A stretch of DNA of 33,314 nucleotides. Origin: a bacterium. GTDB lineage: Bacteria; Patescibacteriota; Saccharimonadia; Saccharimonadales; Saccharimonadaceae. Numbering within the stretch: position 1 is the stretch's first letter; every line of letters starts with the position of its first letter. The stretch lies in the NCBI GenBank assembly GCA_030429975.1, contig JAUIGB010000011.1, positions 1 through 33,314 on the forward strand. The letters run 5' to 3'. The position numbers were made by a program, and so were the translations under genes. Positions 1 to 33,314 of the stretch are shown in pieces. Under the pieces are notes generated by a model that ran no database searches, was not told where the DNA came from, and saw nothing but the letters and a program-made list of their open reading frames with translations.

Positions 1-1
1 C

Positions 2-295
2 AAAAACAAGCTAATTGATCACTGGCGACGCAAAAAACCATTACCACTGGACGAGAGTATCGAGATAGTTGACGACCGTAAAAGCGTAGAGAAAATGACA
101 GAAGAAGCAATTGAACGCGAGCGAATATATAAAGCTATCGGGACTTTAAAGCCATTAATGCGATCAATCGTGACACTACGATTTATAGAAGGATATTCAG
201 CCAAGCAAACTGCCGAGGCACTGGATATTAGTGAAAGCAACGTGCGTGTACTGCAACACCGCGCGCTAAAGAAATTAAAAGGTAAATTATCATGA
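2..295 (+). CDS. ECF-type RNA polymerase sigma factor, 3' part
   Basis: The reading frame is open from the window edge, so the true start lies upstream. The first visible residues (NKLIDHWRRKK) resemble the end of sigma region 2. After a linker, the C-terminal part has the region 4 helix-turn-helix: LKPLMRSIVTLRFIEGYS, then AKQTAEALDISESNVRVLQH. That segment binds the -35 element. The TGA stop overlaps the ATG of the next gene (ATGA), so the two are translationally coupled, the usual arrangement of a sigma factor with its membrane anti-sigma partner. The family call is firm; the regulon cannot be seen. Confidence 0.88.
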   Translation, partial: KNKLIDHWRRKKPLPLDESIEIVDDRKSVEKMTEEAIERERIYKAIGTLKPLMRSIVTLRFIEGYSAKQTAEALDISESNVRVLQHRALKKLKGKLS

Positions 296-903
296 GACGA
301 ATGAACTACGAGAAACTAAAAGAAGAGCTGACCGAGGACGACGCGGATGAGCGCAAGATAGAGCAGTTGCTGATGACGGCGCGGGATTTGCACGAAATGA
401 AAAAACCCACGGCATCAGATGCTACTCATCGCAAAATTCGTGCCATATCTGGGCCAACGTTCGCGATGCCACGGTTTGCTGGTTTGTCGCTAGCTGGTGG
501 CTTTGCCGTGGCCATGCTAGTCGTCGCAGTGGCACAGTTTTCAACCCCGGGATCGGCGTTATATGCCGTAAAACAAGTTACCGATAATATTCAGGCTTTT
601 GTGTTACCAACCAAGGATGATGACCTAGCAGAACAGCAAACCAAAGAGCTAAAGACTATGGATATGAAGGATATACCGGAAGTCCAGGTGAGCGATACCG
701 TAGAAACTTATGAAAAGCCTGACGAAAATCCAAAAAACACCATGAGTGATAAAAAACAGGATGATAACGACAAAAGCGATGAAAGAGAAAAGAAGTCGTA
801 CAAACGTTGGTATGACCGTTCCGATGACAGAGACGACGAGGATAGGCAGCGTAGCTATAGTAGCTGGAGCGATGAGTTATTCCGCAGTTGGTTTGGGCGC
901 TAA
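292..903 (+). CDS. Single-pass membrane protein, probable anti-sigma factor (DUF5667-like)
   Basis: The protein has 203 aa. Residues 1-55 are charged and would be cytoplasmic. One transmembrane segment spans about residues 62-83 (FAGLSLAGGFAVAMLVVAVA), followed by TPGSALYAVKQ, which resembles the PG-x-LY-x-KR start of extracytoplasmic DUF5667-type domains. The tail (about 130-203) is hydrophilic, rich in D, K, R and S, and probably disordered. Coupling to the sigma gene by a 4-bp overlap supports a role in holding that sigma factor inactive at the membrane. A second ATG at 301 is possible. Its stop overlaps the stop of the convergent gene by 4 bp. The anti-sigma role is inferred from context. 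Confidence 0.65.
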   Translation: MRRMNYEKLKEELTEDDADERKIEQLLMTARDLHEMKKPTASDATHRKIRAISGPTFAMPRFAGLSLAGGFAVAMLVVAVAQFSTPGSALYAVKQVTDNIQAFVLPTKDDDLAEQQTKELKTMDMKDIPEVQVSDTVETYEKPDENPKNTMSDKKQDDNDKSDEREKKSYKRWYDRSDDRDDEDRQRSYSSWSDELFRSWFGR

Positions 904-1457
904 AGACCCTTGCCGTTTATAACCCAGCCGTTAACTTGCAGTATTTCCTTTATCGAGTATGCATTGAGCCATGGTTCGCTACCGTCACTTGGGTTGGCCT
1001 CTTCCTGGAGTATGTCGATCGCGCGGTCTAGAACGGGTTGAAAGCTGGATCTGTATAGATCTTTCTTTTCATACCATTCGGGCATGCCTCTGCGCAAAAG
1101 CATGAAACCTACATCCTCTAAGCGTGTTTGGATGACCTCGGGTATATGCGGTTCGCCAACCCTGTCATCATAAGTGAAATCTATTTGTGCCGGTTCGTTG
1201 TTTTTGTCCAGCATGCGAAAACTCATAATTGCGCCATTTGCTAATCGCGCCGCTCGTACATGTTCTAGGGGCCTATAATTTGGCAATCTAGAGAATGAGT
1301 AATAACCCCTGTTCGTAACACTGGTGTTGCTCACTACTCTTTGCCCGCGCTCACCATATTTCTCGTACAGTGCGTCGCTTTCCGCGACGATGTCATGAAT
1401 AGTCTGCAATTTTTTGGTCGTTACAAGAGCGTTTCTAGCTGTTCGGCGTTTTTCCAT
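900..1457 (-). CDS. Hypothetical protein, 185 aa
   Basis: I do not recognise this family. The product is soluble, with a basic N-terminus (MEKRRTARNALVTTKK) and no signal peptide or membrane segment. A probably helical stretch (residues 20-40) precedes a mixed alpha/beta central part. The 3' end overlaps the preceding convergent gene by 4 bp (shared CTAA). It is divergent from yajQ with 25 bp between the starts. An extended -10 on this strand (TGGTAACAT) ends 9 nt before its ATG and is nearly the reverse complement of the -10 of yajQ. Confidence 0.7.
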   Translation of the reverse strand: MEKRRTARNALVTTKKLQTIHDIVAESDALYEKYGERGQRVVSNTSVTNRGYYSFSRLPNYRPLEHVRAARLANGAIMSFRMLDKNNEPAQIDFTYDDRVGEPHIPEVIQTRLEDVGFMLLRRGMPEWYEKKDLYRSSFQPVLDRAIDILQEEANPSDGSEPWLNAYSIKEILQVNGWVINGKGL

Positions 1458-1466
1458 TTACATTAA

Positions 1467-1476
1467 ATGTTACCAT
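1467..1476. promoter_or_regulatory. Overlapping divergent extended -10 elements (yajQ / 185-aa gene)
   Basis: The plus strand reads TGTTACCAT (1468-1476), a TGn-TAnnaT extended -10 placed 6 nt before the yajQ ATG. The minus strand reads TGGTAACAT over the same bases, placed 9 nt before the divergent ATG. The near symmetry means one site could start transcription both ways. No convincing -35 was seen on either side. Confidence 0.5.
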
Positions 1477-1482
1477 AGATAT

Positions 1483-1977
1483 ATGGCGACATTTAGTTTT
1501 GATATAGTTTCCGAATACGACAAGGCCGAAATGAATAACGTTTTTCAGCAAGTCGAACGCGAAATGGCGAATAGGTATGATTTTAAAGGCACCCCAGCGG
1601 CCATAGACTGGCTAGAGGATAAAAAAGGACTAAAGATCACGGGCAGTAATGAATGGCAGATAGATGCTGTACTGGATATAGTTCGCAAAAAACTGGCGTC
1701 ACGAAATGTTAGCAGTAAGGTGCTGGACCTATCGAAGACAGTCAACGAAAGCAATATGAAGGCAACCAAAGAAGTGCCATTCGTCGAAGGCTTGGACCAA
1801 GGCAAGGCAAAAGCTATTACCAAATTGATTCGTGAAAAGTTTCCAAAAGCGAAACCTCAAATTCAAGGAGAGGCCGTGCGCGTAACAAGTGCTAGCAAAG
1901 ACGAATTGCAGGCTGTAATGTCCGCTGTACGCGAAGCTGATCTAAACTTCGTAACGAGCTTTACTAACTATCGATGA
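1483..1977 (+). CDS. yajQ: YajQ family nucleotide-binding protein
   Basis: The protein has 164 aa, the usual YajQ length (about 160-165). It starts MATFSFDIVSEYDKAEMNN and contains the family hallmark REMANRYDFKGT (residues 22-33), then KGLKITGSNEW, and ends in DLNFVTSFTNYR, a typical YajQ C-terminus. The family has two ferredoxin-like domains and binds nucleotides; some homologues bind cyclic di-GMP, but that role is not established here. An in-frame extension upstream to 1414 was rejected because 1483 gives the family start and has an extended -10 exactly 6 nt upstream, so the mRNA is probably leaderless. The 3' end overlaps the convergent gene by 14 bp. Confidence 0.9.
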   Translation: MATFSFDIVSEYDKAEMNNVFQQVEREMANRYDFKGTPAAIDWLEDKKGLKITGSNEWQIDAVLDIVRKKLASRNVSSKVLDLSKTVNESNMKATKEVPFVEGLDQGKAKAITKLIREKFPKAKPQIQGEAVRVTSASKDELQAVMSAVREADLNFVTSFTNYR

Positions 1978-2212
1978 TAGGTATTTCCTCGACCGGGATT
2001 CGCATTATACTGGCGAATTTATCTAGTTTTTGAAATTTGCAAAACTTTATCGGTTGGTTTGACGAGCTATATATACGGTAGTAGTGGTCGTAATGAACTT
2101 TTTCGCCGCGAAAGTTTTGCGCGACGGTAGGTTCGTTGATGCGAACCACATACCAGCCTGCGGGCTGTTCGGATAATATCCGTTGTATCTTGCTGTAGTG
2201 ATTGAAGGCCAT
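1964..2212 (-). CDS. Hypothetical protein, 82 aa
   Basis: This is a small soluble protein (MAFNHYSKIQRILSEQPAGW...), aromatic-rich with an HYDHYYRIYSSS stretch at about residues 40-51. I do not recognise the family. It is the last gene of an operon with the lipid kinase and the PAP2 phosphatase: its ATG lies 1 nt after the kinase stop. Its final 14 bp overlap yajQ tail to tail. Expression is expected to be coupled to the lipid kinase. Confidence 0.72.
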   Translation of the reverse strand: MAFNHYSKIQRILSEQPAGWYVVRINEPTVAQNFRGEKVHYDHYYRIYSSSNQPIKFCKFQKLDKFASIMRIPVEEIPIIDS

Positions 2213-2213
2213 G

Positions 2214-3074
2214 CTATTCGCCTCCGATAACCAATAATGATTTTTTTACCATCTCGTATCGTAATGGAGTGTCTATTTTTTCGTGTTCTCCGTCTCTAGA
2301 GACGCGAACATTACGCCTTGGCGTGCGTATGATTAGTTTGTCAGTCTTCCACGTCCTGATATCGGTAGAATTGCTGGCCCTTCCGATAAGAAACAGTAGC
2401 AAGACCTTTATTACGCGGAGTCGCCCGGTAGAAGTAATGGCATAAACCGATAACACGCCTTGATCTAATCGTTTTCTGCCGGTGATGATACCGTGTTCTA
2501 GACCATAGTCATTATTCCCAACGAATAGGAGGGGTGTTTGCGCGGAATCTTTTTCGATAGTGAGTGAATATGTGCGATTACGAATGAACGAACATATAGA
2601 GGCAATTACCATAGAAAACCATTTCGTGACAGGAGATTTTGGCAAGTCCTCACGAAAACGAAGGGCGGCAGGATATAGGCCGATGCTCGAGTTATTGATG
2701 ATGACTTTGTCATTAATTTTTGCGAGATCGATATGTCGAGGCCGAGCGTTATGTAGGTTGGCTATAGCCTTGTCTAGGTCTTGTTCTATGCCGAGGTCTT
2801 TCGTGAAATGGTTTAGCGTTCCACCCGGTAGTGGCGCGAGTATAGTCTTTGTCCCCGCTAGGATGCCCGCGACACTATTTATCGTTCCATCACCTCCGCA
2901 AACCGCAATGATTGTTTTGTCATTCTTTAAGAATGGTCGCAGGGACGACGAAATATTTCGATTTATGGGAATCATTTGCTCTACATTGATACCGGCCGAT
3001 TCGAACTTGTCTTTGAGGGAAGCTTCGCCAACTGAACTACCGGACTTCGGATTGTATACAACGACGACTTTCAT
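2214..3074 (-). CDS. Diacylglycerol/lipid kinase family protein (YegS/DagK type)
   Basis: The protein has 286 aa. The N-terminal DAGK catalytic domain shows YNPKSGS (7-13), the nucleotide-binding CGGDGTINSVAG (59-70) and PLPGGTLNHFTKDLGI (81-96). A C-terminal beta-rich domain contains SRDGE near residue 258, typical of the YegS/DgkB fold. The family phosphorylates diacylglycerol or a related lipid with ATP at the inner membrane face. It begins directly after the stop of the PAP2 gene, so a lipid phosphatase and a lipid kinase are co-expressed, perhaps to cycle a polyprenyl or glycerolipid carrier. The exact substrate cannot be read from sequence. Confidence 0.9.
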   Translation of the reverse strand: MKVVVVYNPKSGSSVGEASLKDKFESAGINVEQMIPINRNISSSLRPFLKNDKTIIAVCGGDGTINSVAGILAGTKTILAPLPGGTLNHFTKDLGIEQDLDKAIANLHNARPRHIDLAKINDKVIINNSSIGLYPAALRFREDLPKSPVTKWFSMVIASICSFIRNRTYSLTIEKDSAQTPLLFVGNNDYGLEHGIITGRKRLDQGVLSVYAITSTGRLRVIKVLLLFLIGRASNSTDIRTWKTDKLIIRTPRRNVRVSRDGEHEKIDTPLRYEMVKKSLLVIGGE

Positions 3075-3599
3075 TTATTTGTCCAGCAAAATAATTGCGA
3101 TTACACCTATCAGTCCAACAATCCAACCACCAATGACATCGCTCGCGTAATGGGCTCCCAAATAGACGCGCGACAGACCAATAAAAAATATTACGATAGC
3201 CACGGTCGCCAATGCAGCAATGGCTAGTTCGGGCCACCTATATGAGATAACGATTGCCACTAGACCATAGCTGACGAGTGATCCCGCGGCGTGCCCGCTA
3301 GGAAAACTGAATGTTTTGAATAGCATATTTTCCACGTACTGATTAACGGGACGAGAGCGGCGAAGTACGATTTTTAGAACACTACTAACGGTAATAGTAG
3401 CAATTGCGATAAAGCCAGCGATTAAATAAAAGTCTTTGTTGAGGGCAAAACCGTAACCCAATATCGCTGCCGCCACGCCTATAGTAAAAGGAGGTTGCCC
3501 GACAAGGGTAAAGAACTGCATTATTGGATATGCCCATTTTGGGATACTTTTTATAGACGAATCCATCTTGCGATCGAATTTGTTTATATAGTTTCGCAT
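3075..3599 (-). CDS. PAP2 superfamily membrane phosphatase
   Basis: The protein has 174 aa and several transmembrane segments (about 23-50, 56-75, 105-120, 124-142, 156-172). The three PAP2 signature motifs are intact: K76-x6-R83P84, PSGHA at 100-104, and S143R144-x5-H150-x3-D154. Family members hydrolyse phosphatidate or undecaprenyl pyrophosphate; the latter would recycle the lipid carrier for cell-wall synthesis. It is the first gene of the operon with the lipid kinase. A TATACT hexamer ends 6 nt before its ATG, predicting a leaderless message. Confidence 0.92.
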   Translation of the reverse strand: MRNYINKFDRKMDSSIKSIPKWAYPIMQFFTLVGQPPFTIGVAAAILGYGFALNKDFYLIAGFIAIATITVSSVLKIVLRRSRPVNQYVENMLFKTFSFPSGHAAGSLVSYGLVAIVISYRWPELAIAALATVAIVIFFIGLSRVYLGAHYASDVIGGWIVGLIGVIAIILLDK

Positions 3600-3605
3600 A
3601 TATCA

Positions 3606-3611
3606 AGTATA
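3606..3611 (-). promoter_or_regulatory. -10 element of the PAP2-lipid kinase operon
   Basis: TATACT on the minus strand, with exactly 6 nt (tgatat) before the ATG. Transcription would start at the A of the start codon. No clear -35 element. Confidence 0.55.
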
Positions 3612-3630
3612 GCTGACTATCGATGGAATT

Positions 3631-3993
3631 CTATTCGCTGAGTAGCGTGACTTGAAGTATGACGATAATAAGTACCAATACCGCGATTACAAACAATTGC
3701 TGAGGAGCGGCCTTGTCGCTAGCGGGTAGCTTGCCAGCACGAATACTTTTTTCGGCCATTTTATACCTACGGTTACCAATGAGTGCAATCAAGATACCTA
3801 GTATTAAAATAAGCAGTCCCGGTAAGGGGCTGCTTTTGTAGAAGGCTGCTAGGGCTATTCCACCGGCTACGACTGCCAATCCGGTTCGTATCCAAGCTAG
3901 TAAGGTTCGTTCGTTTGCTAGCAGGAGCTGTACGTCCGCGCTATATTTTTCGTGTTCAAAGGCTTTTTTGTGTTCTCTGTCTTTGTCCGTCAT
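3631..3993 (-). CDS. DUF202 domain membrane protein
   Basis: The protein has 120 aa. The DUF202 signature LLLANERTLLAWIRTGLAVV (residues 23-42) is clear. Three transmembrane segments lie at about 33-52, 57-73 and 99-117, with a short cytoplasmic N-terminus rich in K, E and H. The function of the family is unknown; related YidH-like proteins are inner-membrane proteins. It has its own extended -10 (TGGTATAAT) ending 6 nt before the ATG, so it is predicted leaderless. It is divergent from the next plus-strand gene. Confidence 0.9.
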   Translation of the reverse strand: MTDKDREHKKAFEHEKYSADVQLLLANERTLLAWIRTGLAVVAGGIALAAFYKSSPLPGLLILILGILIALIGNRRYKMAEKSIRAGKLPASDKAAPQQLFVIAVLVLIIVILQVTLLSE

Positions 3994-3999
3994 GTATGG

Positions 4000-4024
4000 A
4001 TTATACCATGAAAAGTGGTATAAG
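4000..4024. promoter_or_regulatory. Divergent extended -10 promoters (DUF202 gene / 4032 gene)
   Basis: Minus strand: TGGTATAAT (4008-4000), 6 nt before the ATG at 3993. Plus strand: TGGTATAAG (4016-4024), 7 nt before the ATG at 4032. Both are TGn-extended -10 elements without a good -35, and both place the start site at or next to the start codon. Confidence 0.6.
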
Positions 4025-4031
4025 TATGTAT

Positions 4032-4796
4032 ATGGAAAGAGAGTATACGGGTAACGAGCCTCACGAATTGCAACAGAGCTTTAATGATGTCGCCAGAGAG
4101 CTGTATGACAGATTGCCTGCGTACGGAATCAAAGCAATTATACGTTTTGATAGTCAAGAGCGTAGCGAATCCTGGCTGGCCTATGTCAAAGAATACATGG
4201 ACAGCGACCGCAACAGCCATCTGTCCATAGGCGAACGCGCTATGGAATGCTATATGGCATGGATGGATTTGTATGAGTTTCAGTCAGACGTAGTGTCATC
4301 TGTCACTACGATAAAATTCATAGATTTGAACCCAGATTTCGACATAACGCCAAAAGAAAACTCAATCAAAAAGAAGCAGTTGCAGGCGGAATTGATTTCA
4401 CATCATGGACTGGCATTGGATGAACCTTGGCAGCGTTTCATAGACCTAGAAACACCAAACGTCGAAGGACTCCGCGCCGACGACGAGTACTACCAAACAT
4501 ACCTGAACGAATCGTTGTTGACGGTTGAAGAGAGTATGAATGAACGAATAGTTGCTAATCAAGAAGTTCGTGACGCATGTGATAAAGTCGGGGCCACGCT
4601 GATGGATTTAGGCAACACGCTAGAAATCGTGTCCGCCGTAAAGGCTATGCAGGCATTGTGCCAACGAGCCCCCAATGACATGAGCCCGCAACTTTACAAG
4701 GGCTTGTTCGAAGTTGGAAAAGAACTTCACGTAGACGAGAAATACGGTAAACAGACGCTACTATGTTTGGTCGAGTTCTTTCACGATAGGTATTAG
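4032..4796 (+). CDS. Hypothetical protein, 254 aa
   Basis: I do not recognise this protein. It begins MEREYTGNEPHELQQSFNDV, is acidic and predicted mostly alpha-helical, and has no signal peptide or membrane segment. The start at 4032 was chosen because an extended -10 lies 7 nt upstream; in-frame ATGs at 4008 and 4026 are alternatives, and the longer frame from 3915 runs antisense into the DUF202 gene. The 3' end shares 4 bp (TTAG) with the convergent membrane-protein gene. Confidence 0.7.
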   Translation: MEREYTGNEPHELQQSFNDVARELYDRLPAYGIKAIIRFDSQERSESWLAYVKEYMDSDRNSHLSIGERAMECYMAWMDLYEFQSDVVSSVTTIKFIDLNPDFDITPKENSIKKKQLQAELISHHGLALDEPWQRFIDLETPNVEGLRADDEYYQTYLNESLLTVEESMNERIVANQEVRDACDKVGATLMDLGNTLEIVSAVKAMQALCQRAPNDMSPQLYKGLFEVGKELHVDEKYGKQTLLCLVEFFHDRY

Positions 4797-5494
4797 TGCT
4801 TGCGAAGCGGGGTCTTGGACAGGGGCATTACGCGCCATACAAGCACAATTGCCAGTATGATCGCAAATCCACACATGATGGACGGAATGGCGCGCATAGT
4901 GGCTGGATCCATCATGTTCGCCACCATTGCAGGTACGATAAAGGCCGAATAACCAATAACCGTCCAGCGTAGCGCTGCAGCTTGTTTGGGCTTTTGACGC
5001 GCCCATAATGTCGCCAAGGCAATCGTTACTAGTAACCAGCCAAAGTAATATGTTCCATAGAATAGGTAACCCTGGCCATCCATATCGAATATGGCGTAGT
5101 TTGGCGCGCATTGACTGCTGATTACCTGGGCGCCATAGGCAATGAAATACAGCACGTATCCTAGAGCCGTCGCGTATGCCGCGAATATCAGTGGCCTAGC
5201 TTTCTTTTTCGCGAGTGCTGCCGTTAGATGAATACCAAGAGCTGGCAATAGTGTAATCGCGACATAACCCAGCTGTACCCATTCTGCATGACCAAGTCCT
5301 AGGCCTCCGCAGATCATATATTCCGCAAGCTGGAAAACACCCAAACAAAACAGCATGGCAACGACGATCTTTGTAACGGTAGTTAGTTTATATCGCCACA
5401 ATACATAAAAGGCCATCGCGAACTCTAACAAAAAGGTCACCAACATTACCGGCGGTGAAAAACAGAATGTTTTGCCAAAGTAGCCGTCACGCAT
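4793..5494 (-). CDS. Seven-transmembrane hypothetical protein
   Basis: The protein has 233 aa with seven hydrophobic segments at about 16-33, 43-62, 72-94, 101-119, 143-165, 175-195 and 203-223. The loop before TM5 holds SSQCAPNYAIFDMDGQG. The layout resembles the 7-TM sensor modules found at the N-terminus of some histidine kinases, but no kinase domain follows. No catalytic motif was recognised. A TATACT hexamer lies 8 nt before the ATG. The stop overlaps that of the convergent gene by 4 bp. Confidence 0.75.
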   Translation of the reverse strand: MRDGYFGKTFCFSPPVMLVTFLLEFAMAFYVLWRYKLTTVTKIVVAMLFCLGVFQLAEYMICGGLGLGHAEWVQLGYVAITLLPALGIHLTAALAKKKARPLIFAAYATALGYVLYFIAYGAQVISSQCAPNYAIFDMDGQGYLFYGTYYFGWLLVTIALATLWARQKPKQAAALRWTVIGYSAFIVPAMVANMMDPATMRAIPSIMCGFAIILAIVLVWRVMPLSKTPLRKH

Positions 5495-5567
5495 ATGTTA
5501 ATAGTATACACCTTTTTTCACGCTCATGTTTGAGTCTGTGACTGCCGTGTGGTTTTATAGATACACT

Positions 5568-6488
5568 ATGAAACATGACAGGGGCGAAAACTGGGGCGCA
5601 AGTGATTTGGATGACGAGCTTTGGTTGCTATTGGAACAGCATCCGAAAGTCATCGAAGAAGAGGAAACGAACGAAGAGCATCAGTTAATACGGGAATCAG
5701 TCGAGGAGATGGTAGGAATGCTGACCGAGTGGGCTCAGCACCATCCTGATATGAACTTGATTATTGATTCGGACGGTAAATGCACGGACGAACAGTTTAC
5801 CAACTACATGTTTTCGATTACGGATAGCGTCGAAAACCAAATGATGACTGACCCGGAATGGTCGGGATTGTATGGAACTAGCGACTTCGTGCCTTATAGG
5901 GAGCTTGTCAGCCTGGATAAATACATTAAAGAACGAGAGTTTCAGCACGTACTCGTGTTTTTGGGATCACGTATTATCTATAACACACGCAAAAAAGACA
6001 CGGAGTTCGCGGGACTGATAACCTCGGACTATTACAAAAAGAACTCGCAGGTGGTGCTCGCCGCTGTGTTTCCAGAACAGTTCACTGAATCATGGCAGGA
6101 ATTCTTTGCCGAGTCCGTTCCGGGCGCGTCGTTTGATCCGACCAATTTTGACGACCTAATCTATACACAGCAAGCCGAGGCATTCGCCGCGCATGTTCAC
6201 GAGCGGCGCGAGCACGACGAGCAGGTTTATGCCTATATGCAAGAAATACTGGGAATTGATCCTAGTGTTCGGTCTATAGAAAACGCCAGAATATCTTGCT
6301 CGCTAAAGATTATCCAAGAAATAGCCTCGGATCATTATGAGGTTTCGGCAGAAAAGAACGGTCGGGCTAGCAGGAACAGATCTGTCTGTGAATACGCTCA
6401 TACCGCCGGCTTTGATTCTGAAACTATTGCAAAGATCGCCGATTACTTGGATCGCAGTTACCCAATCCAGTCTATGCGCGGCATGTAA
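5568..6488 (+). CDS. Hypothetical protein, 306 aa
   Basis: I do not recognise this protein. It is strongly acidic ([20 protein letters not shown] near the N-terminus), soluble and probably helical, with several Trp-Glu-rich stretches. The start at 5568 ([10 protein letters not shown]) is preferred because TATAGA ends 6 nt upstream, the spacing seen for neighbouring genes. An in-frame ATG at 5526 would add 14 residues. It is divergent from the 7-TM gene and upstream of fusA, which has its own promoter. Confidence 0.68.
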
Positions 6489-6513
6489 CCCTTTTGCTAC
6501 TAGCGTAAACACC

Positions 6514-6529
6514 TATAATCTGCTACAAT
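6514..6529 (+). promoter_or_regulatory. fusA promoter (tandem -10 candidates)
   Basis: TGCTACAAT (6521-6529) is an extended -10, the same form seen before infA. TATAAT at 6514-6519 lies ten bases upstream as an alternative. Start sites would leave a leader of about 65-75 nt carrying AGAGGA about 12 nt before the ATG. Confidence 0.55.
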
Positions 6530-6600
6530 ATCTCGAGAGCGTTATTTTTTTATGTCAAAAAATAACTAAATTAAGTAATAACAGAGGAATATTAGCAATC

Positions 6601-8694
6601 ATGGCAGTGAAAAACGTCCCACTTAAGGACTATCGAAATATCGGAATTATCGCCCACATCGACGCGGGCAAAACAACTACTACCGAAGGTATTTTGTACC
6701 GAACGGGTATTAATCACAAAATCGGTGAAGTTCGTGGTGCCGATGGCGACAGCGCGACAACCGACTGGATGGCGCAGGAGAAAGAACGTGGAATCACTAT
6801 CACGTCCGCCGCGGTTACTTGTTTTTGGAACGAGTGCAAAATCAACATCATTGACACCCCTGGTCACATCGACTTTACTGCCGAAGTCGAACGATCACTA
6901 CGCGTGCTAGACGGTGCTGTTGTGGTGTTTGACGGTAAAATGGGCGTCGAAGCTCAGACTGAAACAGTTTGGCGCCAAGCTAACAAATATGGCGTCCCTC
7001 GTATTTGCTTTATTAACAAAATCAACCAAATTGGTGGTGACTACTACAAATCACTAGAGACTATTCATAGTCGTCTATCAAAACACGCGTTGCCTGTACA
7101 CCTACCGATTGGTTTTGAAAAAGAAATCAACGGTGTAGTTGACCTGATTGAAATGAAAGCCTATACCTACAAAGAATACACGGACAAAGCCCTAGTAGCT
7201 GGCGATATTCCTGCCGACATGGAGGAAAAGGCCAAGAACGCACGAAGCCTACTAGTCGAAGCGGCTGTAGAGGCTGACGATGAGTTGTTCGAACGATACC
7301 TGGACAAGGGCGAAGATTCTATTAGTGTCGAAGAGCTAAAGTCTGCACTGCGTAAACGAGTCCTAGATGGTGACTTTTACCTAGTGACAGGTGGCGATGG
7401 CCGTGGTGTTATCGTCGAAAAGGTACTAGACCTAGTTGCAGATTTTCTACCATCACCACTAGACGTTGGTTCTATCAAGGGTACAAATCCAAAAACTGGC
7501 GACGCCATGGAGCGACATGCCGATGTCAAAGAACCTATGTCTGCACTGGCATTCAAAATTGCGACCGACCCATTTGTCGGCCGACTGATATTCGTTCGTG
7601 TTTACAGTGGCGAACTAAAGTCTGGTAGCTATGTGTTTAACGCCGCTACCGGCGAAAAAGAGCGCGTAGGACGCGTAGTCCGAATGCACGCCGACAAGCG
7701 TGAAGAAATCGATGGCATTGGCGCAGGCGACATCGCAGCCGTTGTAGGCCTAAAGAACACGTTTACCGGCCATACGCTATGTGATATGGCGAACCCAATC
7801 ACACTAGAAAGTATTTCATTCCCAGAACCACCTGTATCTATTGCCGTCGAGCCAAAAACAAAGGCCGATCAAGAAAAAATGGGTATCGCGCTTCAGCGAC
7901 TTGCCGAAGAAGATCCAACCTTCCGTATTCACACCGACGAAGAAACTAACCAGACAATTATGTCTGGAATGGGCGAGTTGCACCTGGATATCCTAGTAGA
8001 CCGAATGAAGCGCGAGTTTAATGTGGAGGCAAACATCGGTGAGCCACAGGTTGCATTCCGCGAAACCATCCGTGGCACGGCACAGGCACAGGGCAAGCAC
8101 GCCAAGCAGTCTGGTGGTCGTGGTCAGTACGGTGACGTATGGGTTCGTTTCGAACCTACCGAATCTGGCGAAGGATTCGAATGGGGCGATGAAATTAAGG
8201 GTGGCGTTGTGCCTCAAGAATACCGAGCAGCCGTCGAAAAAGGTATCAAAGATACTTTGGCCGGCGGTGTTATCGCCGGATACCCAATGATTGGCGTCAA
8301 AGCTACTCTTTATGATGGTAGCTATCACGATGTTGACTCGAGCGAGCTAGCCTTTAACCTAGCTGGTGTGCTATCTGTAAAAGAAGGTATTCCAAAGGCT
8401 CAACCAGTACTACTAGAACCTGTTATGCGCGTCGAAGTTACTACGCCGGAAGAGTTTATGGGCGATGTAATTGGAGACCTAAATAGCCGTCGTGGACGTA
8501 TAGAGGCCATGGAAGACCTACAAGGCGGTGCCAAGCTAGTAAAAGCAATGGTGCCACTAGCGAGTATGTTCGGTTATACGAATGATGTTCGATCTATGTC
8601 CCAAGGTCGCGCCGCGAGCACAATGGAGCTAGAAGCTTACGAGGAAGTTCCGCCAAACGTCGCGCAGGAAATCATCGAAAAACGCAAAAAATAA
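6601..8694 (+). CDS. fusA: Elongation factor G with atypical G4/G5 motifs
   Basis: The protein has 697 aa, full EF-G length. It catalyses GTP-driven ribosomal translocation and, with RRF, ribosome recycling. The P-loop AHIDAGKT (18-25), switch-1 RGIT (63-66) and G3 DTPGH (85-89) are intact. Domains II-V follow, with [20 protein letters not shown] (domain III) and [14 protein letters not shown] (domain IV). Two guanine-base contacts are unusual: the NKxD motif reads N139-K-I-N142, and the GSA motif reads G264-G-D266. The start at 6601 gives the family N-terminus; an upstream in-frame extension was rejected. rpsL and rpsG are not adjacent. A hypothetical gene follows after 4 nt. Confidence 0.95.
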
Positions 8695-8698
8695 ACGA

Positions 8699-9352
8699 AT
8701 GGCAACGTCGTACGAGCAGTTAAGTAGCTTGTCTAACGAGAGACTGGCCAACACGAACGTGTATTGGCCTATCGATGAAGTAAGGGACTTCACGATTGAC
8801 ACTATAGAGAACTATTACAGAACTCACATTTCGAATGATTTTACGCTACCTGAGGGATATGACCACTTCTCGCACAGGTCAGATTCGAACCAAAAAATAC
8901 AGTACCTAAAAGATATTGGAGTCCGGGCAGTCCGCTACGCTCTCGTGATGTTTGCGCGCTTTGATGACGAAGATGACATAAGGGCTCTGCCGATGTACTC
9001 GGATTATGAGAGCCGATCCAATCGAAATGTGACTGGAAGCTATCACAGTGCCATTGTGGACGATTATTATTATCATTCCTACGATGAACGGGCCGAGGAG
9101 TATGGTTTTCGGTCCGCTGGCGGGATGGATGTAATTAGTGGCGAAGCCATTCTGTTGGAACACGCAGAAGGGCCGACAGTATATCTGCGCGTTCCAAGGG
9201 GTAAAATGCTATCAGATCAGCACCGTGATGCCATGACTGCAATGTCATTGGATTTTCCTGACGCAAAATACGCGGTGCTAACCGGTGGAATGTCGCAGTA
9301 CGCTATTTTCCACGAAGGTGTAACCGAGGAATTTCCACCCGATTTTGTATGA
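8699..9352 (+). CDS. Hypothetical protein downstream of fusA, 217 aa
   Basis: It starts 4 nt after the fusA stop and so is probably co-transcribed with fusA. It is soluble and acidic, with a Tyr/Asp/His-rich middle (DDYYYHSYDERAEEYGFRS, about 121-139). I do not recognise a family. Residues 70-99 (LKDIGVRAVRYALVMFARF...) resemble residues 62-91 of the gene upstream of tuf (LERAGVEAISHAHVQFGNF...): L, GV, A, A, V, F, F, D, A and P are shared in register, suggesting distant paralogy. It ends in TGA, showing UGA is a stop here. Confidence 0.72.
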   Translation: MATSYEQLSSLSNERLANTNVYWPIDEVRDFTIDTIENYYRTHISNDFTLPEGYDHFSHRSDSNQKIQYLKDIGVRAVRYALVMFARFDDEDDIRALPMYSDYESRSNRNVTGSYHSAIVDDYYYHSYDERAEEYGFRSAGGMDVISGEAILLEHAEGPTVYLRVPRGKMLSDQHRDAMTAMSLDFPDAKYAVLTGGMSQYAIFHEGVTEEFPPDFV

Positions 9353-9423
9353 GAGGCAACCTTGGAATTAGCTTTGAAAAACAAGCATAAGTTCTTGAAA
9401 AATTCCCAAAATGTTAAAAAGTA

Positions 9424-9475
9424 TTGATTTTTCTGACCATTAGGTGTAAAATGAAGCCAACCACATATAGTGTGG
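9424..9475 (+). promoter_or_regulatory. Promoter and 5' hairpin of the hydrolase-like gene
   Basis: TTGATT (9424-9429), a 17-nt spacer, then TAAAAT (9447-9452). The start site would be near 9459, directly before a small inverted repeat CCACA-tatag-TGTGG (9461-9475) that would fold at the 5' end of the message. The rest of the 160-bp gap 9353-9512 shows no other feature. Confidence 0.6.
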
Positions 9476-9512
9476 ATGAGCGGAAAAAGATACGATGACG
9501 GAGGAGTTATAG

Positions 9513-10553
9513 ATGACTCACGAAATTATCAGACCAAACGAAAGATGCATCAAAGAAGGCACCCTGCTGACGCTGGGTGCCGTTTCATTAGCGGCCACTG
9601 CTGCTTTTGCCACTGATTATTCCGTTCACCGCCACACCTACAAGGACAAAAGCGACAAAGCGCGCGTGCTAACTACCCAACGTCCTGGAGAATATTCCGT
9701 CCTGGTCTTTCCCGGATATCATGCAGATGGCGAGATACTAGCGAAAAACTTTGACAAGCACCTAGAACACCTGGGTACAACCCATTTTGTTGTGCATCCA
9801 GAGCGTGGTATGAATCTCGATTCGTATAAGGATGAGATACTAAAAGCACGAAAAATGGACGGACATCGTCCATTATTAATTTATGCACTGTCCATGGGGG
9901 CGTTACTAGATGCAAAGATAGCGTCTGACGAGGGCGTTCGTCATGAAATGGGTGAAATACACCGAAAAGTACTAGACAGCCCACTATCCGGAAAAGGCGA
10001 TCTAGATATAGTGTCCAGACTGGGGATACTGGCAGGGAGCCTGCTACCGGCAACTTTTAGCACGGACAGAGTGTACCACCTCGTGAATCAATTGGGTCTA
10101 GGCGACGAATCACTGGACTTTGATCCGGAATTGGTCACGCGGGAAGAGGCCGAAGAGCGCCTGTGGTCTACGCGTAGGGTCAGGTACGCGGCGGCAAAGG
10201 GCCAAATACCATTCATGCACCGCGAAAACATGGCAAAAATGGATTTGTCACAGGCGGGCGCCGAACTAGACGAGGGAATTATTGTACTATCATCGCTTGA
10301 GGATCACCTCATTAACACGCGTCGATCGGCCGGCGTTATTAGCGACTCGTACGACATACCGGTGGAATTTCGTTACGACCTAACGCGAAAAGAAACTTCA
10401 CATGCAACTGGTCCCGAGAACCCAAGGGGTGTAGTAGATGCCCTGGAAGGCAAGAATCGCGACAAATACATGACGCTGGATATCCGCAATACTATTCGCA
10501 AATATCAAGAAAACAAAAAACGTCGCGCAATTTGGCAGAAAAAACCAGCCTAG
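9513..10553 (+). CDS. Membrane-anchored alpha/beta-hydrolase-like protein
   Basis: The protein has 346 aa. A signal anchor spans residues 16-34 (GTLLTLGAVSLAATAAFAT). The next part looks like an alpha/beta hydrolase: strand YSVLVFPGYHADG (61-73), then a nucleophile elbow YALSMG (124-129, Ser127, with Ala in place of the first Gly), an acid candidate in SSLEDHL (Asp264) and a His candidate in TSHATG (His297), in the order Ser-Asp-His. The domain would lie outside the cytoplasm. A strong Shine-Dalgarno (GGAGGAG) lies 8 nt upstream of the ATG. Substrate unknown. The stop shares 4 bp with the convergent gene. Confidence 0.68.
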   Translation: MTHEIIRPNERCIKEGTLLTLGAVSLAATAAFATDYSVHRHTYKDKSDKARVLTTQRPGEYSVLVFPGYHADGEILAKNFDKHLEHLGTTHFVVHPERGMNLDSYKDEILKARKMDGHRPLLIYALSMGALLDAKIASDEGVRHEMGEIHRKVLDSPLSGKGDLDIVSRLGILAGSLLPATFSTDRVYHLVNQLGLGDESLDFDPELVTREEAEERLWSTRRVRYAAAKGQIPFMHRENMAKMDLSQAGAELDEGIIVLSSLEDHLINTRRSAGVISDSYDIPVEFRYDLTRKETSHATGPENPRGVVDALEGKNRDKYMTLDIRNTIRKYQENKKRRAIWQKKPA

Positions 10554-11266
10554 CCAAAACGACGATATATAAAACCAAACTTATCTTCGGATATATTCTT
10601 TAGCATGGGATGTTCTAATCTATCTTGGGATTCATAATCTTCGTTTGGTAGTATGCCTAGGAACATACTGACGGGTTTTGCAGCGGTTTGACGACTGACG
10701 TCGTATAGTGGACCAAACTTCGATACGATCGTGCGCATCATTCTGTCCGACAAAGTCCTTCTGCCGTATTTGTCGAATGTCGCTTCGAGTTCGACGTCGT
10801 CAATCAAATGGGCGTCGGTCAGAGACTCATTCAGGGGGTCTCCTTCGTTTTCTAGTATATGAGCGCGCAATTCCCCGTATATTAGGTCTTGGTCACTTTC
10901 TACGCGCCATGAATTCGCAGGGGCTTCAGCGTAGTTGATGTCATAGTGACTGCAGACATTGCACGCTGGAGCGCCTAGACAGCGAACTGTCCTATTATCT
11001 ATGTTCGGTCGTGGCCATTGGTCATAATCACGCCCCCATAACATCGAAGCAAAAGCTAGGGATGCGCCCAGCTGGGCTTTTGGATGATAGGACTGAATAG
11101 TACGCACGTTCGACTCGTCGTCTTTCATAATGCCGTATAGCTTGTTCAAAATAGGATCAAGGACGGGATATACATCGGCGGGGTCGAGTGCCTCGCCATC
11201 AGATTCATATTTCCAACCTATGTCAGTTGCCCTCACGCCCCAGATACGATGTTCATTATTTGCCAT
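10550..11266 (-). CDS. Hypothetical protein with a cysteine cluster, 238 aa
   Basis: I do not recognise this protein. It begins MANNEHRIWGVRATDIGWKY and is soluble. A cysteine cluster CLGAPACNVCSHYDINY (C-x5-C-x2-C, then H) in the middle could bind a metal. The ATG at 11266 was chosen because TATGAT ends 6 nt upstream; an in-frame ATG at 11293 lies inside the divergent promoter. The stop overlaps the hydrolase-like gene by 4 bp (CTAG). Confidence 0.7.
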   Translation of the reverse strand: MANNEHRIWGVRATDIGWKYESDGEALDPADVYPVLDPILNKLYGIMKDDESNVRTIQSYHPKAQLGASLAFASMLWGRDYDQWPRPNIDNRTVRCLGAPACNVCSHYDINYAEAPANSWRVESDQDLIYGELRAHILENEGDPLNESLTDAHLIDDVELEATFDKYGRRTLSDRMMRTIVSKFGPLYDVSRQTAAKPVSMFLGILPNEDYESQDRLEHPMLKNISEDKFGFIYRRFG

Positions 11267-11272
11267 GCAGAC

Positions 11273-11278
11273 ATCATA
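11273..11278 (-). promoter_or_regulatory. -10 element of the 238-aa gene
   Basis: TATGAT on the minus strand, preceded directly by TG, with 6 nt (gtctgc) to the ATG at 11266. Predicts a leaderless transcript. Confidence 0.5.
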
Positions 11279-11286
11279 CACTAATA

Positions 11287-11315
11287 TTGACAAATTGTGT
11301 CGCTTATGCTATAAT
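11287..11315 (+). promoter_or_regulatory. Consensus sigma-70 promoter, leaderless gene
   Basis: TTGACA (11287-11292), a 17-nt spacer and TATAAT (11310-11315), a perfect consensus match, with a TGC extension of the -10 (11307-11309). Only 6 nt (gaaggt) separate the -10 from the ATG at 11322, so RNA would start on the start codon. Confidence 0.85.
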
Positions 11316-11321
11316 GAAGGT

Positions 11322-11912
11322 ATGAGTGAGCAATCGAAATACCAGAGGTATATGGACGTTGTACGTGATAATATTCGTCACAACGACCACTTTCCACGTA
11401 TACGAGATGCTTCAATATATTGTACTGACGTAGTGGGCGAGTATTATTCTGACTCCGGGGATGAGCTAACGGATGTATGCGGCTTTACGAACTATACGGA
11501 AGTATTAGAACGCGCCGGTGTCGAGGCTATTTCTCATGCTCACGTACAATTCGGAAACTTCGCTGATTCGGATGAATTCGTTGCCGTACCTTGGGTACTC
11601 GCGCCAGACGGCGTCGTAACCAAAATAGACGGGCCAGACCTAATGCACGGTCACCTAGCTGGCGATTGTTACGAGTATCTAAAAGACGGTAAGTTTGAAT
11701 TTTCTAGGCAAAATCCGACGTATTTGCGCGCATTTTGTGCTGCGAGACCCGGCCAAAAGGCGCTGTTTTTGATTGATTTGTATACTAAGTACAATGACAT
11801 TCCCAATATAGGCAAAGAGGCCCTAGACGTGATGGGCACGGAACTCGCCCCAGTTGCAAAGGTAATCGCGAAGTTCTATACGGGCGACTTGCCAGTCATA
11901 AAGTTAAACTAG
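11322..11912 (+). CDS. Hypothetical protein upstream of tuf, 196 aa
   Basis: It begins MSEQSKYQRYMDVVRDN; soluble, no recognised domain. Residues 62-91 resemble part of the gene downstream of fusA (see that entry). The start at 11322 is fixed by the consensus promoter that ends 6 nt upstream; the longer frame back to 11130 would run through that promoter and is rejected. A perfect promoter implies strong expression despite the lack of a Shine-Dalgarno leader. Confidence 0.78.
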   Translation: MSEQSKYQRYMDVVRDNIRHNDHFPRIRDASIYCTDVVGEYYSDSGDELTDVCGFTNYTEVLERAGVEAISHAHVQFGNFADSDEFVAVPWVLAPDGVVTKIDGPDLMHGHLAGDCYEYLKDGKFEFSRQNPTYLRAFCAARPGQKALFLIDLYTKYNDIPNIGKEALDVMGTELAPVAKVIAKFYTGDLPVIKLN

Positions 11913-11919
11913 AAAACAC

Positions 11920-11948
11920 TTTACACACCCCTAAAATGCGTGTATAAT
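11920..11948 (+). promoter_or_regulatory. tuf promoter
   Basis: TTTACA (11920-11925), 17-nt spacer, TATAAT (11943-11948). The layout (AACACTTTAC ... GTGTATAAT) closely matches the infA promoter at 30672-30700. The start site near 11955 leaves a leader of about 82 nt. Confidence 0.8.
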
Positions 11949-12006
11949 TTAATCCATACGTCGCATAAACTCTATTAGATTTGTGCGTCAAAATTTTTAT
12001 TAATAA

Positions 12007-12022
12007 TTCGCAAGGCAGCGAA
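12007..12022 (+). promoter_or_regulatory. Hairpin next to the tuf ribosome binding site
   Basis: TTCGC-aaggca-GCGAA forms a 5-bp stem. Its 3' arm runs into the Shine-Dalgarno AAGGAG (12021-12026), which is 10 nt before the ATG. It could modulate initiation; no regulator is known. Confidence 0.4.
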
Positions 12023-12036
12023 GGAGAAAAATCTCA

Positions 12037-13221
12037 ATGGCAGATTTCGATCGAAGCAAACCGCACGTCAACGTTGGTACCATGGGTCACGTTGACCACG
12101 GTAAAACAACACTGACGGCAGCAATTACGACTGTCCTCGCAAAAAAACTACCTAGCGATGTCAACAAGCAAGTCGCTTACGACCAAATTGACAACGCACC
12201 AGAAGAAAAAGCACGTGGTATAACCATCGCTTCTTCTCACCAAGAATACGAATCAGAGAGCCGACACTACGCTCACGTTGACATGCCAGGACACGCTGAC
12301 TACGTCAAGAACATGATCACTGGTGCCGCACAAATCGATGGCGCGATCCTAGTGGTTGCAGCAAACGACGGCCCACTACCACAGACTCGTGAGCACGTAC
12401 TATTGGCTCACCAGGTGAACGTACCAAAGATCGTAGTATTCCTAAACAAGATGGACCTAGCCGACGAAGAGCTAGTCGAACTAGTTGAAATGGATGTACG
12501 TGAACTATTGACCAAGAACGGTTATGATGGCGACAACGCTCCTATCATCAAGGGTTCTGCTACTAAGGCTCTAGAAGGCGACGCTGCAAGCGAAGACGCT
12601 ATCATGGAACTAGTAAAAGCACTTGACGACTACATCGAAGAGCCAAAGCGCGACCTAGACAAATCATTCCTAATGCCTATCGAGGACGTTTTCTCAATCA
12701 AGGGTCGTGGAACAGTTGCTACCGGTCGTATCGAACAAGGTATCGTAAAACTAAACGACGAAGTTGAAATCGTTGGTATCCGCGACACACAAAAGTCTGT
12801 CGTAACAGGTATCGAAGCTTTCAAGAAGAATCTAGACCAAGGTCAGGCTGGCGACAACGCTGGACTATTGCTACGAGGCATCGAGCGCGAACAAATCGAG
12901 CGCGGTCAGGTAGTCGTAAAACCTGGCACATTGACTCCACACACTGAATTTGCGGCAGAAGTCTACATCTTGAAGAAAGAAGAAGGTGGACGTCACACAC
13001 CATTCAGCAAGGGTTACAAACCACAGTTCTACTTCCGTACAACTGACGTAACTGGTGAAGTTGAGCTACCAGCAGACAAAGAAATGGTCATGCCTGGTGA
13101 CACTGTAACGTTTAACGTAAAGCTTCTATCTCCAATCGCTATGGATGATGGTCTACGCTTCGCTATCCGTGAAGGTGGCCGCACCGTTGGTGCAGGTGTC
13201 GTAACTAAGATTACTAAATAA
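12037..13221 (+). CDS. tuf: Elongation factor Tu
   Basis: The protein has 394 aa, the usual EF-Tu length. It delivers aminoacyl-tRNA to the ribosome as a GTP complex. The P-loop GHVDHGKT (17-24), switch-1 RGIT (60-63), NKMD (137-140) and a GSA motif are canonical, followed by beta-barrel domains II and III ending [11 protein letters not shown]. The G3 region reads DMPGH (82-86), where most bacterial EF-Tu have DCPGH, and GTMGH replaces GTIGH. It is monocistronic: its own strong promoter upstream and an intrinsic terminator 18 nt downstream. It is separated from fusA by four genes. Confidence 0.97.
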
Positions 13222-13239
13222 TCAGAGTTATCACCAATG

Positions 13240-13266
13240 AAAACACCGCCGTAATGGCGGTGTTTT
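13240..13266. terminator. Bidirectional intrinsic terminator after tuf
   Basis: AAAACACCGCC-gtaat-GGCGGTGTTTT: a perfect 11-bp inverted repeat with T-runs on both strands. It serves tuf and the convergent gene that ends at 13283. Confidence 0.92.
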
Positions 13267-13282
13267 CTATTTGTAGGTTATT

Positions 13283-13720
13283 TTATTCGTATATACCCAA
13301 GGCTTGCTTTGTGTAGTCGTGTAATCGCTGTTCGTTCCTGTCGAATGGCGCGAATGTAGGTAACAGTGCCTTTAGTTCGCTGTCACGTTCATGCGAGTGA
13401 CCCGTTTCTTGATATGCAGACGCATAGCAAAAAGCCAGTCCAACTGGGGCTAATGTATGCAGTCTTTCGTCTACCTCGTCGCGTGCCACGTTACAAACTT
13501 GGCGTAGGTCGGCGAAGGTTTGTTGGAACTTTTCTTCGTCATTGACATGTATGACGCATTCATTGTATATCTCGGCTACTTTTGGATTCGATAATACACC
13601 TAGGACGCGCGAGGCTGTCGCTAGGTCGTGCTTTGGATACTCTAACTCTTCTATAGTTGGTAGTTCTGTTTCGTCGTGTTCGGCCTGCGCAGGGTCTGTG
13701 TTTGGTTCTAGGTCATTCAT
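13283..13720 (-). CDS. Hypothetical protein, 145 aa
   Basis: I do not recognise this protein. It is acidic at the N-terminus (MNDLEPNTDPAQAEHDETEL), soluble and predicted helical (KVAEIYNECVIHVNDEEKFQ onward). The ATG at 13720 is preferred over a TTG three codons upstream because TATACT ends 8 nt before it. It converges on tuf and shares its terminator. Confidence 0.68.
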   Translation of the reverse strand: MNDLEPNTDPAQAEHDETELPTIEELEYPKHDLATASRVLGVLSNPKVAEIYNECVIHVNDEEKFQQTFADLRQVCNVARDEVDERLHTLAPVGLAFCYASAYQETGHSHERDSELKALLPTFAPFDRNEQRLHDYTKQALGIYE

Positions 13721-13728
13721 AATTAGCA

Positions 13729-13745
13729 AGTATATGCATATGCAT
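13729..13745 (-). promoter_or_regulatory. -10 element and overlapping 12-bp palindrome
   Basis: TATACT on the minus strand (13734-13729) lies 8 nt before the ATG at 13720. Touching its upstream edge is ATGCATATGCAT (13734-13745), a perfect 12-bp palindrome, a plausible operator position. Confidence 0.45.
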
Positions 13746-13758
13746 GATGGATTGCAAA

Positions 13759-14148
13759 CTATCGGGGAGGTCGCATACCGGGCAGGAGGTTGCGAATATG
13801 CTTTGGCATACCCATAGTAGCCTTTTCTGGGGTAGTAGGGTCGTACAGTATGTGAAATATACGGTCGGCGCGAACTTTGACAGTGCGTTGATCACCATAA
13901 TCACGCAAGAGTTCCTGTAGCATAGCACCAATATTCTTGAAGGTTTCGTATGGTACGTCAAACGCATCTGCATCCGTTAATCCTTCGATTTCGGATTCCT
14001 GCAGTATGCGCTGAAAGCCAATCTCGATCTCTTGGACCGTGCCTATTCCGAAGTGAGCTTGGATTACCTCGAGGACGTCATTTGACAGGCGAATTCTATC
14101 GTCCTGTGTAATCTCTACGTGTCCTCTTGGTTCCCGCTCTGGTGACAT
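13759..14148 (-). CDS. Hypothetical protein, 129 aa
   Basis: I do not recognise this protein. Soluble and mainly helical, with a proline- and arginine-rich C-terminus (LLPGMRPPR). It has its own extended -10 (TGGTATAAT) and a leader of about 13 nt with AGAGGT before the ATG, so unlike several neighbours it is predicted to use a ribosome binding site. Confidence 0.7.
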   Translation of the reverse strand: MSPEREPRGHVEITQDDRIRLSNDVLEVIQAHFGIGTVQEIEIGFQRILQESEIEGLTDADAFDVPYETFKNIGAMLQELLRDYGDQRTVKVRADRIFHILYDPTTPEKATMGMPKHIRNLLPGMRPPR

Positions 14149-14167
14149 AATGTACCTCTATCCTTTC

Positions 14168-14176
14168 ATTATACCA
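14168..14176 (-). promoter_or_regulatory. Extended -10 promoter
   Basis: TGGTATAAT on the minus strand; start site near 14161 for the 129-aa gene. Confidence 0.6.
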
Positions 14177-14199
14177 CAAATTGGCTATAAAAGCTAATA

Positions 14200-15060
14200 C
14201 TAAAGATCTCGAGGATTGTCGACATATAGCATTTCGCCAGGTTGTAAGCCCAACATCTGCTCTACTAGATAATCCTGTTTGCCTCTGTAACGCTTTAATG
14301 CTCTATGGTGAATGACATTCATGTCGTCCCAGTACGCTGCGCTTTCCGATACTCTAGCGTCAGGGTCTTCGTCCAGCTCGTATTCAAAAGCTCTGTCGTA
14401 ATTTTCTAATTCGAATTCGATTAAAAAACTGGATGGTATTGATGGATAATCCTCGAGTCTACAATCTAAATCTAGGTAGCTGTCCTCGTTCTCCCAGTAA
14501 TCGCTGCTATCTATAATTGTAGATTTCTCGGTCGGGGTGATTATTACTGGTGTTGGAGCGGTAGCCTGTGTATTCAATGAGTGTGTTGGCAGAGGGGCAG
14601 CCCTTGCATTTATTGTTATTGAATTAATTTCTTCATCTTTCGTACCGTCTTCTCGTATACGTGGACCGTAGGAAACGCGAACCATATAATGGAATAAGGG
14701 GTCTCTGGCGGTTAGTGACTTTTCGACCTTTTGGGCGAGTATGTTAAAGGCTTCTGCGCCATGTTCTCGATTTATCAAACTTTTCCATTTGCCCCACCAG
14801 TCGGTTTTGCTATACGTTCCGACGACACCCTCGAAACCGTAATCATCACGATGTCGCGGAGGATGATAACCACCAAATGCCAAGTAATCATCGTTAAATG
14901 ATTTAATCAAATCCGAAAATGCATAATCTTGAAAAGTCGACTGACAAAATATCGCATCTATCTCACGATCAATGGAATAGATTTTACTATCGTATTCTTC
15001 TTTTGCCTTTTGTTCGTCATGTTCACGCTTGCGGTAATTGCTGGACTCTATTAATGCCAT
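14200..15060 (-). CDS. Hypothetical protein, 286 aa
   Basis: I do not recognise this protein. The N-terminal 35 residues are highly charged and probably coiled (NYRKREHDEQKAKEEYDSK). A Tyr/Asp-rich block (about 50-75) and a Thr/Pro-rich linker (about 155-180) precede an acidic C-terminal region (SYLDLDCRLEDYPS, then FELENYDRAFEYELDEDPDA). No membrane segment. A Shine-Dalgarno AAGGAG lies 8 nt before the ATG and a TATAAT at 15089-15084. Confidence 0.7.
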   Translation of the reverse strand: MALIESSNYRKREHDEQKAKEEYDSKIYSIDREIDAIFCQSTFQDYAFSDLIKSFNDDYLAFGGYHPPRHRDDYGFEGVVGTYSKTDWWGKWKSLINREHGAEAFNILAQKVEKSLTARDPLFHYMVRVSYGPRIREDGTKDEEINSITINARAAPLPTHSLNTQATAPTPVIITPTEKSTIIDSSDYWENEDSYLDLDCRLEDYPSIPSSFLIEFELENYDRAFEYELDEDPDARVSESAAYWDDMNVIHHRALKRYRGKQDYLVEQMLGLQPGEMLYVDNPRDL

Positions 15061-15083
15061 TATTGAACTCCTTGAATGGTATT

Positions 15084-15089
15084 ATTATA
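15084..15089 (-). promoter_or_regulatory. -10 element of the 286-aa gene
   Basis: TATAAT on the minus strand, inside repeat copy A, directly after the terminator of the upstream cassette; leader about 16 nt. Confidence 0.55.
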
Positions 15090-15123
15090 ACACAAAATGC
15101 GAAAACCCGCCAGACCACGGAGG
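15085..15123. repeat. Direct repeat, copy A (terminator-promoter module)
   Basis: 39 bp, 37 identical to copy B at 15488-15526. On the minus strand it carries one arm and loop of a terminator stem, its T-run, and the -10 of the next gene. Confidence 0.85.
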
Positions 15124-15132
15124 CCTGACGGG
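15106..15132 (-). terminator. Intrinsic terminator of the 90-aa gene
   Basis: An imperfect 11-bp inverted repeat (CCCGCCAGACC / GGCCTGACGGG, two mismatches, 5-nt loop), followed on the minus strand by TTTT. Confidence 0.65.
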
Positions 15133-15169
15133 CTTCGACATGGTTGACGGGAAATGAAGGGGGTATTAT

Positions 15170-15185
15170 GGCACTAAGGAGTGCC
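15170..15185. repeat. Short inverted repeat at the stop of the 90-aa gene
   Basis: GGCACT-aagg-AGTGCC, a perfect 6-bp stem touching the stop codon. No T-run follows, so it may stabilise the 3' end of the mRNA. Confidence 0.45.
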
Positions 15186-15457
15186 TATGGTTTGCGCCAC
15201 ACGGTTTTGACCAGCTGGCCGTCCACGTTCGTGATGCGACAGGGTAGCGGGAAATGAACGCGGGTGAAAGGAATGTTGTTGGACCATTCCAGCACGCGCC
15301 TTGATTCACCGACACCGAGGCTGTACACCTTGTCCGCGTTGCGCGCGTCCCGCGGATTCATGAACTCGCGATAGACACGCATGACGGTGCTTCGGTGTGA
15401 ATGGTCAAACCTGCCGACCGTGATAGCCGTGCTTGGGGCGACTTGTGTTAGTTCCAT
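15185..15457 (-). CDS. Hypothetical protein, 90 aa, GC-rich cassette
   Basis: I do not recognise this protein. It begins MELTQVAPSTAITVGRFDHS, is basic and soluble, and ends KTVWRKP. The start at 15457 is set by a strong Shine-Dalgarno (TAGGAGGAGAT) directly upstream; the longer frame begins inside the leader. Codon use is richer in GC than the ribosomal genes. Its leader and -10 are a near copy of those of the short ORF at 15929, and the first residues are similar (MELTQVAP versus MEIAQALP). It has its own promoter and terminator. Confidence 0.68.
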   Translation of the reverse strand: MELTQVAPSTAITVGRFDHSHRSTVMRVYREFMNPRDARNADKVYSLGVGESRRVLEWSNNIPFTRVHFPLPCRITNVDGQLVKTVWRKP

Positions 15458-15479
15458 ATCTCCTCCTAGAATCGGGAAC
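15452..15479. repeat. Duplicated leader, copy 1
   Basis: 28 bp containing the Shine-Dalgarno and start codon on the minus strand; 26 of 28 bases match 15924-15951. Confidence 0.8.
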
Positions 15480-15486
15480 AATATCG

Positions 15487-15492
15487 ATTATA
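15487..15492 (-). promoter_or_regulatory. -10 element of the 90-aa gene
   Basis: TATAAT on the minus strand within repeat copy B; start site near 15480, leader about 22 nt with TAGGAGGAGAT. Confidence 0.55.
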
Positions 15493-15526
15493 ACATAAAA
15501 TGCAAAAACCCGCCAGACCACGGAGG
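15488..15526. repeat. Direct repeat, copy B (terminator-promoter module)
   Basis: 39 bp, 37 identical to copy A at 15085-15123; same relation to the upstream terminator and downstream -10. Confidence 0.85.
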
Positions 15527-15555
15527 TCCAGCGGATTCTCGCGTGATTTGGCGGG
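15509..15555 (-). terminator. Terminator of the ACP-like gene
   Basis: Outer stem CCCGCCA (15509-15515) with TGGCGGG (15549-15555); an inner stem GACC/GGTC; followed on the minus strand by five T. A second inverted repeat TAGCCCCT/AGGGGCTA (15558-15580) overlaps the gene's stop codon. Confidence 0.6.
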
Positions 15556-15563
15556 TGTAGCCC

Positions 15564-15863
15564 CTACTGTGGAGGGGCTATTTCGATCCCGCTCTTTTGC
15601 AGAATCGTGTCGACCAGTCTGCCCACCGACATATTGGGAAATTCATTGAACTCTTCGTCCGTGAATTCATCCATCTCGTCGAACAGCTCTTGGAGCTTCA
15701 GCCGTAGCTGGATGCGCTCCAGATGGCTCAGCCCCAGGTCGGATAGGGTTCTGGTGACATTGATATCGGCCAAGCCAACGCCGGCGTATACCACGAGGAG
15801 CATCGCTACGTTGTGGTACGCGTGGTTGAACTCGTACTCGTACTTTTCCTGTGTGTCCATCAT
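15564..15863 (-). CDS. Acyl-carrier-protein-like protein lacking the DSL serine
   Basis: The protein has 99 aa and is acidic. The order of elements fits an ACP: a first helix (about 9-28), GLADINVTRT like the ACP loop, then LSDLGLSHLERIQL (about 41-54) aligned with the ACP helix-II motif DLGxDSLxxVEL, an acidic stretch DEMDEFTDEEF, and MSVGRLVDTI, like the closing helix. At the phosphopantetheine position the motif reads SHL instead of DSL, so Ser is replaced by His with a Ser one residue earlier. It may be an unmodified ACP-fold adaptor. The start is set by GGAGG 5 nt upstream. GC-rich like its neighbour. Confidence 0.58.
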   Translation of the reverse strand: MMDTQEKYEYEFNHAYHNVAMLLVVYAGVGLADINVTRTLSDLGLSHLERIQLRLKLQELFDEMDEFTDEEFNEFPNMSVGRLVDTILQKSGIEIAPPQ

Positions 15864-15872
15864 TGTCGCCTC

Positions 15873-15929
15873 CTACGGGCCTCTGACGCCTCTGGCGCTT
15901 TTACCGGGCAGAGCTTGTGCGATTTCCAT
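15873..15929 (-). CDS. Short upstream ORF (18 aa) before the ACP-like gene
   Basis: MEIAQALPGKSARGVRGP, preceded by a strong TAGGAGGAGAT and ending 9 nt before the ATG of the ACP-like gene. Its leader and first codons resemble those of the 90-aa gene, so it may be the stump of a duplicated gene, or a leader peptide coupled to the ACP-like gene. Confidence 0.45.
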   Translation of the reverse strand: MEIAQALPGKSARGVRGP

Positions 15930-15951
15930 ATCTCCTCCTAGACTCGGAAAC
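15924..15951. repeat. Duplicated leader, copy 2
   Basis: 26 of 28 bases match 15452-15479; TATAACAT (15961-15968) is also shared, about 10 bp further out. Confidence 0.8.
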
Positions 15952-15958
15952 TTGCACA

Positions 15959-15964
15959 ACTATA
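15959..15964 (-). promoter_or_regulatory. -10 element of the ACP-like cassette
   Basis: TATAGT on the minus strand at the position equivalent to the TATAAT of the sister cassette. It lies back to back with the rpsJ promoter. Confidence 0.45.
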
Positions 15965-15980
15965 ACATCATGTGTACGAC

Positions 15981-16009
15981 TTGTCGATAGCCTACATCTG
16001 TGATATAAG
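15981..16009 (+). promoter_or_regulatory. rpsJ promoter
   Basis: TTGTCG (15981-15986), 17-nt spacer, TATAAG (16004-16009) with a TGA extension. Start site near 16016. Confidence 0.75.
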
Positions 16010-16015
16010 TATATG

Positions 16016-16118
16016 TGTATTAAATAATCATACCGAGAACTTGGCTGTGAGCGCAAAACGTAAGTCGCAAAACCTGACCAAGGTTACGGTATAGCACAAT
16101 AGAAAGGTATCTACTATC
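16016..16118 (+). promoter_or_regulatory. Structured 5' leader of rpsJ
   Basis: A leader of about 103 nt. A perfect 6-bp closing stem ATACCG (16030-16035) / CGGTAT (16087-16092) encloses a second stem CTTGG (16040-16044) / CCAAG (16078-16082) and a possible GCG (16051-16053) / CGC (16066-16068). The apical part repeats CGCAAAAC twice. The Shine-Dalgarno AAAGGT follows the structure. It may be an autoregulatory ribosomal-protein leader; not matched to a known family. Confidence 0.5.
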
Positions 16119-16442
16119 ATGGCAGATGCAAAACCAGAAGGATTGCGAATCCGAATCCGACTAAAGGCCTATGACCACAAGGTTATCGACCAATCAGCAA
16201 AACAAATTATCGACACGGCTATCCGTACGGGTGCCAGTATTGCTGGCCCCGTGCCACTACCTACGCGTCGCAGTAACTACACAGTGGTCAAAAGCCCTCA
16301 TGTGTACAAAACAGGCGGTGAGTCATTTGAGATGCGCGTACACAAGCGTCTCATCGATATCACCAATGCTACGCCAAAGACTATCGACAGCTTGCAGAAT
16401 CTGTCATTGCCTGCAGGTGTAGACGCTGAAATTCGAATGTAA
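16119..16442 (+). CDS. rpsJ: 30S ribosomal protein S10
   Basis: The protein has 107 aa, usual length. S10 is a small-subunit head protein and transcription antitermination partner (NusE). The core [21 protein letters not shown] and the GPVPLPTRR loop are typical; it ends [10 protein letters not shown]. In most bacteria rpsJ opens the S10 operon; here it has its own promoter, leader and terminator, and is separated from rplC by about 2.7 kb of unrelated genes. Confidence 0.97.
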
Positions 16443-16454
16443 TTCCGTACTATG

Positions 16455-16486
16455 AAAAATCCTCAAGGATTTCCTTGGGGATTTTT
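16455..16486 (+). terminator. Intrinsic terminator of rpsJ
   Basis: AAAAATCCTCAAGG / CCTTGGGGATTTTT, a 14-bp stem with one G-U pair and a 4-nt loop, ending in T5. The flanking A-run makes it potentially bidirectional. Confidence 0.85.
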
Positions 16487-16517
16487 CTATTTGTCAGTAT
16501 CATATGCACAACGATTA

Positions 16518-16526
16518 TGCTAAAAT
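16518..16526 (+). promoter_or_regulatory. Extended -10 promoter of the small membrane protein
   Basis: TGCTAAAAT, 8 nt before the ATG; predicted leader of about 2 nt. Confidence 0.55.
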
Positions 16527-16534
16527 AGCTGAAA

Positions 16535-16870
16535 ATGTCACAAACACAAACACAATATCGAAAACCGCGTCATCGCACATATGCTCGTAACAGGGGTCGT
16601 AATAATGTGGGATATCATTTGTCAGAAGGCGACGGGGTATATTTTTTAAAGTTGGTCACTGTTGTACTACTGGGTACGCTATGGCTAAAATTGGCAATTC
16701 CTATGGAGTGGAACGGGATAATTGTTGCAGCCTTTCCACTAGGCACACTATTGGCCCTAGTTGCTATTAGGCTATTCGAAAAAAACCAATTGGATCGCAA
16801 AATATGGTTCGCGGTACTAGTTATTGTGACTATACTTAGTTACTTTGTTCCTGCAGGTATAGTTATCTAG
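16535..16870 (+). CDS. Small membrane protein, 111 aa
   Basis: The N-terminus is strongly basic (YRKPRHRTYARNRGR, residues 8-22) and would stay in the cytoplasm. Three hydrophobic segments follow at about 37-53, 61-79 and 90-109. I do not recognise the family. It sits between rpsJ and rplC with its own extended -10 promoter. No intrinsic terminator oriented for it was seen. Confidence 0.72.
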   Translation: MSQTQTQYRKPRHRTYARNRGRNNVGYHLSEGDGVYFLKLVTVVLLGTLWLKLAIPMEWNGIIVAAFPLGTLLALVAIRLFEKNQLDRKIWFAVLVIVTILSYFVPAGIVI

Positions 16871-16874
16871 AAAT

Positions 16875-16901
16875 AAAAAAACCCGCCAATACATAGGCGG
16901 G
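16875..16901 (-). terminator. Intrinsic terminator of the 202-aa gene
   Basis: CCCGCC-aatacata-GGCGGG followed on the minus strand by seven T. Confidence 0.8.
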
Positions 16902-16902
16902 C

Positions 16903-16940
16903 GTACCGGAGGCTGTCGATTATGTGACAGCCTCCGGTAC
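16903..16940. repeat. Perfect 15-bp inverted repeat
   Basis: GTACCGGAGGCTGTC, 8-nt spacer, GACAGCCTCCGGTAC, lying between the 202-aa gene's stop and its terminator. It would form a very stable hairpin in the transcript. No T-run on either strand. Confidence 0.9.
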
Positions 16941-16955
16941 TGGATTGGTACCTCG

Positions 16956-17564
16956 TCAGACAGTGTGATGACGGCTGGAGTGAACGAAAGACGCATAGAT
17001 ACCGGAACTGCGATGCCTCTCGCGGTGTTCGGGCGCTTCGGCCTCCGTTCGGGGGTCGGTAATAGCCCTGTGTAGAGCTTTGCGATCGCACCTGCCCGGA
17101 TGGACAAAGTCAATCGCCGCGACCAGCTCCTCTTCATGAATCACGGGTTGGTGGCTTCGACAAACCCACTCGATTAACTGATGAAGGTGTTGACCGTGCG
17201 TATGGGGCTCGCTAGTCGCAATCAGTCTCGGAAACTCGCTCCATAGCTGGTCAATGACTGCGTCGATGTCGTCATTCCAGCTTGTCCCTGTCAGCTCTGA
17301 GAGATTCTGCGCAATCAGCCATGCCGCGTCGCGCGCTCGTCGAATGGGTACGTCTACTCGAACCAGGGTAAATGCGTCAGTGGACATAATCCATTCGTAC
17401 TTTTGGGACCTGTAGTCTTGAAAGGGAATACAAGAAGCGAAGCCGTCCCCCATGCTGAGCAGGTTAGGCCAGATTTCTAGCGTCACCCACTCCTTACGTG
17501 GCGCATCATCGTTTTTATACTCAAGATACGGTTCGACTTTGCGAACCTCAACCGTGAACTTCAC
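16956..17564 (-). CDS. Hypothetical protein, 202 aa, GTG start
   Basis: I do not recognise this protein. It begins MKFTVEVRKVEPYLEYKNDD with a GTG codon preceded by TTAGGAGT. The middle is helical and Trp-rich (RDAAWLIAQNLSEL); the C-terminus is His/Arg-rich (EHRERHRSSG...SRHHTV). Codon use is GC-rich like the 15185-15863 cassette genes and unlike the ribosomal operon, hinting at a separate origin. Confidence 0.68.
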   Translation of the reverse strand: MKFTVEVRKVEPYLEYKNDDAPRKEWVTLEIWPNLLSMGDGFASCIPFQDYRSQKYEWIMSTDAFTLVRVDVPIRRARDAAWLIAQNLSELTGTSWNDDIDAVIDQLWSEFPRLIATSEPHTHGQHLHQLIEWVCRSHQPVIHEEELVAAIDFVHPGRCDRKALHRAITDPRTEAEAPEHRERHRSSGIYASFVHSSRHHTV

Positions 17565-17620
17565 CGAATACTCCTAAAGGTCTTGACTGCGCGGGATTTC
17601 CGCACAGTACACCAAGCACT

Positions 17621-17649
17621 CTTATAAAACAAAAAGATAATAAAATCAA
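17621..17649 (-). promoter_or_regulatory. Promoter of the 202-aa gene
   Basis: On the minus strand TTGATT (17649-17644), 17-nt spacer, TATAAG (17626-17621). Leader about 50 nt. Confidence 0.65.
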
Positions 17650-17667
17650 TACAGCGCAACCCGAGAA

Positions 17668-18579
17668 CTAGTAGCCTCCGCCACCAATTCCCCAGTATTG
17701 TTCTAGTGTATGAATACCCTTGTTCTTCATGTCCGTAGCGACCGAGACCCCGACATAGCGCCAGTGCCATGCTTCCGCGCTATAACCAGTGATAGATTCA
17801 TAGCCAGATTTGTATCGTTGGATAAAGCCGTACTTATGCCCGTTCTTTTTCATCCATGCATATTCACTAGTACCTGCAAAGCCATTTAAATTTTGACCGC
17901 TACCAGACAAGTCTACGGCAAAACCTGTCTGATGTTCACTATATCCAGGTCGCGCGCTAATCGTGTCTGCAACCGCCGTACTACCGTGATAGTTTACCCA
18001 GTAGTTGTATGTAGAAACCTGGTTGTCATACGAGCGATAGGTACTAGTGAGACCTAGCGATTCACCGGCTGCTGATGCCGCGCTGATCATGGCCGTTAGC
18101 TTTGCGAGTATTTTGTTACTAACGAGATAGCCGCTATAAGATACCAGATCAGAAGGCACGAAGTTTACGGGATTGAGACATCGTTTTTTGTTAACAACGA
18201 CATCTATGTTGTTGGGGTTGCCGTGCGTGCCACTTATTTTACATGCGGACGGAGTGACCACCTGGCCAGCCAATTGTGCTTGTAGGGCAGCTTCGGCTTC
18301 AGCTTTTCGTTTAGCCTCTGCCTTTTTGGCGGCTTCCTTTGCCTTGCGTTCAGCTTCCTCTTTGGCCTTTTGTTCGGCTATGCGTTTTTCACGGACCTCT
18401 GCTATCTTTTCGTCTATGTCCTTCAGGTATGCGGCAGTTTTTGTTACCTCTGCCTGGGTGTTTTGATGGGCATAATATTTAGCGATTTGCACGCCTCCGA
18501 CGGTAATTATGGATAATGCCAGCAAAGACCCGCCCAAGGTCAGGTGTCTGTTTTGTATTTTTTTGCTGATTCCGAGCAC
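17668..18579 (-). CDS. VanY-type D-alanyl-D-alanine carboxypeptidase (M15B)
   Basis: The protein has 303 aa. A signal anchor at about 13-33 is followed by a long charged coiled coil rich in A, E and K (about 41-103) and an M15 peptidase domain. The zinc-site motif SEHQTGFAVD (214-223) supplies His216 and Asp223; SAEAWHWRYVG supplies Glu269 and His272. STYRSYDNQ (179-187) is the usual substrate-side motif. The enzyme trims the terminal D-Ala from peptidoglycan stems outside the membrane; the coiled coil probably reaches it into the wall. It starts with GTG, 7 nt after a TATAAT that fits exactly in the gap to the upstream gene. Confidence 0.92.
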   Translation of the reverse strand: MLGISKKIQNRHLTLGGSLLALSIITVGGVQIAKYYAHQNTQAEVTKTAAYLKDIDEKIAEVREKRIAEQKAKEEAERKAKEAAKKAEAKRKAEAEAALQAQLAGQVVTPSACKISGTHGNPNNIDVVVNKKRCLNPVNFVPSDLVSYSGYLVSNKILAKLTAMISAASAAGESLGLTSTYRSYDNQVSTYNYWVNYHGSTAVADTISARPGYSEHQTGFAVDLSGSGQNLNGFAGTSEYAWMKKNGHKYGFIQRYKSGYESITGYSAEAWHWRYVGVSVATDMKNKGIHTLEQYWGIGGGGY

Positions 18580-18586
18580 TAGTATT

Positions 18587-18592
18587 ATTATA
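18587..18592 (-). promoter_or_regulatory. -10 element of the carboxypeptidase gene
   Basis: TATAAT on the minus strand in the 15-bp gap between two genes, 7 nt before the GTG; predicts a leaderless or 1-nt-leader message. Confidence 0.6.
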
Positions 18593-18594
18593 CG

Positions 18595-18930
18595 CTACCG
18601 GAAATACGGGTAGATATCTTCAAAATCTGGGTGATCGTACGCGTCATCGTCATCAGTATCATCGATGTCTTCTTCATCGGTCGTTGCAGTATCTGATTGA
18701 ATTTCAGACTCTGTGTCGGTACTTTTGGGAGAGTATTTAGCTAGCATTTCTTCCATTCGAGTCGCGATCTCTGCCATTCTAGCGGTTACGGCGTCAATGT
18801 CGACCTCAGGCTTCGTTTCCGCCGTCTCGTTCTCGGTCTCGGTATTGAGTAAAGTCAATTCTTCTATTCTGGCGTCCAGCGCGACGGCCTCGTCATGACT
18901 GTATCGCTTGTGTTCTGTAGATTTTTCCAT
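18595..18930 (-). CDS. Acidic hypothetical protein, 111 aa
   Basis: A low-complexity acidic protein. Residues 12-65 look coiled (LDARIEELTLLNTETENETA, later ARMAEIATRMEEMLAKY); the C-terminal 40 residues are almost all D, E, T and S, ending DFEDIYPYFR. No domain recognised. It lies just upstream of the carboxypeptidase gene. A promoter ends 6 nt before its ATG, although GAGGT also lies in those bases. Confidence 0.7.
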   Translation of the reverse strand: MEKSTEHKRYSHDEAVALDARIEELTLLNTETENETAETKPEVDIDAVTARMAEIATRMEEMLAKYSPKSTDTESEIQSDTATTDEEDIDDTDDDDAYDHPDFEDIYPYFR

Positions 18931-18936
18931 ACCTCA

Positions 18937-18965
18937 ATGCTAAACCAAAAAAGTAAGTTTTACAA
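18937..18965 (-). promoter_or_regulatory. Promoter of the acidic protein
   Basis: Minus strand TTGTAA (18965-18960), 17-nt spacer, TAGCAT (18942-18937), then 6 nt and ATG. Confidence 0.55.
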
Positions 18966-18991
18966 AAATAAGCGTTACAGATAGAAAAGTA

Positions 18992-19020
18992 TTGACCTAC
19001 CTCTATTTTTATGATAGGAT
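18992..19020 (+). promoter_or_regulatory. Main promoter of the ribosomal-protein operon
   Basis: TTGACC (18992-18997), 17-nt spacer, TAGGAT (19015-19020). Start site near 19027; leader about 110 nt to rplC. Confidence 0.7.
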
Positions 19021-19069
19021 TGATTGGTAACTTATTGAAAGTACGAAATATAAATTCGCTTCCGCGTGA

Positions 19070-19141
19070 ATGAGCAAGTCCAGGAAAAGCCCCGGATACT
19101 ACTCGCCACCGGAGGTTTTAAATGGGAGAAAAGGGCGATGA
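19070..19141 (+). CDS. Possible 23-aa leader ORF overlapping rplC
   Basis: ATG at 19070 opens a 23-codon frame (MSKSRKSPGYYSPPEVLNGR, then KGR) whose TGA overlaps the rplC ATG as ATGA. It is basic. No Shine-Dalgarno precedes it, so translation is uncertain. Confidence 0.25.
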   Translation: MSKSRKSPGYYSPPEVLNGRKGR

Positions 19142-19749
19142 AAGCACTTCTCGGTACCAAGATTGGTATGACCCAAATCATCAGCAAGGACGGCGTTGCA
19201 ACACCTGTGACGTTGATTCAAGCTGGCCCTGTGACTGTAACTCAGGTCAAGTCCGTCGAATCAGACGGCTACAACGCAGTCCAAGTGGCATTTGGTGAGG
19301 GTAAGAACCTGAGCAAGGCCGTAGCTGGTCACACAAAACCAGCCCAAGTGACCCCGAAACATGTTCGGGAGTTTCGCGTTGCAGAACTACCAGAGCTGAA
19401 GGTCGGTGACAAATTCGACGTTAGCCAGTTTGAACTGGGTGACATCGTAGACGCTACCGGTACCAGCAAAGGTAAAGGTTTTGCAGGTAACGTAAAACGG
19501 CACAACTTTAACACTAGTAAAAAGACCCACGGTGGCAACGGTTACGTCCGTCGCCCTGGTTCGATCGGATCTATGTATCCGCAGAAGGTCTTTAAAGGCA
19601 AGCGCATGGCTGGACGCATGGGTCATGATCGTGTAACGGTCAAGAACCTGGTCGTAGCCTATGTTGATCCGACGAACAATCTGATCGGCTTAAAAGGCGC
19701 TGTACCTGGACCTAACAAGGGTCTGATAGAAATCGGAGGTAAGGCATAA
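19138..19749 (+). CDS. rplC: 50S ribosomal protein L3
   Basis: The protein has 203 aa. It starts MKALLGTKIGMTQI, the standard L3 N-terminus, so 19138 was chosen; a GTG at 19066 would add 24 residues with no family counterpart. The loop GKGFAGNVKRHNFNTSKKTH and the GRMGHDRVTVKNL region are typical; the loop reaches the peptidyl-transferase centre. First gene of the long operon; its TAA overlaps the rplD ATG by 1 nt. Confidence 0.97.
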   Translation: MKALLGTKIGMTQIISKDGVATPVTLIQAGPVTVTQVKSVESDGYNAVQVAFGEGKNLSKAVAGHTKPAQVTPKHVREFRVAELPELKVGDKFDVSQFELGDIVDATGTSKGKGFAGNVKRHNFNTSKKTHGGNGYVRRPGSIGSMYPQKVFKGKRMAGRMGHDRVTVKNLVVAYVDPTNNLIGLKGAVPGPNKGLIEIGGKA

Positions 19750-20375
19750 TGGCTGAAACTGCGAAAAAACCAGCAGCTGCAAAAGCTGTGAGCCTTCCAA
19801 AGGAAGTATTCGGCGTAGAAGTCGAAAATCACGAGTTGGTAAAGCAAGCGTATGATACATACCTGGCAAACAACCGACTATCCAGCGCCACTACGCTACA
19901 ACGTGGTGAAGTACGCGGTGGTGGTAAAAAACCATGGCGTCAAAAAGGTACCGGACGAGCACGATTTGGTAGCTCTCGAAACCCAATTTGGCGTGGTGGT
20001 GGTGTAGTATTCGGCCCTCGCGGTAACGAAAACTACAGTAAGCGTCTATCTACCACAGCAAAGCGTGTCGCACTTCGCCAAGCGCTAACACTAGCCAACC
20101 AGGCTAAGAAGGTCGTGGTAAAAGACGTAAAAACTACTGGAAAGACGGCGGAAATCGCTAAATTCCTGGAGACGAATAAGTTTGACCGAAAGGTGTTACT
20201 GGTAGTAGACGAAAAGTCTCCGGAACTAATCCGTGCTACTTCAAATCTACAGAACGTAGTGCTAGTACGGGCAACTTTCCTAAGCGTCTATCACATTCTA
20301 AACGCAGATCACATCGTACTTTCAACGAAATCTGTACCAGTCATCAAGGACTGGCTAACACGGGAGGTTAAATAA
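19749..20375 (+). CDS. rplD: 50S ribosomal protein L4
   Basis: The protein has 208 aa. The extended loop RGGGKKPWRQKGTGRARFGS (about 57-76), which lines the exit tunnel, is conserved, as is GPRGNENYSKRL. In E. coli L4 represses this operon; that is not shown here. A Shine-Dalgarno GGAGGT lies in the rplC 3' end. Confidence 0.97.
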   Translation: MAETAKKPAAAKAVSLPKEVFGVEVENHELVKQAYDTYLANNRLSSATTLQRGEVRGGGKKPWRQKGTGRARFGSSRNPIWRGGGVVFGPRGNENYSKRLSTTAKRVALRQALTLANQAKKVVVKDVKTTGKTAEIAKFLETNKFDRKVLLVVDEKSPELIRATSNLQNVVLVRATFLSVYHILNADHIVLSTKSVPVIKDWLTREVK

Positions 20376-20376
20376 T

Positions 20377-20697
20377 ATGGCAAACGTATTTGTATACCCC
20401 CGAGCAACAGAAAAAGCCTATGCACAATCACAGAACGGCGTATATGTATTTAACGTCCCTGTCGATGCAACTAAAAACGACATCGTGGAAAGTGTCGAAA
20501 AGCAATATGACGTGAAGGTAACTCGCGTGAAGACTATCGTACAAAACGGCAAAGCTGTTCGTTATAACCGCGGTCCAAAGCGCTACCCTGGCACGACCAA
20601 CCGTAAAGACAGCAAAAAAGCCTACGTCACATTGGCAAAGGGTGATAGTATTCAAGTCTTTGCAGAACAAGAACAACAGATGGAGGAGAAGAAGTAA
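20377..20697 (+). CDS. rplW: 50S ribosomal protein L23
   Basis: The protein has 106 aa. RATEKAYAQSQNGVYVFNV and the basic loop NRGPKRYPGTTNRKDSKKAY match L23, which sits at the tunnel exit and binds SRP and trigger factor. Its stop overlaps the rplB ATG. Confidence 0.96.
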   Translation: MANVFVYPRATEKAYAQSQNGVYVFNVPVDATKNDIVESVEKQYDVKVTRVKTIVQNGKAVRYNRGPKRYPGTTNRKDSKKAYVTLAKGDSIQVFAEQEQQMEEKK

Positions 20698-21536
20698 TGG
20701 CAATCAAAGCATACAAACCGACAACTCCATCCCGCCGTGGCATGACCTCGCAGGATCTCAGCGCTATTACTACTAGAAAACCAGTAAAGAGCCTGACAAA
20801 GAGCAAAAAACAGCAAGCTGGACGCAACAACACCGGTCGAATTACCGTTCGACACCGTGGTGGTGGCGTGAAACGACATTACCGATTGGTAAATCACAAC
20901 TTGCCTGCTGGCACGAAAGCAACTATCGAGCACATTGAGTACGATCCGAATCGTAGTGCACGTATTGCTCGTGTAAAAGACCAAAATGGCCTATACCACT
21001 ACGTGATTGCGGATACGAGCATGAAGCAAGGCAAGGTAATCGAAAGTGGCGAAAAAGCTCCTATCGAAACATCAAATCGCCTACCATTGAGACAAATCCC
21101 AGTTGGTAGCCAGATTTACGCTATAGAGCTAACTGCCGGCAAAGGCGCGCAGATGGTTCGTGCTGCCGGCGCTCGTGCACAGTTGATGGCTAAAGAAGGC
21201 GATCATGCACAAGTACGTCTACCATCTGGCGAAGTACGAAGAGTCCGCCTAGAGGCAACAGCCGCCATTGGTGTTGTTGGCAACGTACAGCACCAGAACA
21301 TCAAGGTCGGAAGTGCTGGCCGAAAGCGACGCAAGGGTATTCGCCCATCCGTTCGCGGTGTAGTAATGAACGCGGTTGATCACCCACATGGTGGTGGTGA
21401 CGGTGGATCTCACGGTGTAGGACGAACTCCAAAGACACCTTGGGGCAAGCTAACTCTGGGTTATCGAACTCGACGACGCAAGGATACTGCCGGTCTAATA
21501 GTAAGAACTCGCCACGAGGCGAAGAGGAAGAGGTAA
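20697..21536 (+). CDS. rplB: 50S ribosomal protein L2
   Basis: The protein has 279 aa. RHRGGGVKRHYRLVN and the C-terminal NAVDHPHGGGDG hallmark (which carries the conserved His near the peptidyl-transferase centre) are present, followed by the usual basic tail. SD GGAGGAG precedes it within rplW. Confidence 0.98.
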   Translation: MAIKAYKPTTPSRRGMTSQDLSAITTRKPVKSLTKSKKQQAGRNNTGRITVRHRGGGVKRHYRLVNHNLPAGTKATIEHIEYDPNRSARIARVKDQNGLYHYVIADTSMKQGKVIESGEKAPIETSNRLPLRQIPVGSQIYAIELTAGKGAQMVRAAGARAQLMAKEGDHAQVRLPSGEVRRVRLEATAAIGVVGNVQHQNIKVGSAGRKRRKGIRPSVRGVVMNAVDHPHGGGDGGSHGVGRTPKTPWGKLTLGYRTRRRKDTAGLIVRTRHEAKRKR

Positions 21537-21539
21537 GAC

Positions 21540-21803
21540 ATGAGTCGATCACTGAAAAAAGGTCCATTTGTCGATGCCAAGCTGGCGAAAAAGGTCGCTG
21601 CTCTAGGTCTCGAGGATCGAACTGTTATAAAGACATGGGCTCGTGCGAGCACCATCACACCAGAAATGGTTGGACGCACAATAGCTATATATAACGGCCG
21701 AGTACACGTACCGGTTGTTATCACCGAAAACATGGTTGGTCATAAACTAGGCGAATTTTCGCCAACTCGAAAGTTCCGCAAACACGGAGGCAGGGAGAAG
21801 TAA
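21540..21803 (+). CDS. rpsS: 30S ribosomal protein S19
   Basis: The protein has 87 aa. It begins [19 protein letters not shown] and ends [19 protein letters not shown], both standard for S19 of the 30S head. Confidence 0.98.
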
Positions 21804-21804
21804 T

Positions 21805-22209
21805 ATGGCTGATATGTTGAAAGTAAAGGCGATTGCCAAAGGCGTAGACCAGACCCCGCGTAAGGTTGGCATAGTTGCGGCACTTGTACGAAATCGTACA
21901 GTTGCAGACGCGCTAGTCATTCTAGAGCACGTACCACGCCGAGCGGCAACTCCTGTAAAGAAAGTAATCGAGAGCGCACAAGCTAACGCCGTGAACAATC
22001 ACGGACTAGACAGCAAAAGCCTCGTAATCACTACTATAAACGTGACTACTGGCCCACGAATGCGACGCTATAAACCAGCTAGCCGTGGACGTGCATTGCC
22101 ATTTGAAAAGAAATCCAGCCATATCCTAGTCGAAGTATCTGGAACAGAGAAACCTAAAAAGAAGCCGGTTGCTAAAAAGGCCGACGAGAAGAAAGAGGAG
22201 AAGAAATAA
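21805..22209 (+). CDS. rplV: 50S ribosomal protein L22
   Basis: The protein has 134 aa. The core is typical (VRNRTVADALVILEHVPRRA; tunnel hairpin GPRMRRYKPASRGRA), but the last 20 residues are an added lysine-rich tail (KPKKKPVAKKADEKKEEKK) not usual in short L22 proteins. Confidence 0.96.
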   Translation: MADMLKVKAIAKGVDQTPRKVGIVAALVRNRTVADALVILEHVPRRAATPVKKVIESAQANAVNNHGLDSKSLVITTINVTTGPRMRRYKPASRGRALPFEKKSSHILVEVSGTEKPKKKPVAKKADEKKEEKK

Positions 22210-22844
22210 TGGGACAAAAAGTTAACCCACTAAGTTTTCGCCTGCAGGTCCACAAGAACTGGAATTCGCGTTGGTTTGCTGGTAAAAAAGACTTTGCGAA
22301 ATGGCTAAATGAAGACGCGGCGATTCGTCGACATGTCGAAGCTAAATTCGCTAGCCGTCCAACAATCAGCCGAATAGAGATTGAGCGATCTGCAAACCTA
22401 ATCACCGTGACTATTCACACTGCAAAGGCAGGTGTCGTAATCGGTCGAGGCGGTTCAGGCGTAGCGGAATTAAAGGTAGAGATTGAAAAGATTGCTAGCC
22501 TACCTGTTCGAATCAATATCGAAGAGGTAAAACGACCAGAACTAGACGCAAAACTAGTGGCCGAGAATATTGCTCGCCAGTTGGAACGACGAATTAACTT
22601 CCGACGCGCGACAAAGATGTCAGCTCAAAATACCATGAACGCAGGCGCAAAAGGTATCCGTATCGAGGTAGCCGGACGATTGAATAGTGCCGAGATGGCT
22701 CGACGCGAAAAGATTATCGAAGGTTCCGTGCCTCTACATACACTGCGCGCTGACATAGACTTTCACGTAGCACGTGCTAACTGCCCCGGCGTTGGTATCG
22801 TTGGTGTCAAAGTATGGATTTACAAGGGTGAGAGGAGCGAGTAG
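22209..22844 (+). CDS. rpsC: 30S ribosomal protein S3
   Basis: The protein has 211 aa. [20 protein letters not shown], the KH-domain [10 protein letters not shown], and the C-terminal region [10 protein letters not shown] identify S3, at the mRNA entry site with helicase function. Confidence 0.98.
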
Positions 22845-22846
22845 AT

Positions 22847-23260
22847 ATGTTGTTACCTAAAAAGACAAAGTATCGAAAAGTCCGAAAAGGCAAGAACAAA
22901 GGCGTTGCGACCAGCGGTCACTACATTGCATTTGGTGACTATGGCCTACAAGCCCTGAGCAACAACGACGTTACTTCTCGCCAGATCGAGTCTGCTCGTC
23001 AGGCCATGACACGATACATCAAACGTGGTGGTAAGATTTGGATTCGAATCTTTCCTCATACTCCTAGAACCCGCAAACCCCAAGACGTAAAGATGGGTAG
23101 CGGTAAAGGAAATCCTGAATTCTTCGCAGCGAAAGTAAAGGCTGGAACCGTAATGTTCGAAATGAAGGGCGTTGACGAGGAAATAGCACGCGAGGCAATG
23201 CGCCTAGCGAGCCATAAGCTTCCTGTCAAAACCCGTTTCATTAGTAGGGAGGAAGGTTAA
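22847..23260 (+). CDS. rplP: 50S ribosomal protein L16
   Basis: The protein has 137 aa. [19 protein letters not shown] and [18 protein letters not shown] are L16 landmarks; it binds near the A site and tRNA elbow. Confidence 0.98.
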
Positions 23261-23261
23261 C

Positions 23262-23489
23262 ATGGCAAAAGCTAAAACAACCCCCAAAAAGGCTAAAGAG
23301 GCAGTTGTGCCAAAAACGGTAGATGAGATGAAAAAAGCTCTAGCCGACAAGCAACAGGAAATGCTAGAAACTCGCAGGTCACATCGTGCTGGTGAACTAG
23401 TTAATCCACGTGCACTGACGCTTGGCCGACGCGAAATCGCTCGTCTAAAGACCGCGATTCGCGCAGATGAACTGAAAGGAGATAAGTAA
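23262..23489 (+). CDS. rpmC: 50S ribosomal protein L29
   Basis: The protein has 75 aa, slightly long because of a lysine-rich N-terminal extension of about 17 residues. The two-helix core EMKKALADKQQEMLETRRSH and RREIARLKTAIR is typical. Confidence 0.93.
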   Translation: MAKAKTTPKKAKEAVVPKTVDEMKKALADKQQEMLETRRSHRAGELVNPRALTLGRREIARLKTAIRADELKGDK

Positions 23490-23824
23490 TGACTAAGTAT
23501 CTAGTAGGCATCGTTACGTCCGATTCTCGTGATAAGTCAATCACGGTTACCGTAACAACTCGTGAGACTCATCCCCTATACGGCAAGCAGTACACGATTA
23601 GCCGAAAATATCAGGCGCATGATCCAAAAAATGAAGCTCAAGTAGGTGACAAAGTACGAATCAAGAGCATTCGTCCGGTCAGCAAGACAAAAAGCTTTCA
23701 GTTGGACCTAATCGAAGAGAAATCTAAGGGCAGTATTGAACTGAAAGAAGAAGTAGTGCCAGTAGAGGAAGCTACGAAAGCTCGTGAAGAGAAAGAATCC
23801 GCTAAAGAAGAGGTGGAGGCGTAA
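23489..23824 (+). CDS. rpsQ: 30S ribosomal protein S17 with acidic tail
   Basis: The protein has 111 aa, against about 80-90 in most bacteria. The OB-fold core ([40 protein letters not shown]) is normal. The last 35 residues form a Glu/Lys-rich tail, probably disordered. Confidence 0.95.
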
Positions 23825-23826
23825 AT

Positions 23827-24195
23827 ATGATCCAACAGGAATCTAGACTAAAAGTTACCGACAATAGCGGTGCAAAGGAAATCTTGTGCATTCGTGTGTT
23901 GGGTGGTACTGGACGTCGATACGCTCGAGTTGGTGACATCATCGTTGCCAGCGTCAAAGACGCCAATCCAACTGGACAGGTAAAAAAGAAGTCGGTAGTA
24001 AAGGCCGTAGTAGTACGAACCCGCGACCAAATCAAGCGTCGTGACGGCAGTACTATCTGTTTCGATGACAATGCAGCCGTGATTATTGGCGATGACAAGA
24101 CACCGCGGGCTACTCGTGTGTTCGGTCCTGTGCCCCGCGAACTGCGCGATATGGGCTATGCAAAGATCATTAGCCTGGCACCGGAGGTACTATAA
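23827..24195 (+). CDS. rplN: 50S ribosomal protein L14
   Basis: The protein has 122 aa. [20 protein letters not shown] and the ending [13 protein letters not shown] are standard for L14. Confidence 0.98.
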
Positions 24196-24196
24196 T

Positions 24197-24520
24197 ATGG
24201 CAAATCGAATTGTAAAAAACGACGTAGTAAAACTGATTAGTGGCCCAAACAAGGGCGTGACTGGCAAGGTTTTAGCCGTACTTCCAGGTAAAAATGCAGT
24301 TTTGGTTGAAGGACTAGGCGTAAAGCATCGCAAGTTCAAGCCATCGCGACTACATCCAACTGGCGGTAGCAAGGACATTCATGTTCCAACTCCGCTCCAT
24401 AAAGTTGCATTAGTAGTAGATGAAAAGACCGGTAAAACTAGCCGAATAGGACACAAGAGAACAACGGAAGGCGCGAAGGTACGAACTGCGCGTCAGCTAA
24501 AAGGAAAGGAGATTAAGTAA
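24197..24520 (+). CDS. rplX: 50S ribosomal protein L24
   Basis: The protein has 107 aa from ATG 24197 (MANRIVKNDVVKLISGPNKG), 1 nt after rplN; a longer in-frame start at 24086 lies inside rplN and is rejected. The KOW motif and LVEGLGVKHRKFKPS are typical. Confidence 0.97.
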   Translation: MANRIVKNDVVKLISGPNKGVTGKVLAVLPGKNAVLVEGLGVKHRKFKPSRLHPTGGSKDIHVPTPLHKVALVVDEKTGKTSRIGHKRTTEGAKVRTARQLKGKEIK

Positions 24521-25104
24521 TGACAAAAGCAAAAACCACGTCTCCGGCTCCTCGCTTGAAAGCCTTGTATAAAGATACGTATCGCAAGGAACTACAGGCC
24601 GAATTGAAACTAGAAAACGTACATCAGGTACCAAAGCTAGAAAAAATTGTGGTCAGCGTGGGAACTGGAAAAAGCAAGGATGACAAAAGGCATCTAGAAG
24701 CCGTAAAGAACACCCTTACAAAGGTTACTGGCCAGGCTCCCGTAGAGCGACAGGCAAAGAAATCTATAGCTAGCTTCAAAATCCGCGCAGGTATGGGTGC
24801 GCCAATCGGCATAATGGTTACTTTGCGAGGTAATCGTATGTACGAATTTCTAGATCGATTAGTAAACGTTGCCCTGCCTAGGGTTCGTGACTTTCATGGT
24901 GTGGGTGTGAAGTTCGACAAAACAGGCAACTACAACCTAGGTATAGTCGAGCAGTCAATTTTCCCAGAACTAACCTTTGAGGAAACCCAAGTAACCCACG
25001 GTATGCAAATAACTTTCGTGATCGATGGCGAAGAGCCAGAACATAGTCGATCATTGTTAGAAAAATTTGGACTACCGTTCGCAAAAGAAGGAGGTCGACG
25101 CTAA
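24520..25104 (+). CDS. rplE: 50S ribosomal protein L5
   Basis: The protein has 194 aa. The core KIVVSVGTGKSKDDKR, FKIRAGMGAPIGIMVTLRG and NYNLGIVEQSIFPE match L5, which binds 5S rRNA and the P-site tRNA. Confidence 0.98.
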   Translation: MTKAKTTSPAPRLKALYKDTYRKELQAELKLENVHQVPKLEKIVVSVGTGKSKDDKRHLEAVKNTLTKVTGQAPVERQAKKSIASFKIRAGMGAPIGIMVTLRGNRMYEFLDRLVNVALPRVRDFHGVGVKFDKTGNYNLGIVEQSIFPELTFEETQVTHGMQITFVIDGEEPEHSRSLLEKFGLPFAKEGGRR

Positions 25105-25374
25105 ATGGCAAAGAAATCAAGTGTAGCTCGCGACAAAAAGCGACGACTAATGCATGACAAATACGCTGAAAAGCGAGCCGAACTAAAAGAACTCGGCGAC
25201 CTAGACGGCCTACAGAAACTTCCACGTAACTCGTCACCAACCAGGTTGAAAAATCGTGACCTATTGGACGGACGACCACGAGGATATATGCGCAAATTTG
25301 GAATGAGCCGTATACGCTTCCGCGAAGAAGCATCGAGCGGTAATATCCCAGGAATAACAAAGAGTAGCTGGTAG
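25105..25374 (+). CDS. rpsN: 30S ribosomal protein S14, zinc-free long form
   Basis: The protein has 89 aa with no cysteine; the long, zinc-independent S14 type. [20 protein letters not shown] and [10 protein letters not shown] are the family landmarks. It follows rplE with no gap. Confidence 0.97.
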
Positions 25375-25391
25375 GAAAGGAGAGAAACGAT

Positions 25392-25793
25392 ATGTCACTA
25401 CAATCTACAGACCCAATCGCGGATCTTCTGACCCGCATACGAAACGCAGCAGCTGTCGGCAAGACTGAGGTACGCGTACCTTCTAGCAAGCTGAAAAAGG
25501 TTGTCGCAGAAGCACTAAAAGCAAACAACTACCTGACTGACGTCAAGATAGAACCTGGCAAGCCACGCGATACGTTGGTTATTACAATCAACAAAACAGG
25601 TGAAAACTGTAATATCAACGAGATTACTCGTATGAGCAAACCTGGTCGCCGTGTATATGTAAAAGCAAATGAAATTCCAAAGGTAAAATCAGGCCGAGGT
25701 TTGGTACTAGTCAGCACGTCACGTGGCGTGGTAACTGGCCACGAAGCAGTCAAGCAAAAGCTTGGCGGAGAATTATTACTAAAGGTTTACTAA
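25392..25793 (+). CDS. rpsH: 30S ribosomal protein S8
   Basis: The protein has 133 aa. DPIADLLTRIRNAA, VPSSKLKK and the C-terminal VSTSRGVVTGHEA region identify S8, a primary 16S binder. SD GGAAAGGAGAG precedes it. Confidence 0.98.
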   Translation: MSLQSTDPIADLLTRIRNAAAVGKTEVRVPSSKLKKVVAEALKANNYLTDVKIEPGKPRDTLVITINKTGENCNINEITRMSKPGRRVYVKANEIPKVKSGRGLVLVSTSRGVVTGHEAVKQKLGGELLLKVY

Positions 25794-25794
25794 T

Positions 25795-26034
25795 ATGAGC
25801 AGAAGTACTGGGCACGAGACTGACGGTGGAGTTGCATGGAGTAATTTTTACCAACGCCATGACGGTAGTGTCGAACAGACCCAGGATACACCAAGCTATG
25901 CAGCAAAGGACTCAATAAGCCAGATAGATAACATTGCTGACTGGGCGGCTGAGACATTAGATAAACTTGATAAAAAAGCTATCACAGACGCGCTTACGAG
26001 AGCGGCGAAAAGGCTACTAAATAAGAAAGGATAA
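25795..26034 (+). CDS. Unknown 79-aa protein inside the spc operon
   Basis: It fills the rpsH-rplF gap exactly, with 1 and 3 nt spacers. AAAGGT lies 8 nt before its ATG. The first 35 residues are polar and rich in G, S, T, D and H (RSTGHETDGGVAWSNFYQRH); residues 38-79 look like one or two amphipathic helices (SQIDNIADWAAETLDKLDKK, then ALTRAAKRLLNKKG) with a basic end. It is not a known ribosomal protein that I recognise; position and spacing imply co-expression with the 30S/50S proteins. Confidence 0.8.
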   Translation: MSRSTGHETDGGVAWSNFYQRHDGSVEQTQDTPSYAAKDSISQIDNIADWAAETLDKLDKKAITDALTRAAKRLLNKKG

Positions 26035-26037
26035 ATC

Positions 26038-26571
26038 ATGAGTCGAATCGGAAAACTACCAATTCAGATCCCATCAGGCGTGACAATCACGGTTGACTCA
26101 GATGTTATCACTGTTGCAGGCTCAAAAGGCACGCTGACAGTACCACATCTGAGCGACGTGACAGTCAAAGTCGACGATGGAGTCGCAACTGTCACCCGCA
26201 AGGATGACGAGCGCACAGCAAAGGCCCAGCACGGCCTACAGCGTGCCCTACTAGCAAACGCCGTCGAAGGCGTCAGCGAGGGCTACGAAAAGAAACTAGA
26301 GGTAAACGGAGTTGGCTTCCGCGTAGGTATGAGCGGGAATGCCCTGGAACTACACGTTGGATTTAGCCACCCTGTTAAATACACTCCACCAGAGGGTGTA
26401 CAGGTTTCTAACCAAAAGATGGAAATCACCGTCAGCGGTATTGACAAACAGCAGGTTGGTCAGGTCGCGGCAGAAATCCGCGCGCTAAAGAAACCAGAAC
26501 CATACAAAGGCAAGGGCATTAAGTACGTAGGTGAACATATCCTGCGCAAGGCCGGAAAGGCAGGTAAATAA
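26038..26571 (+). CDS. rplF: 50S ribosomal protein L6
   Basis: The protein has 177 aa. MSRIGKLPIQIPSGVT and the C-terminal KKPEPYKGKGIKYVGEHILR signature are standard. Confidence 0.98.
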   Translation: MSRIGKLPIQIPSGVTITVDSDVITVAGSKGTLTVPHLSDVTVKVDDGVATVTRKDDERTAKAQHGLQRALLANAVEGVSEGYEKKLEVNGVGFRVGMSGNALELHVGFSHPVKYTPPEGVQVSNQKMEITVSGIDKQQVGQVAAEIRALKKPEPYKGKGIKYVGEHILRKAGKAGK

Positions 26572-26573
26572 TC

Positions 26574-26927
26574 ATGAGTAACCTAGCAAAAAAACTACTG
26601 AACAAAAGCCTGCGAAAAGGTCGAGTTCGAGCCAAGGTTAGTGGTACGGATAAACGACCTCGTCTGTCCGTGTCTATAAGTAATCGCCACGTTAGCGCAC
26701 AGCTGATCAACGACGATACATCAACTACGATAGCCTCTAGCACTACTGTTGGTAGCAAGCAAGACGGCACGCTAACTGAACAAGCTACGTTTATCGGTAC
26801 TGATATCGCTAAGAAAGCTAAAAAAGCAGGAATCAAGAAAGTTGTGTTTGATCGAAACGGTCGACAATACGCTGCTCGTTTGAGCGCGTTGGCCGAGGCG
26901 GCACGCAAGGAAGGACTGGAGGTCTAA
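26574..26927 (+). CDS. rplR: 50S ribosomal protein L18
   Basis: The protein has 117 aa. RVRAKVSGTDKRPRLSVSIS and VVFDRNGRQYAARLSALAEA match L18, a 5S rRNA binder. Confidence 0.97.
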   Translation: MSNLAKKLLNKSLRKGRVRAKVSGTDKRPRLSVSISNRHVSAQLINDDTSTTIASSTTVGSKQDGTLTEQATFIGTDIAKKAKKAGIKKVVFDRNGRQYAARLSALAEAARKEGLEV

Positions 26928-26929
26928 TC

Positions 26930-27499
26930 ATGGCTGAACAACAAGCAGCTACAAAACCACGAGATGCACGCTCAGCGCGACCACCACGACGTGATCGCCG
27001 TGACGTACCTCAAGAACCAAAAGAATTTGAAGAGATTGTTATCAATGTCGATCGCGTGGCACGCGTCGTAAAGGGCGGTCGCCGTTTCCGATTCAAAGCC
27101 TTGGTAGTTGTCGGTAACAACAAAGGTAAGGTTGGCGTTGGTGTTTCGAAAGGCCAAGACGTGCAAACTGCCGTATCAAAAGCAACTGACGTAGCCAAGA
27201 AGAATCTGATAGTAGTTCCTATCGTAAACGAGACTATTCCGCATGACGCAGAAGTCAAGGTATCTGGCGCGCAAGTGTTGATCAAGCCTGCCGCCCCTGG
27301 TACAGGTGTCATCGCCGGTGGCGTCGTACGACAGGTTATTGGTGTCACAGGTATACACAACATGCTTTCAAAGTCTCTGGGCTCTACAAACAAGGTAAAC
27401 ATCGCATATGCAACTATTGATGCCTTGAAGAGTCTAGTACCAAAAGACCAGTGGCTCAACGCGCCAGCAAAAAAGCCTGCAAAAAAGGAGGCTAAATAA
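26930..27499 (+). CDS. rpsE: 30S ribosomal protein S5
   Basis: The protein has 189 aa with an Arg/Pro-rich N-terminal extension and a Lys-rich C-terminal tail. The core VINVDRVARVVKGGRRFRFK and GVIAGGVVRQVIGVTGIHNM is typical. Its stop overlaps the rplO start, leaving no room for rpmD (L30). Confidence 0.98.
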   Translation: MAEQQAATKPRDARSARPPRRDRRDVPQEPKEFEEIVINVDRVARVVKGGRRFRFKALVVVGNNKGKVGVGVSKGQDVQTAVSKATDVAKKNLIVVPIVNETIPHDAEVKVSGAQVLIKPAAPGTGVIAGGVVRQVIGVTGIHNMLSKSLGSTNKVNIAYATIDALKSLVPKDQWLNAPAKKPAKKEAK

Positions 27500-27972
27500 T
27501 GAAGTACAACGAACTACAGGTATCGGCTAACCGAAGCAAGAAACGCGTCGGTCGCGGAATCTCTGCTGGTGGTGGCAAGACTGCCGGTCGTGGTACCAAA
27601 GGTCAAGGCGCTCGAACAGGTAAAAAACTAAACGCAATGTTCCAGGGCGGACAGAGGGCTCTAGTACAAGCGATTCCAAAGGCTCGAGGCTTTAAGTCGC
27701 TTCGCACGCCCGCGCAAGTCGTATACCTAGATCATCTAAATGCCTTCAAAGGTAAAACGGCTGACAATATGTCACTGTTCGAGGCTGGACTAGTTTCGAC
27801 TCCTTACCATACGGTCAAGGTTATCGCACGTGGCGAGCTGACAGAAAAAGTCACTCTACGAGTACAGGCTGCTAGCAAATCTGTCCAAGAAGCAATCAAA
27901 AAAGCTGGTGGTACTTTTGAAAAAGTTGATACACCGATCAAACCTTCAACAAAGAAAAAAGCAGATAAATAG
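27499..27972 (+). CDS. rplO: 50S ribosomal protein L15
   Basis: The protein has 157 aa. KKRVGRGISAGGGKTAGRGT and the Gly/Arg-rich N-terminus are typical of L15, a late-assembly protein. It is the last gene before the operon terminator. Confidence 0.97.
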   Translation: MKYNELQVSANRSKKRVGRGISAGGGKTAGRGTKGQGARTGKKLNAMFQGGQRALVQAIPKARGFKSLRTPAQVVYLDHLNAFKGKTADNMSLFEAGLVSTPYHTVKVIARGELTEKVTLRVQAASKSVQEAIKKAGGTFEKVDTPIKPSTKKKADK

Positions 27973-27987
27973 TACAAACGACTGCAT

Positions 27988-28017
27988 CAAAAACCATCCT
28001 TACAGGGGTGGTTTTTG
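27988..28017 (+). terminator. Terminator of the ribosomal operon
   Basis: CAAAAACCATCC / GGGTGGTTTTTG, a 12-bp stem with one G-U pair and T5. It separates rplO from secY. Confidence 0.85.
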
Positions 28018-28040
28018 TATGGATAATACCACTATGAATC

Positions 28041-28049
28041 TGCTATAAT
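28041..28049 (+). promoter_or_regulatory. secY extended -10 promoter
   Basis: TGCTATAAT; start near 28056, leader about 38 nt. The leader contains a perfect 12-bp palindrome AATAGGCCTATT (28078-28089) just before the start codon. Confidence 0.7.
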
Positions 28050-28093
28050 TAATACAAATACAGACTTAGTTTCAGGGAATAGGCCTATTACAT

Positions 28094-29506
28094 ATGAATT
28101 GGAAGACAATCTTTAAATCGCTCAAAAACCGTAAAATGCAAAAACGTTTTGCGATTGTTTTAGGTATCGTGGTCGCGTATCGATTCTTGGCTCATATCCC
28201 CGTGCCACTAGCAGAGCCTACTGCCCTAAAAGAAGTTATTGAAAGCGTTGTTAGCTCAACCGACTTTGGTGGTTTCCTAAATCTGCTATCCGGTGGTGCG
28301 CTGGCTAGCTTTTCTATTGTGTTAGTAGGGCTCAGTCCTTTCATTACGGCCAGCATCATCACGCAGCTATTGACCAAGGCTATTCCAAAACTAGAGGAGC
28401 TACACAAAGACGGTGAATCTGGTCGACGAAAGATCAACCAGTGGACACGTATGATATCAGTTCCATTAGCGATTGTTCAGTCTATTGCATTTATATATAT
28501 CTTGCGACAAACGGTGCTAGCGGGCAACACGACAGCTCTAGATGGAGCTACACCTATAGAATGGGTCGTTGCCGTCACGGCGATGACAGCAGGAGCGATA
28601 CTGCTGATGTGGATGGGTGAGTTAATCACCGAACAGGGTATCGGAAACGGTATATCAATGCTGATCTTTGCCGGTATTATCAGCCAGTTACCGTCGACTC
28701 TAACGACCTTGGGCGTATCATTGTTCGATACGTCCGCGGGTATGCTTAGCGTATTTGGCTGGTTTGAACTGCCGCTGAATCCAACTGCGTTCTGGGTGGC
28801 ACTAGTGGTTGCGCTGTCGTCGCTAGTTGTGTTGTATTTGTTGGTCAAGATAAACGAAGCCCAGCGCGTGGTAACGGTTAACTATGCGAAACGAGTACAA
28901 GGTAACAGTAGCTATGGTGGAGTAAAGAGCATACTTCCAATCAAACTTATCGCGGCAGGTGTTATACCAGTCATCTTCGCGGTCGCGTTCCTTAGCTTGC
29001 CGGCCTTTATTGGACAGGTATTAAAGGCGACGGGAAATGTAGACTATGCCGAACTAGCAAACAATCTCATCCTGTGGTTCCAGGCGCCACAGCCAGGCGC
29101 ATTTACTGGTGACACCTTCGGGGCATTGATATATCCAGCTAGTTACTTCGTGCTCGTAATTCTGTTTACATACTTCTATACCGGTATCATATTCAACAGC
29201 AACGAGATTGCCGAAAATCTGCAAAAGCAAGGTGGATTCATCGAGGGTGTTCGTCCCGGACTGCAGACGGAAAAGTACCTATCGCGCACGGTAAACCGAC
29301 TCATATTGTTTGGATCATTGGTACTTGGTCTGATAGCAGTTCTGCCTTTTGTCGCGGAGTACGCGTTCGCTCAGGCGGGTATAACAGGCATTCAAAACCT
29401 CGCGATTGGCGGTACTGGCATACTGATTGTTGTCTCGGTCGCGCTTGAGAGCTTGCGTCAGATCAATTCGCGCGCGCTCATGGTTACATACGACGATTAT
29501 AAATAG
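28094..29506 (+). CDS. secY: Preprotein translocase subunit SecY
   Basis: The protein has 470 aa with about ten transmembrane helices. Early LAHIPVPLA and the TM2 plug region LNLLSGGALASFSIVLVGLS, then SPFITASIITQLL, MGELITEQGIGNGISMLIFA and the cytoplasmic loop KQGGFIEGVRPGLQTEKYLS are family hallmarks. It forms the channel for Sec-dependent export and membrane insertion. Unlike in most bacteria it has its own promoter after a terminator and is not followed by adk and map. Confidence 0.98.
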   Translation: MNWKTIFKSLKNRKMQKRFAIVLGIVVAYRFLAHIPVPLAEPTALKEVIESVVSSTDFGGFLNLLSGGALASFSIVLVGLSPFITASIITQLLTKAIPKLEELHKDGESGRRKINQWTRMISVPLAIVQSIAFIYILRQTVLAGNTTALDGATPIEWVVAVTAMTAGAILLMWMGELITEQGIGNGISMLIFAGIISQLPSTLTTLGVSLFDTSAGMLSVFGWFELPLNPTAFWVALVVALSSLVVLYLLVKINEAQRVVTVNYAKRVQGNSSYGGVKSILPIKLIAAGVIPVIFAVAFLSLPAFIGQVLKATGNVDYAELANNLILWFQAPQPGAFTGDTFGALIYPASYFVLVILFTYFYTGIIFNSNEIAENLQKQGGFIEGVRPGLQTEKYLSRTVNRLILFGSLVLGLIAVLPFVAEYAFAQAGITGIQNLAIGGTGILIVVSVALESLRQINSRALMVTYDDYK

Positions 29507-29517
29507 GAAATCTGTAG

Positions 29518-30207
29518 GTGGCAGGATTACAACTCGAACGAAAAAGTGGGCCAGGTTTCAAAGTTGTTCTCTTGTTCTTTTTAGGTATCGTATTCGTCGT
29601 GGGTCTAGGTGGCCTAGCAGCATATTGGTATAACACAGGTTATACGCCATTGGGACTCGCCGTGCCAGCTACAATACTTCAGCCTAGTATTGACAGCAAA
29701 GACGTATCTGGTGAACAAATATTGCAACACAAAGCGGACGATAGTAAGCCGAGGTATGTCAGCATACCCGCGCTGGATATAGAGAACGTACGAGTCTTCG
29801 CTATGGGTAAAGGAAAGCTTGGCGATCCAGCTGCCCCAAAGAACCTATATGATGCTTCGTGGTTTGACGAGAGTGCCGAGCCCGGACAGGAATACGGCAC
29901 AGTGACACTAACTGGATACGGAGACGGCGTTATGGACGGAGGCGTGTTCAGCGGTGCTTCCAAGCTAAAAAGTGGCGATGTGATCGCCATAGAGAGGGGT
30001 GATGGAACTATTGTTGAGTACGAGGTGGTCGAGAATAACACTGAATCAGTTGCAAAAGCCAATCAGTCGGGATTAAAGAGATTGTTTACGCCGTATGACG
30101 AGACCAAAGAAGGATTGGGGTTGATTGTAGTGACTGGATCATGGATACCAAAGGATAACCTATACGACACCCGCACGTTAATACGGGCCGTCGCAAAAGT
30201 AGATTAA
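29518..30207 (+). CDS. Sortase-fold protein lacking catalytic His and Cys
   Basis: The protein has 229 aa with a GTG start 11 nt after secY. A transmembrane anchor spans about 15-36. The extracytoplasmic part follows the sortase order: YVSIPALDIENVRVF (80-94), EYGTVTLTGYGDG (125-137), KLKSGDVIAIERGDGTIVEY (149-168) and LGLIVVTGSWI (200-210), then DTRTLIRAVA (217-226). The positions of the sortase His (AGH) and Cys (TC) are Tyr134 and Gly207; the Arg is kept (Arg219). So it probably cannot act as a transpeptidase and may bind peptide or scaffold at the Sec channel. Confidence 0.72.
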   Translation: MAGLQLERKSGPGFKVVLLFFLGIVFVVGLGGLAAYWYNTGYTPLGLAVPATILQPSIDSKDVSGEQILQHKADDSKPRYVSIPALDIENVRVFAMGKGKLGDPAAPKNLYDASWFDESAEPGQEYGTVTLTGYGDGVMDGGVFSGASKLKSGDVIAIERGDGTIVEYEVVENNTESVAKANQSGLKRLFTPYDETKEGLGLIVVTGSWIPKDNLYDTRTLIRAVAKVD

Positions 30208-30248
30208 TCGAATTTGTGCTACCGATTTAAAGGTGTTAGGGTGTATAC

Positions 30249-30596
30249 ATGTCCGAAATAATAGACTTTGAGCAACGGGATACAGGACCCAACCCAGAAT
30301 CACAGATCTTTTTAAAACAGCTAATTGACGACTATCTACCTGCTGACGGCTATGAATTTTCACTGACCGAGCTAGCCGAGGATATCGAAGAACCCTACCT
30401 TCGCGTAAATAATGCGCTGTACAACCTCATTAAGCTGAATGCCTTAATATTCGACAGAAAAGACGACAGCGTGACAATACTCAGCAGAAAACCCGAAAAC
30501 GTAATGCCGGGCAAGTACAATAAAGCCTTTCCTGAGTATGGGCCTGATCTTGATAGCATTGCCCCTGATACAGATCGTCATAACCATCTTGACTAG
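30249..30596 (+). CDS. Hypothetical protein, possible winged helix, 115 aa
   Basis: Residues about 38-80 (SLTELAEDIEEPYLRVNNAL, then LIKLNALIFDRKDDSVTIL) read like a winged helix-turn-helix, flanked by polar tails. The family is not recognised. TAGGGT lies 6 nt before the ATG. It occupies the adk/map position between secY and infA. Confidence 0.6.
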   Translation: MSEIIDFEQRDTGPNPESQIFLKQLIDDYLPADGYEFSLTELAEDIEEPYLRVNNALYNLIKLNALIFDRKDDSVTILSRKPENVMPGKYNKAFPEYGPDLDSIAPDTDRHNHLD

Positions 30597-30616
30597 CGGA
30601 CTGGATTTGCTACAAT
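30589..30616 (+). promoter_or_regulatory. infA upstream promoter (P1)
   Basis: TTGACT (30589-30594), 16-nt spacer, TACAAT (30611-30616) with TGC extension, as at fusA. Its -35 overlaps the stop of the preceding gene. A hairpin TTCGCG/CGCGAA (30635-30653) lies downstream of its start, before P2. Confidence 0.65.
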
Positions 30617-30634
30617 AAAGGTACATTTAGAGGG

Positions 30635-30653
30635 TTCGCGGTAAAAACGCGAA
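30635..30653 (+). other. Hairpin between the two infA promoters
   Basis: TTCGCG-gtaaaaa-CGCGAA, a perfect 6-bp stem; only AATCTTT follows, so at best a weak terminator for P1 transcripts. Confidence 0.4.
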
Positions 30654-30671
30654 AATCTTTGCTAGAAACAC

Positions 30672-30700
30672 TTTACTTACCGTGATTTTTTGTGTATAAT
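30672..30700 (+). promoter_or_regulatory. infA proximal promoter (P2)
   Basis: TTTACT (30672-30677), 17-nt spacer, TATAAT (30695-30700); close relative of the tuf promoter. Leader about 9 nt. Confidence 0.75.
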
Positions 30701-30715
30701 GGTCTCTTGTTAACT

Positions 30716-30967
30716 ATGGCAAGTCAAAAAGAAGTCATTAAGCTGGTCGGTAAGGTTGTGGAGGCATTGCCGAACACCCAGTTTCGTGTCGAGTTGGAGA
30801 ATGGCCATACGGTCCTGTGCCACATATCGGGTAAGATGCGAAAGCACTATATCCGACTGGTACCGGGCGACAAAGTGGAAGTTGAGTTGACCCCCTACGA
30901 TCTTACAAAGGGCAGAATCAGCTTTCGCTTGAAGGACGAACGGCCGAATCCGGCTCAAGTCCGATAA
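30716..30967 (+). CDS. infA: Translation initiation factor IF-1
   Basis: The protein has 83 aa. [20 protein letters not shown], the OB-fold core [20 protein letters not shown] and [19 protein letters not shown] are standard. The ATG at 30716 is chosen for the family start and the promoter position; an in-frame ATG at 30692 overlaps the -10. Confidence 0.97.
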
Positions 30968-31000
30968 ATAATAAATTAATTAGGAGCTTCTGTTAAAAAC

Positions 31001-31117
31001 ATGAAGGTACGTGCGAGCGTAAAAAAGATTAGTCCAGATGATCAATTGGTCCGAAGAAAGGGCCGTCTTCGCGTCATCAACAAGAAGAAACCTAAGAATA
31101 AGCAAAGGCAGGGTTAA
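31001..31117 (+). CDS. rpmJ: 50S ribosomal protein L36, zinc-free
   Basis: The protein has 38 aa. [10 protein letters not shown] and the end KNKQRQG fix the family. The four zinc ligands of ordinary L36 (Cys, Cys, Cys, His) are replaced: SPDD in place of CxxC, Asn in VINKKK, and Asn in KNKQRQG. It ends 2 nt before rpsM. Confidence 0.95.
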
Positions 31118-31119
31118 GT

Positions 31120-31506
31120 ATGGCTCGAATTGCAGGGGTTGTAATCCCAGCAGAAAAGCAGGTACACATCGCTTTGACGTATATATACGGCATTGGACGA
31201 AAGTACTCTCGAGACATCCTTGCGGCGGCTAATGTAGAGCCGACCACTCGGGTGAAAGACCTCACCGAGGCTGAGGAACAACGTATTCGTGAAATTATAG
31301 ATCAAGGATACACCGTAGAAGGTGACAGTCAGCGTCTGGTAGCGAACAATATTAAACGATTACGTGACATCGGTGCATACCGAGGACTACGACACAAGGC
31401 AGGTTTGCCTACTCGCGGTCAACGAACTCGCACGAACGCACGTACACGTAAGGGTCGCGCAGTTGCAGTAGGTGGCGCACAACCAAAGGCGGCGTCAAAG
31501 ACGTAG
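31120..31506 (+). CDS. rpsM: 30S ribosomal protein S13
   Basis: The protein has 128 aa. [32 protein letters not shown] and the C-terminal [18 protein letters not shown] are standard; it bridges the subunits in the 30S head. Confidence 0.98.
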
Positions 31507-31511
31507 GATGA

Positions 31512-31973
31512 ATGGCAGATATGACAGAAGAAACTAAACCCACTACTACAGAAGATAAAGCACCTGAACAAACAGATGCAGTGAAGACCGTTGCCGCTCC
31601 AAAGAAAAAGAAACAAAAACGATCAGTACCATCTGGACAGATGCATGTTCAAGCAACATTTAATAACACTATAGTTAGCTTTTCGGATAATAAAGGCAAC
31701 GTCGTTACCGCTAGTAGCGCAGGCGCCTGCGGTTTCCGTGGGAGCAAAAAAGGCACAGCTTATGCCGCGCAAATCGCCGCGGAAAAAGCCGCCGAGGCAG
31801 CCAGCACTCAATATGGCATGAAAAACGTAGAAGTATTCGTAAAAGGCGTTGGCCTTGGACGAGATTCTGCCGTCCGTGCCGTTAGTAACTACGGCATGAT
31901 CGTCGAAAGCATAACGGACGTAACGGGCGTACCACACGGTGGCGTTCGACCTAAACGAGCGAGGAGAGCATAG
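31512..31973 (+). CDS. rpsK: 30S ribosomal protein S11 with N-terminal extension
   Basis: The protein has 153 aa. The core from about residue 42 (QMHVQATFNNTIVSFSDNKG, SSAGACGFRGSKKGT, GVPHGGVRPKRARRA) is typical; the first 40 residues are an acidic Thr-rich then Lys-rich tail not present in most S11. Confidence 0.97.
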   Translation: MADMTEETKPTTTEDKAPEQTDAVKTVAAPKKKKQKRSVPSGQMHVQATFNNTIVSFSDNKGNVVTASSAGACGFRGSKKGTAYAAQIAAEKAAEAASTQYGMKNVEVFVKGVGLGRDSAVRAVSNYGMIVESITDVTGVPHGGVRPKRARRA

Positions 31974-31976
31974 ATT

Positions 31977-32594
31977 ATGGCACGAGATACATCACCAATC
32001 GTTAAACAGTCTCGCCGCGAAGGTTACGCGCTACATCCAAAAGCGCACAAGATTATGGTTAAAAAGACTGGTATACCGGGTCAACACGCACACGGTCGCC
32101 GAGGAAAACCTAGTCTATACCTTACTCAACTACGAGAAAAGCAAAAAGTACGCCGCACATACGGTCTAATGGAAAAACAATTCGCGAAGTTGATGAACGA
32201 AGCGTCTCGTCGACCTGGTCTAGCAGGTGAAAACCTACTGCAATTACTGGAACTTCGAATAGACAATGTAGTTTATCGATCAGGGCTAGCGACTAGCCGA
32301 CGCGCAGCACGACAACTAGTCAGCCACGGTCACTTTACCCTAAATGGACGTCGAGTAGACATCCCATCTATCCGAGTAAGGATCGGTGACAAAATAGAAG
32401 TACGTGCCCGGAGCGCAAAAACTGCATATTTCAGCAACATTGACGACGTAGTAAACAATTCATTCCAACAACCCCTGAGCTGGCTGAAGGCAGACGTCAA
32501 AAAATTCAAGATCGATATCACCGGACTTCCAAAACGCGAGGAAGCCGAGCCGGATATAAACGAACAACTAATTGTCGAGTATTACTCGCGCTAA
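31977..32594 (+). CDS. rpsD: 30S ribosomal protein S4, zinc-free
   Basis: The protein has 205 aa. The N-terminal domain has no cysteines (zinc-free type). QLREKQKVRRTYGLMEKQF and the S4 RNA-binding domain LELRIDNVVYRSGLATSRRA are typical. Primary 16S binder. Confidence 0.98.
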   Translation: MARDTSPIVKQSRREGYALHPKAHKIMVKKTGIPGQHAHGRRGKPSLYLTQLREKQKVRRTYGLMEKQFAKLMNEASRRPGLAGENLLQLLELRIDNVVYRSGLATSRRAARQLVSHGHFTLNGRRVDIPSIRVRIGDKIEVRARSAKTAYFSNIDDVVNNSFQQPLSWLKADVKKFKIDITGLPKREEAEPDINEQLIVEYYSR

Positions 32595-32611
32595 ACAAGG
32601 AGCTAAAGCAA

Positions 32612-33314
32612 ATGTCAAAAGTCATACACAACCCACTACTTGCCGGCATGAACGAAAACAATGCTACAAGTGTTGAGTTTGTCATAGAGCCTTTGCACGC
32701 TGGTTACGGAAACACGCTAGGCAACAGCCTTCGCCGTGTATTGCTTTCTAGCATTAGGGGTGGAGCAATCGTTGCATTTCGTATCGAGGGCGCTACTCAT
32801 GAGTTTACGACCGTTCCAGGCGTAAAAGAAGATGTCGTAGACATCATGCTAAACCTCAAAAACGTTCGTTTGAAGGTACACACTGACGAACCAGTAGAAC
32901 TACGACTAGAGAAGAAGGGTGCCGGTACTGTGACTGCAGCTGACATCAAGACCTCTGCTGACGTAGAAATCGTAAACCCAGACCAAGTAATCGCAACTAT
33001 CGACGATCCAAAGAAATCAGTACTGATGGATCTAGTAGCTGAATCAGGACGTGGCTACCGAACTATCGATGAGAGCTCCGTAAAGCGACTTCACAGCGAC
33101 ATGATTGCTCTAGACGCAGTATTTAGCCCAGTTCTCCGTGTTCGATACAAAGTCGAACCAACTCGTGTTGGCCAGGAAACAAACTTGGACAAGCTACTAC
33201 TAACAGTAGATACAGATGGAACTATGACTCCTCGTGAAGCATTCGAGGAAGCAAACGCCATCCTTGTACACCAATACACCGCTCTAGCAGGGAGTAATAC
33301 AGTAGAGGCAGCGC
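32612..33314 (+). CDS. rpoA: RNA polymerase alpha subunit, 5' part
   Basis: Open from ATG 32612 (SD AAGGAG about 10 nt upstream) to the window edge, at least 234 codons. GYGNTLGNSLRRVLLSSIRG (31-50), TTVPGVKEDVVDIMLNLKNV and the MTPREAFEEANAIL region identify the N-terminal dimerisation domain; the C-terminal DNA-binding domain lies beyond the window. Confidence 0.97.
   Translation, partial: MSKVIHNPLLAGMNENNATSVEFVIEPLHAGYGNTLGNSLRRVLLSSIRGGAIVAFRIEGATHEFTTVPGVKEDVVDIMLNLKNVRLKVHTDEPVELRLEKKGAGTVTAADIKTSADVEIVNPDQVIATIDDPKKSVLMDLVAESGRGYRTIDESSVKRLHSDMIALDAVFSPVLRVRYKVEPTRVGQETNLDKLLLTVDTDGTMTPREAFEEANAILVHQYTALAGSNTVEAA

Follow-up and report, generated by a model that had tools for sequence, protein, structure and literature searches.

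Sortases are cysteine transpeptidases, and the described subfamily nearest to the protein considered here is class F (NF033748), whose members combine an N-terminal helix with a sortase domain. According to PMC13251363, class F sortases have no known role, and deleting four of them in Actinoplanes missouriensis gave no phenotype. Class F is the best NCBIfam subfamily for our protein (55.6 bits), for two of its catalytically intact sisters (L005, 83 bits; L008, 86.7 bits), and for two other catalytically dead copies, but all five score between 48 and 87 bits, under the curated cut-off of 166. The family studied here further differs from class F in that it is fixed at the secY locus and 19 of 73 members lack the catalytic Cys. 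The pilin and housekeeping sortases of classes A, C, and E share the same fold (structural Z score of 14.2 for SrtE1 of Streptomyces coelicolor), but our protein has neither the catalytic Cys nor the His and is only 13–23% identical to them across the aligned part. A sortase family, fam000526, has been reported from over half of the CPR genomes (PMC6744442), although neither a secY link nor a loss of catalytic residues is mentioned in the examined text of that paper. In the literature searched, which covered few subscription journals, we did not find any Saccharibacteria sortase described as secY-linked or as catalytically dead.

Pseudo-enzymes are usually pictured as the result of a single ancient loss in a duplicated paralogue. 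At the present locus, which is tied to an essential translocon gene, the catalytic losses have occurred in parallel on many occasions, and no other sortase locus examined shows them. With a probability of about 0.5, we favor the reading that the protein is a membrane-anchored, outward-facing sortase-fold protein that has lost its transpeptidase activity and has been kept for a non-catalytic role. For the locus as a whole, the secY-linked dead sortase is probably a recurrently inactivated pseudo-sortase retained for binding or scaffolding. Matched live and dead pairs within one genus also provide a natural experiment, in which a possible binding role is separable from catalysis.

A sortase-fold protein next to secY

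The window analyzed here is a stretch of 33,314 nucleotides from a member of the Saccharibacteria. It encodes a class-F-like pseudo-sortase of 229 aa at 29518..30207 (+), which begins with a GTG start located 11 nt past the stop codon of secY (28094..29506 (+); 470 aa; TIGR00967, 345.6 bits), the gene immediately 5' of it. The 11-nt gap given in the preliminary description is thus confirmed by the ORF coordinates, and such close spacing suggests that the two genes are cotranscribed. A sigma-70-like promoter match (10/12, as a match to the consensus only) is located 5' of secY at 28020..28049 (+). When window positions 27990–28049 were inspected by eye, a TATAAT box was evident before secY, together with an inverted repeat and a T-run after the uL15 gene; the short inverted repeat is absent from the scan output, which gave the promoter-like site.

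The sortase fold, which had been proposed from the sequence, is borne out by several lines of evidence. Pfam Sortase (PF04203) matches residues 82–224 with 33.7 bits, above its cut-off of 26.6, and the AlphaFold model (with 26 family members) has a pLDDT of 90.9 and consists of a single N-terminal helix plus a beta-rich domain. Comparison of this model with solved structures returned sortases throughout: all 50 matches listed are sortases, with Z scores of 13.1–14.7, the top match being 3re9, SrtC1 of Streptococcus suis (VIA-align Z 14.7, rmsd 2.4, 130 residues), and the Foldseek list was likewise examined. The proposed membrane anchor agrees with the model as well, which places its one N-terminal helix at residues 14–40 (29557..29637 (+)), a predicted membrane helix. 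Since basic residues precede this helix, the sortase domain would be expected to reside outside, as judged by the pattern of hydrophobicity and charge from which both membrane insertion and topology are predicted.

Residue columns were read from an alignment of 78 secY-linked sequences out of 76 loci. Among the 73 secY-linked sortases with open frames, the catalytic His column of the window copy is occupied by Tyr134 (29917..29919 (+)), while Arg219 (30172..30174 (+)) is retained in the catalytic Arg column, just as had been claimed. The loss of the Cys is equally evident, but not its supposed replacement by Gly207. A near-gapless alignment of LIVVTGSW in the window copy with LITCAGNW of its live sisters sets the Cys column at Val205 (30130..30132 (+)), in an alignment with both secY-linked and other sortases, and Gly207 is ruled out as the substitute, being the conserved glycine that live enzymes carry two residues past the Cys. 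The protein contains no Cys residue at all and, given the known sortase mechanism, its sequence would therefore be incompatible with activity as a cysteine transpeptidase: the alignment indicates that the Arg of an active sortase is present, whereas the Cys and the His are both missing. Sequencing error is an unlikely source of the Cys loss, because three adjacent residues are altered jointly relative to L005 (T204V, C205V, and A206T) and the other dead copies derive from separate genomes.

The secY locus across the family

The family sample included 151 genomes of the window's family, 134 of which yielded secY. The DNA 3' of secY was read at 130 loci from 129 genomes; five genomes with secY (G070, G078, G087, G099, and G106) were left out due to a contig end near secY or a fragmentary SecY. 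A recognizable sortase is found 3' of secY at 76 of the 130 loci (75 genomes), which demonstrates that the linkage seen in the window is a conserved, family-wide feature. The frame is open in 73 of these and broken in L033, L055, and L089, which were excluded from both the tree and the count of dead copies. Relative to the end of secY, the sortase starts between -17 nt and about +170 nt in 72 of the 73, with some overlapping, and in the remaining case (L104, retained among the 73) the distance is 1.87 kb. No sortase was recognized at the other 54 secY loci, although its absence is unsure at three of them, where the stretch is shorter than 1 kb. The 54 loci where it is unrecognized, along with the three broken frames, indicate that the gene is dispensable.

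The preliminary description had placed the sortase in a position usually held by adk, for which there is no local support: in the window's family, the next gene after secY is the sortase or, sooner or later, infA (IF1). Displacement of adk is likewise unsupported, and both ADK-family matches of the window genome are located on other contigs. At the loci examined, no partner gene is co-inherited between the sortase and infA, and the intervening ORFs vary among genomes. In the window, a 115-aa ORF (30249–30596) lies between the pseudo-sortase and infA; it has no Pfam match and, across the loci studied, a relative solely in G098. In one genome (G056), secY occurs twice, and a live sortase lies behind each copy; the two sortases (L094 and L107) belong to separate branches, which could reflect either a mixed bin or a duplication. 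When a family profile was searched across the whole order, sortases were found in 144 of 197 genomes, counted irrespective of secY linkage.

Recurrent loss of the catalytic residues

Of the 73 open-frame secY-linked sortases, 54 carry His, Cys, and Arg, and 19 lack the Cys. In these 19 dead copies, the Cys column holds Val, Tyr, Thr, Ser, Pro, Phe, Asp, Ala, or Asn, and the His has been lost as well in 12 and the Arg in 9; among the 73, there is no copy in which the His was lost and the Cys kept. A sortase tree built with the three catalytic columns removed requires 8 changes, of which 5 are forced by well supported branches. The sortase-independent SecY+IF1+uS13 tree, without genus g12, requires at least 8 changes (bootstrap 8–8), with 7 forced, likewise by branches with good support, on the protein tree and 6 on the DNA tree. 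The counts alone cannot separate loss from gain, and we read the changes as losses because regain of the full residue set is implausible.

In genus g12, all eight sampled species are dead and miss all three catalytic residues. A scan of named genomes (80 secY loci, some genomes being shared with the family sample) contributed another 8 copies lacking all three residues, the majority of them from metagenome assemblies of rumen or gut. A dead g12 protein is still predicted to adopt the sortase fold (pLDDT 84.9; Z 15.7, rmsd 3.4, 159 residues). In g12, the Cys-Arg loop is also remodeled, which makes binding of a sorting signal in the classical groove doubtful in this genus.

Other sortases were surveyed in 29 genomes, picked so that all dead copies known at that point were covered. 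In these genomes, Pfam Sortase gave 107 matches, 29 of them secY-linked and 78 others. The comparison set consisted of 71 of these 78 plus 3 more, with 57 of the resulting 74 aligned and 17 read by eye; 7 of the 78 were left out, two of which have an in-frame TGA. One of the 74 (L035) comes from a genome in which secY was not found (G147), and its linkage status is thus unsure. None of these 74 sortases, for which secY linkage was not demonstrated, has lost His or Cys, and the resulting contrast of 19/73 versus 0/74 dead copies gives a Fisher P of 4e-7 with relatedness ignored.

Selection on dead copies and their possible role

Dead copies that are close enough for comparison are under purifying selection. 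For L091 and L092, which have lost His, Cys, and Arg alike, dN is 0.02, dS is 0.19–0.24, and omega is 0.08–0.11. L020 and L021 (Tyr, Pro; dS saturated) are identical at 192 of 227 residues, with 27, 19, and 124 differences at codon positions 1, 2, and 3, respectively. Pairwise dN/dS was computed for 14 pairs, of which YN00 returned no value for 13 and NG86 found dS saturated (undefined) for 9. Codon-model omegas, which are rough because most dS is saturated, were 0.048 for the dead g12 copies and 0.035 for the dead g18 copies versus 0.019–0.038 in three wholly live sets, and 0.038 in g1, a set of three live and three dead copies. The combination of parallel inactivation and purifying selection on dead pairs supports the view that, at the family level, these proteins are catalytically dead but retained. 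That the catalytic residues are repeatedly lost while shape and place are kept also suggests an additional function at the cell surface that does not involve catalysis.

The principal alternative is decay, in which case the window copy would be a relic under relaxed selection, heading to loss, and the other dead copies would be a mixture of relics. We consider this possible at less than an even chance, but decay has to be taken seriously where only the window copy is concerned. The window copy has no close relative among the 10 genomes of its genus in the data set. Of the six secY-linked copies from its genus that entered the tree, three (L005, L006, and L008) keep His, Cys, and Arg, indicating that it descends from an active enzyme. 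Relatives of this kind had been named at the outset as a sign of a decayed enzyme. They do exist, but inactivation is recurrent and the close dead pairs, as well as the dead g12 and g18 copies, are under purifying selection. On the sortase tree, the window branch (1.08 changes/site) exceeds those of its live sisters in length by a factor of 5 to 18 (L005, 0.16; L006, 0.23; L008, 0.06), and its SecY+IF1+uS13 branch is ordinary (0.064); it is therefore the sortase itself that has accelerated, through either relaxation or a change of role. The dispensability of the gene is also in keeping with decay. On the other hand, the window frame is still open despite an amino-acid difference of about 54% from its nearest sister, whereas neutral drift simulated to 44% identity left no stop in just 3 of 300 runs, and its differences from L005 show a third-position excess (97, 75, and 164 at codon positions 1, 2, and 3). 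The constraint seen in the window copy may be largely older than the loss of its His and Cys. In addition, the Cys motif is still encoded by L055 and L089, which like L033, the third copy with a broken frame, are real pseudogenes at the secY locus; the catalytic residues are thus not necessarily the first to go when the gene decays here. Dead copies are absent from the other sortase loci examined.

Two further alternatives fare less well. The dead copies might be regulatory pseudo-enzymes that pair or compete with a live sortase of the same cell and thereby tune its activity. Consistent with this, at least one further sortase was found in all 29 genomes searched, 19 of which carry a dead copy, and the search for an active sortase in the window genome yielded two candidates (L001 and L002) whose sequences have His, Cys, and Arg intact. 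However, dead copies co-occur either with one further sortase (G072, G051, and G077) or with several, and we regard the reading as improbable. In the window genome, no member of the LPxTG anchor family exceeded its cut-off (best 13.9 bits versus 20). Continued enzymatic activity by means of another nucleophile or chemistry, for instance with Ser or Thr taking the place of the Cys, is highly improbable. Four of the 19 dead copies do keep the His together with such a residue (L015, L016, L024, and L027), but elsewhere the column mostly offers no usable nucleophile, and in the window copy it is filled by Val, with the His that would act as base missing as well.

Returning to retention for a non-catalytic role, several features of the window copy can be considered in its light. 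The three live sisters of the window copy share 125 invariant positions, 77 of which are unchanged in it. The best preserved part spans residues 151–202 (29968..30123 (+)), from beta5 to beta7 and including the helix of the beta6/beta7 loop, where 28 of 34 invariant positions are kept (hypergeometric P 0.003 for a region chosen post hoc); the His region (residues 128–150) keeps 6 of 13. In known sortases, the site for the sorting signal takes its shape from the beta6/beta7 loop. Given this role and the preservation of the loop, it is plausible that the window copy presents a preserved binding face around a dead center. The sortase domain would then still bind a partner, most likely a substrate undergoing export, or the C-terminal tail of that substrate, on leaving the translocon, with a live sortase paralogue as the next candidate, and would serve as a holdase, adaptor, or decoy instead of a ligase. 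Active secY-linked members probably share this binding role, which would explain why catalysis could be lost repeatedly with both the gene and its place retained.

For reduced epibionts such as the Saccharibacteria, the proteins on the cell surface are probably important in attaching to the host. A broader proposal, which we advance tentatively and regard as somewhat doubtful, is that the secY-linked sortase constitutes a two-function, translocon-associated binding module in which the ligase is optional. Catalysis would have been dropped at least 8 times in parallel as well as in every species sampled from a gut/rumen genus, and the module itself would be selected as an export-side adaptor of the epibiont surface.

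Elsewhere in the window, a protein encoded near the ribosomal protein cluster at 17668–18579 (-) resembles, by its motif, a VanY-type D-alanyl-D-alanine carboxypeptidase, and several unassigned ORFs of 130–350 aa are found around fusA-like and tuf-like genes at 3900–15100.
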